A stretch of 54,625 nt of DNA, from positions 1-54,625 of the forward strand of contig NZ_KQ959516.1 of the NCBI RefSeq assembly GCF_001552785.1, written 5' to 3'. Positions 1 through 54,625 of this stretch are shown here, in pieces; the stretch's first letter is position 1; the number at the start of each line of letters is the position of its first letter. The translations under genes were made by a program, and so were the position numbers. The notes beneath the pieces were generated by a model, which saw only the letters and a program-made list of their open reading frames with translations, was not told the DNA's origin and did no database searches. This DNA is from Atopobium deltae. Lineage in GTDB: Bacteria; Actinomycetota; Coriobacteriia; Coriobacteriales; Atopobiaceae.

Positions 1-24
1 TCGTTTGGTGCGACACTCATTTTT

Positions 25-1794
25 CTACTTCCCATTTTTTCTTTTTTCGATTACAACGCTTCCAGATTTAAGCGTATTAACGATATATTTTCTTTCTGGT
101 TTTGTAAGAATACCAGCACCAGCTTCTATTGATAACGATTGTGGAGGGACGTCAGTTTTTAGCATATCTACGTATTCTGATGCTTGGCTTTTGTCGTCGG
201 ATTCTGTAACAAATATGACGTTGCCATAAAGATTATATTCAATTCTTCCTACTCGGCCTATAAGATTTTTAAAGTCTACAGGTGTCATTTTCCGAGTAAA
301 TACTTTTTTAGTAGTTATGAATAGGTTATCAGCTGGAAGATTTACGCCTTCGAGAAGTGTACTGGTACAGAATAGGGTCGTAATTTTACCAGCACGAAAT
401 AGATCTTCAATTCTCATACGAATTGAAGAAGGTAAATAGCCAATATGATAGGCAATACCTTTTTTGATGATGTCAGCTAGATAATAATCTTTGTGTACTG
501 ATGTAGCAATGTCATTAGATAAAGCATTGAGATCTTTATCGTTTAAGTCATTTAATCTATCAGCAAAATTTTTAGCAGTATTAACAGCTTTACTTTTAGA
601 ATTGAAATAAACGATAGTTTGATGATGATTAGGAATATCACTGGACCTATTTTGGGATTCAACTATTTGTAGGAAATCTTCAAGTTGTATATTTCCTGAT
701 TTGACATCCGCCACTTCGATAAGATTCTTGGAATGCTGATTATAAACAGACATTTTCTTGTTTTTAAGATCAAGCAAAAACTTAATCTGCGTTACAGGAG
801 AAAATGATGTTTTTAATGCCGATACATTTCCTTCACTTATATCGGTTAAAAGGCGTAAATATACTTCTGGATTAGGTATATTAGGGGATGCAAAGATAAA
901 CTTTGGTGGGCATTTACGTTTCCTAAGCATATCGACTACTTTATAATAAAAAGGAGCTCTGCCATTTTTAGCAGAGAGCTTATGTGCTTCGTCTATAAAT
1001 AGATAATCAATTTTAAGGTTTGGATGAGCGATGAGCATATATAAGAGACGCTCAGGCGTTAATACATAAACAAAATCATGCTTTCCTTCTAAGGCAATAT
1101 CTGTGGAGGCAGTTATTACTTTATAGTTTTTCTTACTTAGCAGATCATTCAAATCTTCTCGTATTATTTTTTGAGACACCTCGTTAATTAATGCCTTAGT
1201 TGGCACAATGATGGCAAAATTTTGATGACTTTCATTTGCTATCTGTTCCTTTATAAACATTCTCATCAAGAATGACTTACCCATGGATGTCGGCGCGGAA
1301 TAGCTAAAATATTTATCATTAAGATGGTCATAAGCTTGTTTTTGAGCAGAGAAAAAGTGCATATTTTCTTGGTAAGGAATGCGTAGATACGACTTTTTGT
1401 ATTCTTGGAATAGTCTACTTAGAATAAAAGGATCCTCAAAATCAGTGTTCAAAATGCTAATGCCACGTGTATTGTCAGTATTTGAAAATACTGAGCCACC
1501 AAACGCTTTAATGTTCTTATTATCAGGGAATAAGAAATTGAGTAGCACGATAATCTCTTGTGCCCACATTTTATGTTCTTCATATTTTGTTGCATGATTT
1601 GATTTTGAGAGTAAATCAGCAAATCGTAAAAGGTCATGGACTTCGGTGCTATTTAGTGAAGAGTTATCAATGGGCATGCTTAGCGTTTTTCGTGCGTAAG
1701 AGAGCAGTGCTTTTTTATATAACCTATTTAGATATTCGTTTTCACTAATTGAATTAAATATTATTTCGCCTAATTTAACTTTATCATCGCTCAT
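25..1794 (-). CDS. hamB: HamB-like DEAD/DEAH helicase of a Hachiman/AbpAB-type defence pair
   Basis: This is a 589-residue superfamily 2 helicase. Walker A (APTSMGKS) lies near residue 170, the DEAH box (FIDEAHKLS) near 268 and motif VI (NLIGRVGR) near 513. The start ATG has GAGGTG upstream. The gene begins 13 bases after the stop of a DUF1837/HamA-type gene, and that pairing is what identifies it; the helicase alone would be generic. In known Hachiman systems HamB is a DNA-translocating helicase that holds HamA and releases it on damaged or phage DNA. It is the last gene of a six-gene minus-strand operon, and its stop codon is inside the window, so the gene is complete. What follows it lies outside the window. 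The helicase call is secure and the HamB assignment rests on context. Confidence 0.85.
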   Translation of the reverse strand: MSDDKVKLGEIIFNSISENEYLNRLYKKALLSYARKTLSMPIDNSSLNSTEVHDLLRFADLLSKSNHATKYEEHKMWAQEIIVLLNFLFPDNKNIKAFGGSVFSNTDNTRGISILNTDFEDPFILSRLFQEYKKSYLRIPYQENMHFFSAQKQAYDHLNDKYFSYSAPTSMGKSFLMRMFIKEQIANESHQNFAIIVPTKALINEVSQKIIREDLNDLLSKKNYKVITASTDIALEGKHDFVYVLTPERLLYMLIAHPNLKIDYLFIDEAHKLSAKNGRAPFYYKVVDMLRKRKCPPKFIFASPNIPNPEVYLRLLTDISEGNVSALKTSFSPVTQIKFLLDLKNKKMSVYNQHSKNLIEVADVKSGNIQLEDFLQIVESQNRSSDIPNHHQTIVYFNSKSKAVNTAKNFADRLNDLNDKDLNALSNDIATSVHKDYYLADIIKKGIAYHIGYLPSSIRMRIEDLFRAGKITTLFCTSTLLEGVNLPADNLFITTKKVFTRKMTPVDFKNLIGRVGRIEYNLYGNVIFVTESDDKSQASEYVDMLKTDVPPQSLSIEAGAGILTKPERKYIVNTLKSGSVVIEKRKNGK

Positions 1795-1807
1795 AGTAAC
1801 ACCTCAC

Positions 1808-2728
1808 TTACATTAGCAAATCTTCCATTATTTCTTTTTTATCTTTTTCAGCATCATTGAATGGGACGATATAAAAGTAAAAGGAGTGTGTGCCAAGATT
1901 AAATTGCTTTATTTTATTTGCAATGTAAGATGCATGCTGTTTAATATCGGTTTGCATTTTTGCGTCCATAGCTTTAAGAAAATCCAAATTAGATCTACTT
2001 TGAGGGTTTAATCCCAAGGAATACCCAAGAAAGACGCCATAAGCTATGTCGTTAGCCATCTTAGTATTGGCTGATGGAATCATAATATTTCTTATTTTTT
2101 CAGCAGTTTTAGTATCAAAAGCCTCTTCAAAAATATGACTATCTACAAGTATAGAATCAACTCTTTTTATATCATGCTCCACCTTCTCGATAGTAGTAAA
2201 AGCATGGTCAATAGCAGAACGTATGTCCCCAGCAATATCTGAAGAACCGAATATTGTTTGATAACAAGGGAATGGTGTGTTTTCTAGTGTTAGTAGGTGT
2301 ACTGCATCGCTTGATTTGCCAAACGAAGTAGAAGAGGCGTTCAGCTCTACTTTACTGAATAACTTTGGTGCTCCGAGAATATCTTCCAAAAAAGCATAGA
2401 GTAAAATTTCTCCTAGCTCATTTCCTGTTCCTCTAACATCAGCAGCTCCGTTTTTCTTCATTATTCTTAGAGCTTGTATGCCAATTGAGCGTGGATTGGA
2501 TGACTGGCTTAATTTTTCTACTTGTGCTCTGGAAAACACATATTCGCTTACAATATTTATTAGATAGTTGCTTAAACTTGCAAAATTAAACAGGTTGCTA
2601 CTTACATTAAGGTGGAAGAGGCGAAGCTGTTCCGGATTTACAAGCCCTAAGCTTTCGCTATGTTTTACTTCAGTAAATATAGAGCTAAGGTTATTCCCTT
2701 GATTTGAGAAATTGAGAATTGGACTCAT
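1808..2728 (-). CDS. hamA: HamA-like DUF1837 protein with a degenerate nuclease motif
   Basis: The 306-residue protein has the DUF1837 signature: a GNELGEILLY helix near residue 104, then LGAPKLFSKVEL, then SDAVHLL near 141. In the HamA family these build a PD-(D/E)xK nuclease fold, with the ExK normally in a strand reading like FGESK. Here the equivalent strand reads IFGSSDI (near 162), so Glu and Lys seem replaced by Ser and Asp while the earlier Asp is kept. I re-read the bases (ggt tct tca gat att on the coding strand) and found no frameshift. The start ATG follows a strong AAAGGAGG. hamB lies 13 bases downstream and the restriction gene 34 bases upstream. The protein may act as a binding or sensor subunit, use another site, or be inactive. 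Recalled family motifs are the basis; no alignment was run. Confidence 0.78.
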   Translation of the reverse strand: MSPILNFSNQGNNLSSIFTEVKHSESLGLVNPEQLRLFHLNVSSNLFNFASLSNYLINIVSEYVFSRAQVEKLSQSSNPRSIGIQALRIMKKNGAADVRGTGNELGEILLYAFLEDILGAPKLFSKVELNASSTSFGKSSDAVHLLTLENTPFPCYQTIFGSSDIAGDIRSAIDHAFTTIEKVEHDIKRVDSILVDSHIFEEAFDTKTAEKIRNIMIPSANTKMANDIAYGVFLGYSLGLNPQSRSNLDFLKAMDAKMQTDIKQHASYIANKIKQFNLGTHSFYFYIVPFNDAEKDKKEIMEDLLM

Positions 2729-2762
2729 CTTGCGCCTCCTTTCATCTTAATTCGAACTATAA

Positions 2763-5678
2763 CTATTCAAATTTTCCATCAGTATCAAATATATGAACTA
2801 GTTCTTCATCGGTCATAGCTTTAGATACTTTGTCACGCACAGAACTCATGGACATATCAAGCCTCTTAAAACGCACATTACCTGCTGCATCTTTACTCTT
2901 TCGAATCAATTCTATTCTGCCAACTCCTGGATTTTGTCTGGCGTATTCAGCGAAACCTTTGGCTTTACCAAGGTTGTCATTAAAAGCGGGGTTATGAGGC
3001 TCTAACACGTCAATGATGAATTCACCATCCGTAACGGGATCTTTACGAATAATAATAAAGTCAGGATATGTTGGTTTTATTTCGCCGTCTTGCTCGTATG
3101 GAATACATAGAGACCAAGAGCTCCTCGAAGGATTCCTTAACCAACATACAAAATCATCTCGTCTTGACTCTTCCTTTAAAACTCCCATTTCCCAATCATT
3201 AAGTTTAATTTTGGCGAATCCTTCGTCATTTACAAAAAGATGATCATAATAAACTTTGCCGTTAGCATCATCTGGAACTGTAATAGTTTCGGGAAGTCTT
3301 AGATTATGCTTGCTGATAATATCACCATCAGACACAATCCTATCGTATTGTTTTCTATAAGATTCAGTTAAGTTCACCATGTACCTGCGATATTTATCAT
3401 TTAAGGTATGATATTTCTCTTTTGCATAGTTATTTAGTTTTTCAATGCTTTCATCATCCGCTGCAAAAAGAATAACGTTGATTTTAAGCTCAGGAAGCCT
3501 ATCAAAGTCAAGGTATTTGTTAAGGTAGGCATTACCTACGCCTTCAGAGCCAAGACGTGTCTCTGCAACTCTAAATTGTCTATCAATATCTGCATCGGTT
3601 GTGAAGAAAGAAGTTTCATCTTGGCTTGTTTTAATACTTGTTCCAAACACATCAAATACTTTAGTTGCAAGCTTAAATTCCTTCGCTTTTTGCACAAGCT
3701 CATCATATATTCCTTGTGCCTTAAGTTCTTCAACATGGTTTGAAATAAGCTGAACAATGTCAGACTGCACACCTGACAAAGCAGCAGAATCTATATTTGC
3801 TTGTGTCAAAAGACGAACGAGAGCAAACATAGATTTAAGGTAGTCATTGATACGTATTCTTCTTACGTCATATGTAAGAAGTCCTGAATCATTAATTGCT
3901 CTTACGATTTTTTCTCGATCAAGGTCAAAGAATTTTGCTTCTATTGGAGCCTTATCACTCATATCATCGCTTGGCTTATTCCAAGTTACCCATGTGGTTG
4001 CTACTTTAGGGTCATTTACATATGTAGCATCTGTTTCTGCAGTAGAATCATTTATGTTTGCAGGTATATTATTTATTTTCCTTGGATTGTCCATTATAGA
4101 CATGGCTGTGGGTTGTAATTTTTCAGGCACATCTAATGTTTGGACATCTGAGGCCGTTTGGAGTTCCTTCGTATTTTCTTGTGCATGGTCAGATAAATTA
4201 GATGATGTATTAGATGAAGTGTGTGCAACAAATGCATCTAATATACCCTGTCCCAAAATCTGTTTTGAAACCGAAGGAGATGATTTTCTTGGACGGACTG
4301 TTAGTGTAACTAGTCTTTTGTTTTCAATTGGTTCCCCATATATATCAGTGGGAATATTTCCACCTTCATCCGATTGCAATGCACTAATAACATCTTCCAC
4401 GGTATCTTTTTCGAAGAATGGCAAAAATAAGTGTACATCATTTAAGGTGTCATCTACCTGCACATGCATTTGCATAGGTGTTCTTACCATACGTCCTAAA
4501 AGCTGTGCAATATACGTTGCGTCTTTAGCGTGCCTAAAGCTCATCATGGTTTCGGCTCTAGGGCAATCCCATCCAGTTGAAAGGTTTTCTTTGAAAAATA
4601 CAACCTTAATTTTCTTATTATCTTGGATTCTGGATGGCTCTTCGTAAGGAACTGATAGGCCTGCTATGGTGATCGTTGAATCCGTATCTCCAAAAGTGTG
4701 GACAACTTCTCCTTCGGCAAATTTAATACCCGTACGCTCCTCTATCTTATGAAGACATTCATCTAAATCTGTAGCAGATTTTTGAGAGGCACTACCGTTT
4801 TCTACTTGAACTACAAAAATCGGATTTACATATGCATAGTGCTGCTCAAAACAGTACTGTGACCAGTGATCCCACTTGTTTTTCCAATCATCAGCAGCTG
4901 CTTGTAAAACAGCCATTGCTTTATTAACAGAGGATTCTTCAGAGTATGAAATAACAATACGATCTTTTAGAAGACCTGAAGCTCTAACTTCATCAGGAGA
5001 AACAACAACTTTTTGTATAGTGGAAGAAGTTTCCTCAACTAGTTTATTAAAACGTTCTGATGTTGCTGACATGCCAATAACGACAGGCATAGGTACAAGA
5101 TTGTCATCTTCGCTACCTTTTATAAACTTTTGCATAATTGTTGTAGCTTTAGCAGCCGCTTTATCTTTCATTCCGCGATGTGCTTCGTCAATGATAAAGT
5201 ACAGGCGATCAGATTTTTCATAAACGGTATTACCTAATGTTTCCCAAATGTTATAGGTACGATTGTCACCCATTTTGGTAAGATTCTTATCCTTACCAAT
5301 TTTTTGAGTGTTTAAGAAATAAATATGCCCGTCCTCTAAGAACTCTTTATCAAAGTTTTCATCAGTGATAGTGACACATTGACCAAGTCGTATTTTATCC
5401 GCTTTAGTGTCAATCTTTAATTTCGATTGCTCGTTAAGCTCAGGGGAATCAGATAACCAAACAAAGATTGCGTCAGGCTGTTCAGGATAGCTTTCATCAC
5501 CAAACAAAATGTTTTCAATAAAAGCAGTCATAATGATTGTTTTACCTGCACCTGTTGGGGCAGTAAAAGAAATTACTTGCGGTGTATGTGTTCTTTGATA
5601 TGCGCCTAGTGCTTCTGTCGTTTTCATACGGAGATTCCTGAGTGCTATTTCCTGGAATGGGAATAATGATACTTTCAT
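2763..5678 (-). CDS. res: Type III restriction enzyme, Res (helicase-endonuclease) subunit
   Basis: The 971-residue protein has an N-terminal SF2 helicase core: Walker A (APTGAGKT) at residues 41-48, DEAH (FIIDEAHRGM) near 166, a TGWDCPRAE helicase motif near 369 and LLGRMVRTP (motif VI) near 394. The C-terminal end carries a nuclease-like stretch, YPDFIIIRKD near 873 followed by FIIDVLEPH. With Mod it would form the type III complex that translocates between two head-to-head unmethylated sites and cuts near one of them. GGGGAGG precedes the ATG and overlaps the mod stop region (3-base gap), so the two are translationally linked. The acidic strand has DVL rather than ExK, a form I recall from many homologues of this subgroup, so I do not read it as inactivation. 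Confidence 0.93.
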   Translation of the reverse strand: MKVSLFPFQEIALRNLRMKTTEALGAYQRTHTPQVISFTAPTGAGKTIIMTAFIENILFGDESYPEQPDAIFVWLSDSPELNEQSKLKIDTKADKIRLGQCVTITDENFDKEFLEDGHIYFLNTQKIGKDKNLTKMGDNRTYNIWETLGNTVYEKSDRLYFIIDEAHRGMKDKAAAKATTIMQKFIKGSEDDNLVPMPVVIGMSATSERFNKLVEETSSTIQKVVVSPDEVRASGLLKDRIVISYSEESSVNKAMAVLQAAADDWKNKWDHWSQYCFEQHYAYVNPIFVVQVENGSASQKSATDLDECLHKIEERTGIKFAEGEVVHTFGDTDSTITIAGLSVPYEEPSRIQDNKKIKVVFFKENLSTGWDCPRAETMMSFRHAKDATYIAQLLGRMVRTPMQMHVQVDDTLNDVHLFLPFFEKDTVEDVISALQSDEGGNIPTDIYGEPIENKRLVTLTVRPRKSSPSVSKQILGQGILDAFVAHTSSNTSSNLSDHAQENTKELQTASDVQTLDVPEKLQPTAMSIMDNPRKINNIPANINDSTAETDATYVNDPKVATTWVTWNKPSDDMSDKAPIEAKFFDLDREKIVRAINDSGLLTYDVRRIRINDYLKSMFALVRLLTQANIDSAALSGVQSDIVQLISNHVEELKAQGIYDELVQKAKEFKLATKVFDVFGTSIKTSQDETSFFTTDADIDRQFRVAETRLGSEGVGNAYLNKYLDFDRLPELKINVILFAADDESIEKLNNYAKEKYHTLNDKYRRYMVNLTESYRKQYDRIVSDGDIISKHNLRLPETITVPDDANGKVYYDHLFVNDEGFAKIKLNDWEMGVLKEESRRDDFVCWLRNPSRSSWSLCIPYEQDGEIKPTYPDFIIIRKDPVTDGEFIIDVLEPHNPAFNDNLGKAKGFAEYARQNPGVGRIELIRKSKDAAGNVRFKRLDMSMSSVRDKVSKAMTDEELVHIFDTDGKFE

Positions 5679-5681
5679 GCT

Positions 5682-7784
5682 TTACCTCCCCGTATTAATA
5701 CGAAAGTTATCCAAATAATCGCGGTATAGTTGATAGGATTTTTTGATCGAAAGATGAGAGATCATTTCACGATAACCGCTTGTAGAATCAGTGACGATAA
5801 AAACTTGTTTTATTCTATCCTCATCATTAACTTTTGTCATAAACTCTGGGAAAGCATGCTCGTCAATCAGCACTGCAAAAGCGTTTTGTGGCAAAATCAG
5901 CATAGGAGGCAACGATTCTTCTTCGAGCTTAGGACATAAGCCAACACAACCTGTTTTCATCCAAAGAACAGGCAAGAGTTCTTTGAACTGTCTACCAAGC
6001 GCAACAGCGTTCTTATCTAAGAAGCCAAGCTTGAAAAATGCAGCATTCGCTTTGAAACCATCTGTCATTGCTCGTTCACTATCAAGATACGTGCCTTTAA
6101 GTGGATTACCATTTATGTCTTCGCCTTTAATCGAGCAAACAGTACGTAGCCACGTTACATAATGAGCAATACCAAGCCGCTCCCATTCTGGATCTCCAGG
6201 CTTGAAACCGTCTTTTTTGAGCTTTTTGGCTTCTTCATCCGAAACTTCATTATTGGTGACCATAATACAACGGCGATGTCCGCCATCTTCAGCATTGAGT
6301 AGGTTTACAGCGTGAAGCGTTGTGCCAGAACCTGCAAAGAAGTCGAGGATGAGGGCGTTCTGTTTGTTGGCAACAAAGAAACGAATAGCGTCATGCACAG
6401 CGTAGAGGGATTTTGGGAAAGAGAACAATTTAGTTCCGAAAATTTTATTTAATAAATTAGAACCATTTCTTGACGCATCATGAGATGGTATTTGCCATGC
6501 CGTACCTGGGACAAAATTTGGAATATATGAATCCTCATTAACAATGATAGAGCCATCTGGATTATGGCCGATGATAGGGAATAATCCATCTTCTACTTTT
6601 TTCTGTTCACCTTTTTTCAAGTAATAAATTGTTGTGTTTTCAGCACGATAGCTTTTAATCTGTACATAGCCTTTTTGTAAAAGGTTTCGCAGCATTAAAA
6701 AGCTGACTTGCCACCTGCCTTCTTTACCATCACTTCGAATTGGCCAAACTGCAACACAATCGTTTGGAATATCTATTTCACTTCTATTGTTCCCAAAGTA
6801 CGTTTCACCAATAGAATGAATAATTGATGTTTTATCATCAATTTTTTTAACAAATATTGGGTAAAACAAATTCGGAGAGTCTGTACGTAATACATCAGTT
6901 CCAGTACGTATTAGGGAATTCCAATGCAATTTACCTTTTACTGTTGTTTGAACAGCACCATTCCATTCTTTTTCTAGTTGTAATTTTTGAGGACCAGCTT
7001 CACCTAAAAATACGAAGAATATGTATTCATCCGTGCGACCAAACTCTTTATCACGTGCGACTGCTGCTGGGTTGATAACACTACTCACCATCTGCATTCT
7101 TGCATCAGGGAACAGCTCTTCCAACAAGCACCCCAAATGCAAATACTCTTTTTCATCAATAGTCACAATTAACACAGAGTCAGCTGGATTAAGGAGCTTT
7201 TTAGCCAGCTTTAGACGTTTTTCCATCATAGACAGCCATTTGCTATGACGGTACGCATCAGAAGAATCCACGTAATCGTTGTTATACTTCCAGTCCTTTG
7301 CTCCCGTGTTATAAGGAGGATCGATATATATGCAATCCACTTTACCGGCATAAAGGTATTCTAAAAGCTGAAGTGCGTGGTAGTTGTCTGCTTCAATAAG
7401 CGTATGCCAAAGACTGCTATCCGGTGCGTTTTCGATGCTATCAACCGGCTTTAAGTAAGGGTAAATTGCCTCACCAAATTCAGCAAGAGATACAAGAGAA
7501 TCAACGGTGAATTCTGTAGTCTCTTTCGTCTGAGTGTTCACACAAATTGCTTGATTATCGTTTATAGCCTTAACGACATATACATTATTAATCTTTTTAT
7601 CTTTAAGAGCTACTTTGCTACCAACATGAACAGGAACATCATAGAGTGCGGTACATTCAGGCACATGGTCTTCAAAAACAAGACCGAATTTTTTCTGCTT
7701 AGATAGCTTATCAACTTCAGCTTTAATGCGCTCGCGCAGCTCACGATCATCTATTTGATTGATCAAATCGTTAATTGCAGCCAT
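5682..7784 (-). CDS. mod: Type III DNA adenine methyltransferase, Mod subunit
   Basis: The 700-residue protein has the beta-class adenine methyltransferase order. The catalytic motif IDPPYNTGA lies near residue 155, a long variable region that should contain the target-recognition domain follows, and the AdoMet-binding LDFFAGSGTT comes late, near 480. It would methylate adenine in an asymmetric site and provide both sequence recognition and self-protection for the neighbouring Res. Its N-terminus overlaps the end of the helix-turn-helix gene by 14 bases and has GAGGG upstream, so translation is probably coupled. I saw no simple-sequence tract of the kind that makes phase-variable mod genes. 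The recognition sequence cannot be read from the protein. Confidence 0.94.
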   Translation of the reverse strand: MAAINDLINQIDDRELRERIKAEVDKLSKQKKFGLVFEDHVPECTALYDVPVHVGSKVALKDKKINNVYVVKAINDNQAICVNTQTKETTEFTVDSLVSLAEFGEAIYPYLKPVDSIENAPDSSLWHTLIEADNYHALQLLEYLYAGKVDCIYIDPPYNTGAKDWKYNNDYVDSSDAYRHSKWLSMMEKRLKLAKKLLNPADSVLIVTIDEKEYLHLGCLLEELFPDARMQMVSSVINPAAVARDKEFGRTDEYIFFVFLGEAGPQKLQLEKEWNGAVQTTVKGKLHWNSLIRTGTDVLRTDSPNLFYPIFVKKIDDKTSIIHSIGETYFGNNRSEIDIPNDCVAVWPIRSDGKEGRWQVSFLMLRNLLQKGYVQIKSYRAENTTIYYLKKGEQKKVEDGLFPIIGHNPDGSIIVNEDSYIPNFVPGTAWQIPSHDASRNGSNLLNKIFGTKLFSFPKSLYAVHDAIRFFVANKQNALILDFFAGSGTTLHAVNLLNAEDGGHRRCIMVTNNEVSDEEAKKLKKDGFKPGDPEWERLGIAHYVTWLRTVCSIKGEDINGNPLKGTYLDSERAMTDGFKANAAFFKLGFLDKNAVALGRQFKELLPVLWMKTGCVGLCPKLEEESLPPMLILPQNAFAVLIDEHAFPEFMTKVNDEDRIKQVFIVTDSTSGYREMISHLSIKKSYQLYRDYLDNFRINTGR

Positions 7785-8055
7785 TGCTATCCCTCACTTT
7801 TGCCTCATTGCTTTGAGCGAGGCTTTCTATACAATCTAATTTTACTTCTTCATGGTCTTTTTCGCTCTCATCATCGCAAGCACCACCTGATCTAATCCAC
7901 TCATCGACTTCAGATAGCTTAAATTTCCATAATCTTCCAACCTTATAAGCAGGCATTTCTCGTTTGTTTATCCACTGTAGGATCGTTTCGCGTCCGACAC
8001 CTAAATAAGCTTGAACATCTTTTAGGTTTGTCCACTTTTCTATTTTGTTATTCAT
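7771..8055 (-). CDS. Helix-turn-helix (excisionase/MerR-like) DNA-binding protein
   Basis: The 94-residue protein opens with a classic HTH_17/excisionase domain (residues 6-58): the DVQAYLGVGRETILQWI helices, then a basic wing (MPAYKVGRLWKFKLSEVDEW). The acidic tail (DDESEKDHEEVKLD) is unlike DNA-binding surfaces and may contact a partner. The ATG follows GGAGG. The gene sits between an unknown Ig-fold protein gene and mod, overlapping mod. Such proteins commonly accompany type III systems and may autoregulate the operon; the phased AAGTCCA boxes upstream of the operon would be the obvious target. That link is inference. Confidence 0.85.
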   Translation of the reverse strand: MNNKIEKWTNLKDVQAYLGVGRETILQWINKREMPAYKVGRLWKFKLSEVDEWIRSGGACDDESEKDHEEVKLDCIESLAQSNEAKVRDSNGCN

Positions 8056-8070
8056 TAAAAGCCTCCGTTG

Positions 8071-8883
8071 TTATGATGGAAAAGAAATTCTTAAGCGTAT
8101 ATCGAATATGCTTCTATTTGGAAAGCAATTGTTACCATTGGAATCAATCATTTCAAAATGACAACAAAAATCTCCTTCAGATCCTCGAGTTTCCATTTCT
8201 ATCTCTTTTGTAAAATTTTGTTGTGGCTCAATATTCGGAATAGCTATTTCACATTCTGTCCTTGGAATAGGGCAGGATGTTTTTTCTTTTATAAAAACTA
8301 ATTTCCGGTTTAGCCACGTTACTGAACCAATATTTTGAATATCGAATTTAACTTTTATTATCTCGTATGTGTTTGCTTCTATCCAATTTATATTTGAATA
8401 ATCATTAACTGCATCACCAGGGTATAGAGGCATGTATTTACTAAAATCAGATTCCTCTTGATCATTGGCTATTCTTTGGTATTCATTCCACACAATATTT
8501 TCTACTTCGCTGCCATCGCTAGTAAAAATCAGCTCATATTGACGAGCAATAGCTTGGGCTAAAAAGTCTTTATTGGGTTCTATCGAGCTTGGAAAGCCAA
8601 AGGCTGAAGCTACGTCTTGAATTTTATCGTCTTGCATGTGGCTGGATAGAAATGTAGTAACTTCCTTAATAGGAAAAGGGCTTACAACAGAACGTTTCAT
8701 ATCAATAGTGAGGGGCCTAATTCCCTTAAAAATTTTTATTTCATAATCACGCGGTGTTTGTGTGTTTTTAGGAAAAAACTTACTCCCCATGGCATTGAAT
8801 AAGCTAGCTATGAAGAAACCTTGATTATTGATTTTAGGTTTACAACTTTTCTGAACAGGTTCACTGCAGGATGAAAATTCCAT
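8071..8883 (-). CDS. Defence-operon leading protein with C-terminal NBR1-like Ig fold
   Basis: I do not recognise the 270-residue protein as a whole. Its C-terminal 100 residues resemble the NBR1-type Ig-like domain: VKFDIQNIGSVTWLNRKL near 176, then an IPNIEPQQNF turn and alternating beta strands to the end. The middle (residues 70-150) is predicted helical, with FLSSHMQDDKIQDVASAFGF and LAQAIARQYELIFTSDG, and resembles small helical adaptor domains; no catalytic motif stands out. No signal peptide or membrane segment is visible. It is the first gene of the operon, 15 bases before the helix-turn-helix gene, so it is probably co-expressed with the restriction and HamAB genes. It could be a sensor or adaptor. 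Confidence 0.6.
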   Translation of the reverse strand: MEFSSCSEPVQKSCKPKINNQGFFIASLFNAMGSKFFPKNTQTPRDYEIKIFKGIRPLTIDMKRSVVSPFPIKEVTTFLSSHMQDDKIQDVASAFGFPSSIEPNKDFLAQAIARQYELIFTSDGSEVENIVWNEYQRIANDQEESDFSKYMPLYPGDAVNDYSNINWIEANTYEIIKVKFDIQNIGSVTWLNRKLVFIKEKTSCPIPRTECEIAIPNIEPQQNFTKEIEMETRGSEGDFCCHFEMIDSNGNNCFPNRSIFDIRLRISFPS

Positions 8884-8904
8884 GCTAAAAATCCTCCACC
8901 TTAA

Positions 8905-8953
8905 AAGTCCATTTTTTGTCCAATAAGTCCATTTTGAATCGAGTGTAAGTCCA
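8905..8953 (-). promoter_or_regulatory. Three phased AAGTCCA boxes upstream of the defence operon
   Basis: AAGTCCA occurs at 8905-8911, 8925-8931 and 8947-8953 on the plus strand, each followed by an A/T-rich run, with a partial copy (TGTCCA) between the first two. The spacing is 20 and 22 bases, close to two DNA turns, so the boxes lie on one face of the helix. They end about 20 bases before the first start codon of the minus-strand operon and look like an operator overlapping its promoter. I could not assign -35/-10 boxes with confidence. The best binder is the operon's own helix-turn-helix protein, by inference. Confidence 0.5.
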
Positions 8954-9123
8954 ATTTTTTCAGGTTATCTTCTAATCAAGCAGATAGAAAGAGACAAAAA
9001 ATGAGTGACTTATTAACAATCATTATAAGAACAAATCGTATGGAATTCAACGAAAACATGCGTAAAAAGTTATTAAATCACTCAAACTCACTCTACTGCA
9101 ATACAGAAAGTGAGGTGATGAAA

Positions 9124-9261
9124 ATGCATAAGAATACTAAGCAGACCTCGAAGCGAGTCGCTTCTAAGGCAAGCAAAGTTTTGCGAGACGGACGTTTCAG
9201 CAAAACGTCTAAGTCTGTGGCGGGTAGTGCTCTGGCACAGACGAAGAAAAGTGGAAAGTAA
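9124..9261 (+). CDS. Small highly basic protein of mobile elements
   Basis: This 45-residue protein is rich in Lys, Ser and Thr (TSKRVASKASKVLRDGRFSK, then TSKSVAGSALAQTKKS), with an imperfect internal repeat of the pattern TSK-VASKA. An ATG at 9124 preceded by GAGGTG at a 6-base spacing is the best start; an ATG at 9118 and one at 9001 are in frame but less well served. Similar small repeat-bearing basic proteins occur in integrative elements and phages, where their function is unknown. It is divergent from the defence operon and opens the mobile-element remnant. Confidence 0.6.
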   Translation: MHKNTKQTSKRVASKASKVLRDGRFSKTSKSVAGSALAQTKKSGK

Positions 9262-9361
9262 CCACTCTAAAAAATCTGAGCACGAGCAGCGACTGATTGG
9301 ATAATCGGCCTGCAAAATTCAAATATCACAAAGCCTGATTAGCTATAGGGCGATGGGATAC

Positions 9362-9430
9362 ATGCATAGAGCCTCCACGGATTTATTCCGTGGAGTGCTA
9401 TGTGAAGTACCTCTATTTTCCTATGGCTAA
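9362..9430 (+). CDS. 22-residue leader peptide of an attenuator
   Basis: The reading frame ATG CAT AGA GCC ... TAA encodes MHRASTDLFRGVLCEVPLFS then YG. It resembles the leader peptides found before ribosomal-protection tetracycline resistance genes in Gram-positive elements (FRGVL...VPLF-YG type, from memory). Its coding sequence contains the 9-bp hairpin CTCCACGGA/TCCGTGGAG (9373-9395) and the TGTGAAGTACC segment (9401-9411) that can pair with the 5' half of the downstream terminator stem. The Shine-Dalgarno (GGGCGATGGGA) is weak. No resistance gene follows, so this is probably a relic leader now placed before the sigma-like gene. Confidence 0.6.
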   Translation: MHRASTDLFRGVLCEVPLFSYG

Positions 9431-9477
9431 TTTTAGGTCTTAAGAGTTGGTACTTCACAAGGTGCCAGCTCTTTTTG
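9401..9477 (+). promoter_or_regulatory. Transcription attenuator with mutually exclusive hairpins
   Basis: The terminator stem is AGAGTTGGTAC (9443-9453) pairing with GTGCCAGCTCT (9462-9472), with two G-T wobbles, followed by TTTTTG. The segment GGTACTTCACA (9449-9459), inside the 5' arm and loop, is an exact complement of TGTGAAGTACC (9401-9411). Either the long antiterminator or the terminator can therefore form, but not both. Ribosome position on the overlapping leader frame would select between them. The next gene is the frameshifted sigma-like gene 48 bases downstream. Confidence 0.65.
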
Positions 9478-9524
9478 TATGTTATCTCCATCGCTCCGAC
9501 CGCTACAGGCGGAAAGGAGCGAGT

Positions 9525-10168
9525 ATGAAGACTCGAAAAACAAACAGTAACAATCGCACAACCTATAAGTACACCTATTTTGTTCCGAACAAATTAGGTG
9601 GTTATGATGAAAAAACGCTCGAGATTAAACCTGGCGAGAATGGTGTAACCGTTGCGGATATTAAAATGCTTCACTCAATAGATGACAGAGAGGTTTACTA
9701 CAACAATAAGAACCTGCGTCCAACTAGAACTGCTGAAGAAAAAGCTGAGATTGAAGCTTGGAAAGAAGAATATATCCGGCGTTTTAATCTTAAGCATGGT
9801 TATGAGCCTAACAAGGATGACGTGAATGATGTTGCTGAAGAGCGTTTCCCACGTAACTATAATCTTTCGCTTGATTTTGATGCAGATGGCGAGCTTGAAG
9901 TAGATAAAAGCCATCTTGCTGAAGCTCTTAGTACTACTGATGATTATGGTTTTAGTGCTGATGACCATGGTTTGAATGGTCAGAAGAAATGGAGCATGCA
10001 CTTTCAATGCTTACTGACAAGCAGCTTCAGGTTATTTGTTTGATGTTTGTTGATGGCTATATTCAGTCAGAGATTGCAAGCATGCTTGGCATTTCGTCTA
10101 CCGGTGTGAAAAAGCATCTTGATAGTGCCATCGTAAATCTTAAAAAAGTTTTACCAGAAAAATTCTAG
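9525..10168 (+). pseudogene. Frameshifted sigma-70-like (region 4) protein of an integrative element
   Basis: The first frame starts at an ATG with GGAAAGGAG upstream (MKTRKTNSNNRTTYKYTYF) and encodes about 155 sensible acidic/basic residues, then runs into nonsense after QKK near 9988. The continuation lies in another frame from 9989 to 10168: MEHALSMLTDKQLQVICLMF, then SEIASMLGISSTGVKKHLDS, a clear sigma-region-4 helix-turn-helix. One missing A in the run at 9985-9989 would restore a protein of about 214 residues. Such proteins regulate conjugative elements of the Tn916 class. There is no textbook slippery heptamer, so mutation or sequencing error is likelier than programmed frameshifting. 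A strong terminator follows directly. Confidence 0.75.
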
Positions 10169-10178
10169 AAATTTTTTA

Positions 10179-10206
10179 GGAGGAGGTTAAAAACTCCTCC
10201 TTTTTC
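10179..10206 (+). terminator. Rho-independent terminator after the sigma-like gene
   Basis: The stem GGAGGAG (10179-10185) pairs with CTCCTCC (10194-10200) around a GTTAAAAA loop and is followed by TTTTTCTTT. It starts 11 bases after the stop of the second sigma-like frame. Confidence 0.85.
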
Positions 10207-10256
10207 TTTGCCTGTGATGTGTAAGGAAGAAACCCCTTATAGAAAGGAGGTAAACC

Positions 10257-10436
10257 ATGAAACACAAGATCGTTATTAACGTCACCGGTGAAAACGGTGA
10301 GAAGAAACAGGTTCTACGTGGAGCTGTGATGCGATTACCTCAACGGTTTATCCGCTGGTTGTTTGGTGATTACTCGCAAGTCTACCTATTAGATCCAGGA
10401 AAGAGTGTTCAGTCAGTTGATGTCAAAGAAGTTTAA
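10257..10436 (+). CDS. 59-residue conserved-type protein of integrative elements
   Basis: An ATG with a near-perfect AAAGGAGG opens MKHKIVINVTGENGEKKQVL, then RGAVMRLPQRFIRWLFGDYS and ends QSVDVKEV. The N-terminus reads as beta strands and the RLPQRFIRWLFGDYS part as an amphipathic basic helix. I recall similar short proteins next to the gene that follows here in Firmicutes/Actinobacteria integrative elements, with unknown function. The stop is 12 bases before the next ATG, so the two form a pair. Base composition matches the mobile remnant rather than the chromosome. Confidence 0.65.
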   Translation: MKHKIVINVTGENGEKKQVLRGAVMRLPQRFIRWLFGDYSQVYLLDPGKSVQSVDVKEV

Positions 10437-10448
10437 GGAGGAAAAACC

Positions 10449-10634
10449 GTGAACAAGGAAATCATGAAAGAAGTCATCAAAGACTTGGAAAACTTAACAG
10501 CTCACCTTAAAACGCTATTTGATGAGTCTAGCGTTGGTAAGGAAAAGTCATCTAAACCAGTAGAGAAACCAAAGCAGAAGTTTGTACTGACGCTCGCTTT
10601 CCCTGGCGGCGTGCAATGCGCTGTTTGCTCATGA
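10449..10634 (+). pseudogene. Truncated small element protein ('Rrp5-like') at the island junction
   Basis: The first 44 residues (MNKEIMKEVIKDLENLTAHL, then a Lys/Glu/Pro-rich linker SSKPVEKPKQK) match the N-terminal pattern of a small integrative-element protein often labelled rRNA biogenesis protein Rrp5. Those homologues continue with a helical domain starting like LTLEQVRAVL. Here the frame passes at about 10586 into GGVQCAVCS and stops, and composition rises to chromosomal GC. I place the right end of the foreign DNA at about 10585-10610. The gene is probably non-functional. Confidence 0.6.
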
Positions 10635-10650
10635 CGCAGTTGTGCGCAAT

Positions 10651-10686
10651 TCCGACTCGAGTGCGGGCGACTCCGACTCGAGTGCG
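10651..10686 (+). repeat. Two 15-bp direct repeats next to the island end
   Basis: TCCGACTCGAGTGCG occurs at 10651-10665 and 10672-10686, separated by GGCGAC (21-bp period); the unit contains the palindrome CTCGAG. It begins about 60 bases beyond the truncated element gene, in chromosomal-type DNA before the TetR relic, and may mark an integration or repair scar. Confidence 0.6.
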
Positions 10687-10785
10687 CCGCACCACATGAC
10701 ACCGCGCCACAGCACACGCACCGTACTTCGATGCGCCCGTGCCACGACGCACACACCACAACGAGAAACTAAAGGTATAGCAGCT

Positions 10786-11180
10786 ATGAGCAGCATCGAA
10801 GAAAAAATCACTCGAGCGACACTCGACCCCTTTGCGACGCTTCAGTATGACGGCATGACCATTCCGCTGATCGCCAAAAAAACATGATCCTCTTCCTCAA
10901 ATACAACAGGCGAGCGCGCTACATCTCGGACGCCAGCAAGCAGGCACGTCAGGCACTCGTCGACTTTTTGATCGACTTCATGAACGAAGGCGAGGTCGCG
11001 GACGTCATCAAAGACATTCCCGAGGCGCTGTACATCCCCATCATTTACGCGCCCATCGAGATGCTGGTCACCAACGCCTCAAAGCACGAGGTCGACGACA
11101 TGAATCAGTACCTCGACCAAATGCTTGCGTTTACCTGGGAAACTTTATCTCCCGAGAAGACCGCAGGCTTGCCAGCATAA
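10786..11180 (+). pseudogene. Decayed TetR-family regulator
   Basis: The first frame (ATG 10786 after AAAGG) gives MSSIEEKITRATLDPFATLQ, then YDGMTIPLIAKKT and a stop. This is the opening of a TetR DNA-binding domain up to the middle of the helix-turn-helix. A second frame from 10884 (MILFLKYNRRARYISDASKQ onward to 11180) reads like the ligand-binding half, with LVDFLIDFMNEGEVADVIKD and YIPIIYAPIEMLV. The recognition helix and the segment between are missing and the frames are offset, so the gene has an internal deletion plus a frameshift. It lies upstream of the glutamine synthetase gene, which it may once have regulated; that is a guess. Confidence 0.6.
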
Positions 11181-11500
11181 ACGCTGCTGCGACCGCAGCC
11201 ACGACCACTCGCAAGCACCCGCCACCCCGCACCACTCTACAAATATGTTTTTTTGCACCCACGCGCGGGCTTCTCGCTAGCGTGCATCGCTGCAGTATAC
11301 AATACATAAATCAGCTATTTAGGACGCTGTTTAGCAACGCCGTGCAAGAACACCGTGCAAGAACACCGTGTAGGTACACGTAAGCGCATTTAGAAACGCC
11401 GTGTAGACGGCCACGTAGGTACACGTGAGCGCGTATTGGGACGCTGTGCAGAATGCGAAACGCAGACAAGTGTAGGACGAAGTCGCGAAGGTAGGTCACC
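11181..11500. repeat. Repeat-bearing intergenic region upstream of glutamine synthetase
   Basis: No gene is visible in these 320 bases. From 11336 to 11440 the sequence is made of near-copies: CCGTGCAAGAACA occurs twice in tandem, and GTAGGTACACGT-AGCGC occurs twice (about 11370 and 11416) with single changes. These could be expanded spacer DNA or binding sites for a nitrogen regulator. The Shine-Dalgarno for the next gene is GAAGGTAGG at its right end. Confidence 0.55.
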
Positions 11501-13591
11501 ATGCTCAAAAATAGGGTTTCGGAAGAATTTGGAAGTCTCGTTTTTACGGATCTGGTGATGCAGGAGCGCCTCCCCAAGCCAACCTACAAGGAGCTCTCGA
11601 AGGTCATTCACGAGGGCCGCGCGCTGGATCTGAGCATCGCCAACGAGGTGGCGCACGCCATGAAGGAGTGGGCGCTCGAGAAGGGCGCGACCCACTTTAC
11701 GCACTGGTTCCAGCCATTGACGGGCATTACGTCCGAGAAGCACGATAGCTTTTTAACCCTTAAGCATGACGGCACCAGCCTCATGACCTTCTCGGGAAAA
11801 GAACTCATCCAGGGCGAACCCGATGCTTCGAGCTTTCCTTCGGGAGGACTGCGCTCCACCTTCGAGGCGCGAGGCTATACCGCATGGGATCCCAGCAGCC
11901 CCGTCTTTATCAAAGATGAGGTGCTCTGCATTCCAACAGCTTTTATTTCCTACACGGGCGAGGCACTCGACAAAAAAACACCGCTTTTGCGTTCGATGGT
12001 CGCCCTCGATACGCAGGCCAAACGCGTCCTTGCGCTCTTCGGCAAAAAGCCCGTGCGCGTGGCCACCATGGTCGGCCCCGAGCAAGAGTATTTTTTGATT
12101 CGCGAAGAAGACTACGCCGCACGCCCCGACCTGATTTTGACGGGACGCACACTGTTTGGCTGTGCTCCCTCCAAAGGTCAAGAGCTCGAGGAACATTATT
12201 TTGGTGCCATCCGTCCCACCGTCAACGAGTTTATGAAGGAGCTCGACGACGAGCTGTGGAAGCTTGGCGTTCCCGCAAAAACCAAACATAACGAGGCAGC
12301 CCCCTGCCAGCACGAGCTGGCGCCCATCTACGAAGAAGGCTCCATCGCCATTGATAATAACTTGCTCACGATGGAAAAAATGCGCTTGCTGGCCTCGCGT
12401 CACGGCTTGGTCTGTTTGCAGCACGAGCGCCCCTTTGAGTACGTCAACGGCTCAGGCAAACACAATAACTGGTCCGTCGCTGCCGACAGCAAAAACCTGT
12501 TGGATCCTTCAGACTCCCCCGAAGAAAACCTGCAGTTCCTCGTGTTTCTCACCTGCGTAATCGCGGCTGTCGATGACCACGCCGACCTGCTGCGTGCAAG
12601 CGTCGCTTCGGCTGGAAACGACCATCGTCTGGGTGCCAACGAAGCGCCTCCTGCCATCATTTCGGTCTTTTTGGGCAACGATTTGAGTGGCATCGTCAAG
12701 GCACTTATCGACGGAACGACCCTGTGTTCGGCCAATCGCGCCACCATGGACCTAGGCGTTCCGCAGCTGGCCGACATTACCCAGGACACAACCGACCGCA
12801 ACCGTACCAGCGCTTTTGCGTTTACGGGCAATAAGTTTGAATTTAGAATGTGCGGGAGCCAGCAAAACCTCTCCGACTCCAACACGGTGCTCAACACGGC
12901 AGTAGCCGAGCAGCTCGACGCCTTTGCGAGCGCGCTTGCCGATGTGCCTGCCGAGAAGTTCGTCGAGCAGGCAATGAGCTGGATTAAAGCATCACTGACC
13001 GAGCACGAGCGTGTCATCTTTGATGGTAATGGCTACTCCGAGGAGTGGGCAGCCGAGGCGCAAAAGCGTGGCCTTCCCAACTATCCCACCACACCCGACG
13101 CGCTGCCTTGCATCGTGCGCCCCGAAAACATTGCGTTCTTTGCCAAATATGGCGTGCTGAACGAATCCGAAGTTCGAGCGCGCTATGTTTCGTATGCCGA
13201 GCAGTACAGCAAACTCATCAATATCGAAGCAAACACCATGAGCTACATGGTTCGACACATGTATTTACCTGCCCTTATCGACTACTCCAAAGATATCGCG
13301 ACGGGCGTTGCCACCAAGCTTGAACTTGGACTTAAAGCGCGCGCAGAAAAGCAGCTTGTCGAGCGTCTGACCGGCGGCATCGACGCTATTTTTGATACAG
13401 TCGACGCGCTGGAAAAGGCGAACGCCGCGGCAGGCACGATTGTCGATCCCGAGCAGCAAAACTACGCCTATCGCGATGAGGTGCTCGCGCGCATGGAGCA
13501 CTTGCGAAATCTCGTAGATACGATGGAGCAGTTGTGCAGCCACGATTTTTGGCCTGTACCCTCGTATAATAAGATTCTCTTTTACATTTAG
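11501..13591 (+). CDS. glnN: Glutamine synthetase type III
   Basis: The 696-residue protein has the length and order of GSIII rather than the 450-residue GSI. It opens with the GSIII N-terminal domain (ALEKGATHFTHWFQPLTG near 65-82). The catalytic core follows with QHELAPIYEE near 270, the ATP/glutamate loop NGSGKHNNWS near 314 and a long C-terminal extension. It condenses ammonia with glutamate using ATP in the cytoplasm and would be the main ammonia-assimilating enzyme here. The ATG has GAAGGTAGG upstream. It appears monocistronic: the next gene starts 79 bases on, with a TACCGCG/CGCGGTA hairpin (about 13597-13619) between but no T-tract. Confidence 0.96.
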   Translation: MLKNRVSEEFGSLVFTDLVMQERLPKPTYKELSKVIHEGRALDLSIANEVAHAMKEWALEKGATHFTHWFQPLTGITSEKHDSFLTLKHDGTSLMTFSGKELIQGEPDASSFPSGGLRSTFEARGYTAWDPSSPVFIKDEVLCIPTAFISYTGEALDKKTPLLRSMVALDTQAKRVLALFGKKPVRVATMVGPEQEYFLIREEDYAARPDLILTGRTLFGCAPSKGQELEEHYFGAIRPTVNEFMKELDDELWKLGVPAKTKHNEAAPCQHELAPIYEEGSIAIDNNLLTMEKMRLLASRHGLVCLQHERPFEYVNGSGKHNNWSVAADSKNLLDPSDSPEENLQFLVFLTCVIAAVDDHADLLRASVASAGNDHRLGANEAPPAIISVFLGNDLSGIVKALIDGTTLCSANRATMDLGVPQLADITQDTTDRNRTSAFAFTGNKFEFRMCGSQQNLSDSNTVLNTAVAEQLDAFASALADVPAEKFVEQAMSWIKASLTEHERVIFDGNGYSEEWAAEAQKRGLPNYPTTPDALPCIVRPENIAFFAKYGVLNESEVRARYVSYAEQYSKLINIEANTMSYMVRHMYLPALIDYSKDIATGVATKLELGLKARAEKQLVERLTGGIDAIFDTVDALEKANAAAGTIVDPEQQNYAYRDEVLARMEHLRNLVDTMEQLCSHDFWPVPSYNKILFYI

Positions 13592-13669
13592 TGCTACCGC
13601 GCGCAGCATACGCGGTATGGAGTGTACGTTAGTGTTGGGTGAGCAAGCAAGCGTATAGTGAAGGTGTTA

Positions 13670-15067
13670 ATGGCCGAGAAGACCGACGATATAGCAAAAG
13701 CCGCAAAGGACGAGACGCTTGACGTAACCTCAGGCGTGATTTGGAAGCAGCTTATACAGCTGTACTTCCCCATCTTTTTGAGCGCTTTTATGCAGCAGCT
13801 TTATGCATTTATGAATACGTGGATCGTTGGTCAATTCGCTGGTAAAGAGGCCGTTGGTGGCATTCAAGTGACCATGCCTCTTACCGATTTAGCCGTCGGC
13901 TTTGCCATAGGCGTCGGGGCTGGCTGCGCCGTTATTGTTGGGCAGCACTTTGGCGCGCATGATTACAAGCGTCTGGCGCAATCAATCCATACCGCCATGG
14001 GTATTTCGATAGTGGGTGGATTTTTATTTGCTGTCGGAGGCGTCCTGTTAGTACCCTGGCTTTTGAGTCTTATGAGCACGCCCGCTTACCTCATGCCCAC
14101 AGCCACTATCTATGCACAGATTTATTTTGCGGCGCTTGTTTTTTCACTCATTTACAACATGGGTTCCAGCCTTATGCGCGCACTCGGTGATTCGCGCACC
14201 CCGTCAGTCATTATTGCCGCGGCACTGGTATTCAACCTAATTCTGGATTTTATTTTTGTTGCACTTCTTGGCTGGCAGGCCGTCGGCTGCGGTATCGCCA
14301 CCTTGCTTTCGTACTGCTTTGCAGCGGGGTTGGTGGTCTGGAAACTGTCGCGCGCATCAGGTCCATGGCGCCTTGTGATATCGCAAATTCGCATCAATAA
14401 AAAAATCGCTCGCATCATGCTTCTCACAGGGCTGCCGCTGGGAGTTCAGTCTGCAGCCTACTCCATCTCGAACATCATTGCACAGGCTGACATCAACGCC
14501 TTTGGCGTGGACGCCGCGACAGGTTGGGGCCTTGGTGCACGCATCGACGGTATTATCTGGCAGAGCGCGGACGCCCTTGGTGTTGCCGTCACGGCCTTCT
14601 CGGCACAAAACTTCGGAGCGCGACGCTACGATCGTATGCGTCAAGGCGTTAAAGTTTCCACGGCCTTATCGCTGGTATTGGTAGGTGTTTTCTCGATACT
14701 CGTATTTGTGTATGCCGAAAAAGCGGGCTACTTCTTCCTCAATGATGCGGCGGTCGTGGGCTTTTCCACCTTTAGCGTGCGCTTCATCGCGCCGTTTTAT
14801 GTGATTTACGCGCTGACCGTCAACATTTCGGGCATCATCCGCGGCAGCGGCGAGAGCGTGCGCCCCATGGTCATCACGCTGTTTGGCACCTGCCTGTTGC
14901 GCGTCGTGTGGCTGCTATTTGTCGTACCTATCTATCACAGCATCGAGACGGTTTTGCTTAGCTACCCCATCACTTGGTTTATTACGGCGGTCATTTATAT
15001 CGTGTACTATCGCACGGGTCGTTGGCTGGTGGCTGCCAAGAAGAAAGAGCAAAAGCGCGCAGTGTAA
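13670..15067 (+). CDS. MATE-family multidrug/metabolite exporter
   Basis: About 465 residues with twelve hydrophobic segments in two similar halves, as expected for a MATE (MatE) cation-coupled exporter. The first half opens with LIQLYFPIFLSAFMQQLYAF and contains the MNTWIVGQFAGKEAVGGIQV pattern of the family; GSSLMRALGDSRTP and its second-half counterpart ISGIIRGSGESVRPM follow helices 5 and 11. ATG 13670 has GAAGG 7 bases upstream; an in-frame GTG at 13658 is possible. The substrate cannot be told. The first codons overlap one of the recurring GAGAAGACC words. Confidence 0.92.
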   Translation: MAEKTDDIAKAAKDETLDVTSGVIWKQLIQLYFPIFLSAFMQQLYAFMNTWIVGQFAGKEAVGGIQVTMPLTDLAVGFAIGVGAGCAVIVGQHFGAHDYKRLAQSIHTAMGISIVGGFLFAVGGVLLVPWLLSLMSTPAYLMPTATIYAQIYFAALVFSLIYNMGSSLMRALGDSRTPSVIIAAALVFNLILDFIFVALLGWQAVGCGIATLLSYCFAAGLVVWKLSRASGPWRLVISQIRINKKIARIMLLTGLPLGVQSAAYSISNIIAQADINAFGVDAATGWGLGARIDGIIWQSADALGVAVTAFSAQNFGARRYDRMRQGVKVSTALSLVLVGVFSILVFVYAEKAGYFFLNDAAVVGFSTFSVRFIAPFYVIYALTVNISGIIRGSGESVRPMVITLFGTCLLRVVWLLFVVPIYHSIETVLLSYPITWFITAVIYIVYYRTGRWLVAAKKKEQKRAV

Positions 15068-15084
15068 CCTAAACGTTGCATAAT

Positions 15085-15246
15085 CTACTCTGCCATTTCG
15101 GGAGTTGTTTTTGGAAGCTTGCCCTCGATGATCTCCCCAACGTTAACCCATCCATTGGGCCATTCATCATGCTCAAGTGCATTTTTCCAGCTAGCGATCT
15201 TCTTGCCAGTAACGATCTTGCCGTTGTTTGCAACAACATCACTCAT
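15085..15246 (-). CDS. 53-residue conserved-looking small protein
   Basis: A minus-strand frame from ATG (15244-15246) to TAG (15085-15087) encodes MSDVVANNGKIVTGKKIASW, then KNALEHDEWPNGWVNVGEII and EGKLPKTTPEMAE. An ideal GGAGGAAGAT ribosome site precedes the ATG and the composition is that of a real soluble protein (two Trp-Xaa-NG patterns, no low complexity). The motif GKKIASWKNALEHDEWPNGWV is not one I can name. It is convergent with the MATE gene and divergent from the membrane protein gene downstream. Confidence 0.7.
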   Translation of the reverse strand: MSDVVANNGKIVTGKKIASWKNALEHDEWPNGWVNVGEIIEGKLPKTTPEMAE

Positions 15247-15454
15247 ATCTTCCTCCATCCATGCCTTTTGATTGAGGAAGTTACGTTCCGATTTTACGGC
15301 GAGCTATCTTGTTACAGGCTCTCCGTGTTAGTTTACAGATTTTTAGAGAACTTTTGTTATAAGCAAGTCCCGCGGGAATGCTTTGTATAGCGCGAAGTGA
15401 CGCAAGACATCGTAGCAAACGTACATTGCACACAAACTTTTGTTGGAGGATTTT

Positions 15455-16486
15455 GTGCACACCACTCAAACACCGCAATCTCAAACGCAACAACAAACAC
15501 ACCTACAAGTGCAGTCCCAACCTCAGCAGATGCAACCACAGATTCAGCCTCATCAGCCGCAACAGTGGCAAAAGCCGCAGACGCATGTGCAGCTGCAATC
15601 GCAGCCGACCTCGCAACCAACGCCACCCAACAAAGCTCCCCAAAGCGTTCGAGCGCGCATCTTCGGAGAGTTTTCGTTTGTGCAGGTATTTGCCTCAATA
15701 TTAACCACGATCATTTCGGTGGTCTTATCGTCACGCATTGGTATTTACGGAGGTCTTTTAGGGGCCGCAGTCGGCGCGGGTGTGGCGGCGATTGCCAACC
15801 AACTGTTTAGAAGTCTTATAAGTGTAAGTGCCGATAAGCTCAAGGAGCTCTCGCCGTATGGAAACGACAGCGAGCCTGCTCCCACCAACGCGGCGACTAC
15901 AGCACAAAACAACCCCTATGAGATGCTTGGCAATACTGCTCGTGCGCAAAAACAAGGTGCTCGCATCGCACCCGATTACTATCGCCAACTGCAAAAAGAT
16001 CAGCAGATACACTATCGCATGATTGCCGCGGGCATCATTGTAGCAGCGCTTGGCGCCATGGGGATCACCGCCTGGCTTGTCGATACGCTTTCTGCGGGAC
16101 AAGGTTTTGGAACAAAGGTAAACGTACCTGTCATTACTCAGCCCAAGACAACTAAACAGACTGCACCTCAGCAGGTAGAGCAAACAGAACAACAACAGAC
16201 ACCAACGCAAGAAGAAAAATCACAGAAGCACGACGAACACTCGTCCGAACCCCATAAGCCTTCGACGGACGAAAAGAGCTCCGCTCAGCAAGAGCAGCAA
16301 AATGCTACCCCCTCACCCGAGACACCTTCTTCGTCGGAGAATACACCTTCAAATAACAATACAGGTGATGGAACCACTCCAAAGAAGCCGTCCGAGCGAT
16401 CTAACAACACCAATACCAGTACGAACAACTCGCAAAATAACAGCAATAACTCAGGTGACACAAAAACCAACACCACTACCCCGTAA
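15455..16486 (+). CDS. Gln-rich two-pass membrane protein of unknown function
   Basis: The N-terminal 65 residues are almost all Gln, Pro, Thr and Ser. A hydrophobic pair follows (FASILTTIISVVLSSRIGIY and a Gly/Ala-rich GGLLGAAVGAGVAAIAN, roughly residues 75-115). A loop with DYYRQLQKDQQIHYR precedes a third membrane segment (MIAAGIIVAALGAMGITAWL near 190-210), and a long Gln/Thr/Ser/Asn-rich tail ends in repeated NNTN/NNSN. I prefer GTG 15455, six bases after GGAGGA. The topology suggests an envelope protein with disordered ends on the cell surface or in the wall. I do not recognise a family. Confidence 0.7.
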   Translation: MHTTQTPQSQTQQQTHLQVQSQPQQMQPQIQPHQPQQWQKPQTHVQLQSQPTSQPTPPNKAPQSVRARIFGEFSFVQVFASILTTIISVVLSSRIGIYGGLLGAAVGAGVAAIANQLFRSLISVSADKLKELSPYGNDSEPAPTNAATTAQNNPYEMLGNTARAQKQGARIAPDYYRQLQKDQQIHYRMIAAGIIVAALGAMGITAWLVDTLSAGQGFGTKVNVPVITQPKTTKQTAPQQVEQTEQQQTPTQEEKSQKHDEHSSEPHKPSTDEKSSAQQEQQNATPSPETPSSSENTPSNNNTGDGTTPKKPSERSNNTNTSTNNSQNNSNNSGDTKTNTTTP

Positions 16487-16569
16487 ACGACGTAGTGATG
16501 TTTTGGCGCGCGGTGACGCGTAATGGCATATAGAGTTAATAGAGCAAGGCTCAACGCCAAGGCGCACGA

Positions 16570-16590
16570 CTTGGACAAGGCTTGTCCAAG
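16570..16590. repeat. 21-bp perfect palindrome between convergent genes
   Basis: CTTGGACAAG, one G, CTTGTCCAAG. It lies 84 bases after the membrane-protein stop and 25 bases before the thiZ stop. A second inverted repeat, CTGCTCGA...TCGAGCAG followed by TTGTTTTTTG (about 16602-16645), overlaps the end of thiZ and may end the plus-strand transcript. Confidence 0.65.
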
Positions 16591-16614
16591 CACTTAAGCA
16601 AGCTGCTCGACGAT

Positions 16615-17538
16615 TTAGGCAAGCTGTTCGAGCAGTTGTTTTTTGTATTGCAAAAAGCGTGGAGTGAGCGAGAAGGACTCTGCCAGCGTAGCATTTGCGC
16701 TCGTGTTTGCACTTGCGCTTACTTGCTCGCTTGCGCTTGGGCATGTATCTAGCTCTGTAACCATATCTGCAGGTGCGTCTAGATCCAAAACGCCTCTCTC
16801 GCAAGGGCGCTCAACACGTAATTCATACGAGATATGCGCGGGCGCGTGCGCAGGGTTTCCACCATCGATAGCACCGCCATTCTCGCCAGAAGCACCGCCA
16901 GTATGCAGGACGTAAATACGATCTGCCAGCACTAACGCCTCATCAACATCATGTGTCACGATAAGCGATGCAAGACCGAGCTTGCGAGCCATAGCCCTGT
17001 ACCATTCGCGCAGCTCAGTACGGGTAAGCGCATCAAGCGCCGAGAAGGGCTCATCGAGCAAAACCACGCGATTTCCCATCATGTAGGTACGAAGCAATGC
17101 GGCTCGCTGCTTCATGCCGCCCGATAATTGATACGGCCACAGCTCTTGCGTGCCGTCAAGACCAAAGATCTTGAAAAAATCCGTTGCTTCTTGCCGAGCT
17201 TGCGCGGGGGCCACCCCCGCGATAACGCGCGGCAAACAGACGTTGTCGATAACCGTTTTACTAGGGATGAGCAGGTCTTTTTGGAACATATAGCTCGCAG
17301 CGCCAGGGCGAGCGGTATGATCGGAGCCCTCAATGGTAACCGCGCCAGCGGTTGGTGCAACCAAACCAGCAAGAGCATGCAGCAAGCTGGTTTTACCGCA
17401 ACCCGACTTACCGATAAGCCCGACGATCTCGCCAGGAAAAACCTCTAGCGATACGTTTTGTACGATCACCTTGTTGTCCCACGAGACGCTTATCGATTTT
17501 GCACACAGTGCTGCTTGTTTTTGTGGAGCCTTTTGCAC
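16615..17538 (-). CDS. thiZ: ABC transporter ATPase, thiamine-precursor uptake (ThiZ-like)
   Basis: The 307-residue protein is a canonical nitrate/sulfonate/ThiZ-class ATPase. Walker A is GKSGCGKTS near residue 42, the Q-loop lies in SYMFQKDLL, the signature is LSGGMKQRAALLR near 140, Walker B is VVLLDEPFSALDALTR and the H-loop is IVTHDVDEAL. A 70-residue Ser/Ala/Thr-rich extension follows the ATPase domain. It starts at GTG with GGGAG upstream. It is the last gene of the thiX-thiY-thiZ operon, 18 bases after thiY, and the TPP riboswitch upstream gives the substrate class (hydroxymethyl- or formylamino-pyrimidine). Confidence 0.85.
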   Translation of the reverse strand: MQKAPQKQAALCAKSISVSWDNKVIVQNVSLEVFPGEIVGLIGKSGCGKTSLLHALAGLVAPTAGAVTIEGSDHTARPGAASYMFQKDLLIPSKTVIDNVCLPRVIAGVAPAQARQEATDFFKIFGLDGTQELWPYQLSGGMKQRAALLRTYMMGNRVVLLDEPFSALDALTRTELREWYRAMARKLGLASLIVTHDVDEALVLADRIYVLHTGGASGENGGAIDGGNPAHAPAHISYELRVERPCERGVLDLDAPADMVTELDTCPSASEQVSASANTSANATLAESFSLTPRFLQYKKQLLEQLA

Positions 17539-17556
17539 AGACGCTCCCCCGCTTTC

Positions 17557-18669
17557 TTATTTGGTCTTCTCGAGATACTTATCCGTCCAACCCGCATTCA
17601 CATCCAGCGCATGCTTCACCAGTTTGTTGTCGTTGAGCCACGTAAAGTAGCGGCTCCAGCGCTTCGCATCAATAACGCCCCAGCTCGAAGCGTCCGCCTG
17701 ATACTGTTTCGCCAAAAATTGCGCACTGGCTCGCACGAGTTTCTCGTCAAGTTCGGGAACTGCCTTCAGCAAAATGGACGCCGCATCGTTCGGATTCGAA
17801 ATCGCAAACTCGTAGCCCTTCTTCACGGCGCGCAAAAAGCCTTTGAGCTGGTCAGCGGACTTCTCCATAAAGCTGTTGTTGGCGATCAGAACGGGCGTGT
17901 AGAAGTCAAAAACGGGATCCATCGAGCTAAACGAGAAGTAATTCACGTCGTATTTTTGTACCTTGGCATTTTGATACGCCCAGCCCTCGTAGACCCACAC
18001 CGCGTCGAACATGTTGGCTTTGAGGCCCGACACCTCATCGTCGACGTTGTAGGGCACCATCGTGATCTTCGAAAAATCGCCGCCGTCGGTGGTCACGACC
18101 TGCTTAATCGTGGCCTGCTCGACGGGCATATCCCAGGTCGCGTAGCGGTGGTTTTCCATCTTTTTTGCCGAGGTAATGCTATCCGCGGCGCGGCTCATGA
18201 TGCCCGAGGTATTATGCTGGATAATTGCAGCAACAGCCGTAACGGGAAACGGATTATCCTGAGACAGCGCGTTGGCCACGTAATCCTGATACGAAACACC
18301 CACCTGGGCCTGGCCAGTGCCGACCATCGCTTCGGCAGAGTTCTCGGAACTCTGGATAAACTCCAGCTCAAGCCCCTCATCAGCGAAAAAGCCTTTTTCT
18401 TTTGCGACGTACAGCCCCGTGTGGTTCGTGTTGGGCGTGTAGTCCAAGCACAGGGTGAGCTTTGTTTTTTGCTTTGCAGCTGCGCTGCCTTTGGCGGCGT
18501 CGCCTTTTTGTTTTTGCTGGCTGCAGCCGAGCATGGGTGCGGCGAACGCTAGCAACGAAACACCCGTACCTGCTAAAAATTGCTTACGAGAAATTCGCCG
18601 TCCAGCAAGCTGCTGCCGAGCGCCTTGCTGTCCAGCATCCTGCTGTCGAGAAATTTGTGTGTGTGCCAT
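17557..18669 (-). CDS. thiY: ABC substrate-binding lipoprotein, THI5/NMT1-like (ThiY)
   Basis: The 370-residue protein starts with an Arg/Gln-rich leader containing RRISRKQF and a hydrophobic segment ending in a lipobox (APMLGCS near 50), so it is an exported lipoprotein, possibly by the Tat route. The mature part has the THI5-like pattern: LTLCLDYTPNTNHTGLYVAK, then FFADEGLELEFIQSSENSAEA, GWAYQNAK and the C-terminal WGVIDAKRWSRYFTWL. It should capture a thiamine pyrimidine precursor. Codons 8-22 come from a short DNA repeat (CCAGCA/CTGCTG), which explains the odd QQDAGQQGARQQ leader. The ATG follows AAGGAAAGG; the gene is 23 bases after thiX. Confidence 0.87.
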   Translation of the reverse strand: MAHTQISRQQDAGQQGARQQLAGRRISRKQFLAGTGVSLLAFAAPMLGCSQQKQKGDAAKGSAAAKQKTKLTLCLDYTPNTNHTGLYVAKEKGFFADEGLELEFIQSSENSAEAMVGTGQAQVGVSYQDYVANALSQDNPFPVTAVAAIIQHNTSGIMSRAADSITSAKKMENHRYATWDMPVEQATIKQVVTTDGGDFSKITMVPYNVDDEVSGLKANMFDAVWVYEGWAYQNAKVQKYDVNYFSFSSMDPVFDFYTPVLIANNSFMEKSADQLKGFLRAVKKGYEFAISNPNDAASILLKAVPELDEKLVRASAQFLAKQYQADASSWGVIDAKRWSRYFTWLNDNKLVKHALDVNAGWTDKYLEKTK

Positions 18670-18692
18670 GGTGTATATCCTTTCCTTGTGGG

Positions 18693-19535
18693 TTACCGTT
18701 GTTGATTAGCGTTGGATTGCGTGGGACGGTGCTCTTCTTGGCCAGCAGCGTGGGTTTCTTGCCCGCTGCGTTGGGTTTCTCGGTGTTTCCACGGCATGCC
18801 GACATACGCCAGACCGCGCATCGCCGCCATCAAAAGCAGCGACAAACTCGAGATGACGATGATCGAAGCAAACATGCGATCGTAGGCAAAAGACTTACGC
18901 ACGCGGGTCATATACACACCCAGACCTGCGATGCCACCGAGCCATTCGGCAATGACGGCGCTCACGATGGCGTAGGCCGCCGCAATAGAAAGCCCCGCAA
19001 AAAATTGTTCGAGTGCGGCGGGCATTTTGACGTGCCAAAAGATTTGCCAGCGCGAGGCATGCATAATGCGCATGAGGTCAATCATGTCGTGATCGACCGA
19101 CGCAAGGCCGCTCACAAACGAAACGAGCACGGGGAAAAACGAGGTTAGAATGACAAGAATAATTTTTGGAAGCAGCCCATAGCCAAACCACAACACAAGA
19201 AGCGGTGCAATGGCAATGGTGGGAATGGTTTGCGAGAGTGTCGCCAACGGCTCAAAGGCGAGGTAAAAGTCCTCGAAGCGATCCATGATGATGGCACATA
19301 TAACGGCGAGCACAACGCCGATAACTAAACCCAACAACGCTTCAACAAGGGTTGTTTGGGCGTGCATAACAAGAAGGCAGAACTCGTTAATCAGGGCAAA
19401 AACAACTTCGACAGGTGAAGGAAGCAAGTAATGCGGCACCAACTCGAGCGCCACCACCAGATGCCATACAAGCACCAAGGCGCCCAACGACGCTAACGGG
19501 TAAAGAATTTTTTTATGAGGTCGTATGCAAGTCAT
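18693..19535 (-). CDS. thiX: ABC transporter permease, thiamine-precursor uptake (ThiX-like)
   Basis: A 280-residue membrane protein of the BPD_transp_1/SsuC class with about six membrane segments. The coupling loop that meets the ATPase is ALEQFFAGLSIAAAYAIVSA near 175, of the EAA type. The start ATG has GAGGAAG upstream and is the first gene after the TPP riboswitch. The C-terminal 35 residues are Gln/His/Thr-rich and probably disordered. Together with ThiY and ThiZ it forms one importer; no thiamine biosynthetic gene lies nearby. Confidence 0.87.
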   Translation of the reverse strand: MTCIRPHKKILYPLASLGALVLVWHLVVALELVPHYLLPSPVEVVFALINEFCLLVMHAQTTLVEALLGLVIGVVLAVICAIIMDRFEDFYLAFEPLATLSQTIPTIAIAPLLVLWFGYGLLPKIILVILTSFFPVLVSFVSGLASVDHDMIDLMRIMHASRWQIFWHVKMPAALEQFFAGLSIAAAYAIVSAVIAEWLGGIAGLGVYMTRVRKSFAYDRMFASIIVISSLSLLLMAAMRGLAYVGMPWKHRETQRSGQETHAAGQEEHRPTQSNANQQR

Positions 19536-19582
19536 CCTTACTTCCTCTATGCTGTAGCCGAGCTCAAGAGCAAGAAGTATGA

Positions 19583-19670
19583 CTTGTTCCTACGCTGGCA
19601 TTATCCAGATCAGGTTATAGGTCGAATGATTGGGATCATTCCTCTCAGCCGCTCCCATGGGCACTCGTAT
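19583..19670 (-). promoter_or_regulatory. TPP (thiamine pyrophosphate) riboswitch
   Basis: On the minus strand the conserved elements read GGGAGCGGCTGAGAGG, then an ATGATCCCAATCAT hairpin, then ACCTGATCTGGATAATGCCA and GCGTAGGAAC. The CUGAGA and GAUCUGG/AUAAUGCCAGCGUAGG blocks are diagnostic of the THI element. It lies about 50 bases upstream of thiX and should shut off the transporter when thiamine pyrophosphate is plentiful. The short distance to the thiX start suggests control of translation, since no clear terminator lies between. Confidence 0.95.
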
Positions 19671-19823
19671 GAACGCGAGTGCTTCCATTAGCAGCTCCCT
19701 TTGTATGATGTTGTTATGAGCAGTATAGCGCAGTTGTGTGACGCGTGTGTTACTCGTCGTCGACAATTTATCATGACACTGCGCTGACATTTTGCCGCTG
19801 CAAGACGATCGCGACGCTTGATA

Positions 19824-20462
19824 CTACTCGTCGTCGCCGTCCTTATCACGAGTGCGCTTTTCGGACACTTCGCGCTTGCCTGCCTCATATTCGTCCGCAG
19901 TGAGCACATCTTCAATGCGCAGGTTAACGCCAGCCACTTCCAAACCAGTCATGCCGACGATTTGTTTGACAACCACCTTTTTGACATCCTCAAAAATCTG
20001 AGGGGCATAGGCGCCGTATTCGATGAGCACCGCCACGTTGACACGAACGGCATTGTCGGGCGTAACTTCAACGGTGACGCCGCGCGTCGGGCTGACCGCA
20101 CCAAAGGTTTCGTACACGCGATTGACCCAACCGCCACGCATGCCCAAAACACCTGGTACACCTTGTACGGCAAGCATGACGATTTTTTCGATAACCCCAT
20201 TCGAGAAAGTCAACGAATCTTCGCTGTTCAAATCCTCATCGGTGGCTTCGTCGTCGAGATTGGGGACGACCTCGATGGTTGCGGCGTCGTTTGCGTCGCC
20301 TGTGTTGGTGGTGTCGGCGGCAGCGGGATCGGTAGCGGCGCCAGTGTCAACTGCGTCGATCTTCTCGGCAGCTGCATCGCCGACAAGCTGCTCGGATGCT
20401 TGGGGATCGTTTTTTGACGAGAGCACTTGGTCAGTCTTTGGGGTGTTTGTCTGATCGGTCAT
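19824..20462 (-). CDS. Asp23/Gls24-family envelope stress protein
   Basis: About 212 residues. The N-terminal half is acidic and Ala/Thr/Asp-rich. The C-terminal half is the Asp23 domain: FSNGVIEKIVMLAVQGVPGV, then GVTVEVTPDNAVRVNVAVLI, YGAYAPQIFEDVKKVV and GMTGLEVAGVNLRIEDV. In Firmicutes Asp23 is tethered to the membrane by AmaP and accompanied by a DUF2273 protein, exactly the neighbours here. I chose the ATG at 20462 (AGGAAGGG upstream), which overlaps the end of the DUF2273 gene by about 32 bases. Cytoplasmic, membrane-associated; molecular role unsettled. Confidence 0.9.
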   Translation of the reverse strand: MTDQTNTPKTDQVLSSKNDPQASEQLVGDAAAEKIDAVDTGAATDPAAADTTNTGDANDAATIEVVPNLDDEATDEDLNSEDSLTFSNGVIEKIVMLAVQGVPGVLGMRGGWVNRVYETFGAVSPTRGVTVEVTPDNAVRVNVAVLIEYGAYAPQIFEDVKKVVVKQIVGMTGLEVAGVNLRIEDVLTADEYEAGKREVSEKRTRDKDGDDE

Positions 20463-20748
20463 AGAAAAAATCCCTTCCTGAAGCATCGTTCCCATTGATG
20501 TGTATCATGAGTTGTCGAATGCGACGTTTGAGCGCTTTTATGATGGTCGGTTTGCCGTCGAGCGTTTGGCCAAAGGCATAGCCGATAAAAACGCACAGAA
20601 GCATGAACATCGTCGGCCAAAAGCCGACAAAACGGATGAAAAGTGCACAGGCGCAGCCGACGCAGGCAAAGGTCAGTGCATGTCCCTTGCCAGGAAAACG
20701 CTGTTCAAACCACCTAACAGTTTTGGTATAGAGGTTGTCTTGGTTCAT
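20431..20748 (-). CDS. DUF2273-type small membrane protein
   Basis: 105 residues. A short soluble start (MNQDNLYTKTVRWFEQRFPG) is followed by two adjacent membrane segments (LTFACVGCACALFIRFVGFW and PTMFMLLCVFIGYAFGQTLD) and a basic tail (KALKRRIRQL). Length, topology and position between amaP and asp23 fit DUF2273. Probably part of the AmaP-Asp23 membrane complex. Confidence 0.82.
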   Translation of the reverse strand: MNQDNLYTKTVRWFEQRFPGKGHALTFACVGCACALFIRFVGFWPTMFMLLCVFIGYAFGQTLDGKPTIIKALKRRIRQLMIHINGNDASGRDFFYDRSDKHPKD

Positions 20749-20833
20749 TGTGTTTCACTTTCTTAAGCGTTGTGGCTATGCTTCTGTCGTCGTTGTTTAG
20801 CTCGCCGTGGTCGCGGCGTTGGCTGCGGTTGGT

Positions 20834-21568
20834 CTACTCGTTTTGAGTATGCGTCGTAGGTGTATACGTAATTTCATTATAGTGACTTTGCACGGGCTCA
20901 TTTTGAGGCGCTTGTGACTGCGATGACGCTGCTGGCTTTGCGTCAACGGAGTGCTTCTCGGCCCTCGCATGCTTCTCGACAGCGTTGTTCTTCTCGGCAG
21001 CACTGATCTTATCATCTGACCTGTCGTCATACTGATCATCGCGCTGGTCCTCGGGGCGAGTTTGGAATTGCACGTAGCTGATGTGCACCTTTGCCAGGTG
21101 GTCGCCGCATAAAAGCTTTAGCTCACGCGTCAGCGCATTGAGGAGCTCTTCCCCGCGACGCGCAACATCCATCACAAGGCGGGGCGAAACCCATACAGCC
21201 ACAAACACCGTGTTGTTCCTGTAAATATGGATCTGCACTTTGTACACCGAGATGTCGCCCTGCGCCTCGACAATATGCGTAACCTGCGAAGCAAGCGCAG
21301 CCTGCGTGATGGTGATAATGCCTTGTTGAGAATCGCGCAGCACGAGCACCTTAGGCGTGCGATAAAACAGGGCGTACCACAAGGCACCGATAAAGCCTGC
21401 TGCTACGATGCCCAGGCAGGCAAACAGGCTGTAGACCATGGTGTCAGTTTGCAAAAAACGTACTATCTGCGGCGGAAACACGTTGTACCACATGCACGCA
21501 AGTACAGCCGTCAACAAAAGCCCGATGATGGCATAGATTGATAAAAATATTCTTCGAAAGATCTTCAC
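20834..21568 (-). CDS. amaP: AmaP-like alkaline-shock membrane anchor
   Basis: The start is GTG at 21568 with a strong AAAGGAGGG (the frame stays open upstream but without support). About 244 residues: two membrane segments (IFLSIYAIIGLLLTAVLACM and MVYSLFACLGIVAAGFIGAL), then a GITITQAALASQVTHIVEAQ region and an Asp23-like alpha/beta region (VYKVQIHIYRNNTVFVAVWV), ending in a charged, repetitive Lys/Glu/His tail (NNAVEKHARAEKH). In Staphylococcus AmaP anchors Asp23 to the membrane. First gene of amaP-DUF2273-asp23. The tail's repeats coincide with three CTTCTCG words. Confidence 0.82.
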   Translation of the reverse strand: MKIFRRIFLSIYAIIGLLLTAVLACMWYNVFPPQIVRFLQTDTMVYSLFACLGIVAAGFIGALWYALFYRTPKVLVLRDSQQGIITITQAALASQVTHIVEAQGDISVYKVQIHIYRNNTVFVAVWVSPRLVMDVARRGEELLNALTRELKLLCGDHLAKVHISYVQFQTRPEDQRDDQYDDRSDDKISAAEKNNAVEKHARAEKHSVDAKPAASSQSQAPQNEPVQSHYNEITYTPTTHTQNE

Positions 21569-21654
21569 AAGACACCCTCCTTTAAGGGGTTTGCAATACC
21601 TTTTGCTCCTACGGGTGTAGCGACGGCGAGCACTACCCATACGTCTTATTATAT

Positions 21655-21690
21655 CTAAAAAAGCAGCCCAACTACAGGTTAGGCTGCTGT
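21655..21690 (-). terminator. Rho-independent terminator, downstream of yebC
   Basis: On the minus strand AGCAGCC-TAACCTGTAGTTG-GGCTGCT is followed by TTTTTAG. It separates yebC from the amaP group, about 120 bases after the yebC stop. Confidence 0.88.
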
Positions 21691-21807
21691 TCACACATAT
21701 ATTCGTACAAAGCTTATGCTCGCGCTGCCGAGAAGACCGACGAAGGCGTGATAAAACGACGGACGGCAACAGCCTGCAACGACAACGCAAAGCCGCGAGC
21801 GCTTCGC

Positions 21808-22608
21808 TTACTCGTCTTCCGCGAGTGCCTCGGCAATCTCGTCAGTGACGTTCATCGTGCTGTAGACGTTTTGTACATCTTCCAGTTCTTCCAAGCGATC
21901 GATGAGGCGCTGAACCTTCTTTGCATCAGCAACGCTTACATCGGTGGGCGTGGTGGGAACCATCGTCAGCTCGGAACCCTTAACTTCAATACCTCCAGCT
22001 TCCAAGCCCTTTTGTACGGACTGCAGCTTGTCATAGGCGGTGTAGACAATCCACTGATCGCCAGCGTCTTCGTAATCGTCACCCTCAGCCTCGGCAACAG
22101 CCATCATGAACTCATCCTCATCAACGGCGTTTTGTTTCGAGGGGACTTTTTTATCGTCACTTTCGATGATCTTCTCGACCGCAATTGAACCCTTGCGCTC
22201 AAACTGGAACGCTACCGAACCAGATGTTCCCAGGTTACCACCTGCGTGGGTAAAGGCCGAGCGAACATCAGCGGCGGTACGATTGCGGTTGTCGGTAAGG
22301 CACTCGACGTACAGTGCCACGCCCGCGGGGCCATAACCCTCGTAAGAAATGTTTTCGTACACCGAAGCGTCGGCACCCGAACCGAAGGCCTTATCGATAG
22401 CGCCCTTGATCTTTGCATTGGGCATCGAAACCATGCGTGCACGGGCAATAGCTGCAGCTAACGTAGCATTGTTATCCGGGTTGGGATCGCCACCGAGCTT
22501 AGCAGCAACGGTAATGTTACGGGAAAGCTTAGAGAAAAGCGAAGACCTTTTTGCGTCAATAGCAGCCTTCTTATGCTTTGTGGTAGCCCACTTTGAGTGT
22601 CCGGACAT
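21808..22608 (-). CDS. yebC: YebC/TACO1-family protein
   Basis: 266 residues starting with the family hallmark MSGHSKWATTKHKKAAIDAK, followed by KLSRNITVAAKLGGDPNPDN, the GYGPAGVALYVECLTDNRNR block and a C-terminal alpha/beta domain. Members bind DNA or the ribosome; some act as transcription regulators and some as factors that relieve translation stalling. An insertion of about 15 acidic residues (ESDDKKVPSKQNAVDEDE) in the middle makes it slightly longer than the usual 245-250. It ends in a strong minus-strand terminator. Confidence 0.95.
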   Translation of the reverse strand: MSGHSKWATTKHKKAAIDAKRSSLFSKLSRNITVAAKLGGDPNPDNNATLAAAIARARMVSMPNAKIKGAIDKAFGSGADASVYENISYEGYGPAGVALYVECLTDNRNRTAADVRSAFTHAGGNLGTSGSVAFQFERKGSIAVEKIIESDDKKVPSKQNAVDEDEFMMAVAEAEGDDYEDAGDQWIVYTAYDKLQSVQKGLEAGGIEVKGSELTMVPTTPTDVSVADAKKVQRLIDRLEELEDVQNVYSTMNVTDEIAEALAEDE

Positions 22609-22628
22609 TCATGTCTCCTTACGATAAA

Positions 22629-22669
22629 ACCTTGCGGTAGACCTACCGTAGACCTTGCGGTAGACCTAC
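22629..22669. repeat. 18-bp direct repeat upstream of yebC
   Basis: ACCTTGCGGTAGACCTAC occurs at 22629-22646 and 22652-22669, joined by CGTAG. Part of the unit is also inverted (GGTAG/CTACC), so hairpins are possible. It begins 20 bases upstream of the yebC start and lies in its leader. Confidence 0.6.
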
Positions 22670-22892
22670 ATCAAATTAATAACTCATCTAACCTTGTATA
22701 TATTACTCTTGCAGCGCACAAGAGAAAAGTGCTGCAGCGGCGGACGGCAAAAATCATGCGAAATCATCCAAAATCATCCAAAATCAAGCGGACTTTTTAT
22801 TGTCACGGCCTCCACGCTCTATAGACTATAGTACACTTGCAGCAGAGACAATGGCGGCGTGCAAAACGCACCGTGCGGCTAAAGGAGCAGCT

Positions 22893-23345
22893 ATGTTGTA
22901 CGTTGGAAATTTTAGTTACATCGATGCAACGGACGAGAACGAAAACTACTGCCTTATCCCCTGTTTGGTGGAGGCCCAAAACCTTGATGATGCGCTCGAC
23001 AAGTTCGCGCTCAAACTCGTGGAGCTCCACAATGACTCGAGTCTTATCAACGGCTCCGATCGCATTTATCTGGATTCGTTACTCGAGCTTACCGCCAATG
23101 GCGAGACACCCGTGGTCCTCAACTGGCAAAAGATTACTACCACCGATGAGGGTTTGTGCTCCATCTCGTCAGCGTTGCCCGAAGCAGACGAGGTCGACGG
23201 TGCTGCCTACAGCTTTGTGGACGATCATGCCGATGAGCTCGAAACTGAGTTCGAAACTCCCGATATCGAGAAGATCGACGAGCTCGAGGACGTTGAGGAA
23301 GAGCCGTTCTTAGACTTCACGCTTGATAACGAACTCGACAACTAA
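22893..23345 (+). CDS. Acidic cytoplasmic protein of unknown function
   Basis: 150 residues from an ATG with AAAGGAGC upstream. The N-terminal 65 residues look folded (MLYVGNFSYIDATDENENYC, LIPCLVEAQNLDDALDKFAL). The frame ends in a strongly acidic stretch (ELEDVEEEPFLDFTLDNELD). No signal peptide, membrane segment or metal motif is present. It is plus-strand and convergent with lgt, with only 40 bases between stops. Codon use matches the core chromosome. I do not recognise the family. Confidence 0.75.
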   Translation: MLYVGNFSYIDATDENENYCLIPCLVEAQNLDDALDKFALKLVELHNDSSLINGSDRIYLDSLLELTANGETPVVLNWQKITTTDEGLCSISSALPEADEVDGAAYSFVDDHADELETEFETPDIEKIDELEDVEEEPFLDFTLDNELDN

Positions 23346-23385
23346 CGCCCCTTGCGCACAGACTCACTATGAGCCACGTGGTAAA

Positions 23386-24201
23386 TTAACGCCTCAGTTG
23401 CTGCGACACCTTGCGCGCAAGCGCGAGCCACACCATAACTGCCCCAAGCGCCACCAAGGGAATGCTTAACACCATGCCCATGGTGAGCCATTGCGTGCCC
23501 AACAAATATCCAAGCTGCTCATCGGGCAAGCGCACAAACTCAACGGCAAAGCGAAATACGCCATAGAGCGCCAAAAAAAGCCCCATATAGCTGCCCTTAG
23601 GCAGCGGCTTTGTGCGGCGCGACAACGCATAGAGCACCACAAAAAGCACGAGGCCTTCCAACACTGCTTCGTACAGCTGAGAGGGATGACGCGCAACATC
23701 GCCTGGCACAAACACTACGCCCCAGGGCAAATCCGTAGGCTTGCCCCACAACTCTCCGTTAATAAAATTAGCGCAGCGACCAAACAACAATCCAACAGGT
23801 GTTCCAACGGCAGCTAAGTCGGCAACCGTAGCTGGCGAGAAACCCAAGTAACGGCACGCTAAAAACACAGCCAGCGCAGCTCCTGCAAGCCCTCCATGAA
23901 AGCTCATGCCACCTTCGCTTAAGATAAAAATCGAAAGCGGGTGTGCCACATAATATCCCGCACCATAAAAGAGCACGTAGCCTAAGCGCCCGCCAATAAT
24001 AATGCCAAACGCAGCGCTGACAAGCAGCGTTACCAAATCATCAAGCACAAGGCGCTGCTTCCAACGAGCAGCAACGCGATACATAACAAATCCTGCGCCA
24101 ATGACACCAAATAGGTATGCAAGCCCATACCAGCGCACCACGAACGGTCCTATCGAAAACGCGATGGGATTTAGATTTTGATACAGTTCATTGAGCCACA
24201 T
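23386..24201 (-). CDS. lgt: Prolipoprotein diacylglyceryl transferase
   Basis: 271 residues with seven membrane segments and the Lgt signature blocks in order: WYGLAYLFG near 24, GGRLGYVLFYG near 69, EGGMSFHGGLAG near 95, the catalytic GRCANFINGELWG near 140 and HPSQLYEAVLEG near 175. It transfers diacylglycerol from phosphatidylglycerol to the lipobox Cys of prolipoproteins, the first step for lipoproteins such as the ThiY-like and cyclophilin proteins in this window. The start ATG has only a weak upstream site. It follows the NifU-domain gene by 78 bases on the same strand. Confidence 0.96.
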   Translation of the reverse strand: MWLNELYQNLNPIAFSIGPFVVRWYGLAYLFGVIGAGFVMYRVAARWKQRLVLDDLVTLLVSAAFGIIIGGRLGYVLFYGAGYYVAHPLSIFILSEGGMSFHGGLAGAALAVFLACRYLGFSPATVADLAAVGTPVGLLFGRCANFINGELWGKPTDLPWGVVFVPGDVARHPSQLYEAVLEGLVLFVVLYALSRRTKPLPKGSYMGLFLALYGVFRFAVEFVRLPDEQLGYLLGTQWLTMGMVLSIPLVALGAVMVWLALARKVSQQLRR

Positions 24202-24279
24202 AGTTTCTCGTTACTCTTGTGTCGGATGTTATTTACAGACGGGGCGTTGCAGGCGTGCAGAATGTTGTTTGAGCGGTAT

Positions 24280-24972
24280 TTACATAATGGCCTCGACGCG
24301 CGTTACGCCAGGAACATGGTCACGTAAAATGCGCTCAATACCCATGCCGAGTGTCAGCGAACTCAAAGGGCAGCCCATGCAAGCGCCCGTCAGGCGCAGT
24401 GTTACCACACCATCGTCGTCCACGCCTACCAGCTCCATGTCGCCGCCATCGGCAATAAGGCTCGGGCGGATAATTTCGAGCGTTTCGCGCAGAAGCACCT
24501 CGTCAACCTTGACCTTCTCTCCAGGCTCATCATCGTCAAAGAAATTGTCATCAGAAGAGCCCGCCGCGGATTGCTGCGGCGAAGTGTACGCGCTAGCAAC
24601 GGGCGAACCTGCACCAAAACCAGTGCCGTAACCCATACCATAGCCCATACCGTAATCCGATCCATAATCTGCGCCGTAACCCATACCATAGCCCGTGCCG
24701 TAACCGATGCCATAATCCTCGGCATAGTTTGCGGCAAAATCATCCTCGTCAGTGGAGGAGGTGTCATCAGTTGATACGCCAGTGGTAGGCGCGTCGGCAC
24801 CCGCATCGGTGGCGGTGTGCGCGGCGGCGTCGATGCCTGTTGCAGCGGTGCTGCTGGTTTTAGTCACCTTGTCGCTGGCAGGTTTGGAAGCTTCGGCGAC
24901 TTCGTCGGGCTTCTCGGCATCGCCCTGTGCATTCGTATAAGGCTTATTGGTATCAAACGTATCGGCGCTCAT
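24280..24972 (-). CDS. NifU-like iron-sulfur scaffold domain with Gly/Tyr-repeat N-terminus
   Basis: The C-terminal 70 residues are a NifU domain (LRETLEIIRPSLIADGGDME, then GACMGCPLSSLTL with the CxxC that binds an Fe-S cluster, ending GVTRVEAIM). The first 150 residues are low complexity: an Asp/Thr/Ala-rich part, then about a dozen GYG/DYG units (GIGYGTGYGMGYGADYG and so on). The repeat comes from the DNA unit GGTATGGG(T/C)TA. The ATG has AAGGAG. It lies on the same strand between the U32 gene and lgt. Stand-alone NifU domains deliver clusters to target proteins; the Gly/Tyr tract is unusual. Confidence 0.88.
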   Translation of the reverse strand: MSADTFDTNKPYTNAQGDAEKPDEVAEASKPASDKVTKTSSTAATGIDAAAHTATDAGADAPTTGVSTDDTSSTDEDDFAANYAEDYGIGYGTGYGMGYGADYGSDYGMGYGMGYGTGFGAGSPVASAYTSPQQSAAGSSDDNFFDDDEPGEKVKVDEVLLRETLEIIRPSLIADGGDMELVGVDDDGVVTLRLTGACMGCPLSSLTLGMGIERILRDHVPGVTRVEAIM

Positions 24973-25076
24973 GAATTATCTCCTTGCTAGCACGCGTTTT
25001 GGACACGATATTCATTAGCGATATTGTACCCAGCTGCGGCGTGGCGGACGAGAAGATCCTCATAATTGTGCGAGTT

Positions 25077-27683
25077 TTATTCGATACCCACAAACAGATG
25101 ACCCGTGGTGGTGATAGCATGCGCGCAGCTGGCTGCGGCATCAGACACATCGCCGCCTGTAAGTGCCAAACGTAAGCGGGCAATCTGAGCAGCCACCTCG
25201 TCAGGCGATAAGAACCTCGCGTCAATCGCAAAACGACTAATGCCTGCTTCCTTGAGTTTATCGACGTAGGCAATGGTATTGATGATGTGCGGGCCGTAAA
25301 TTCGCGAACGACCGTGGCAATCCGTTTGCACAGGCATCAAGGCGCCTGTGTCATTTTGTAGCATCATGCGGCGGTGGCGCCACCGACAGTGCTTGCAATC
25401 GTGAATACAGCGATCAGCAGCCATAAACACGCAATGCTCCGAGGTCATCACGCGAGGTCGGCCATACACAACCAGTCCGAGGTGGCTGTGTGCGCGCTGC
25501 GCGATACGAGCGATCTCTCGCAGCGTCAGCTCAAACGAAAGCCAGGTTCCTGTTGCGCCCATGCTTTCTAAGAATTGTAGGCAGGAAGGATTATGCACGG
25601 GAATTGCTGATGAAACTTCGACGTCTATCCCCTGTTCGCGGGCGGCGATAAGTTCGCTCATCGTGCCCACTACCACGCTTGAGAGGCGGTGCGACTGAGC
25701 GTGATGCGCCTGGACACACTGGGCAAGACGGTCATGGTCGGCATTGCGGCACACTTCGTCAAATAGAGGAATGCAGTTGTCGGGGTATGCGGATGTCGCC
25801 AGCTTTGTTGACAGCTCATCATACGGAACATAAATGCGATCTGCACCAGCGCGGACGGCGGCCCATGCTACCTCGGTCGAAGTTGCCAGCACGCAAAGTT
25901 CGGGGTCATATGCAGTGCGCAGCGTGGGTGTGGGTGCGTGCAATGTCAAGTCGCTTGTCGGCTTGCGTGTCGTCTTACCTGCTGACTCTCGCGGCGCAGA
26001 GCGTAGCAGCTGGCGCATGGTATACGGCTGGAGGATCTTCTCGACAAGAAGATCTGCTGCCTGCGCGCGGAGCGCATGAATCGCCGAGAAACTCATGCCA
26101 CAGTCATCATCAAGTGCAATGTCGATGGTGGCGGGCTCAAACGGCGTTGCACCCATGCGACACACGTGCTCGCGAATCGAATCCTGCGTGAGGGCACGGG
26201 TTCGCGCGCGCTCTATCTGCGGGCCCTCCACCCACACTGACGCATGTCCATCGACAGTCGTCATCCTCAATGTAAAGGGCTGACCCCGGTGGCATTGCAC
26301 CTGCACGTGCACGAGACGCTTTCGTACAATATCGCAGCTCAACGCCTGTGAAGTGTCATCTTTGATACGCTGGCTGCGAATGAGACGGGCTGAGCAACCG
26401 TAAGGCATCACGCGAGCGGCAATACAGCTGACCTGGCCGCCCGCCTTACCAGGGGCCTCGACCGTTGCTGTTAAAAATTGTGCGGGGTCGGATTCGGGAC
26501 GAAATTCGAGCAGATCGCCCTTATCGACTGGTTGCGTAAGCTGCACCGTAATGCGTGCTTGCGTAAAGCGCCTTTTGCGGGGGCGACCTCCTTGCGCGCC
26601 TGTCGTCGTACGAAACACGTCGTCCAATTTTTGCGACGCAATAACCTGCCCTACCAGCTGGCCCTGATTATTGGAGCGCTCATAACTCATCATGGAATTA
26701 TCGGCGCGCGCGTGCAAATATGAGTCCGTAAAGCCGCGATTAAAACTGCGCTCCAACAGGCGTTTGCGCTGGTTGGCGCGAGCGTCGGCTGCGGTCACGT
26801 CTGGTGTGGTGTTATCGTCGCACGCTGGGGTGGCGGCGGTGGCGCAGCGCGCGAGACCGTCCCCCAACTCACGCTGCGCGCACGCATCAATCTGGCCTCG
26901 ATACGCCTTGATCACCGCATACACGTACTCGGCTGTCTTCATCCGGCCTTCGATTTTGTATGACGCAACACCCGCACGCGCCAGCGCGCCAACATCGTCG
27001 AAGCCGCACATATCCTTAGGACAAAGCAGCCGAGAATAGCGACGATTTTGCACGCAGTCGCCCTTCTCGTCCAAAAGCTTGTACTCCAAACGACAGGGCT
27101 GCGCGCACATGCCACGATTCGCCGAACGCTTACCAAACGCGGCCGACAGCCCACACTCACCCGAATAGCAAAAGCACAGAGCGCCATGTGTAAAAACTTC
27201 CGTCTCGATGTCCAGCGCAGAAATGCGCGCGATCTCGACAAGCGACAACTCTCTCGATAAGGTCACGCGGGTCGCACCCATGTGCGCGCACCAGGCGGCG
27301 GCGCGTGCGTCGTGAATATTGGCCTGGGTGGAAATGTGGCATTCTATCTGAGGCCAACGCTTGTGAACCTCAAGAAATAGGCCCCAATCCTGGATGATAA
27401 ACGCATCGGCGCCAAGGCGCCACGCTGTGCTTACCAGCGACAACGCAGACGTGAACTCGTCCGATTTGATGACAATGTTAATGGGAACGTAGACGCGCGC
27501 ACCCGCGAGATGTGCCTGCCTACAAAAGACAGCAAAGCTATTCTCGTCAAAATTGTCGGCCGAGCGGCGTGCATTAAACGCATGTCCAAGGGCGCAATAG
27601 ATAGCATCAGCTCCTGCGGCAAGTGCGGCACGAGCCGCATCGTAGCTACCAGCAGGAGCTAAAAGTTCTGGCATATCTTGCAT
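25077..27683 (-). CDS. U32 peptidase-family protein (RlhA/collagenase-like)
   Basis: About 868 residues from the ATG that gives MQDMPELLAPAGSYDAARAA. The N-terminal U32 barrel carries ALGHAFNARRSADNF and the Cys-rich signature CYSGECGLSAAFGKRSANRG followed by MCAQPCR near 190. A DUF3656-type middle comes next, then a second degenerate U32-like half with CIHDCKHCRWRH near 785. U32/DUF3656 proteins include RlhA, which hydroxylates a 23S rRNA cytidine, and proteins once called collagenases. The length, with the second half, is greater than RlhA's (about 650). It starts 8 bases after the tyrS stop and has no clear Shine-Dalgarno, so it probably depends on coupling to tyrS. Confidence 0.85.
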   Translation of the reverse strand: MQDMPELLAPAGSYDAARAALAAGADAIYCALGHAFNARRSADNFDENSFAVFCRQAHLAGARVYVPINIVIKSDEFTSALSLVSTAWRLGADAFIIQDWGLFLEVHKRWPQIECHISTQANIHDARAAAWCAHMGATRVTLSRELSLVEIARISALDIETEVFTHGALCFCYSGECGLSAAFGKRSANRGMCAQPCRLEYKLLDEKGDCVQNRRYSRLLCPKDMCGFDDVGALARAGVASYKIEGRMKTAEYVYAVIKAYRGQIDACAQRELGDGLARCATAATPACDDNTTPDVTAADARANQRKRLLERSFNRGFTDSYLHARADNSMMSYERSNNQGQLVGQVIASQKLDDVFRTTTGAQGGRPRKRRFTQARITVQLTQPVDKGDLLEFRPESDPAQFLTATVEAPGKAGGQVSCIAARVMPYGCSARLIRSQRIKDDTSQALSCDIVRKRLVHVQVQCHRGQPFTLRMTTVDGHASVWVEGPQIERARTRALTQDSIREHVCRMGATPFEPATIDIALDDDCGMSFSAIHALRAQAADLLVEKILQPYTMRQLLRSAPRESAGKTTRKPTSDLTLHAPTPTLRTAYDPELCVLATSTEVAWAAVRAGADRIYVPYDELSTKLATSAYPDNCIPLFDEVCRNADHDRLAQCVQAHHAQSHRLSSVVVGTMSELIAAREQGIDVEVSSAIPVHNPSCLQFLESMGATGTWLSFELTLREIARIAQRAHSHLGLVVYGRPRVMTSEHCVFMAADRCIHDCKHCRWRHRRMMLQNDTGALMPVQTDCHGRSRIYGPHIINTIAYVDKLKEAGISRFAIDARFLSPDEVAAQIARLRLALTGGDVSDAAASCAHAITTTGHLFVGIE

Positions 27684-27690
27684 AGTGTGT

Positions 27691-28908
27691 TTACGCCAAG
27701 CGTGCCCAGCGACGCTTGCCCGCCTGCACGGTGGTTCCAGCGCTAAACAGATCAAATGCGACGCTATACTGCTTGGCCTCAACGGCAACACCATTGATTT
27801 TAACACCACCGCCGTCAATCAAACGACGCGCTTCACCTGTCGATGTGGCAAGCTTGAGCTCGACCATAAGCTTCGCGAGATACACATCGCCTTCATCGGT
27901 CTTCTCGACAAGACCCAGATCAAAGGTGGCAATATCCTCGGGTACCTCGTTGCGCTTAAACTGCGCGTCAAAGGCTGCCTGCGCCGAAAGCCCTGCGCCC
28001 TGCCCGTGATACAAATCACAAATATTGCGTGCAAGCGAGCGCTTGAGCTCGTAGGGATCGGCCGTGTGGTTGGCAAACTGCGCGTCAATAGCATCCACCT
28101 CATCGACCGAAAGCGTCGAGCACAGACGATAATACATGGGGATAAGCTCGTCGGTAATGGACATTAGCTTGCCGTACATGTCGTCGGCGGGGTCGGTTAA
28201 GCCCACATAATTTTTGTAACTCTTCGACATCTTTTTGGTGCCATCCAAGCCCACAAGCAGGGGCACGGTAAGCGCAACCTGCGGCTCCAGATCCTGCGCG
28301 CGCATCAAATCGCGGCCCGCAAGCAGGTTAAAGATCTGATCGTTGCCGCCCATCTCGACATCGGCCTTGACAACCACGGAATCGTAAGCCTGCAGCACGG
28401 GGTAAATAAACTCATGCAGCGCAATCGACTGGCCGTTGGTGTAGCGCTTATGAAAATCCTCGCGCTCCAAAATGCGCGCGACATTAAATTTGCTCATGAG
28501 GTCAAGCATGTCGCCCAGCTGCATCGACTTCAGCCAATCGCCATTGTGTACGATGGTCGTCTTTTGGGGATCGAGCACCTTCATGGCCTGCGAAACGTAG
28601 GTCTGCGCATTAGCCTCGACCTGCTCTTCCGTTAACGGAGGACGAGTGGAGTCACGCCCCGAGGGGTCGCCGATAAGGGCGGTGCCGTTGCCGATAATAA
28701 GCGTCACCTTGTGACCCAAATCCTGGAACTGACGCATCTTGCGCAAGGGCACAGCGTGGCCCAAGTGCAGGTCAGGACTGGTTGGATCGACGCCAAGCTT
28801 AATGGTTAAAGGCTCTCCTTTTTGAAGCTTCGCTTTGAGCTCCTCCAAAGGAACAATCTGCATCGTACCAGATGTAATAACTTTTAGTTGCTCTTCAACA
28901 CAAGGCAA
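27691..28908 (-). CDS. tyrS: Tyrosyl-tRNA synthetase
   Basis: About 405 residues. It is a class I synthetase with HIGH variant HLGH (PDLHLGHAVPL near 49), the tyrosine/AMP pocket LIGDPSGRDSTRP, KMSKS (GTKKMSKSYKN near 225) and a C-terminal S4 RNA-binding domain (LIDGGGVKINGVAVE). The TTG start at 28908 has GGAGGG at a good distance; GTG 28923 lies on top of that site and GTG 28899 is possible. No T-box leader is visible upstream. It charges tRNA-Tyr in the cytoplasm and leads the tyrS-U32 pair. Confidence 0.96.
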   Translation of the reverse strand: MPCVEEQLKVITSGTMQIVPLEELKAKLQKGEPLTIKLGVDPTSPDLHLGHAVPLRKMRQFQDLGHKVTLIIGNGTALIGDPSGRDSTRPPLTEEQVEANAQTYVSQAMKVLDPQKTTIVHNGDWLKSMQLGDMLDLMSKFNVARILEREDFHKRYTNGQSIALHEFIYPVLQAYDSVVVKADVEMGGNDQIFNLLAGRDLMRAQDLEPQVALTVPLLVGLDGTKKMSKSYKNYVGLTDPADDMYGKLMSITDELIPMYYRLCSTLSVDEVDAIDAQFANHTADPYELKRSLARNICDLYHGQGAGLSAQAAFDAQFKRNEVPEDIATFDLGLVEKTDEGDVYLAKLMVELKLATSTGEARRLIDGGGVKINGVAVEAKQYSVAFDLFSAGTTVQAGKRRWARLA

Positions 28909-28923
28909 TGCTCTACCCTCCAC

Positions 28924-29267
28924 GATCGTGTGTGTTCGTATTGTTGTATTTTATACACAATACCACCACAGATACACGAGAATTGTACGAGCGTAAATTA
29001 CACAAAGTCGTCGAGCTTCTCGGTAGGACACCACTTCCCCCGTCACGCCAAGCACCGCGCAGTAAGTCGCCGCCATTCTCAGCACGCTTTTTGTGGACAT
29101 ATTGCCACCAGCTCGTGGTAGGTATGTGAAATTGACGCTTATTTAGCGCTAAAATAGCAGATAAGCTTCTTGATTTGTGTATGACCCTAGACGCTGAGGC
29201 GCAGGATAGTTCAAAATAAATCAATTATGAACGTTCGCGCGCATGAGGCGAACAGAGGAGGAACTTG
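28924..29267. other. Intergenic region between tyrS and the penicillin-binding protein gene
   Basis: Some 340 bases between divergent genes. I see no gene. It holds a CTTCTCG word (about 29016), AT-rich stretches that could be promoters (TTGTATTTTATACACAAT near 28943, itself partly self-complementary) and the AGAGGAGGAAC ribosome site of the next gene. No riboswitch or T-box was recognised. Confidence 0.5.
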
Positions 29268-31379
29268 ATGGGTGTTCGCACACGTAGAGCTAAAAGACAC
29301 GCACGTACCCATGCTTTTGGCTTTGGTGTCCTTGGCGTCTTTGGTTTTATTGGTTTGCTGGCATTGGCGCTCACATTTTCGCTCGGGTCGCTCACGGCCT
29401 TTTGGCTCAAAGACCTTCCCGACTACAAATCGGCTGACGCTTACCTCGCGGCGGAGCCAACGACCGTCTACGACGTGAAGGGCAACACTATTGCCAGCTT
29501 TTATCTGCAAAATCGCAGAAGCATTACCATCGATAAAGTATCTCCCTATGTTTTAACAGGCACTGTTGCCACCGAAGATAAGCGCTTTTATAAGCACAGC
29601 GGTGTTGACCCACAGGGCATTTTACGTGCAGTTTTCTCGAACGCTTCTGGTCGCTCCGAGGGTGCTTCCACTCTTACGCAACAGCTCGTGCGCAATACCA
29701 TCCTGTCGGATGAACAATTCGATAAGACCTTGCGTCGTAAAATTCGTGAGGCCTACCTCGCTGTCGAGATGGAAAAGATTTACACCAAAGAGCAGATTTT
29801 AATGATGTACCTCAACACCATTTATTATGGCCAGGGCGCCTATGGTATTGAGGCCGCCTCGATAACCTATTTCAACAAGTCAGCCCATGATTTGACGCTT
29901 GCCGAGGCCGCAACCCTCATTGGTATTCCCAACGCACCCACAGCCTATGACCCCGTGAAGAACCCCAAAAACTCAAAGGCGCGTCGCAACGTCGTATTGA
30001 ACCGTATGCTTTCGGCTGGTCTTATCACCCAGGAAGAATTTGATGCTGCCTCAAAAGAAGAGATTGTGCTCAATCGTGGTAAGTCGGTTACTGACGAGAA
30101 GAACAGCTATCCCTACTTCACAAGCTACGTCAAGACGCTGCTCTTGAAGGACTTTGACTCAAAGACCATCTACCGTGGTGGCTTGAAGGTCTACACCACC
30201 CTCGATCCCGATAAACAAAAAGCGGCAGAGACAGCCGTACAAAAGCAACTTGATGCCATCGGCAACAAGGACCTCGAAAGCGCAATGGTCGCCATCAACA
30301 ACAAAAATGGCTACATCGACGCTATGGTCGGCGGGCGCGATTATAACCAAAACCAGTACAACCTTGCCACGCAAGCCCAGCGTCAACCTGGCTCCAGTTT
30401 TAAGACCTTTACGCTGGTGGCAGCACTTGCAGCGGGGCTCAACCCCGATACACACTTGAACTGTAACTCCCCTATTCAGGTCACACCAACCTGGCGCGTG
30501 CAAAACTATGGCAATAGGAGCTACGGTCACATTTCTGTAGCGCGTGCGACAGAAGTTTCGTCCAACACGGGCTACGTACAAATTGCGCAGGCCATTGGAG
30601 GTGGCGCTATTTCGGACGCTGCTAAAAAGCTCGGTATTGGCGTGGATATTCCTTCGTACGCCTCGGTCACCTTGGGTACGATTGGTGTTCCTGTGCTGCA
30701 AATGGCTGAAGGATATTCCACCATTGCCAACAACGGCGTACATCGCAATGCGATTGCCATTACCAAAATTGAAGATCGTAACGATAACGTGGTCTACGAG
30801 CACAAACAGCAAACCAACCAAGCGATCCCAAGTGAAGTAGCCTATGCCACTACGCAGGTGCTCGAAGGCGTCGTAAGCCGCGGAACAGCAACGGCGGTTC
30901 GTCAGTATGCTAAGGGTGTCAATCAGCCCATTGCTGGTAAGACGGGTACGACCACCAATACACGTGACCTGTGGTTTGTTGGCTACACGCCCCAAACAAC
31001 GGTTGCCGTATGGACGGGTCATCGTCAAGAGAAGCCCGTGCGTGTCTGGGGCTCTGCGGGTCATCCCTCCAACACGTCTTGCCCCATTTTTGGACGCTAT
31101 TTGGCATTAACGCTGGGCGGTGCTGCACGAGAAGAATTCCCAACGGCTCCCGCTCCTACCTATAAGCCCTACAGCGCGTGGCCTTTTGCCACACATGTTG
31201 CGCCGTCAACACCTGAGCCTGAACAGAAGGCACCCGAGGCTCCTGAAGCACCCGCTGAGCAACAGCAAGGTGGACAAGGTCAGCAGGGCACCCAGGGCGG
31301 TCAAGGCGGAACAACCAACACAAATAATGAGGGTAACTCAAACAATGCCAATGGCGGCGAAGGGGCGCACTCAGAATAA
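29268..31379 (+). CDS. Class A penicillin-binding protein (glycosyltransferase-transpeptidase)
   Basis: About 703 residues. There is a basic N-terminus, one membrane anchor (FGVLGVFGFIGLLALALTFS), a GT51 glycosyltransferase with VATEDKRFYKHSGVDPQG near 100 and STLTQQLVRN, then a transpeptidase with SSFK (GSSFKTF near 377), SSN (VSSNTGY near 429) and KTGT (AGKTGTTTNT near 558). The last 80 residues are a Pro/Gln/Gly-rich tail (QQGGQGQQGTQGGQGG). It polymerises and cross-links peptidoglycan outside the membrane. The ATG at 29268 follows AGAGGAGGAAC. A strong terminator follows. Confidence 0.96.
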   Translation: MGVRTRRAKRHARTHAFGFGVLGVFGFIGLLALALTFSLGSLTAFWLKDLPDYKSADAYLAAEPTTVYDVKGNTIASFYLQNRRSITIDKVSPYVLTGTVATEDKRFYKHSGVDPQGILRAVFSNASGRSEGASTLTQQLVRNTILSDEQFDKTLRRKIREAYLAVEMEKIYTKEQILMMYLNTIYYGQGAYGIEAASITYFNKSAHDLTLAEAATLIGIPNAPTAYDPVKNPKNSKARRNVVLNRMLSAGLITQEEFDAASKEEIVLNRGKSVTDEKNSYPYFTSYVKTLLLKDFDSKTIYRGGLKVYTTLDPDKQKAAETAVQKQLDAIGNKDLESAMVAINNKNGYIDAMVGGRDYNQNQYNLATQAQRQPGSSFKTFTLVAALAAGLNPDTHLNCNSPIQVTPTWRVQNYGNRSYGHISVARATEVSSNTGYVQIAQAIGGGAISDAAKKLGIGVDIPSYASVTLGTIGVPVLQMAEGYSTIANNGVHRNAIAITKIEDRNDNVVYEHKQQTNQAIPSEVAYATTQVLEGVVSRGTATAVRQYAKGVNQPIAGKTGTTTNTRDLWFVGYTPQTTVAVWTGHRQEKPVRVWGSAGHPSNTSCPIFGRYLALTLGGAAREEFPTAPAPTYKPYSAWPFATHVAPSTPEPEQKAPEAPEAPAEQQQGGQGQQGTQGGQGGTTNTNNEGNSNNANGGEGAHSE

Positions 31380-31437
31380 CTGGCAGCGACGTTCTGACGC
31401 AGGAGGCGTCTTCTGGAATCGTCTTCTGGAATTTGCT

Positions 31438-31484
31438 AAGAACAACGGCTGCCACACTTGGTAACAGCCGTTGTTCTTTTTATT
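31438..31484 (+). terminator. Strong terminator between the PBP gene and argR
   Basis: AAGAACAACGGCTG and CAGCCGTTGTTCTT form a 14-bp perfect stem around CCACACTTGGTAA, followed by TTTATTG. The A-rich left side means it may serve both converging transcripts. Confidence 0.93.
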
Positions 31485-31526
31485 GTGATACTTCGCGGAT
31501 CTTATCGGAAACAAACAGTAAACAGC

Positions 31527-31961
31527 CTACTGACCGTGACGAAGTTTGTTAATCATGACTTCAAAATCTTCACCCGTTTGCACGGCATCAGTCACTACCA
31601 AAATGGTGTCATTACCTGCCAGAGATCCGACAACCGTTGGTAGGTCAGCAGCATCAATTGCGGCGGCGATGCCAGGAGCTGTTCCTGGCTGTGCCTTAAT
31701 CAGAATCTGGTTGCCCACACGACGCACGCTTAACACCAAATCAGAAACCATGCGCTGCAGGTGCAGGTCTTCTGCCAACACATAAATACCCTCGGGAAGC
31801 TTGTGCAGACCCATGTCTGCAATATCGCGAGAAACCGTTGCCTGTGTGCAATTAAAACCAGCGTTGGTAAGCTCTTGCACCAGCGCTCGTTGCGTGCGAA
31901 TTGATTTACCGCGGACAATATCTCTAATAGTATCTTGCCTACTATTGCGTTTTTTAACCAT
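31527..31961 (-). CDS. argR: Arginine repressor ArgR
   Basis: About 144 residues from an ATG with AAGGAG upstream. The N-terminal winged helix (RNSRQDTIRDIVRGKSIRTQ and CTQATVSRDIADMGLHKLPE) and C-terminal hexamerisation/arginine-binding domain (QPGTAPGIAAAIDAADLPTV, GSLAGNDTILVV) are complete. It represses arginine biosynthesis genes, none of which lie in this window. The promoter region contains the inverted repeat at 32004-32027. Confidence 0.96.
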   Translation of the reverse strand: MVKKRNSRQDTIRDIVRGKSIRTQRALVQELTNAGFNCTQATVSRDIADMGLHKLPEGIYVLAEDLHLQRMVSDLVLSVRRVGNQILIKAQPGTAPGIAAAIDAADLPTVVGSLAGNDTILVVTDAVQTGEDFEVMINKLRHGQ

Positions 31962-32003
31962 GCTCGACTCCTTGCCAAATACCCTTAAAATATACAGTTT
32001 GAC

Positions 32004-32027
32004 AATGACCACTGTTTTATGGTCATT
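32004..32027. promoter_or_regulatory. Inverted repeat upstream of argR, candidate operator
   Basis: AATGACCA-CTGTTTTA-TGGTCATT: 8-bp perfect arms 43 bases upstream of the argR start, overlapping a plausible TTGTCA -35 box on the minus strand. It does not match the usual ARG box (TGAAT...ATTCA), so if it is an operator it may belong to another regulator. Confidence 0.4.
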
Positions 32028-32139
32028 TAGCGTTTTACGCATAAAATCATATCAAAATTGTATGAAATAGCAAAAGGATATTTCTATATATTTTGTATAT
32101 TATGCTTCATTTAGCATGGAACGTTGCATTTATGAGCAG

Positions 32140-32422
32140 TTATCGGCGTTTATCGGTATCAAGTAACAGCTTGCGTGAGACAAAATTCCAAATCATTACG
32201 ACGACCGTTGCAAGTATTTTTACCAGCACATAATACAGGCCTTGCGAATAATCAACGCCGATGGAACCAAACCAGATTTCGCCCCATCACATAATGATGG
32301 CGTTAATGTCAAGTCCGATTACCGATAAGATCAACAAAGGTCGCCACAACCCCTACGATCCCAAATTTGATCATTTGCCCAAGAAGACCTTGGCAAAAAG
32401 TCTCCGCATCTTTACCGCACAC
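32140..32422 (-). pseudogene. Broken GtrA-family membrane protein gene
   Basis: The upstream piece encodes GQMIKFGIVGVVATFVDL, the characteristic start of GtrA-like four-helix membrane proteins, then goes out of frame. The other frame continues LILSVIGLDINAIIM, meets TGA, and resumes WGEIWFGSIGVDYSQGLYYV, then LVKILATVVVMIWNFVSRKL, the GtrA end. About 50 residues between the first and third helices are missing and at least one frameshift and one stop are present. GtrA proteins are thought to move lipid-linked sugars across the membrane. No partner glycosyltransferase remains. Confidence 0.75.
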
Positions 32423-32640
32423 ATGCGCGTCGTACACATTCCTATCGTGCGTAGGCTTATCGCATGTACCTCTATAACGCTCGCTTTTCTCGAAGCTTCG
32501 GTGCGCTTTTGACCTCTTTTGACCTTTCAGCTGCTTTATTGCCACGTTATACCATACTACAGCTGCGCTTTATAGCATTTAGCGGTATATTATTCATAAA
32601 CCTTATGCTTTCACGCTTCGCTTCTCAGGTAAGGAGCCCT

Positions 32641-33837
32641 ATGATGCAGCCATTTGAATCGCGAACATCACGTCGTGCCTCACAATCTTCACAAGACGTT
32701 TCGTCGCAACAAGCACCAGCACAGGGCGCTTCGCGGGACGCGCCGCAAGGCAGCTTACGCAAGCGCAAACAAATGGGCATTGCGGGCGTCTCCCCCGTGC
32801 AGCACCGCCCATTGAGCGCTAAGCGCCCAATGGGCTATTCCTTACGTGGACAAAAACAAGCTACCAGCCATCGTCGTGGTAGAGGACCACGCATGGGTCG
32901 CTCGGGCGCAGGTAGTCGCATGGGCGCCCGTATAGGTTCGCGCGCTGGCTTTGGCGGGATTTTATCAACCTGGCGCGGGCGCATGATCGTCTTTTTTGGC
33001 AGCATTTTACTCATCATCATTTTGCTCGTGGTAGGCATAACCAGTTGTGTGCGCAGCTGCACTGCCAATAAAAACAAGACCGTACAGGCAACGCAGCAGA
33101 AAAAAGAAACTGCGCCAAAGCTTTCGAACGGCTTGCAAAAACGCCTTGATGCGCAGCTCGAAACCAACAAACAGCTTGCGGCGATTGCCAAAAATGCTTC
33201 GCATTACGCTAACGAGAAGATCATCGAACTCGCACTTAACGAGCCCGCTGCCACCAGTTTTGTAGCTGCCATTCCAACAGCCGACAAAAAGTCACAAGCC
33301 TACAGCGATGCCATTACCAAAGGAGGCGTCCCTGCGCTTTATACCTACGACAAGCGCTGGGGCTTCGTGGATTACGCTGGCATGCCCTTAGGAGTGACGG
33401 GATCAGGTCCAACCTGCCTTTCGATGGCTTTTATGGCTTTGACGGGCAGCGCCGAGCAAACACCTGCCACTATTGCAAAGTTTGCGACCGACAATGGTTT
33501 TGCTACAGGTGATACCTACACCGATCCAAAGTTATTTACCAGCGAGAAGCTCGCCGATGTAAAACTTTCGGGTCAAGCAAAAGAGACCTCAGCCGACAAC
33601 ATCACCTCTGCACTTAAAAAGGGTGGCTTTGTTATCGGCCTGACCAAAAAGGACAGCCTCAGCGCGCAACCTCACTACCTCATCATCGCCGCAGTCAATG
33701 CTGATGGCACGCTGACGGTGTACGATCCTTTGAGCAGCTCAGTGTCTTCTCGCCCGTGGGCAATGTCAACTATTACCAATTCGCTGGAAGGCAGCATCTA
33801 CGTCATAAAGGCAGCGCAGCAACAAGCGAAGTCGTAA
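32641..33837 (+). CDS. Membrane-anchored C39-like cysteine peptidase
   Basis: About 398 residues from ATG 32641 (AAGGAG upstream). The first 110 residues are basic and low complexity with many Arg/Gly/Met (RGPRMGRSGAGSRMGARIGS). A membrane segment follows (MIVFFGSILLIIILLVVGIT near 115), then an extracellular domain with the peptidase_C39_2 pattern: YDKRWGFVDYAG, catalytic Cys in SGPTCLSMAFMALTG near 258, and His in PHYLIIAAVNADGTLTVYDP near 345. It probably cleaves a peptide at the cell surface. It ends 2 bases before the converging phosphohexomutase stop. Confidence 0.82.
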   Translation: MMQPFESRTSRRASQSSQDVSSQQAPAQGASRDAPQGSLRKRKQMGIAGVSPVQHRPLSAKRPMGYSLRGQKQATSHRRGRGPRMGRSGAGSRMGARIGSRAGFGGILSTWRGRMIVFFGSILLIIILLVVGITSCVRSCTANKNKTVQATQQKKETAPKLSNGLQKRLDAQLETNKQLAAIAKNASHYANEKIIELALNEPAATSFVAAIPTADKKSQAYSDAITKGGVPALYTYDKRWGFVDYAGMPLGVTGSGPTCLSMAFMALTGSAEQTPATIAKFATDNGFATGDTYTDPKLFTSEKLADVKLSGQAKETSADNITSALKKGGFVIGLTKKDSLSAQPHYLIIAAVNADGTLTVYDPLSSSVSSRPWAMSTITNSLEGSIYVIKAAQQQAKS

Positions 33838-33839
33838 CG

Positions 33840-35561
33840 CTACTTGAGCACGTCTTCCGCAGCCTGACGCAGTGCAGCAAGCGCTGCTTCGGAGGCTTCA
33901 CGAGTCTCGCCACACGAGAACAGATATGCCTTAATCTTAGGCTCGGTACCCGAGGGGCGGAAGATGAGCTTATTGTTACCCTCAAGCACAAACTCGAGGA
34001 CGTTGGCCTGCGGCAGGTACTGTGGCGCCTCTTTTTGCAAGCCACCAACACGAGGCATCATAAGACCCTGCGCAAAATCATGCACCTGCAACACCTTGTA
34101 ACCCGCAAAGCTGTCGGGCGCGTTTTGACGCAACTCTTCCATAATCTGCTGCATACGGTCAGCACCCGCGGCTCCTGGGAAAGCAGCATTGACCACTCCG
34201 TTCAGGTAGTAGCCATAGCGATCGTACAGCGCCTCGATAGCCTCGTACAAATCCATGCCCTTCTCGGCATAAGAGGAAGCCATCTCGATGCAAAGCATGG
34301 TGGCCACAATGGCATCCTTATCGCGCGCGTGCGTACCCACCAAGTATCCGTAGGACTCCTCAAAGCCCATCAAAAAGCGCTGCTCTTCACCCGCATCTGT
34401 CAGCTGATCAATCTGCTCGCCAACATATTTGAAGCCCGTAAGAACGCGGCGCAGCTCAAAGCCCGCATCGGCGGCAAGCGCATCGCACATGCTGCTCGAC
34501 ACGATACTCGTAACGGCAACTTTGGAGCGCACGTCCTTGCCGGACTGCGCGGCCATGCGGGCCAGCCAGTCCATGAGCAACACACCCATTTCGTTGCCCG
34601 TGATCAGCTTGTACTCACCCTTATGCGGAACGGCAGCCCCCATGCGGTCGGCGTCAGGATCGGTCGCAACGAGTAGCTGCGGCTTGACCTTCTCGGCAAG
34701 CTTGAGGCCCAGCTCAAGTGCCTCACGAAACTCGGGATTGGGATACGGACAGGTCGGAAAATTACCATCGGGATATGCCTGCTCGGGCACCACAGTGACG
34801 TCGGTGACGCCAATTTCGGCCAGAATGCGCTTCACACACTCGATGCCTGTGCCGTTGAGCGGTGTGTACACCACTTTGTAGCCAGGCGCTGCCTTAAAGC
34901 CGGGAATCGAAACCTTCATGACCGCCTTAATGAAGTCGTCGAGCACGTACTCGGGCGTCCATTCGATAAGACCTTGCGTTAGAGCCTCGTCAAAGTCCAT
35001 GCAGAGAATACCGTCAAACATGTCGGTTTTTGCGATAGAAGCACTGATTTCGTCGGCCGCCTCGTTGGCAATTTGTCCACCATGGTTGTTGTAGAGCTTG
35101 TAACCGTTGTATTTAGCGGGGTTATGACTGGCGGTCAATACGATGCCAGCCGAAGTTTGGAGCCTGCGCACGGCAAACGAAATCGCAGGGACGGGCTCAA
35201 TGCGCGGATAGACGTAAACTCTAATGCCATTTGCTGCCAAAACGCCAGCTGCGACCCGCTGAAAATCTTCTCCTTTATTACGAGAATCGCGTCCGAGCGC
35301 CACGGTGGGATTGTCGTAATGCGCGTTTAAATAGTTGGCAACGCCCTGGGTAGCGCGCGCAACAACATGCACATTCATGCGGTTGGTGCCAACGCCAAGT
35401 GTGCCACGCAGACCCGCCGTACCAAAGGCCAGATCCTTATAAAAAGCGTCGTACAACTCGTCGGAATCATCCGCTCTGAGCTGCTGGAGCTCGTCTAATA
35501 AATCCTTGTCAGTCACGTTTTTTGACCAAAGCTCAACAGTTGGTGCAATACGTTGATCCAT
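33840..35561 (-). CDS. Phosphohexomutase (phosphoglucomutase/phosphomannomutase)
   Basis: About 573 residues, the long PGM/PMM form. The phosphoserine loop is LTASHNPAKYNGYK near 145, the metal loop DPDADRMG near 303, the sugar-binding loop GFEESYGY near 385 and the phosphate-binding RPSGTEPKIKAY near 537. It interconverts hexose 1- and 6-phosphates for cell-wall and glycogen precursors. The ATG at 35561 has AGGAG. It shares a divergent promoter region with the rRNA methyltransferase. Confidence 0.95.
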   Translation of the reverse strand: MDQRIAPTVELWSKNVTDKDLLDELQQLRADDSDELYDAFYKDLAFGTAGLRGTLGVGTNRMNVHVVARATQGVANYLNAHYDNPTVALGRDSRNKGEDFQRVAAGVLAANGIRVYVYPRIEPVPAISFAVRRLQTSAGIVLTASHNPAKYNGYKLYNNHGGQIANEAADEISASIAKTDMFDGILCMDFDEALTQGLIEWTPEYVLDDFIKAVMKVSIPGFKAAPGYKVVYTPLNGTGIECVKRILAEIGVTDVTVVPEQAYPDGNFPTCPYPNPEFREALELGLKLAEKVKPQLLVATDPDADRMGAAVPHKGEYKLITGNEMGVLLMDWLARMAAQSGKDVRSKVAVTSIVSSSMCDALAADAGFELRRVLTGFKYVGEQIDQLTDAGEEQRFLMGFEESYGYLVGTHARDKDAIVATMLCIEMASSYAEKGMDLYEAIEALYDRYGYYLNGVVNAAFPGAAGADRMQQIMEELRQNAPDSFAGYKVLQVHDFAQGLMMPRVGGLQKEAPQYLPQANVLEFVLEGNNKLIFRPSGTEPKIKAYLFSCGETREASEAALAALRQAAEDVLK

Positions 35562-35683
35562 GTGAATACTCCTCATCGCAAGTGGCGTAGCATTTTTGCG
35601 CATGTTACTTGTGTATGGTGCTTATTATGCATGTTGTACAATGTAAGCATATATTATAGCTGCTACGGGCGAAAGGTGACCCG

Positions 35684-38122
35684 ATGGAATGTATTGCAAC
35701 CTGTCCAAAAGGTTTTGAGAAACTCTTGGCGCTCGAGCTCAAAGAGCTTCACTGCACACAAATTCGACCCCTGACAGGTCAGGTGAGCTTTGGAGCCGAG
35801 CTTGCGGATGCTTATCGAGCATGCATGTGGTCTCGCCTTGCTTCGCGTGTTTTGGTTATGCTTGCTCGTGTGGGTGCAGCGAATGCAGATGAGCTGTATC
35901 AGCAGATTTTTGACATCTCATGGGAAACCCATATTCCTGTTGATGCGAGCATTGCTGTACAGGCGCATGGCACCAATGCAGAGCTGCGCAATACGCAGTT
36001 TATTGCGCTGCGCACAAAGGACGCTATTGTAGACCGCATGCTTGCTAAAAGGGCGGTGCGCATTACCACCAATCCTTCCGATCCTGACATACGCCTTGTA
36101 GTACGCCTGCATAACAACACAGCAATGGTCGGACTTGATATATCGGGCGAACCCCTCTTTAAACGTGGCTATGAACTGCAGGACACTCGTCGACGCAATA
36201 AACTTGGCTTTTTGCGTCCCGACTATGCGTGCGCGCTGCTTGCACAAGCGGGTTGGATCGATGCATGTCAGTCTGCCACGTCAGACGATACAGTCCCCTC
36301 GCTTGTCGTACTCTATCCTGGCGAAGGTACGCTTGTGTGTGAAGCAACAAGTATTGCGCTGGGACGAGCGGCTGGATTACTTCACGCGCGCTGGGGCTTT
36401 GACAAGTGGCTTTTGCATGATCAAGCCTGCTGGAAGCGCATCTACAATGACGCTCAACAACGGGCGCAACGGGTGCAGCAGACTACTGAGCAGCCGCAGC
36501 AAGCCACTCAACAGACCGCTCCAAACAAACAGTTCAGCATCATGGCGATCGATACCCGAGAGGGTTGGCAAACCTCCGTTCGTCACATGCTGCGCTCAGC
36601 TGGCATGTTTTATGAACCCACGCTCATGTCTGCCGAGAACTTCAAAGAAATGACCGAGGTAACAACAGCGGCGCCAGCAGCAACAACAAGCTCAACAGCA
36701 GCCGTCTCAACACTCCCCCAGCAACGCCTTGCTGATCAAAGCATCTGCGTGGCAGACCTTTCCTTTTTACAAAATGCTAAACCTGCTGTTGAGGCTACTA
36801 TGCTCAGCGAGTTTCGTGCACTCGTACCGCAGCTAAGCACTGCACGCACGCTTGGTATTATCGACCCCACCAACACCACAAGTGATATATTGCAGGTGCA
36901 GCCTCTGAGCACAATCAATATTTTGTTGGGTCAGACGCCATCGGTGCTAAGCTGCTACAACCCTGCTGACATACAGTTGCACGTCCCCCACATCACCTAT
37001 AAAGACGGGCAACAGCTCCCCGTTTTTATGCAAAATTCTGAGCAATTTGCAGCACGTCTTGCAAAAAATTACAGACTCCGCAAAAAGTGGGCTTCTCGCG
37101 AACTTATTTCTTGCTACCGCGTGTATGATGCTGATCTACCCGATTACGCTGCAGCAATCGATTTATACGAAACGCTTCCCCAGCAACCTCGCCGTGGTAT
37201 AGGATCGTCCAAGCATCCCAACAGTCGCGCCTCCAGCCGTCCTTCGGCCCGTCCAAACAATCAGCCTGAACGCTGGGCTGTTATCGCCGAGTATGCCGCG
37301 CCAAAAATGATTAATCCAGCGCATGCTTGGCAACGTCTGTTGGATATGCTCACTATTACGGCGCGCATTTGTGACATCCAGCCCGAACATATTTTTGTGA
37401 AGACTCGCATGCGTTCAAAGGGTGGCTCTCAGTATGCACAAACAGCGGGCACACAAGGTGCGGGCGCGCGTGGTGCACGCCCAATCACTCGCCTGGTTGA
37501 CGAGAATGGCCTGCTTTTTGAAGTAAACTTTGATGCGGCGCTCGACACAGGGCTCTTTTTGGACCACCGCGACACACGCAACATGCTTCGTGAGCTCGCA
37601 AAAAAGGTTCCTTACAACGGCTACTTCTGCAATCTGTTTTCCTACACGGGTAGCGCGAGCTGCTACGTAGCGGACGGCGGTGTCACCAACACCGTGACCG
37701 TCGATATGTCCAAAACGTATCTCGACTGGGCACAACGCAACATGCGCTGCAACGGTTTTGCGGACGAGAGTCACAAATTTGTGCAGGCAGATGTCCTTAA
37801 ATGGGTTGATGAGCAGCGACACAGCCCCAACCGCTATCACCTTATTTTTTGCGATGTCCCGACCTTTTCCAACAGCGCGCGCATGCGAAAGCGCGGCTGG
37901 GACGTGCAGCGCGACCACGCTGAACTGCTCATTTCTTTATCAAGAATGCTTGCGAAAGACGGTGTGTGCGTTTTTTCGTGCAACTTGCGCAGCTTTAAGC
38001 TTGACGAGAAGGCCCTGCAAAAAACAGGCGTTTCCGTCGAAGATATAAGTTCAAACACCATACCAGAGGATTTTAAGCGCAACCCAAAGATCCATCGTTG
38101 CTTTTTGGTTCGTCGAGCTTAG
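35684..38122 (+). CDS. rlmKL: RlmKL-type 23S rRNA methyltransferase with degenerate RlmL half
   Basis: 812 residues align through their length with E. coli RlmKL as I remember it. There is an N-terminal ferredoxin/THUMP region (CPKGFEKLLALELKEL, GEPLFKRGYELQ), a first methyltransferase domain, then the RlmK half (LFLDHRDTRNML near 635, NLFSYTGSASCYVADGG near 660, DVPTFSNSARMR near 733). RlmK makes m7G2069 and RlmL m2G2445. In the first domain the AdoMet loop DPMCGSGT reads VLYPGEGT (near 210) and the NPPYG catalytic loop is replaced by ADLSFLQN, so the RlmL activity looks lost. A Gln/Thr/Ala-rich insert (residues 265-285) and another near 330 interrupt that domain. ATG with GAAAGGTG. Confidence 0.85.
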   Translation: MECIATCPKGFEKLLALELKELHCTQIRPLTGQVSFGAELADAYRACMWSRLASRVLVMLARVGAANADELYQQIFDISWETHIPVDASIAVQAHGTNAELRNTQFIALRTKDAIVDRMLAKRAVRITTNPSDPDIRLVVRLHNNTAMVGLDISGEPLFKRGYELQDTRRRNKLGFLRPDYACALLAQAGWIDACQSATSDDTVPSLVVLYPGEGTLVCEATSIALGRAAGLLHARWGFDKWLLHDQACWKRIYNDAQQRAQRVQQTTEQPQQATQQTAPNKQFSIMAIDTREGWQTSVRHMLRSAGMFYEPTLMSAENFKEMTEVTTAAPAATTSSTAAVSTLPQQRLADQSICVADLSFLQNAKPAVEATMLSEFRALVPQLSTARTLGIIDPTNTTSDILQVQPLSTINILLGQTPSVLSCYNPADIQLHVPHITYKDGQQLPVFMQNSEQFAARLAKNYRLRKKWASRELISCYRVYDADLPDYAAAIDLYETLPQQPRRGIGSSKHPNSRASSRPSARPNNQPERWAVIAEYAAPKMINPAHAWQRLLDMLTITARICDIQPEHIFVKTRMRSKGGSQYAQTAGTQGAGARGARPITRLVDENGLLFEVNFDAALDTGLFLDHRDTRNMLRELAKKVPYNGYFCNLFSYTGSASCYVADGGVTNTVTVDMSKTYLDWAQRNMRCNGFADESHKFVQADVLKWVDEQRHSPNRYHLIFCDVPTFSNSARMRKRGWDVQRDHAELLISLSRMLAKDGVCVFSCNLRSFKLDEKALQKTGVSVEDISSNTIPEDFKRNPKIHRCFLVRRA

Positions 38123-38198
38123 CCGCAGAGCTCTTCACAAAACCTAATTGCAAAGCTTAGTATGCTTTTTGGTTCTTCTCGGCTTCATCCTTCTCGAC

Positions 38199-38363
38199 CT
38201 AGCTCTTCTCAATGAGGAGATTGATTGCCTCTTTAAACCAATCCCAAAAGCTTGGATATTCAGCACGTTGTTCCCATCCAGGATCTGCAAAGTCGTGAAT
38301 GATCTCTACGCTGCCTCTTCGCTGTATTAAGTTCTTCCATGGTATATGTTCCGCCAGAATCAC
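38199..38363 (-). pseudogene. 54-residue remnant or small gene, possibly of an immunity-type protein
   Basis: An open minus-strand frame from GTG (38363) to TAG encodes VILAEHIPWKNLIQRRGSVE, then IIHDFADPGWEQRAEYPSFW and DWFKEAINLLIEKS. The residue pattern (hydrophobic/acidic alternation, DWFKEAI helix) looks coding, and the end recalls C-termini of SMI1/KNR4 (SUKH) immunity-type proteins, but the match is weak. There is no ribosome site before the GTG, and the start lies inside a terminator stem. A decayed gene end is therefore likelier than a working gene. Confidence 0.4.
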
Positions 38364-38398
38364 AAAAGGCACCCTTTCGTGTTAGAAGGGGTGCCTTT
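38364..38398 (-). terminator. Rho-independent terminator after the S10 peptidase gene
   Basis: AAAGGCACCC (38365-38374) and GGGTGCCTTT (38389-38398) make a 10-bp stem; on the minus strand TTTTGTG follows. It lies 60 bases after the carboxypeptidase stop. Confidence 0.85.
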
Positions 38399-38458
38399 AA
38401 AACTTTATGTTTAGCTAGCTCTTGCGACGGAGAAAGCAGTAGCTATACCCGCTGACCT

Positions 38459-40009
38459 TTACGCCTGCTTTGCGTAAAATGCCTTGAGGTCGTCATACAT
38501 GGCAATAAGCGTTGGCACGTCAACATAGGCCATGTGACCGCAGTTGTACAGATGCCACTCAATATTGGCCTTAATCTCATCCGAGAAGAACTGTGCGCTC
38601 ATGTCATGCACCACATTCCAATAGGTGGTTGCCGCATCATAGCGTCCACCCAAAATAGCAAGCTTGGTGCGAGGGCTACGACGCAGCGCCGCAGCAATGT
38701 CAAAGCTCACGTTAGGAGCGCCGACCTTCTCTTCCGTACCTGCTGCCTGATGGTTCCAATCCCAGTTGACACCAATCGTGCCATAATTGCTGCCCAGGTA
38801 GCGACTAGGTGCCACATAGCCGAGCTTATCGCGCAGGAAGTGCAAAAAGGCAACATTCCAAGTGGCATCAACCGCATCGATGGACGCGTCTTCGCTGGCC
38901 AAAAACTCACTGGAACTTTGTGCGGGATGATACGCATCCGAAGAAAAGCGCGTGTCCAGACGACCCGCAATCTTTCCTTCGGCTTCAAGCAACTTGGCGC
39001 GGAAGGTCTCGAGGCTAATGCGCAGGTGCGAAGCGGCAATAAACTCCGCAGGAAGCCCAACGAACTCCGAAAGCTGGCCTGCAACCTCACGCTCCTTCTT
39101 AGCAGATAAACGATCGCCCTTCAAAAGCGCGGGCGCCAAAACATCATCTGCAAAGTCCATGGCCTTATCGAACCAGGTCTTCTCGTCAAACTCGGTACCT
39201 GCCTTTCCAAAGAACTGTGCGGTCGCCGCATAGGTCGGCATCATGCCCAGGTAGTACAAGTCGTTGCCCGGAAGCGTTTGCACCCAGTCAAAAATGGCCG
39301 AAAGCATGATCACGCCGCTGACATACACGCCCTGCTCGCCCAACAGGCGCATGAGGGCGGCGTTACGGATGGTGCCGTAGGACTCGCCAAACAAATACAC
39401 GGGACTGTCCCAGCGATTATTCTTCTCGAGCCAGTCCTGAATTGCGCGCGAGAAGGCCGATGCGTCGCCATCAATACCAAAGATTTTCTTGGGATCGGCG
39501 CCTTCCGCCAGCGTTGACCAGCCCGTACCAGGCGCGTCCAAAAAGACGAGGTCCGTTTGCTGCAACAAGGTGTAAGGATTGTCCTCGATTTCGGGACGAG
39601 ACAGGTGCTTCACGCCATCGGTTTTGCAGCGAATCGGACCAATGCCGCCGATGTTGACAGGCACAGACGCAGAGCCAGGGCCGCCGTTAAAAGCAAAGGT
39701 TACGGGGCGCTGGGCGTCGGCTGCTCCATCGTTGGTAACGACATAACCAATCGAGAACATCTGGGCAAGAAGGGCACCAGTATCTTCACGTACGTCCAAA
39801 TGGCCTGCCGTGGCCGTGTAGTTGAGGGTTTTTCCGTTGTTTGACCAGGTCAGCCGCGCTGATGCGGAAGCGGGAACCGCGGGACGCGGATCAGCAGCAA
39901 CCGTACGGAACTCGTCGGGTTTGGCGGGGGCTGCGGCGGGTGTGGCAGCGGCGGGCGTAGCTGGCGCAACCTGACCAGTAGCATTTTGATCGTTCGTGAT
40001 ATCTGACAT
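38459..40009 (-). CDS. Serine carboxypeptidase-like protein (peptidase S10)
   Basis: 516 residues. After an Ala/Pro/Thr-rich start without a signal peptide come the S10 landmarks: oxyanion region NGGPGSAS near 110, nucleophile in LFGESYGT near 206, Asp in LGGRYDAATTYW near 451 and His in CGHMAYVD near 493. S10 enzymes remove C-terminal residues and are usually exported, but bacterial members of this type often lack a signal, so cytoplasmic use of peptides is likely. The ATG has AAGGAGTAAGG. It is monocistronic with its own terminator. Confidence 0.92.
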   Translation of the reverse strand: MSDITNDQNATGQVAPATPAAATPAAAPAKPDEFRTVAADPRPAVPASASARLTWSNNGKTLNYTATAGHLDVREDTGALLAQMFSIGYVVTNDGAADAQRPVTFAFNGGPGSASVPVNIGGIGPIRCKTDGVKHLSRPEIEDNPYTLLQQTDLVFLDAPGTGWSTLAEGADPKKIFGIDGDASAFSRAIQDWLEKNNRWDSPVYLFGESYGTIRNAALMRLLGEQGVYVSGVIMLSAIFDWVQTLPGNDLYYLGMMPTYAATAQFFGKAGTEFDEKTWFDKAMDFADDVLAPALLKGDRLSAKKEREVAGQLSEFVGLPAEFIAASHLRISLETFRAKLLEAEGKIAGRLDTRFSSDAYHPAQSSSEFLASEDASIDAVDATWNVAFLHFLRDKLGYVAPSRYLGSNYGTIGVNWDWNHQAAGTEEKVGAPNVSFDIAAALRRSPRTKLAILGGRYDAATTYWNVVHDMSAQFFSDEIKANIEWHLYNCGHMAYVDVPTLIAMYDDLKAFYAKQA

Positions 40010-40272
40010 GCCTTACTCCTTCGTCTTAAAAGCTCGTGCAATAAAAAACTCGCGATAACTTGATAGCTTGTGGCAGTTCGAGATAGCTCGCGATAACTCA
40101 CGATAGCTCGCAATATAGCGGTGCTCGATATGTTGGTATTGTGCAAAGCTTATGATGCTCGTGGCGCGTTTGTTACAGCTATAGCGCACGTGCCTGTAAA
40201 GGCGTATGCTACTTTAGCAACAAACCTACCAACACTTACCTGCGTATGCCTTTACTGTACCCCTCATTAACA
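40010..40272. repeat. Intergenic region with clustered GATAGCTCGC-type repeats
   Basis: No gene is seen. From about 40048 to 40120 the unit CTCGCGATAACT / GATAGCTCGC recurs at least four times with single-base changes, giving overlapping direct and inverted copies (GATAGCT, GATAACT). It sits upstream of the S10 gene start and could be an operator cluster or a decaying tandem array. Confidence 0.5.
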
Positions 40273-40273
40273 G

Positions 40274-40301
40274 TTGAAAGTCGCAGATGTTCAACTACAA
40301 T
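40274..40301 (+). promoter_or_regulatory. Candidate sigma-70 promoter of kup
   Basis: TTGAAA (40274-40279), a 16-base spacer, then TACAAT (40296-40301). GTTGAA...TTCAAC arms within it form a short inverted repeat. The kup start is 92 bases downstream of the -10 box. Confidence 0.5.
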
Positions 40302-40393
40302 GAGAATCTATAAACCATCGGCCACGTAGACGCAAGCGCAGGTACGACCACAGGCAAACCCGCAGATCACAACATTGGAGTAATGGAGCAATC

Positions 40394-42835
40394 GTGCAAG
40401 CTAACGCAAGCGCTTCCGCGAAGAAGCGTAAATCAACGTCGATTCCCTTATCGGCAGCAATGGTATTAGTAACCCTCGGCATTGTGTACGGTGATATCGG
40501 TACCAGCCCCATGTATACCCTCAAGGCTATTATGGCTGGTAATGGTGGTCTTTCGACCATGTCCGAGAATACCGTCTTGGGTGCGCTTTCGCTTATTATT
40601 TGGACGCTTACCCTCATTACTACGGTGAAGTACGTCCTCATTGCCATGCGTGCCGATAACCACAACGAAGGTGGTATTTTTGCCCTGTACAGCCTGGTCA
40701 AGCGCAACGCAAAATGGCTGATCATCCCCGCCATGCTTGGTGGTGCGGCACTGTTAGCAGATGGTATTTTGACCCCTGCCGTTACCGTCACAACCGCTAT
40801 TGAAGGCTTGCGTACAATTGAACCCATCTACAACATCATCGGTGACAAGCAGTCGATTGTCGTGACTATCACCATCGCTATTCTCTGCGGCCTTTTTGTA
40901 ATGCAACGTGCGGGTACCTCGACCATCGGTAAGGCCTTTGGACCCGTCATGACGCTGTGGTTCTGTTATTTGGGCATTACGGGCCTCGTTAATCTGACGG
41001 GCAACATTATGATTCTTCGTGCCCTCAACCCTATTCGTGGCATCGTCTTTTTGTTTGATGGCTCGATTAACCACGCGGGGCTCATGGTACTGGGAAATGT
41101 CTTTTTGTGTACCACGGGTGCGGAGGCACTGTATTCCGACATGGGTCATGTTGGTAAGGCCAATATTTATGTCAGTTGGCCGTTTGTCAAACTCTGTTTG
41201 ATTTTGAATTACCTTGGTCAGGGTGCATGGATTTTGTTGCATCGCAACAACGAGGCACTCATGAGCATCCCCGACCTTAATCCCTTCTTCCAGATGCTTC
41301 CCGAGCAGCTGCGTGCCTTTGCTGTTATTTTGTCTACCTTTGCCGCCATTATTGCTTCTCAGGCGCTTATTACGGGTTCGTACTCCATCGTTTCTGAGGC
41401 CATTCGTCTTGACCTTATGCCCCACCTCAAGATCAGCTATCCTTCCGAGACCAAGGGCCAACTATACATTCCTCTGGTCAACAACATTATGTGGGCTGGC
41501 TGCATTGGCGTCGTGCTTTTGTTCCAAAGCTCCAGCCACATGGAAGCGGCGTATGGCCTTGCCATTACGGTGACCATGCTCATGACCACCGTCCTTCTCT
41601 TCACCTATTTAAGCAAAAATATGCGCCAGGCGCCCTTTGCCTTCGTGTTTATCCTGGTATTTGGCGCAATTGAGCTGATGTTTTTCCTTTCGAGCTTGAC
41701 GAAGTTTTTCCACGGCGGCTACGTGACCGTCCTGATGGGCTTGGCTTTGTTTATTGTCATGTACGTGTGGCGTCGCGGAACGGCAGTCGAGGGTACGCAA
41801 ACGGTCTTTTTGCCTGTCAACAAGTATCTTGATCAGATTCAGGGTCTTATCAACGACAAAAGCTATCCGGTGATTGCCGATAATCTCGTCTTCTTGACGA
41901 ACGATTCCTCGTTTGACAAGCTCGATCGCGACATTTTGTACTCTATTTTGGATAAGCGCCCCAAGCGTGCACGCGCGTACTACTTCTTGAACGTGAAGGT
42001 AACGGACGAGCCGTACACGCGCGAATTTATCGTCAATGACTTTAATACCGACTTTTTGTTTAAGGTGCAGATTCGCCTAGGATTTAGGGTAAACCAGCGC
42101 ATCAACACCTACCTGTATCAGATTGTCGAGGAACTCATGAGCTCGGGGCAGCTTGCGCCGCAGATGCCAAAGTATTCGATTTACCGCGAGCGCTCGAAAG
42201 TTGGCGACTTCCGTTTTTGCTTGCTTCGTAAAGTGGTTTCGCCACAGACGGATATTTCGGGCTTTGACCAGCACGTTGTTACCCTGAAGTACTTTATCCG
42301 CCGTTTGTGCGGCTCCCCCGCTCGTTGGTATGGTCTTGAGAATAGCAGCTTGTTCTTTGAGTATGTGCCGCTGTTCTCGACCATTAAGCGCGAGCATAAG
42401 CTGACGAGAAAACCGCTCGTGGTGCCACGGGTGAAGCCTGTACACGTCACTGCTCATAGCACTGGTGTGGTTGCAGGTGTTGGTGCGGGAGTCGGCGTCG
42501 GTGCCGCTTCGGGTCATCCAAGCGTGACGGGTGGCGTTGCTTGCGGCGGTGTTGGCACTGGACGCAACGCTGATGCGCAAGTGGGCATTCATGCCAACGA
42601 TGATAGCAATGACGACATCTTTACCGCTGCTATGCAAGAGGAGCGCAATAAGAACGTCGCGCAAGCAACCGACGAGCTTGTCGGTGGAGACACCGCCAGT
42701 TTTGCTCCCTTAGTGTTGGATGATGATTCTGATAGTGATGATTCCGACTCAGATTCTGATGACGGCAGCAACGACAGCGGCAGCAACGATAGCACTGGCG
42801 ATGACAGCTCCAGCAGCTCTGAAGGTCATGCTTAA
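40394..42835 (+). CDS. kup: Kup-family potassium uptake protein
   Basis: 813 residues. The family opening VTLGIVYGDIGTSPMYTLKA lies near 30, ADNHNEGGIFALYSLVKR follows, and GAALLADGILTPAVTVTTAI lies near 120. About twelve membrane segments extend to residue 470, with a cytoplasmic domain after them. It imports K+ with protons. The start is GTG with TGGAG upstream. The last 130 residues differ from other Kup proteins: a Gly/Val/Ala-rich stretch (GVVAGVGAGVGVGAASG) and a highly acidic Asp/Ser tail (DDDSDSDDSDSDSDDG). A terminator follows. Confidence 0.95.
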   Translation: MQANASASAKKRKSTSIPLSAAMVLVTLGIVYGDIGTSPMYTLKAIMAGNGGLSTMSENTVLGALSLIIWTLTLITTVKYVLIAMRADNHNEGGIFALYSLVKRNAKWLIIPAMLGGAALLADGILTPAVTVTTAIEGLRTIEPIYNIIGDKQSIVVTITIAILCGLFVMQRAGTSTIGKAFGPVMTLWFCYLGITGLVNLTGNIMILRALNPIRGIVFLFDGSINHAGLMVLGNVFLCTTGAEALYSDMGHVGKANIYVSWPFVKLCLILNYLGQGAWILLHRNNEALMSIPDLNPFFQMLPEQLRAFAVILSTFAAIIASQALITGSYSIVSEAIRLDLMPHLKISYPSETKGQLYIPLVNNIMWAGCIGVVLLFQSSSHMEAAYGLAITVTMLMTTVLLFTYLSKNMRQAPFAFVFILVFGAIELMFFLSSLTKFFHGGYVTVLMGLALFIVMYVWRRGTAVEGTQTVFLPVNKYLDQIQGLINDKSYPVIADNLVFLTNDSSFDKLDRDILYSILDKRPKRARAYYFLNVKVTDEPYTREFIVNDFNTDFLFKVQIRLGFRVNQRINTYLYQIVEELMSSGQLAPQMPKYSIYRERSKVGDFRFCLLRKVVSPQTDISGFDQHVVTLKYFIRRLCGSPARWYGLENSSLFFEYVPLFSTIKREHKLTRKPLVVPRVKPVHVTAHSTGVVAGVGAGVGVGAASGHPSVTGGVACGGVGTGRNADAQVGIHANDDSNDDIFTAAMQEERNKNVAQATDELVGGDTASFAPLVLDDDSDSDDSDSDSDDGSNDSGSNDSTGDDSSSSSEGHA

Positions 42836-42881
42836 AGCCTCATTTCTCATCGTGGCAGGTAGCGCCGAGTAAGCGTAAAAT

Positions 42882-42911
42882 AAAGCCCGAGCTTCGCGCC
42901 CGGGCTTTTTA
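42882..42911 (+). terminator. Rho-independent terminator after kup
   Basis: AAAGCCCG...CGGGCTTT stem around a GC-rich loop (AGCTTCGCGCC) followed by TTTTTAC, 47 bases after the kup stop and before the converging ACT-domain gene. Confidence 0.9.
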
Positions 42912-42938
42912 CTTGCTTGGATATCACAGCTTTCTGCA

Positions 42939-43271
42939 CTAGAGGCGATACATGAATTTAAAAACATCCTCACGCTGCATTGTGATCTGCAAATCAAGCT
43001 TGGTTGCAAGCTCTGAAAGCTGCTTCTGCGTATCAGAAAAATCGTTCGTGGCACAAGCAAGATCTACGAGCATCGTCATAGTAAAAATTCCCTGCAAAAT
43101 AGTCTGAGAAATGTCGAGAATATTGACGTTTTGACTGGCTAACACGCCAGAAACAGCAGAAACAATACCCGAGCGATCTGCACCAAGTACGGTGATAATA
43201 GCGCGTTCGCTTGCTGCTTCGTCGGTCTTCTCGGAAGGGGTGTTGACAGTACATGAATTCATTTCGGACAT
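42939..43271 (-). CDS. ACT-domain protein (UPF0237-like)
   Basis: About 110 residues from an ATG with AAAGGTAG. After a short polar start comes an ACT domain: RAIITVLGADRSGIVSAVSG, then LASQNVNILDISQTILQGIF and TMTMLVDLA. It resembles the small ACT/GcvR-like regulators of the UPF0237 family, which bind amino acids or other small ligands. No enzyme domain is attached. It lies between kup and the cyclophilin gene; function open. Confidence 0.88.
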   Translation of the reverse strand: MSEMNSCTVNTPSEKTDEAASERAIITVLGADRSGIVSAVSGVLASQNVNILDISQTILQGIFTMTMLVDLACATNDFSDTQKQLSELATKLDLQITMQREDVFKFMYRL

Positions 43272-43290
43272 GCGACTACCTTTCATTGCA

Positions 43291-43330
43291 TGTGGGCTTG
43301 ATGTGGGCTTGATGTGGGCTTGATGTGGGT
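43291..43330. repeat. 11-bp tandem repeat
   Basis: TGTGGGCTTGA is repeated three times exactly (43291-43323) with the start of a fourth, directly upstream of the ACT-domain gene. Copy number may vary between strains. Confidence 0.8.
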
Positions 43331-43361
43331 GTTGCGTAGAATAATTTCGCCTGATGGGCGC

Positions 43362-44171
43362 CTAATCGCTGATGGTGATGCTCGTGATTTTTGGCTGGTC
43401 CTTTGGAGCAACCGTGCCGTTATTATCCTGCACGGGCGTGTTTTTACACAGGACGTCGACGATTTCCATGCCCTTGGTCACGCTACCAAACGCAGCATAA
43501 TGACCATCAAGATCGTCGTTGTCTTTTTGCATGATAAAGAACTGCGAGCTCGCAGAATCGAACTCATTCGAGCGGGCCATCGAAATGGTGCCGCGCTTGT
43601 GTTGCAAGGGATTAACGACGCCATTCTCGACAAATTCACCTTTGATAGTTTGGGTAGAGCCACCCGTGCCATCGCCCTTCGGGTCTCCACCCTGCATCAT
43701 AAAGCCATTGATGATGCGGTGGAAGGTCAAGCCATTGTAGAAGCCCGCCTTCGCGAGGTGGCAAAAATTCGAAACGCTGATGGGGGCTTTGTCGGCATAC
43801 AGTTCGAGCTGAATCTCTCCCTGACCAGCAACTTGTATTGTTGCGTGATGCGTACCCTTGGCATAGACATCATCGGCAGCTGGTGTGTACTGCCCCGACT
43901 GGCCTTGGGTTGCGTTTTGAGAAGCGCTGGAGCTTGATGAGCCCGCAGCGCCCGACTTGCTGGTGTCACCTGATTTTGACGCAGGCGCGGCCGAGCAGGC
44001 GCACAAAAAGATAATGGCGATAACGGCGGCAATGCTCATGAGCCACAACAATGCGTCAAGAGCGGAATGCGACTCGTGCGCGGACGCGGCACAAACCGCG
44101 GGCGACTCGTGCGAAGCGAGCGCGGTGGCCGTTGCGGTGCGTGCGGTGTTGCTGTTATTGTTTACATTCAT
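43362..44171 (-). CDS. Cyclophilin-type peptidyl-prolyl isomerase, lipoprotein
   Basis: 269 residues. The N-terminal 45 residues are polar, then a membrane segment (LLWLMSIAAVIAIIFLCACS) ends in a possible lipobox (LCAC), followed by a Ser/Gly linker. The cyclophilin domain has the catalytic block FHRIINGFMMQGGDPKGDGT near 152, SQFFIMQKD near 208 and YAAFGSVTKGMEIVD. It catalyses proline isomerisation in proteins outside the membrane. Its start overlaps the end of the tannase-like gene by 17 bases on the same strand, so the two are translationally linked. Confidence 0.9.
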   Translation of the reverse strand: MNVNNNSNTARTATATALASHESPAVCAASAHESHSALDALLWLMSIAAVIAIIFLCACSAAPASKSGDTSKSGAAGSSSSSASQNATQGQSGQYTPAADDVYAKGTHHATIQVAGQGEIQLELYADKAPISVSNFCHLAKAGFYNGLTFHRIINGFMMQGGDPKGDGTGGSTQTIKGEFVENGVVNPLQHKRGTISMARSNEFDSASSQFFIMQKDNDDLDGHYAAFGSVTKGMEIVDVLCKNTPVQDNNGTVAPKDQPKITSITISD

Positions 44172-46071
44172 TGCTAACCCATTCGATAAAAGCTTGTACA
44201 GGCTCGACGCCTGGTTGATTCATGCTTAGGCCCTCGTTCCATACGGGAGTAAGCACCGCCGACTTCACGCCATCGTAGGCTTGCAGCGCAGCCAACAGAT
44301 TGGCCTCGTGCGTAAACGAGACATTTGCCTGTGCCAAACCCGTTTGAATATTCCAATAGTGCGCCACCGATGCCTTGCCAAAGCCGGCATATTTGCCCGT
44401 CAGATAGTACAGAGGATCGCTCATGTGTAGACGGAAAATAACGTTCTTTTTCTGCCCATCTTTAAGCTCCAGGTCATCCTTCCACGCCTTGATAAGCGCA
44501 GGATCCCAGCCTTGCTTTTTGGCGTAGGCATCCTGATGCGTCGTCATGCAGCTGAGCGTCGGCCCATCAAAATGCAGGGCGTCCTTCTCGAGCGTGCCAA
44601 ACAGCTGGTTAAAGTATGACTTGCCCGAAAGCGAATCGTAGGCAGCCACGTCATCGACCGCGGGACGCATATGGGCGATAAAGGCACCGATGCTGGTAAT
44701 CTTGGCATGATTCGTGCGCTCGTTAAAAGTAATCCAGCGATAATCCGCATTAAGCGCCTTGATGTAATCCTCGCGCGTGGCGTACGAAACTGGCGGGGTC
44801 TTCTCGGCAGGATCTTTTGTGGTTGCACGCGCGATTGCCTCAGCCTCGTGAGGGTTGAGGTTTCCATCGCCAGGGAACATGCCCGCGCCCAGCGTCGGTT
44901 GGGCGGGTGTGTACGGAAACGTGACGGTCGATAAGAAACTAGAAGCTGCATCTTCGAGCAGCTTAAGCAAATAGCGATAATAGCTTCCATCAACGTAGAG
45001 GCCACCCATCGTGTTTTCCAGCGTAAGGGGCTCTTTGTTAGCGGTCAGCTTGAGACTATTAAGATGCTCAGCATAGGCGCGTGACAGATCATACGATAAT
45101 GACGAGGTCCACAACTTCGCGTCGCGGGTCTTATCGTTAGCGTACTGGCCGCAATACCACTCGAAGGCGGCGTTGCCACCTTCGCACGCCAGCGAAGGCG
45201 ACCACGCGCGGACGGCATAAATACTGTCGGACAAGTTGTGTCCTTGTGCATCGTAAGCGGCAGCGCCAATATCGGACAGGTAAGGCTCGTATTCTGGCGC
45301 ATTGCCCGTGGCGCCCAAAATACAAGCCAGTGCACCCGAGGAACCCACGCCAAAAGGAATGATCTTCTCTAAATCGCCTGGTAGAGCCTCTGCGTTGTAG
45401 CGCAAATAGCGGATAGCTGCCTTGATGTCGACAGCACCCCAGGGAATGCCTCCCGCAAATGAGGTATTCCTCTCGCTATCGTAGCCGTTGTTGCGCCCGC
45501 GAAAGCCAGCGTAAACGTAGATAAACCCGGCGCTCAAATACGGCTTCAAGCCCTCGTAGGAGTAGGCCGTCGGTGCATTTTGACCCGTAAAGAAGATGGG
45601 GTTAAGGGGCATGACGACGGGCGCCGTCTTGGGGGTGAAATTCCCCACCTGCGCTTTTTCGTTAATGGTACAGCTGTAAGTTTTACCATGGGCCTTACCC
45701 GTAAAGAAGGGGCCTGGCACATAGATGGCAAGGCGTCCATACATTTTGGTTGCAGGCGTTAGGCAGTAGGTTAGAGCATTTTGCCACCACACGTCATTGA
45801 CCTGGTCGTAGTTCCACGCATCCATGGCGATCGCCAAGTCTTTGTATTTATTTAGGTCGCGGGTGTCTGTGGGCTTTTTGGGATCGGTGGGGCGAGGCGC
45901 TGTCCAACGGGTACATCCTGCGCATGCCGCCAGCGCTGTGAGGGCACTTGCAGATGCCAGTGATACAAAGCTTCTTCTGGATACCTTCGGTGTTTCTTGT
46001 GGTACTCCGTTTGGTACTCGCTGCGACACTTCGCTTGGTGCTCCCTGTGGTACTCCCCTTGGTACTCGCAT
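44155..46071 (-). CDS. Exported tannase-like alpha/beta hydrolase
   Basis: 638 residues. A repeat-derived start (RVPRGVPQGAPSEVSQRVPN) leads to a twin-arginine-type signal SRRSFVSLASASALTALAAC with lipobox-like Cys. The body resembles bacterial tannases: FIYVYAGFRGRNNGYDSERN, VDIKAAIRYLRYNAEALPGD, nucleophile in IPFGVGSSGALACILGATGN near 242, then YEPYLSDIGAA. Tannases hydrolyse galloyl esters of plant polyphenols; an esterase with another substrate is possible. The first 25 codons come from TGGTACTC/TGGTGCTC-type DNA repeats. The ATG has GGAG 9 bases upstream. The cyclophilin gene overlaps its end. Confidence 0.8.
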   Translation of the reverse strand: MRVPRGVPQGAPSEVSQRVPNGVPQETPKVSRRSFVSLASASALTALAACAGCTRWTAPRPTDPKKPTDTRDLNKYKDLAIAMDAWNYDQVNDVWWQNALTYCLTPATKMYGRLAIYVPGPFFTGKAHGKTYSCTINEKAQVGNFTPKTAPVVMPLNPIFFTGQNAPTAYSYEGLKPYLSAGFIYVYAGFRGRNNGYDSERNTSFAGGIPWGAVDIKAAIRYLRYNAEALPGDLEKIIPFGVGSSGALACILGATGNAPEYEPYLSDIGAAAYDAQGHNLSDSIYAVRAWSPSLACEGGNAAFEWYCGQYANDKTRDAKLWTSSLSYDLSRAYAEHLNSLKLTANKEPLTLENTMGGLYVDGSYYRYLLKLLEDAASSFLSTVTFPYTPAQPTLGAGMFPGDGNLNPHEAEAIARATTKDPAEKTPPVSYATREDYIKALNADYRWITFNERTNHAKITSIGAFIAHMRPAVDDVAAYDSLSGKSYFNQLFGTLEKDALHFDGPTLSCMTTHQDAYAKKQGWDPALIKAWKDDLELKDGQKKNVIFRLHMSDPLYYLTGKYAGFGKASVAHYWNIQTGLAQANVSFTHEANLLAALQAYDGVKSAVLTPVWNEGLSMNQPGVEPVQAFIEWVSNECKQ

Positions 46072-46155
46072 ATCTTACAACTCCTACCAGTTCACGTGAA
46101 CGTTCGTATTTTTTCACGCTCCGCGGTGCTATGCGGGCTATTCCCGCTCGCACTA

Positions 46156-47592
46156 TCAGCTCACATGAACGTTCGTGCTCTTTATCCACGAATTGCCCTG
46201 CTGGTCAATGACTTCCACATACAGCGTATAGGTTCCCGCCTTTTGTGGTGTGAAGCTCCCCACACGCTCGATGGTCTTCTCGGCAGAAGACGCAGAACCC
46301 CACTCGCCACGCTGCCAGCTTCCATTACGAGACCAAATATAGTTGTAGCGCAAGCCAGAAAAATCACCATGCATGACAGCTGAATAATACAGTGTTTGCC
46401 CCACTTTTGCCTGCAGGGGCGCGTGAACTGCGACAAAACTCCAGGGGCTATAGACTGTGAGCGTTGCTTGACGGGTCGTGGTGGCGCCGCTTTTTTCGGT
46501 CATCGAAACATATACCGTGTAGCGGCCCGCTTTTTGTGGCGTAAAGCTGCTTTTTTGAGCAAACGTCGTCGGCGACCACGACTTAGGCTCGTTCTCGTAC
46601 GACCATGCATAGCTATAGCGAACGCCATCGGCGTTGCCCCTAATCCGTGGCGCGAATTGCACCGTTTGTCCTACATACGCAACTGACGGTGCGTTCACGC
46701 CTGCAAGTTGCAGCTTAGTCGAATTACGCAGGTAATCAAGGCATTTTTGCTTCTCGTAGCGATAACGGTTTTGCCACCCATTCCAGTACTGTGGTTGTTT
46801 GGAATAGCGAGCAGCGACGTTGGCTACCACGGTATCGCACAGGCGAGTGACAATTTCTTCGTCGCTCATAGTGTTGGTAATACCCGACTTAAGAATAAAC
46901 CAATTGGCGCCGTAATACTTCCCGCGCTGCACATAGTCGTATCCGCCACCTGCGCCAAAAAGATTGGACATGCCCCACAACAAGCCCTTGATGCAATCGG
47001 GACGATTATCGAGGTTAATACCAAAGTGGCGCATGCTTTTACGAATGCCAACAACGCCATCGTAGTACGAATAATAGGCCCAGCAATTTTGTAATTGCGA
47101 GAATTCCGTGGGGTCAGCTCTAAATGCTGCATGCCACGCTGAATTTAAATCATTACCAAGCGCCGTAAAGCCATTTTTTGTGTGCGTGGGACCACTGCTA
47201 AAGTTCCAGTTGTACTTCGTACCTAAGCTAGCCAGCGCCCAATACTTCGAAGGATTGTAGGTATATACCGACTTTAAAAAATTGCCCAAGTCGTGGTGTC
47301 TGTCAAATTGAAAAAATCCCAAGGCATTGTAGCCGTCGCCATACGAAAGCCCCTGATCATAATTCAGGTTGCTTTCGTACTTGCAAAAGTACAGCATCTC
47401 CTCCGAAAGGGACATAGGATACAAGTTTATTCCCCGTTTTTGCAACGTGGTGCGCGCATGTGCAGCGGTGGGTTGCACAGGCAGACATATACACAGCGCC
47501 CCCAGTACAAAAAGCATGGTCAGACTTAGTATGAACGCGATACGTTTGCGCGATGTACTCGAAGGACGCGATGCACGCGAACGGTGAAGCAT
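46156..47592 (-). CDS. Secreted protein with lysozyme-like N-terminus and two Ig/PKD-type repeats
   Basis: About 478 residues. It has a signal peptide (RIAFILSLTMLFVLGALCIC...AHA), then about 250 residues with EMLYFCKYESNLNYDQGLSY, YNALGFFQFDRHHDLGNFLK and a CWAYYSYYDG segment, reminiscent of a lysozyme/transglycosylase-like fold. Two tandem Ig-like domains follow of about 90 residues, each ending SSFTPQKAGRYTVYV or GSFTPQKAGTYTLYV. The Glu of KYESNL is a candidate catalytic acid. Start ATG 47592 has AAAGGGG. It precedes the tannase-like gene on the same strand. Probably cell-wall or surface acting; the exact activity is unknown. Confidence 0.75.
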   Translation of the reverse strand: MLHRSRASRPSSTSRKRIAFILSLTMLFVLGALCICLPVQPTAAHARTTLQKRGINLYPMSLSEEMLYFCKYESNLNYDQGLSYGDGYNALGFFQFDRHHDLGNFLKSVYTYNPSKYWALASLGTKYNWNFSSGPTHTKNGFTALGNDLNSAWHAAFRADPTEFSQLQNCWAYYSYYDGVVGIRKSMRHFGINLDNRPDCIKGLLWGMSNLFGAGGGYDYVQRGKYYGANWFILKSGITNTMSDEEIVTRLCDTVVANVAARYSKQPQYWNGWQNRYRYEKQKCLDYLRNSTKLQLAGVNAPSVAYVGQTVQFAPRIRGNADGVRYSYAWSYENEPKSWSPTTFAQKSSFTPQKAGRYTVYVSMTEKSGATTTRQATLTVYSPWSFVAVHAPLQAKVGQTLYYSAVMHGDFSGLRYNYIWSRNGSWQRGEWGSASSAEKTIERVGSFTPQKAGTYTLYVEVIDQQGNSWIKSTNVHVS

Positions 47593-47799
47593 ATCGTGTA
47601 CCCCTTTACGGTTAAGCTTTATTTCTAGGCACATCCGAGGCAATTCCGCACTGCTGGGCCGGCCACCAACGGCGGCGCAAGCCTTGAGCGGTCAGCAAGC
47701 TTCTCAATAATTCCAGCAACGAAATAACCTCGTTCGTAATGTATAATTTTACCATGAACAAGCCTTATAGCGTCCACTATGTTTTTAAAAAGGATGGAT

Positions 47800-49422
47800 A
47801 TGAACATAACTACCGAGAAGACCGCGCCACTCGATGACGCGCCCGCTGGCGAGAAGACCGACGGGCCAGCGGCCGCGCCAGCAACGCAAGCCGCCGCAAC
47901 TCCCGCCGCAGCAACCACAACCATAGCGCCCGCAACTAACATCATGGGCTACCTCGACTGGCTTGGTGACGTGAGTTTTGCTGGAATGCCCTTTAACGAG
48001 ATCGATGCTCTTATTTTTGCTCAGCTCTCCTACCTTGACTTACGCGGGTACGTGCCACAGGGACATCCAAGCACAGGCGATAGCCTGGCACAGGTCGCCC
48101 AACGCTTTTTTGAACGCCATACGAAAGCCGAGATCTACGAAGCCAACGGTCTTACCTCCCACCTGACGCCATTTTTGCTCCAAAAAGCGGCACAGACCAG
48201 CCGTTTTAAGGATGTGCGCGTGGGGTTTTATCGACAAAAACATAACAGACACAAACGCGAGCAGTTTGGCGCCGTGAGTTTTTTTTGTGATGATAACCAG
48301 ACTTGCTACCTCGCATTTCGCGGAACGGACGCAAACCTTTTTGGCTGGCAAGAAGACCTGAACATGAGTTTCGAGACCATTCCCGCACAAAAGGATGCGC
48401 TAAGCTATCTTTCGTTTGTAGCGGCGCGTACCAAGATGTCCCTGCAGCTTGGTGGGCATTCAAAGGGCGGCAACCTAGCTGCCTATTGCGCAGCCTCAGT
48501 CGACAAGCAGCTGCAAAAGCGCATAGCTAGGGTGTGGTGCTTCGACTCGCCTGGGTTTCTCGACGAGGTATTGCCGCATGATACATTGCAGCGCATTGCG
48601 CAGAAGACCCGCCTGTTTGCGCCGCCGTTTTGCTTTGTGAGCAGCCTTATGCACCATGCGGTGCCCATCCGCTACATACAAGTGCAGGACGGCACGCCCG
48701 TCAATGCGCAACACGACGCTCTGAGCTGGTCGGTTTTGGGCTCGCGCTTTGTGCGTGCCAAGCAACCCATCGCAGGTGTGCTCGAGCTTGGTGCCTCTAT
48801 GACCCGTATTATGTGCGAGCGCTCGATGACGGAACGCCGTCAATTTTCGAAGCTTTTGTTTGACTGCCTACAAGCTTCGGGCTGCACAACCTTAAATGAG
48901 CTCGCGGGCGCCAATGGCATGCAGCTGCGCAAAATTTTTGAAGCGATCGCGCAGCTCGAGGGCCCCGAAAAAGCCTTGCTCCACGAGTTCGTCCGCTCTT
49001 TTATTGGGCAGTTTAGGCAGCACGCGCTGACGCCGCTTCAGCAAGCCGTTGCGCACGCGGTGCAAAACATTGGCCTGCCCTCAGCCGATTACAAAAGCCT
49101 GTTGCACAATGGGCTGCCCCCCACCATCGACGAGATGCATGAATATGCCGCGCGCCAACAACGTGCTCAAGCTGCAGAAATTCCCGCGAAGTTGGCCGCT
49201 GCTGCTATACCACGTGGCGTTGCCGAGAAGATCTTCGGCTCGGCGAGCGCGCCTAGCTCGACGAGCTCGTCTAGCTCGCCGACAGGTGCATTGGCAGATG
49301 CATCCGATGTGTCCGAAGACAGCGCTGGATCGAATGCTGGATCAATGAGCTATTTTGAAGCGCCTTCCAACAGCTTGCCCGAAGACGGCTCCAACTCCAG
49401 CAGCAGCAAATCAAACTCCTAG
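47800..49422 (+). CDS. DUF2974 (Mbeg1-like) lipase-fold hydrolase
   Basis: About 540 residues. An Ala/Thr/Pro-rich start precedes the DUF2974 body: YLDWLGDVSFAGMPFNEIDA, ALIFAQLSYLDLRGYVP, CYLAFRGTDANLFGWQEDLN (the lipase-like oxyanion region) and nucleophile elbow LGGHSKGGNLAAYCA near 217, then DSPGF. Such proteins are cytoplasmic alpha/beta hydrolases of unknown substrate, common in Gram-positives. A Ser/Ala-rich tail follows residue 480. Three ATGs are in frame at 47779, 47794 and 47800; AAGG sits 6 bases before the last. Two GAGAAGACC words lie in the first 60 bases. Confidence 0.85.
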   Translation: MNITTEKTAPLDDAPAGEKTDGPAAAPATQAAATPAAATTTIAPATNIMGYLDWLGDVSFAGMPFNEIDALIFAQLSYLDLRGYVPQGHPSTGDSLAQVAQRFFERHTKAEIYEANGLTSHLTPFLLQKAAQTSRFKDVRVGFYRQKHNRHKREQFGAVSFFCDDNQTCYLAFRGTDANLFGWQEDLNMSFETIPAQKDALSYLSFVAARTKMSLQLGGHSKGGNLAAYCAASVDKQLQKRIARVWCFDSPGFLDEVLPHDTLQRIAQKTRLFAPPFCFVSSLMHHAVPIRYIQVQDGTPVNAQHDALSWSVLGSRFVRAKQPIAGVLELGASMTRIMCERSMTERRQFSKLLFDCLQASGCTTLNELAGANGMQLRKIFEAIAQLEGPEKALLHEFVRSFIGQFRQHALTPLQQAVAHAVQNIGLPSADYKSLLHNGLPPTIDEMHEYAARQQRAQAAEIPAKLAAAAIPRGVAEKIFGSASAPSSTSSSSSPTGALADASDVSEDSAGSNAGSMSYFEAPSNSLPEDGSNSSSSKSNS

Positions 49423-49558
49423 ATTACAGCTTAGTTTCGGAGTGCATGATAAGTGAATGAAGATTCACCGCGCGGTCGAGCAATGCACTGGCATACCTTT
49501 CATCATAAGGTGAATGGTCGTTCACCTTTGCGTCATTTCCTCGTGAGAAAGGACTTGT
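49423..49558. other. Short spacer before the pseudogene
   Basis: Contains an inverted repeat-like motif (GAATGAAGATTCACCGC / GGTGAATGGTCGTTCACC, with GTGAA/TTCAC arms at about 49450-49525) and the AAAGGA ribosome site of the broken gene. No gene is supported. Confidence 0.4.
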
Positions 49559-49980
49559 ATGCAGGCAAACACGCAACAGCGCACAAATACCAGCGCGACA
49601 ACTACGGCGGACCTATCCTCAGCTGCAGCGAGCGCTGCGACCACGCAGAATTTCTCGGCAGACGCGGCGAGCGGAGCGGCTTCTCGGCAGACATTAAAAC
49701 ACACAACAGAGCTGCGCTGTTCCGCGGGATTCTGTTTATCTGAAGCAGCATTACGCTGATGTTTTTGGTGTATGCGCTGCTGCTTGCACCCACGGTTTCG
49801 CCCGCGTCGTTTTGGACTATCAACAACCTTTCTATCCACTACGTCATCCCCTCGACCACGATTGTGGACCGGTTTGTCTTTGATAGGCGCGGCGCTTACA
49901 AACCCTACGACATTTTGATTTGGACGATATTCCCGTAGAGTTATCTTGCCTTCGCGCTTGAACGAAATGTCCTTAAAATA
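49559..49980 (+). pseudogene. Broken Pr6Pr-family membrane protein gene
   Basis: The ATG at 49559 (AAAGGA upstream) opens a Thr/Ala-rich stretch that soon goes out of frame. A second frame gives NRAALFRGILFI then a stop. A third, from 49759, reads MFLVYALLLAPTVSPASFWT, then INNLSIHYVIPSTTIVDRFV, FDRRGAYKPYDILIWTIFP, stop, SYLAFAL. The last part is a clear match to the middle of Pr6Pr/FAR-17a-type membrane proteins (LLAP...NL-HYV-P--TI-D...FD--G-Y). The helices before and after are missing. The gene is dead; the decay sits next to the prophage junction. Confidence 0.75.
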
Positions 49981-49989
49981 GGCGTTACC

Positions 49990-50379
49990 TTACAGGTCAT
50001 TACCCGCGGTATCGATGACATTGTCCTTATCGTCAACAAGCTCAAACATAAACATGTTGGGCGACAACAGCATGTTATACAGCGTTACACGGGCGCTTGC
50101 TTTGCCCTTGTTGACAGGCTTGAAGTAGACTTGCACAACGGATTTGGGATAGTAGAAAGTCTCACCCAGACTTTGCCCACCTTGCATCACATATTTTGCC
50201 TGCACCGAGGCGGAATCAATGTCATGAAAACCAGGGCGACCCGACGAGGTGGAATGCGAAGGATCGTAGTCGGTGTTGGGGTCTCCACGATCGGGATAGA
50301 CTTCATCTGCGGCGAGCCAGCGCTTAATGGTGCCCGTGTTGGTGTGTTCGTCAAAGAAGGCGACACAAAAGCAGCGCGC
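49990..50379 (-). pseudogene. 3' fragment of an unknown minus-strand gene, cut by the prophage
   Basis: The frame is open from the junction at about 50355 to a stop at 49990 and reads FFDEHTNTGTIKRWLAADEV, DSASVQAKYVMQGGQSLGET, FYYPKSVVQVYFKPVNKGKA, ending ELVDDKDNVIDTAGNDL. It looks coding (beta-rich, DxDN-type turns, chromosomal composition). Upstream it hits a stop within prophage-like sequence and has no start of its own. An in-frame ATG at 50205 would give 71 residues but lacks a ribosome site. I cannot name the family; it looks like the C-terminal beta domain of a larger surface or cytoplasmic protein. Confidence 0.55.
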
Positions 50380-51223
50380 TTATGAGCGCGAAGTGCGCAA
50401 ATACAAGCGCAGAATCGCTACAGGGCAAGCTCAAGACTTAGACATGATGGCAGATCGCCAAAGACTCGGGCACACTCAAGCGCTTCTGCGTGAGCATTGC
50501 CGAGAGAATAACCTCACGCGCAACTATGAGCGAGAGCGTGCTTATGGCGTGGCTAAGCAGCCCCGAGGGCTGGGTAGATTTGATTTTAAGAACGACAGAG
50601 CGCTTCGTGCTCAAGAGTCTGAAAATTCAATTAAGCACAAGAGAAAATCTGCTCCCAAAGACTTAATCGCGAAAACAACAGTAAACCCTGATCTCATTAA
50701 CTCTAAAAAGTTCGCTGCTAAGTTTAAAAAGATCAACGAGAACAAACAAACTCGCAAAGAGCTGCTAAGGCACGCAAAGATCATGCTCATCACAAACTCT
50801 GGGACCCTGCAAGAAGGCATGGCGTTTATTGATACAAGAAACGGCGAAACCTTCTGGTCGGTAAAGTCTAGCGGGACAGACGCACACGTAGAAGCTCCAC
50901 TAGAGGCTATTAAAGAGATTAGAGCAAGGAACGAACAAGCAGGTGAAAAAGTGGTGGTTGCTCTTCACACACATCCTCGTGGGTATCCTCCTTCAGCTGA
51001 AGACTTTGTAGCATGTGCTCGAAAAGAGTACAAGGCGGGATATGTCGCTGGCAGTAATGGAAGCGTCTATGAATACACCGCAAGCGGTGAGTTTATTACT
51101 TCACGGTTGATATCAGACAAATTTTTAAAGCAAAACCCTACTAATAACGATGCTGGTGGTATCATGATAAATACGATTAAGAGCTTATCTAAGGACTACG
51201 ATATATCATGCGGAAGACTTTAG
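50360..51223 (+). CDS. Phage minor capsid protein C-terminus fused to a JAMM-type peptidase domain (5' truncated)
   Basis: The frame stays open back to an ATG at 50327, but residues 1-11 are the reverse complement of the neighbouring fragment, so phage sequence starts near 50360. QKQRAYEREVRKYKRRIATG...DMMADRQRLGHTQ matches the C-terminal helix of phage minor capsid protein 2. After a Lys-rich linker comes EGMAFIDTRNGETFWSVKSS, then VVVALHTHPRGYPPSAEDFV: HxHP-x6-S-xx-D, the zinc site of JAMM/JAB peptidases, with Glu likely from QEGMAF. Such domains fused to capsid or toxin proteins act as delivered peptidases or toxins. No start or ribosome site survives, so expression is doubtful. Confidence 0.7.
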   Translation, partial: ATQKQRAYEREVRKYKRRIATGQAQDLDMMADRQRLGHTQALLREHCRENNLTRNYERERAYGVAKQPRGLGRFDFKNDRALRAQESENSIKHKRKSAPKDLIAKTTVNPDLINSKKFAAKFKKINENKQTRKELLRHAKIMLITNSGTLQEGMAFIDTRNGETFWSVKSSGTDAHVEAPLEAIKEIRARNEQAGEKVVVALHTHPRGYPPSAEDFVACARKEYKAGYVAGSNGSVYEYTASGEFITSRLISDKFLKQNPTNNDAGGIMINTIKSLSKDYDISCGRL

Positions 51224-51456
51224 TTTTCCCTCCTAAAGGTACATATCACCCATCTCAAGGACTCAATTGTCTCTATAAGGGTGTCCCCCTGAGTGAGGTA
51301 GTTCGTCTCGATCGAGAAATCTATGAGATGTCGAAAGCTCAAATTCCTGAACCCTACTATCTTACCTATGAGGTTAACGAGGGCGATGAACTCTATGACT
51401 ATCCTACACACGTTACCCCTAAAGAACGAGAGCATCTCGAGAAGCACGGATGGTAA
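51208..51456 (+). CDS. 82-residue protein following the JAMM gene
   Basis: The ATG overlaps the end of the JAMM frame by 16 bases and has AAGGACT upstream. Sequence: MRKTLVFPPKGTYHPSQGLN, then CLYKGVPLSEVVRLDREIYE and KERE-LEKHGW at the end. It is acidic, soluble and without a recognised domain. Its position directly after a toxin-like peptidase domain suggests an immunity protein or inhibitor, by analogy with polymorphic toxin loci. That is inference. A 21-bp repeat begins 3 bases after its stop. Confidence 0.6.
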   Translation: MRKTLVFPPKGTYHPSQGLNCLYKGVPLSEVVRLDREIYEMSKAQIPEPYYLTYEVNEGDELYDYPTHVTPKEREHLEKHGW

Positions 51457-51459
51457 CCG

Positions 51460-51480
51460 ATAGATGACTTTCGCACTATC
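51460..51480 (+). repeat. 21-bp repeat, copy 1
   Basis: ATAGATGACTTTCGCACTAT plus C, followed after two bases by CCGCA. It is identical to the copy at 52118-52138. The ends GATAG/CTATC can pair around a 12-base loop. It also contains an ATG: the frame MTFALSPHKVEEVEK ends with TGA overlapping the ATG of the next gene (ATGA). Confidence 0.85.
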
Positions 51481-51507
51481 GCCGCACAAAGTAGAAGAAG
51501 TTGAAAA

Positions 51508-51726
51508 ATGAAATATTACATGAATGAAGACCGTCTTATTTTGGCAAAAAAAATTGACAGTCTTATTTATCGCTACGATTGGATAGACAAAAAGTGGGTG
51601 CCAGCACAGCATCTCTACGCCGATATTGTTTTATGCCACGATTGGTACGACGAAGCCACCGAGGAAGAGGTCAAAGATGCTATCGCAAATCGAACTGAGC
51701 CTATCTATAGCTATAGAAGCTCATAA
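51508..51726 (+). CDS. 72-residue protein of a phage accessory cassette
   Basis: MKYYMNEDRLILAKKIDSLI, then YRYDWIDKKWVPAQHLYADI and CHDWYDEATEEEVKDAIANR. The ATG is preceded by a weak GAAG and overlaps the stop of a 15-codon frame that starts in the repeat. Its length and W/Y-rich pattern are typical of small immunity-type or structural proteins; I do not recognise it. Its end overlaps the HD-domain gene by 50 bases. Confidence 0.6.
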   Translation: MKYYMNEDRLILAKKIDSLIYRYDWIDKKWVPAQHLYADIVLCHDWYDEATEEEVKDAIANRTEPIYSYRSS

Positions 51727-52111
51727 AAACCAAGTAGATAAAGCGGGCATGCCCTATGTTGAGCATCCCAAACGAGTAAGCGCGGCGTGCAAAACCGATA
51801 CACAAAAAGTAGCGGCGCTTCTGCACGATGTTTTGGAAGACACTTCTACCACTGCACAGGATTTATTGGCACAAGGTGTTGATGCGCATGTTGTTGAGAT
51901 TGTGCAACTCCTTACTCGTCCTCAAGGCGTTTCATATATGAACTACATCAAAGCCTTAGCAAAAGATCCTGACGCACGTGCCATAAAAATGGCTGATCTG
52001 ACTGATAACATGAATTTGGAGCGTCTTGAAAACGTGACAAAGGAAGACCTGCAACGCACGAAAAAATATCAAAAGGCATATCGGTATTTAGAGTCTCTGG
52101 ATGAAGGATAG
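51677..52111 (+). CDS. HD-domain protein like a small alarmone hydrolase (MESH1/RelA-HD type)
   Basis: 144 residues from an ATG preceded by GAGGAAGAGG. The order of metal ligands matches (p)ppGpp hydrolases: SIAIEAHKNQVDKAGMPYVE with H-P, then VAALLHDVLEDTSTTAQDLL (HDxxED), then AIKMADLTDNMNLER (KxxDxxxN). There is no synthetase, TGS or ACT domain, so it is a lone HD module the size of small alarmone hydrolases. Those enzymes remove ppGpp and, in toxSAS pairs, neutralise alarmone-making toxins. No synthetase-type toxin lies next to it. A general HD phosphohydrolase is the alternative. Confidence 0.8.
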   Translation: MLSQIELSLSIAIEAHKNQVDKAGMPYVEHPKRVSAACKTDTQKVAALLHDVLEDTSTTAQDLLAQGVDAHVVEIVQLLTRPQGVSYMNYIKALAKDPDARAIKMADLTDNMNLERLENVTKEDLQRTKKYQKAYRYLESLDEG

Positions 52112-52117
52112 ATCTGT

Positions 52118-52138
52118 ATAGATGACTTTCGCACTATC
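52118..52138 (+). repeat. 21-bp repeat, copy 2
   Basis: Identical to 51460-51480 and again followed after two bases by CCGCA. It begins 6 bases after the HD gene's stop and ends 6 bases before the start of the YjcQ-like gene. Confidence 0.85.
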
Positions 52139-52144
52139 TACCGC

Positions 52145-52435
52145 ATGCTTAAAACCTTACAAAAAGCAACGGATTACGACGAAGGAGCAGACCCTGACTC
52201 GCTAAGCGCACAAGCGCTCGGCATCTCTTCCAATCGTCTTAAGGCTTTATGGCACATGCTTTCTCAAGAAGGCTATGTAGAGTGCGTCGATGTTGGAAGC
52301 TTCCAAAATGGAGGGCTGACATGGTCCAAAAGAAGAACCATCACCATTAAAGGGCTTGAGTACTTATGCGAAAACTCCTTAATGAAAAAAGCCGCTCTTG
52401 CAGAAAAAGGAATCGTGGCGGAGCTTTATTGCTAA
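52145..52435 (+). CDS. YjcQ-like winged-helix protein
   Basis: 96 residues: MLKTLQKATDYDEGADPDSL, SAQALGISSNRLKALWHMLS, QEGYVECVDV and ITIKGLEYLCENSLMKKAA. The pattern (helix-turn-helix, LWHMLSQEGYVECV, then ITIKGLEYL with a long C-terminal helix) is that of the YjcQ family found in prophages. Function unknown; a DNA- or protein-binding winged helix is likely. It starts just after the second 21-bp repeat and is followed by a strong terminator, so it closes the cassette. Confidence 0.75.
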   Translation: MLKTLQKATDYDEGADPDSLSAQALGISSNRLKALWHMLSQEGYVECVDVGSFQNGGLTWSKRRTITIKGLEYLCENSLMKKAALAEKGIVAELYC

Positions 52436-52468
52436 AATAGCCTAAACCATACTGCATATAACCAAGCT

Positions 52469-52497
52469 ATGCCCTCCTGCGTGGAGGGCATTTTTTT
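52469..52497 (+). terminator. Rho-independent terminator before the structural genes
   Basis: ATGCCCTCC-TGCGT-GGAGGGCAT with seven Ts. It separates the accessory cassette from the scaffold-capsid operon. Confidence 0.92.
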
Positions 52498-52563
52498 AGC
52501 GTTACCGCACGTATAGCCTTGTATGCGACAAGAGATTTAACTCTTAGCAACAAGGAGGATTAG

Positions 52564-53091
52564 ATGGCAAACGCTTCTGGCGAGGAAGTACTTTCCCAAG
52601 ACACCAAAGCTGCCGAGGAAACCATTTCCCAAGACCCAAAAACTGACGAGAAGCTCCACGACGAGGAAACACATTCCCAAGATGCCGAGGACAAAGACGT
52701 CAAAAACATGATTAACCGTCACAAGTATGAGCGAGACATCGCAAATCGCGACAAGACGATCCAAGAACTCAAAGCCAAGCTCGAAGAAAGCACAAGCTCG
52801 CAAACCGAGTTTGAAGAGCTCCAAGAAGAGTTCAAAGCACTGCAGACAAGCCTTGAGACCGAAAAAGCCAACGCAAAGCTTACAAGTGCTGGGTGCGTAG
52901 ACATGGAGCTTGGACGCCTTGCGCTGGACGCTTATGACGGAGATATCGACAAGCTCAAAGCAGCAAAGCCATACCTTTTTGAAAAAGCAAAAACCACATC
53001 CACGGGAGGCACGTCGGCTGGAGCTATCTCGAACAAAGAAGCACTTGAAGAGATTGCTCGCAAGGCTGCAGGGCTTCCCCCTAAAAAGTAA
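52564..53091 (+). CDS. Phage scaffolding protein (Gp20-like)
   Basis: 175 residues: an acidic, repeat-like start (SQDTKAAEETISQDPKTDEK), a long heptad coiled coil (RDKTIQELKAKLEESTSSQT, FEELQEEFKALQTSLETEKA) and a C-terminal helical segment ending KAAGLPPKK. Composition, coiled coil and position directly before the major capsid gene identify a scaffold that guides procapsid assembly and is then released. AAGGAGG precedes the ATG. Confidence 0.9.
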   Translation: MANASGEEVLSQDTKAAEETISQDPKTDEKLHDEETHSQDAEDKDVKNMINRHKYERDIANRDKTIQELKAKLEESTSSQTEFEELQEEFKALQTSLETEKANAKLTSAGCVDMELGRLALDAYDGDIDKLKAAKPYLFEKAKTTSTGGTSAGAISNKEALEEIARKAAGLPPKK

Positions 53092-53104
53092 GGAGTAACA
53101 CGCT

Positions 53105-53917
53105 ATGGCTAACACCATCAACAAGTACCCCGAGGTATTTGCAAAGACCTTGGACGAGGTCTTAACCACCTCGTCATTCGCAGCTCGCTACTCTGATGCA
53201 GCGGCAGAGTTTGTGAACGCAAAAACCGTAAACGTCCCCGACATCTCGTTTTCCTCTGATGCTGTCAATGACTACGACGGCTTCAAGACCACAAACGACG
53301 TGACGCTAAGCTACACCTCCTACACCTTGGACCACGACAAGCAGGCATCGTTTAACATTGACGCGGTACAGGACATCGACACTGCTTCTGTGCTTTCTAC
53401 ACAGGCTGCCTCAGAGTATCAGCGCACCGTGTTTATCCCTGCGGTGGATAAGGACTTCTTCAAAGTGGCAGCTGCTAAGGCTAAAACTACCGCTACCGAA
53501 GCTTTGACCAAAGAAAACATCAAGCAGCAGATCCGCAAGGCTCGCTCGCAGTTTACCGAGGCAGGACTTGTCGGTGGAGATCTCTACATGAGCTCCACAG
53601 CGCTTGCGTGCCTTGAGGACGCTGTAGAGCGCCAGTTCTCCAACGACACCAACATCACCGACACCGTAGGCTCCTATGACGGCTTTACCGTCTTCGAGGT
53701 ACCGCAGGCACTTCTCGGTGAAAACGTCGACTTTATCGTCGTGAGCGGCGGTAACAAGACGCTTCGCTACATTGTGAAGCGTGCTGTGGCTTATTTGTTC
53801 GCACCTGGCACGCACCCCAATGGTGACTGCTGGCTTTCGCAGTTCCGCTGGGTGTACGGCACCATCGTGAAGAAGAACAAGCAAGCTGGCATCTACGTCA
53901 ACAAGCACAACGGCTAA
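53105..53917 (+). CDS. Major capsid protein
   Basis: 270 residues starting MANTINKYPEVFAKTLDEVL, with VNVPDISFSSDAVNDYDGFK, VTLSYTSYTLDHDKQASFNI, LVGGDLYMSSTALACLEDAV and AVAYLFAPGTHPNGDCWLSQ. This is the P22/N4-gp56-like coat pattern common in Gram-positive siphophages. AAGGAG lies before the ATG, 13 bases after the scaffold stop. It appears intact, so at least the head gene of this prophage is preserved. Confidence 0.9.
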   Translation: MANTINKYPEVFAKTLDEVLTTSSFAARYSDAAAEFVNAKTVNVPDISFSSDAVNDYDGFKTTNDVTLSYTSYTLDHDKQASFNIDAVQDIDTASVLSTQAASEYQRTVFIPAVDKDFFKVAAAKAKTTATEALTKENIKQQIRKARSQFTEAGLVGGDLYMSSTALACLEDAVERQFSNDTNITDTVGSYDGFTVFEVPQALLGENVDFIVVSGGNKTLRYIVKRAVAYLFAPGTHPNGDCWLSQFRWVYGTIVKKNKQAGIYVNKHNG

Positions 53918-53935
53918 ATCAAAGGGCGCAACACG

Positions 53936-54268
53936 ATGGCTCCTAAGCTGACATACGACGTCTACAAACAGACACACAGCCGTCTTGGTGAGGAAGACTT
54001 CAACGTCTTCCTCCCTGCCGCCTATGCTCGTCTTGTTGCTATTACAGGACAAGATATCGAGCCTTGCTGGCACGACAAGTGGCTAGCCGCTCTGGGCGCT
54101 TTGTGTGAGCACATCGCAGGAGTAGATGGCGCTCACACAGGCATTAAGTCTCAAAGCGTCGGCGCTACTTCTGTGACCTACACCGACGCAGAAGCCTCAA
54201 AAAGCGACATTGATGTAGTCGAGCCTTGGCCTTATGGCACAGGGCTTTTGTACTGCGGATTGGCTTAG
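53936..54268 (+). CDS. Phage head-tail connector-type protein
   Basis: 110 residues: DVYKQTHSRLGEEDFNVFLP, AAYARLVAITGQDIEPCWHD and SDIDVVEPWPYGTGLLYCGL. The helical part, with a D-F-x-x-L-P-x-A-x-x-x-L pattern, and the place after the major capsid gene fit gp6/gp15-like connector proteins. It would plug the portal end of the head. The ATG has AAAGGG upstream, 18 bases after the capsid stop. Confidence 0.75.
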   Translation: MAPKLTYDVYKQTHSRLGEEDFNVFLPAAYARLVAITGQDIEPCWHDKWLAALGALCEHIAGVDGAHTGIKSQSVGATSVTYTDAEASKSDIDVVEPWPYGTGLLYCGLA

Positions 54269-54271
54269 ATT

Positions 54272-54496
54272 ATGTGGGAGCTGGCACATGACACACTCAC
54301 TCTTTGGCACGCTACGGGCACGGCTAAAAAGGCTTTGTGGTCACGCAGAACCATTAACAACGCGCGCATCGAACTTACAAGCGCTGCCAATACTTCAGAG
54401 CGAATATCAAGCGCCTCTGCTCGTCTTTTCAAGGTCTTTATCTTTAGGGAGCTTGTTATTCGCCCAGGGGACTTTATCGCACAGGGCAAGCACTAA
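54272..54496 (+). CDS. Phage head-completion/minor capsid-type protein, probably 3' truncated
   Basis: 74 residues: MWELAHDTLTLWHATGTAKK, ALWSRRTINNARIELTSAAN and LFKVFIFRELVIRPGDFIAQ. The pattern (D-x-L-T-x-W-H, then W-x-R, then I-x-P-G-D-x-I) is that of the minor capsid proteins that follow connectors in actinobacterial and Firmicutes phages. Those usually run some 30-40 residues longer. Here the frame stops where foreign lysin-like sequence begins (about 54493), consistent with truncation by a deletion. The start has no strong site and lies 4 bases after the connector stop. Confidence 0.6.
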   Translation: MWELAHDTLTLWHATGTAKKALWSRRTINNARIELTSAANTSERISSASARLFKVFIFRELVIRPGDFIAQGKH

Positions 54497-54624
54497 AGGC
54501 GCAAATTACACAAGGCAGCACCACGGCGCAAGGCTGGATTAAAAACGAAACAGGCTGGTGGTACAAACACCAAGACGGAAGCTATCCTGCCGATAAGTGG
54601 GAAAAGATTAACGGCAAGTGGTAC
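54493..54624 (+). CDS. Start of cell-wall-binding repeats of a lysin-type protein (partial)
   Basis: In the frame beginning at 54493 the sequence reads TQGSTTAQGWIKNETGWWYK, then HQDGSYPADKWEKINGKWY, running off the window. GWIKxxTGWWYKHxDGSYP...W..INGKWY is the choline/cell-wall-binding repeat of endolysins and surface proteins. No start codon or enzyme domain precedes it, and the preceding bases belong to the connector region. The 5' part of this gene has been removed, probably in a deletion that also took the tail genes. Confidence 0.7.
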
Positions 54625-54625
54625 T

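Follow-up and report, generated by a model that had tools for sequence, protein, structure and literature searches.

What a HamA protein without a nuclease site does in a restriction-modification operon is the question raised by a locus of Atopobium deltae (GCF_001552785.1, contig NZ_KQ959516.1, positions 1 to 54,625 of the forward strand; we call this whole stretch of 54,625 nucleotides the window). The minus-strand gene at 1808..2728 encodes a HamA/DUF1837 protein of 306 residues, referred to here as dHamA (dead HamA), and its open reading frame includes YQTIFGSSDIAGDIRSAIDHAF. A sequence-only reading had described it as a HamA-type protein lacking the ExK half of its nuclease site, and had proposed a specialised, nuclease-free HamA that works through the neighbouring Res nuclease. 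In HamA of E. coli ECOR31 the motif is formed by E138 and K140, and mutating both abolishes defence (PMC12278908).

The protein matches the HamA families of Pfam (E=2e-39) and PADLOC (PDLC00162, E=6e-135). Its strand reads FGSSD where nuclease-active HamA proteins have FGExK, which bears out the reported loss. We aligned 45 HamA proteins, 37 from the dHamA clade and eight active-type (GExK) controls. S162 (window 2243-2245) and D164 (2237-2239; S162-S163-D164 spans 2237-2245) occupy the Glu and Lys positions, and D141 (2306-2308), the D of D-ExK, is retained. Homologues with the same change turned up clade-wide: position 162 is S, T, A or K in all 37 members and Glu in none, position 164 is Lys in a single member (L033) and otherwise D, N, S, H, E, R or Q, and D141 is kept in 20, substituted in 15 and gapped in two. 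All eight controls have D, E and K. The exceptional member, L033 (8528-9976), reads FGASK, with the Lys present and the Glu absent. An intact ExK elsewhere in the protein had been named as one result that would overturn the claim, and no conserved one appears in the alignment; E20-V-K22, the only other ExK in dHamA, was rejected as a displaced site, its Lys being kept in only 7 of the 37. Sequencing error is excluded as the source, the loss recurring in A. minutum (95% identical) and in unrelated phage contigs.

A structure model had been suggested as a further check. The AlphaFold2 model from 24 relatives (mean pLDDT 84, pTM 0.87) puts S162 and D164 where a PD-(D/E)xK core would have them, in strand 155-166, which comes after helix 103-118 and strand 142-148. 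Its best matches among solved structures are Hachiman HamA proteins, 8zue_A (Z 16.5, 263 residues, rmsd 4.2) and 8vx9_A (Z 13.0, 227 residues, rmsd 4.2), and matches outside Hachiman begin at Z 5.2. The dN/dS of 0.13 against A. minutum indicates purifying selection, and the clade forms one side of a branch of the HamB tree with support 96/92. Many of the loci have a GGAGG-like ribosome site near the HamA start. As judged from alignment and model, the HamA nuclease site is lost across the whole clade, with the predicted fold and the HamB partner kept.

That partner is an SF2 helicase (PADLOC HamB, E=3e-247) whose motifs are invariant in relatives. The neighbouring genes had been described as intact, which is wrong for this one: the HamB reading frame breaks off near codon 580, where the contig ends, so that the window has only the first ~580 codons, followed by a short read-through (25..1794, minus strand) into the terminus of an IS element (1..33, no strand assigned). 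In this strain hamB has probably been interrupted by that element, since the same 33 bases also terminate contigs C3 (65524-65540) and C4 (99018-99034) of the genome and the remainder of HamB starts at the end of contig C24 (G000:C24:16679-17590). The HamB arm is therefore probably off here. The ends of the window and C24 overlap by 15 bases of hamB, with short, partly inverted sequences beyond. In A. minutum DSM 20586 HamB is intact, with 883 aa. In that strain Mod is split in two frames (L002 2992-5047) and its middle part, the target recognition region, is unlike that of the window, so Mod specificity seems to have been swapped. Frame breaks also occur on some phage contigs, in BrIG (L016 3914-4728), HsdR (L019 6166-9021) and HamB (L027 10001-12733), and reflect decay or assembly errors.

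Upstream of dHamA, also on the minus strand, lie Res, a type III-like restriction subunit of 971 aa (2763..5678), and Mod, a type III methyltransferase of 700 aa (5682..7784). Mod has intact DPPY and FAGSG motifs, Res has intact Walker A and DEAH motifs, and the pair scores as type III restriction-modification (R-M) with a Mod and a Res helicase (PADLOC MTase_III, E=4e-203; Pfam ResIII, E=3e-15). The nuclease motif of Res is non-canonical: its C-terminal 200 aa read PDF...IIDVLEPH where (D/E)xK is expected, as does the Res of L016, while other R subunits retain a canonical motif (ETKGE in a phage Res, ELK or EFK in HsdR copies). The window Res may thus not be a standard nuclease, to judge by this motif. 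A PDB sequence search returned no solved homologue of Res, and we regard an EcoRV Pfam match (E=0.007, below cut-off) as noise. Next come an excisionase/MAD1-like HTH protein of 94 aa (7771..8055, minus strand) and BrIG, a protein of 270 aa (8071..8883, minus strand) with a helical N-terminal domain and an N_BRCA1_IG/FW-type Ig fold. The genes are tightly packed, with a 14-base overlap of HTH and Mod and gaps of 3 (Mod-Res), 34 (Res-HamA) and 13 bases (HamA-HamB).

Related loci came from genomes and from IMG/VR, which we scanned with profiles of HamB and of BrIG. The same order recurs in them: BrIG, the first gene of what we call the platform, then HTH, which forms the left border of a slot, then R-M, HamA and HamB. 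The HTH gene adjoins BrIG in every BrIG locus found, and both always accompany a non-fused dHamA-HamB pair. The dHamA system is rare in searches of the family, class and phylum, and a scan of genome contigs with the single protein gave three loci only. An R-M fills the HTH-HamA slot on all but three of the 25 contigs that carry a non-fused HamA (22/25), or in 16 of 19 HamA clusters at 90% identity, one of the 19 being L086, with a fused HamA in the same operon. None of the eight GExK controls has R-M in that place (0/7 with L013 and L014 counted once). The difference is significant by Fisher's test (p = 1.2e-5 for contigs, 1.8e-4 for clusters), although contigs are not fully independent and the eight-locus control set is small, a viral scan with a GExK HamA query having given no relative. 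One control has an HsdM gene about 5 kb away, and L084 (1960-14792) has a canonical GExK HamAB next to BREX genes of the BrxC/D type.

All the filled slots that we saw contain R-M, always in the same orientation and within a single operon; none contains a different kind of defence gene. The R subunits fall into five families less than 40% identical to one another, two of type III kind (window and L016; L011) and three of type I kind. Two pairs of loci are informative. Between L021 and L022 the identities are 88% for BrIG, 95% for HTH, 96% for HamA and 98% for HamB, against 26% for HsdM and 27% for HsdR; between L026 and L038 they are 74%, 93%, 99% and 99%, against 26% and 28%. DNA homology of L021 and L022 ends 18 bases before the HTH stop and restarts 9 bases after the HsdR stop, and in L026 and L038 the borders are similar (13 and 14 bases). 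The R-M cassette, on these comparisons, is exchangeable and swapped at gene-precise borders. No repeats that might act as recombination sites were found at the cassette borders; the 39-base border matches in L030, L058 and L085 carry no weight, because in these loci the two stretches compared overlap.

Those three loci carry BrIG, HTH, HamA and HamB with nothing between HTH and HamA, and in the HamB tree they do not belong to the main R-M clade. In L030 and L058 the contig ends at or just after HamB. L085 has both flanks, and no R-M was recognised in them. A neighbouring R-M is therefore not strictly needed. The operon adjoins phage DNA polymerase A and DUF2800 genes (L049 4521-8424, L085 13147-16773), a neighbourhood that is likely to be a defence cargo site of temperate phages. 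GIY-YIG-like/DUF4357 genes occur near HamB in five loci (L094 5113-6048; L085 5786-6712; L086 13045-13977, where the gene overlaps the HamB stop; L004 15889-16758; L087 19750-19998). As the missing nuclease they were rejected, being absent from most loci with enough flank.

In fused relatives HamA is 480-507 aa long, with an N-terminal helical-looking domain that has no Pfam match. R-M genes lie near many of these too: LlaJI type (L012), type I (L031, L035), type III with a transposase between (L087), MvaI/BcnI (L033), DpnII (L004) and an Eco57I-type methyltransferase (L034, L039). A rule that only NTP-driven R-M accompanies dHamA holds in the slot but fails near fused dHamA (DpnII in L004, MvaI/BcnI in L033). 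An hhalign comparison of the N-terminal domains of BrIG and of fused dHamA (P 1.3e-4, probability 54%; P 0.1-0.56 for five control profiles) is weakly suggestive of a relationship between the two. The Ig fold of BrIG has the FW domains of human NBR1 (4ole) and ILRUN (6vhi) among its best solved matches, and several BrIG members pass the Pfam N_BRCA1_IG cut-off of 28 bits; the window copy falls below it at 19.8. We call BrIG a putative adaptor because the FW domain of Nbr1 binds a cargo protein, Ams1 (PMC9233695).

The locus shares with Hachiman of E. coli ECOR31 (PMC12278908) the HamA/DUF1837 domain and fold and an adjacent Ski2-like SF2 helicase, HamB, with intact motifs (IS-interrupted in this strain), as a conserved pair. 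The D-ExK site is incomplete, and BrIG, HTH and R-M genes are added to the operon. In Hachiman, DNA damage triggers degradation of all DNA. Because of the lost ExK residues we class the locus, on its sequence, as a Hachiman-derived variant and not a canonical member. AbpAB of E. coli also pairs a HamA domain without catalytic residues with a helicase (PMC10732053, PMC12278908). The dead HamA domain of AbpA (PMC12278908), however, is joined to an N-terminal Cap4-type nuclease, whereas dHamA is a HamA domain only, with nothing fused. HamMAB, the nuclease-protease Hachiman (PMC12799240), likewise retains a dHamA as a non-nuclease part. There it is required for effector activation, its removal abolishes toxicity and a dimerisation domain can substitute for it, and its role is taken to be oligomerisation (PMC12799240). 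HamMAB has a trypsin-like fusion and a metallo-beta-lactamase nuclease gene; the six genes that we scanned contain no protease fused to dHamA and no upstream metallo-beta-lactamase nuclease, and R-M is present instead. The R-M genes themselves resemble ordinary type III and type I systems in their Mod-Res or HsdM-S-R genes with methyltransferase and ATPase motifs, but sit in a slot of the dHamA-HamB operon and are exchanged as a cassette. MADS, the methylation-associated defense system, also has a small HTH gene ahead of a DNA methyltransferase. The window HTH, however, scores 65 bits, below the MAD1 cut-off of 80, and no other MADS gene reached a convincing score in the operon.

From the lost site, the kept fold and HamB, the conserved neighbours and the exchanged R-M we infer a mechanism that we favour, while giving it somewhat short of an even chance: a Hachiman-derived defence platform, BrIG-HTH-[R-M cassette]-dHamA-HamB, in which dHamA would scaffold a HamB sensor coupled through DNA to whichever R-M is plugged in. 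HamB-dHamA would remain an ATP-driven sensor of aberrant DNA such as ends and single strands, with dHamA as a scaffold or relay, not a nuclease, by analogy with the dHamA of HamMAB only. The plugged-in R-M would provide self marking by methylation and DNA cutting, and its cuts and stalled intermediates might load HamB, with no dedicated contact between dHamA and one R subunit. BrIG, a putative FW/Ig-fold adaptor with a helical domain weakly similar to that of the fused sister proteins, is the best candidate to relay the HamB-dHamA signal; HTH is the likely regulator. The three loci with the core and an empty slot count against this platform. A broader proposal is possible, if doubtful: BrIG-HTH-dHamA-HamB may be a general socket for restriction systems, a disarmed-Hachiman sensor of DNA state that accepts any NTP-driven R-M cassette and would turn single-hit restriction into a sensor-gated response through the FW-domain adaptor.

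The empty slots speak for a rival in which R-M and the dHamA-HamB core are independent defence modules, co-inherited in a phage cargo hot spot, with dHamA-HamB defending alone through HamB or BrIG and no crosstalk with R-M. Cassette exchange beside an unchanged HamAB shows no dependence on one R-M, and the loci checked adjoin the same phage genes. We nevertheless consider simple cargo rather unlikely: the filled slots seen hold R-M every time, in one orientation inside one operon, fused dHamA likewise lies near R-M, and GExK HamA controls have none in their operon. The platform could alternatively guard the restriction system, with R-M activity silencing dHamA-HamB-BrIG until phage anti-restriction or loss of R-M releases it. 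The anticodon nuclease PrrC is kept silent by the type I R-M to which it is linked, until an anti-restriction factor turns it on (PMC2610378); the position beside R-M resembles that of PrrC, and the R-M types in the slot are the NTP-driven types I and III. PrrC, however, is tied to one R-M and a guard here would have to contact each unrelated one; L085 retains the core with an empty slot, and neither BrIG nor HTH has a recognisable toxic domain. Guarding is in our view clearly improbable.

Of the original proposal, a specialised HamA without a nuclease site, conserved in that state and genetically linked to a restriction enzyme, has held up; a dedicated Res partner has not. Docking of dHamA onto the neighbouring restriction subunit to license its nuclease would suit a HamA without its own site and a Res immediately upstream in one operon. 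Five unrelated R-subunit families nevertheless occur, and HamA proteins 96-99% identical have neighbouring R subunits that are 27-28% alike, which makes a contact of HamA with a dedicated Res unlikely; with the non-canonical Res site of the window and the three empty slots, docking becomes a poor prospect. That dHamA is still a nuclease, using D141, kept here and in 20 of 37, with a shifted or substitute residue in its intact fold, is scarcely credible, given the 17 members without D141, the free variation at position 164 (Lys included) and the lack of another conserved ExK.

The Hachiman structure paper called the retention of a dead HamA by AbpAB enigmatic (PMC12278908). PADLOC profiles already exist for these HamA and HamB proteins; what we believe to be new is the combination of a lost active site with a composite operon. 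Full-text literature searches, whose coverage leaves many subscription papers and preprints outside, turned up no account of a dead HamA embedded among R-M genes, nor of N_BRCA1_IG in defence systems of bacteria, and our results suggest a modular defence platform with swappable R-M that is absent from the searchable papers. The loci provide a large natural set of unfused dead HamA proteins, under selection beside exchangeable restriction enzymes, and make a non-nuclease role for HamA testable with natural cassette swaps as controls. They also connect an FW domain of the NBR1 type with defence in bacteria, and what annotation software would report at such loci as 'Hachiman + R-M' may be a single composite system.
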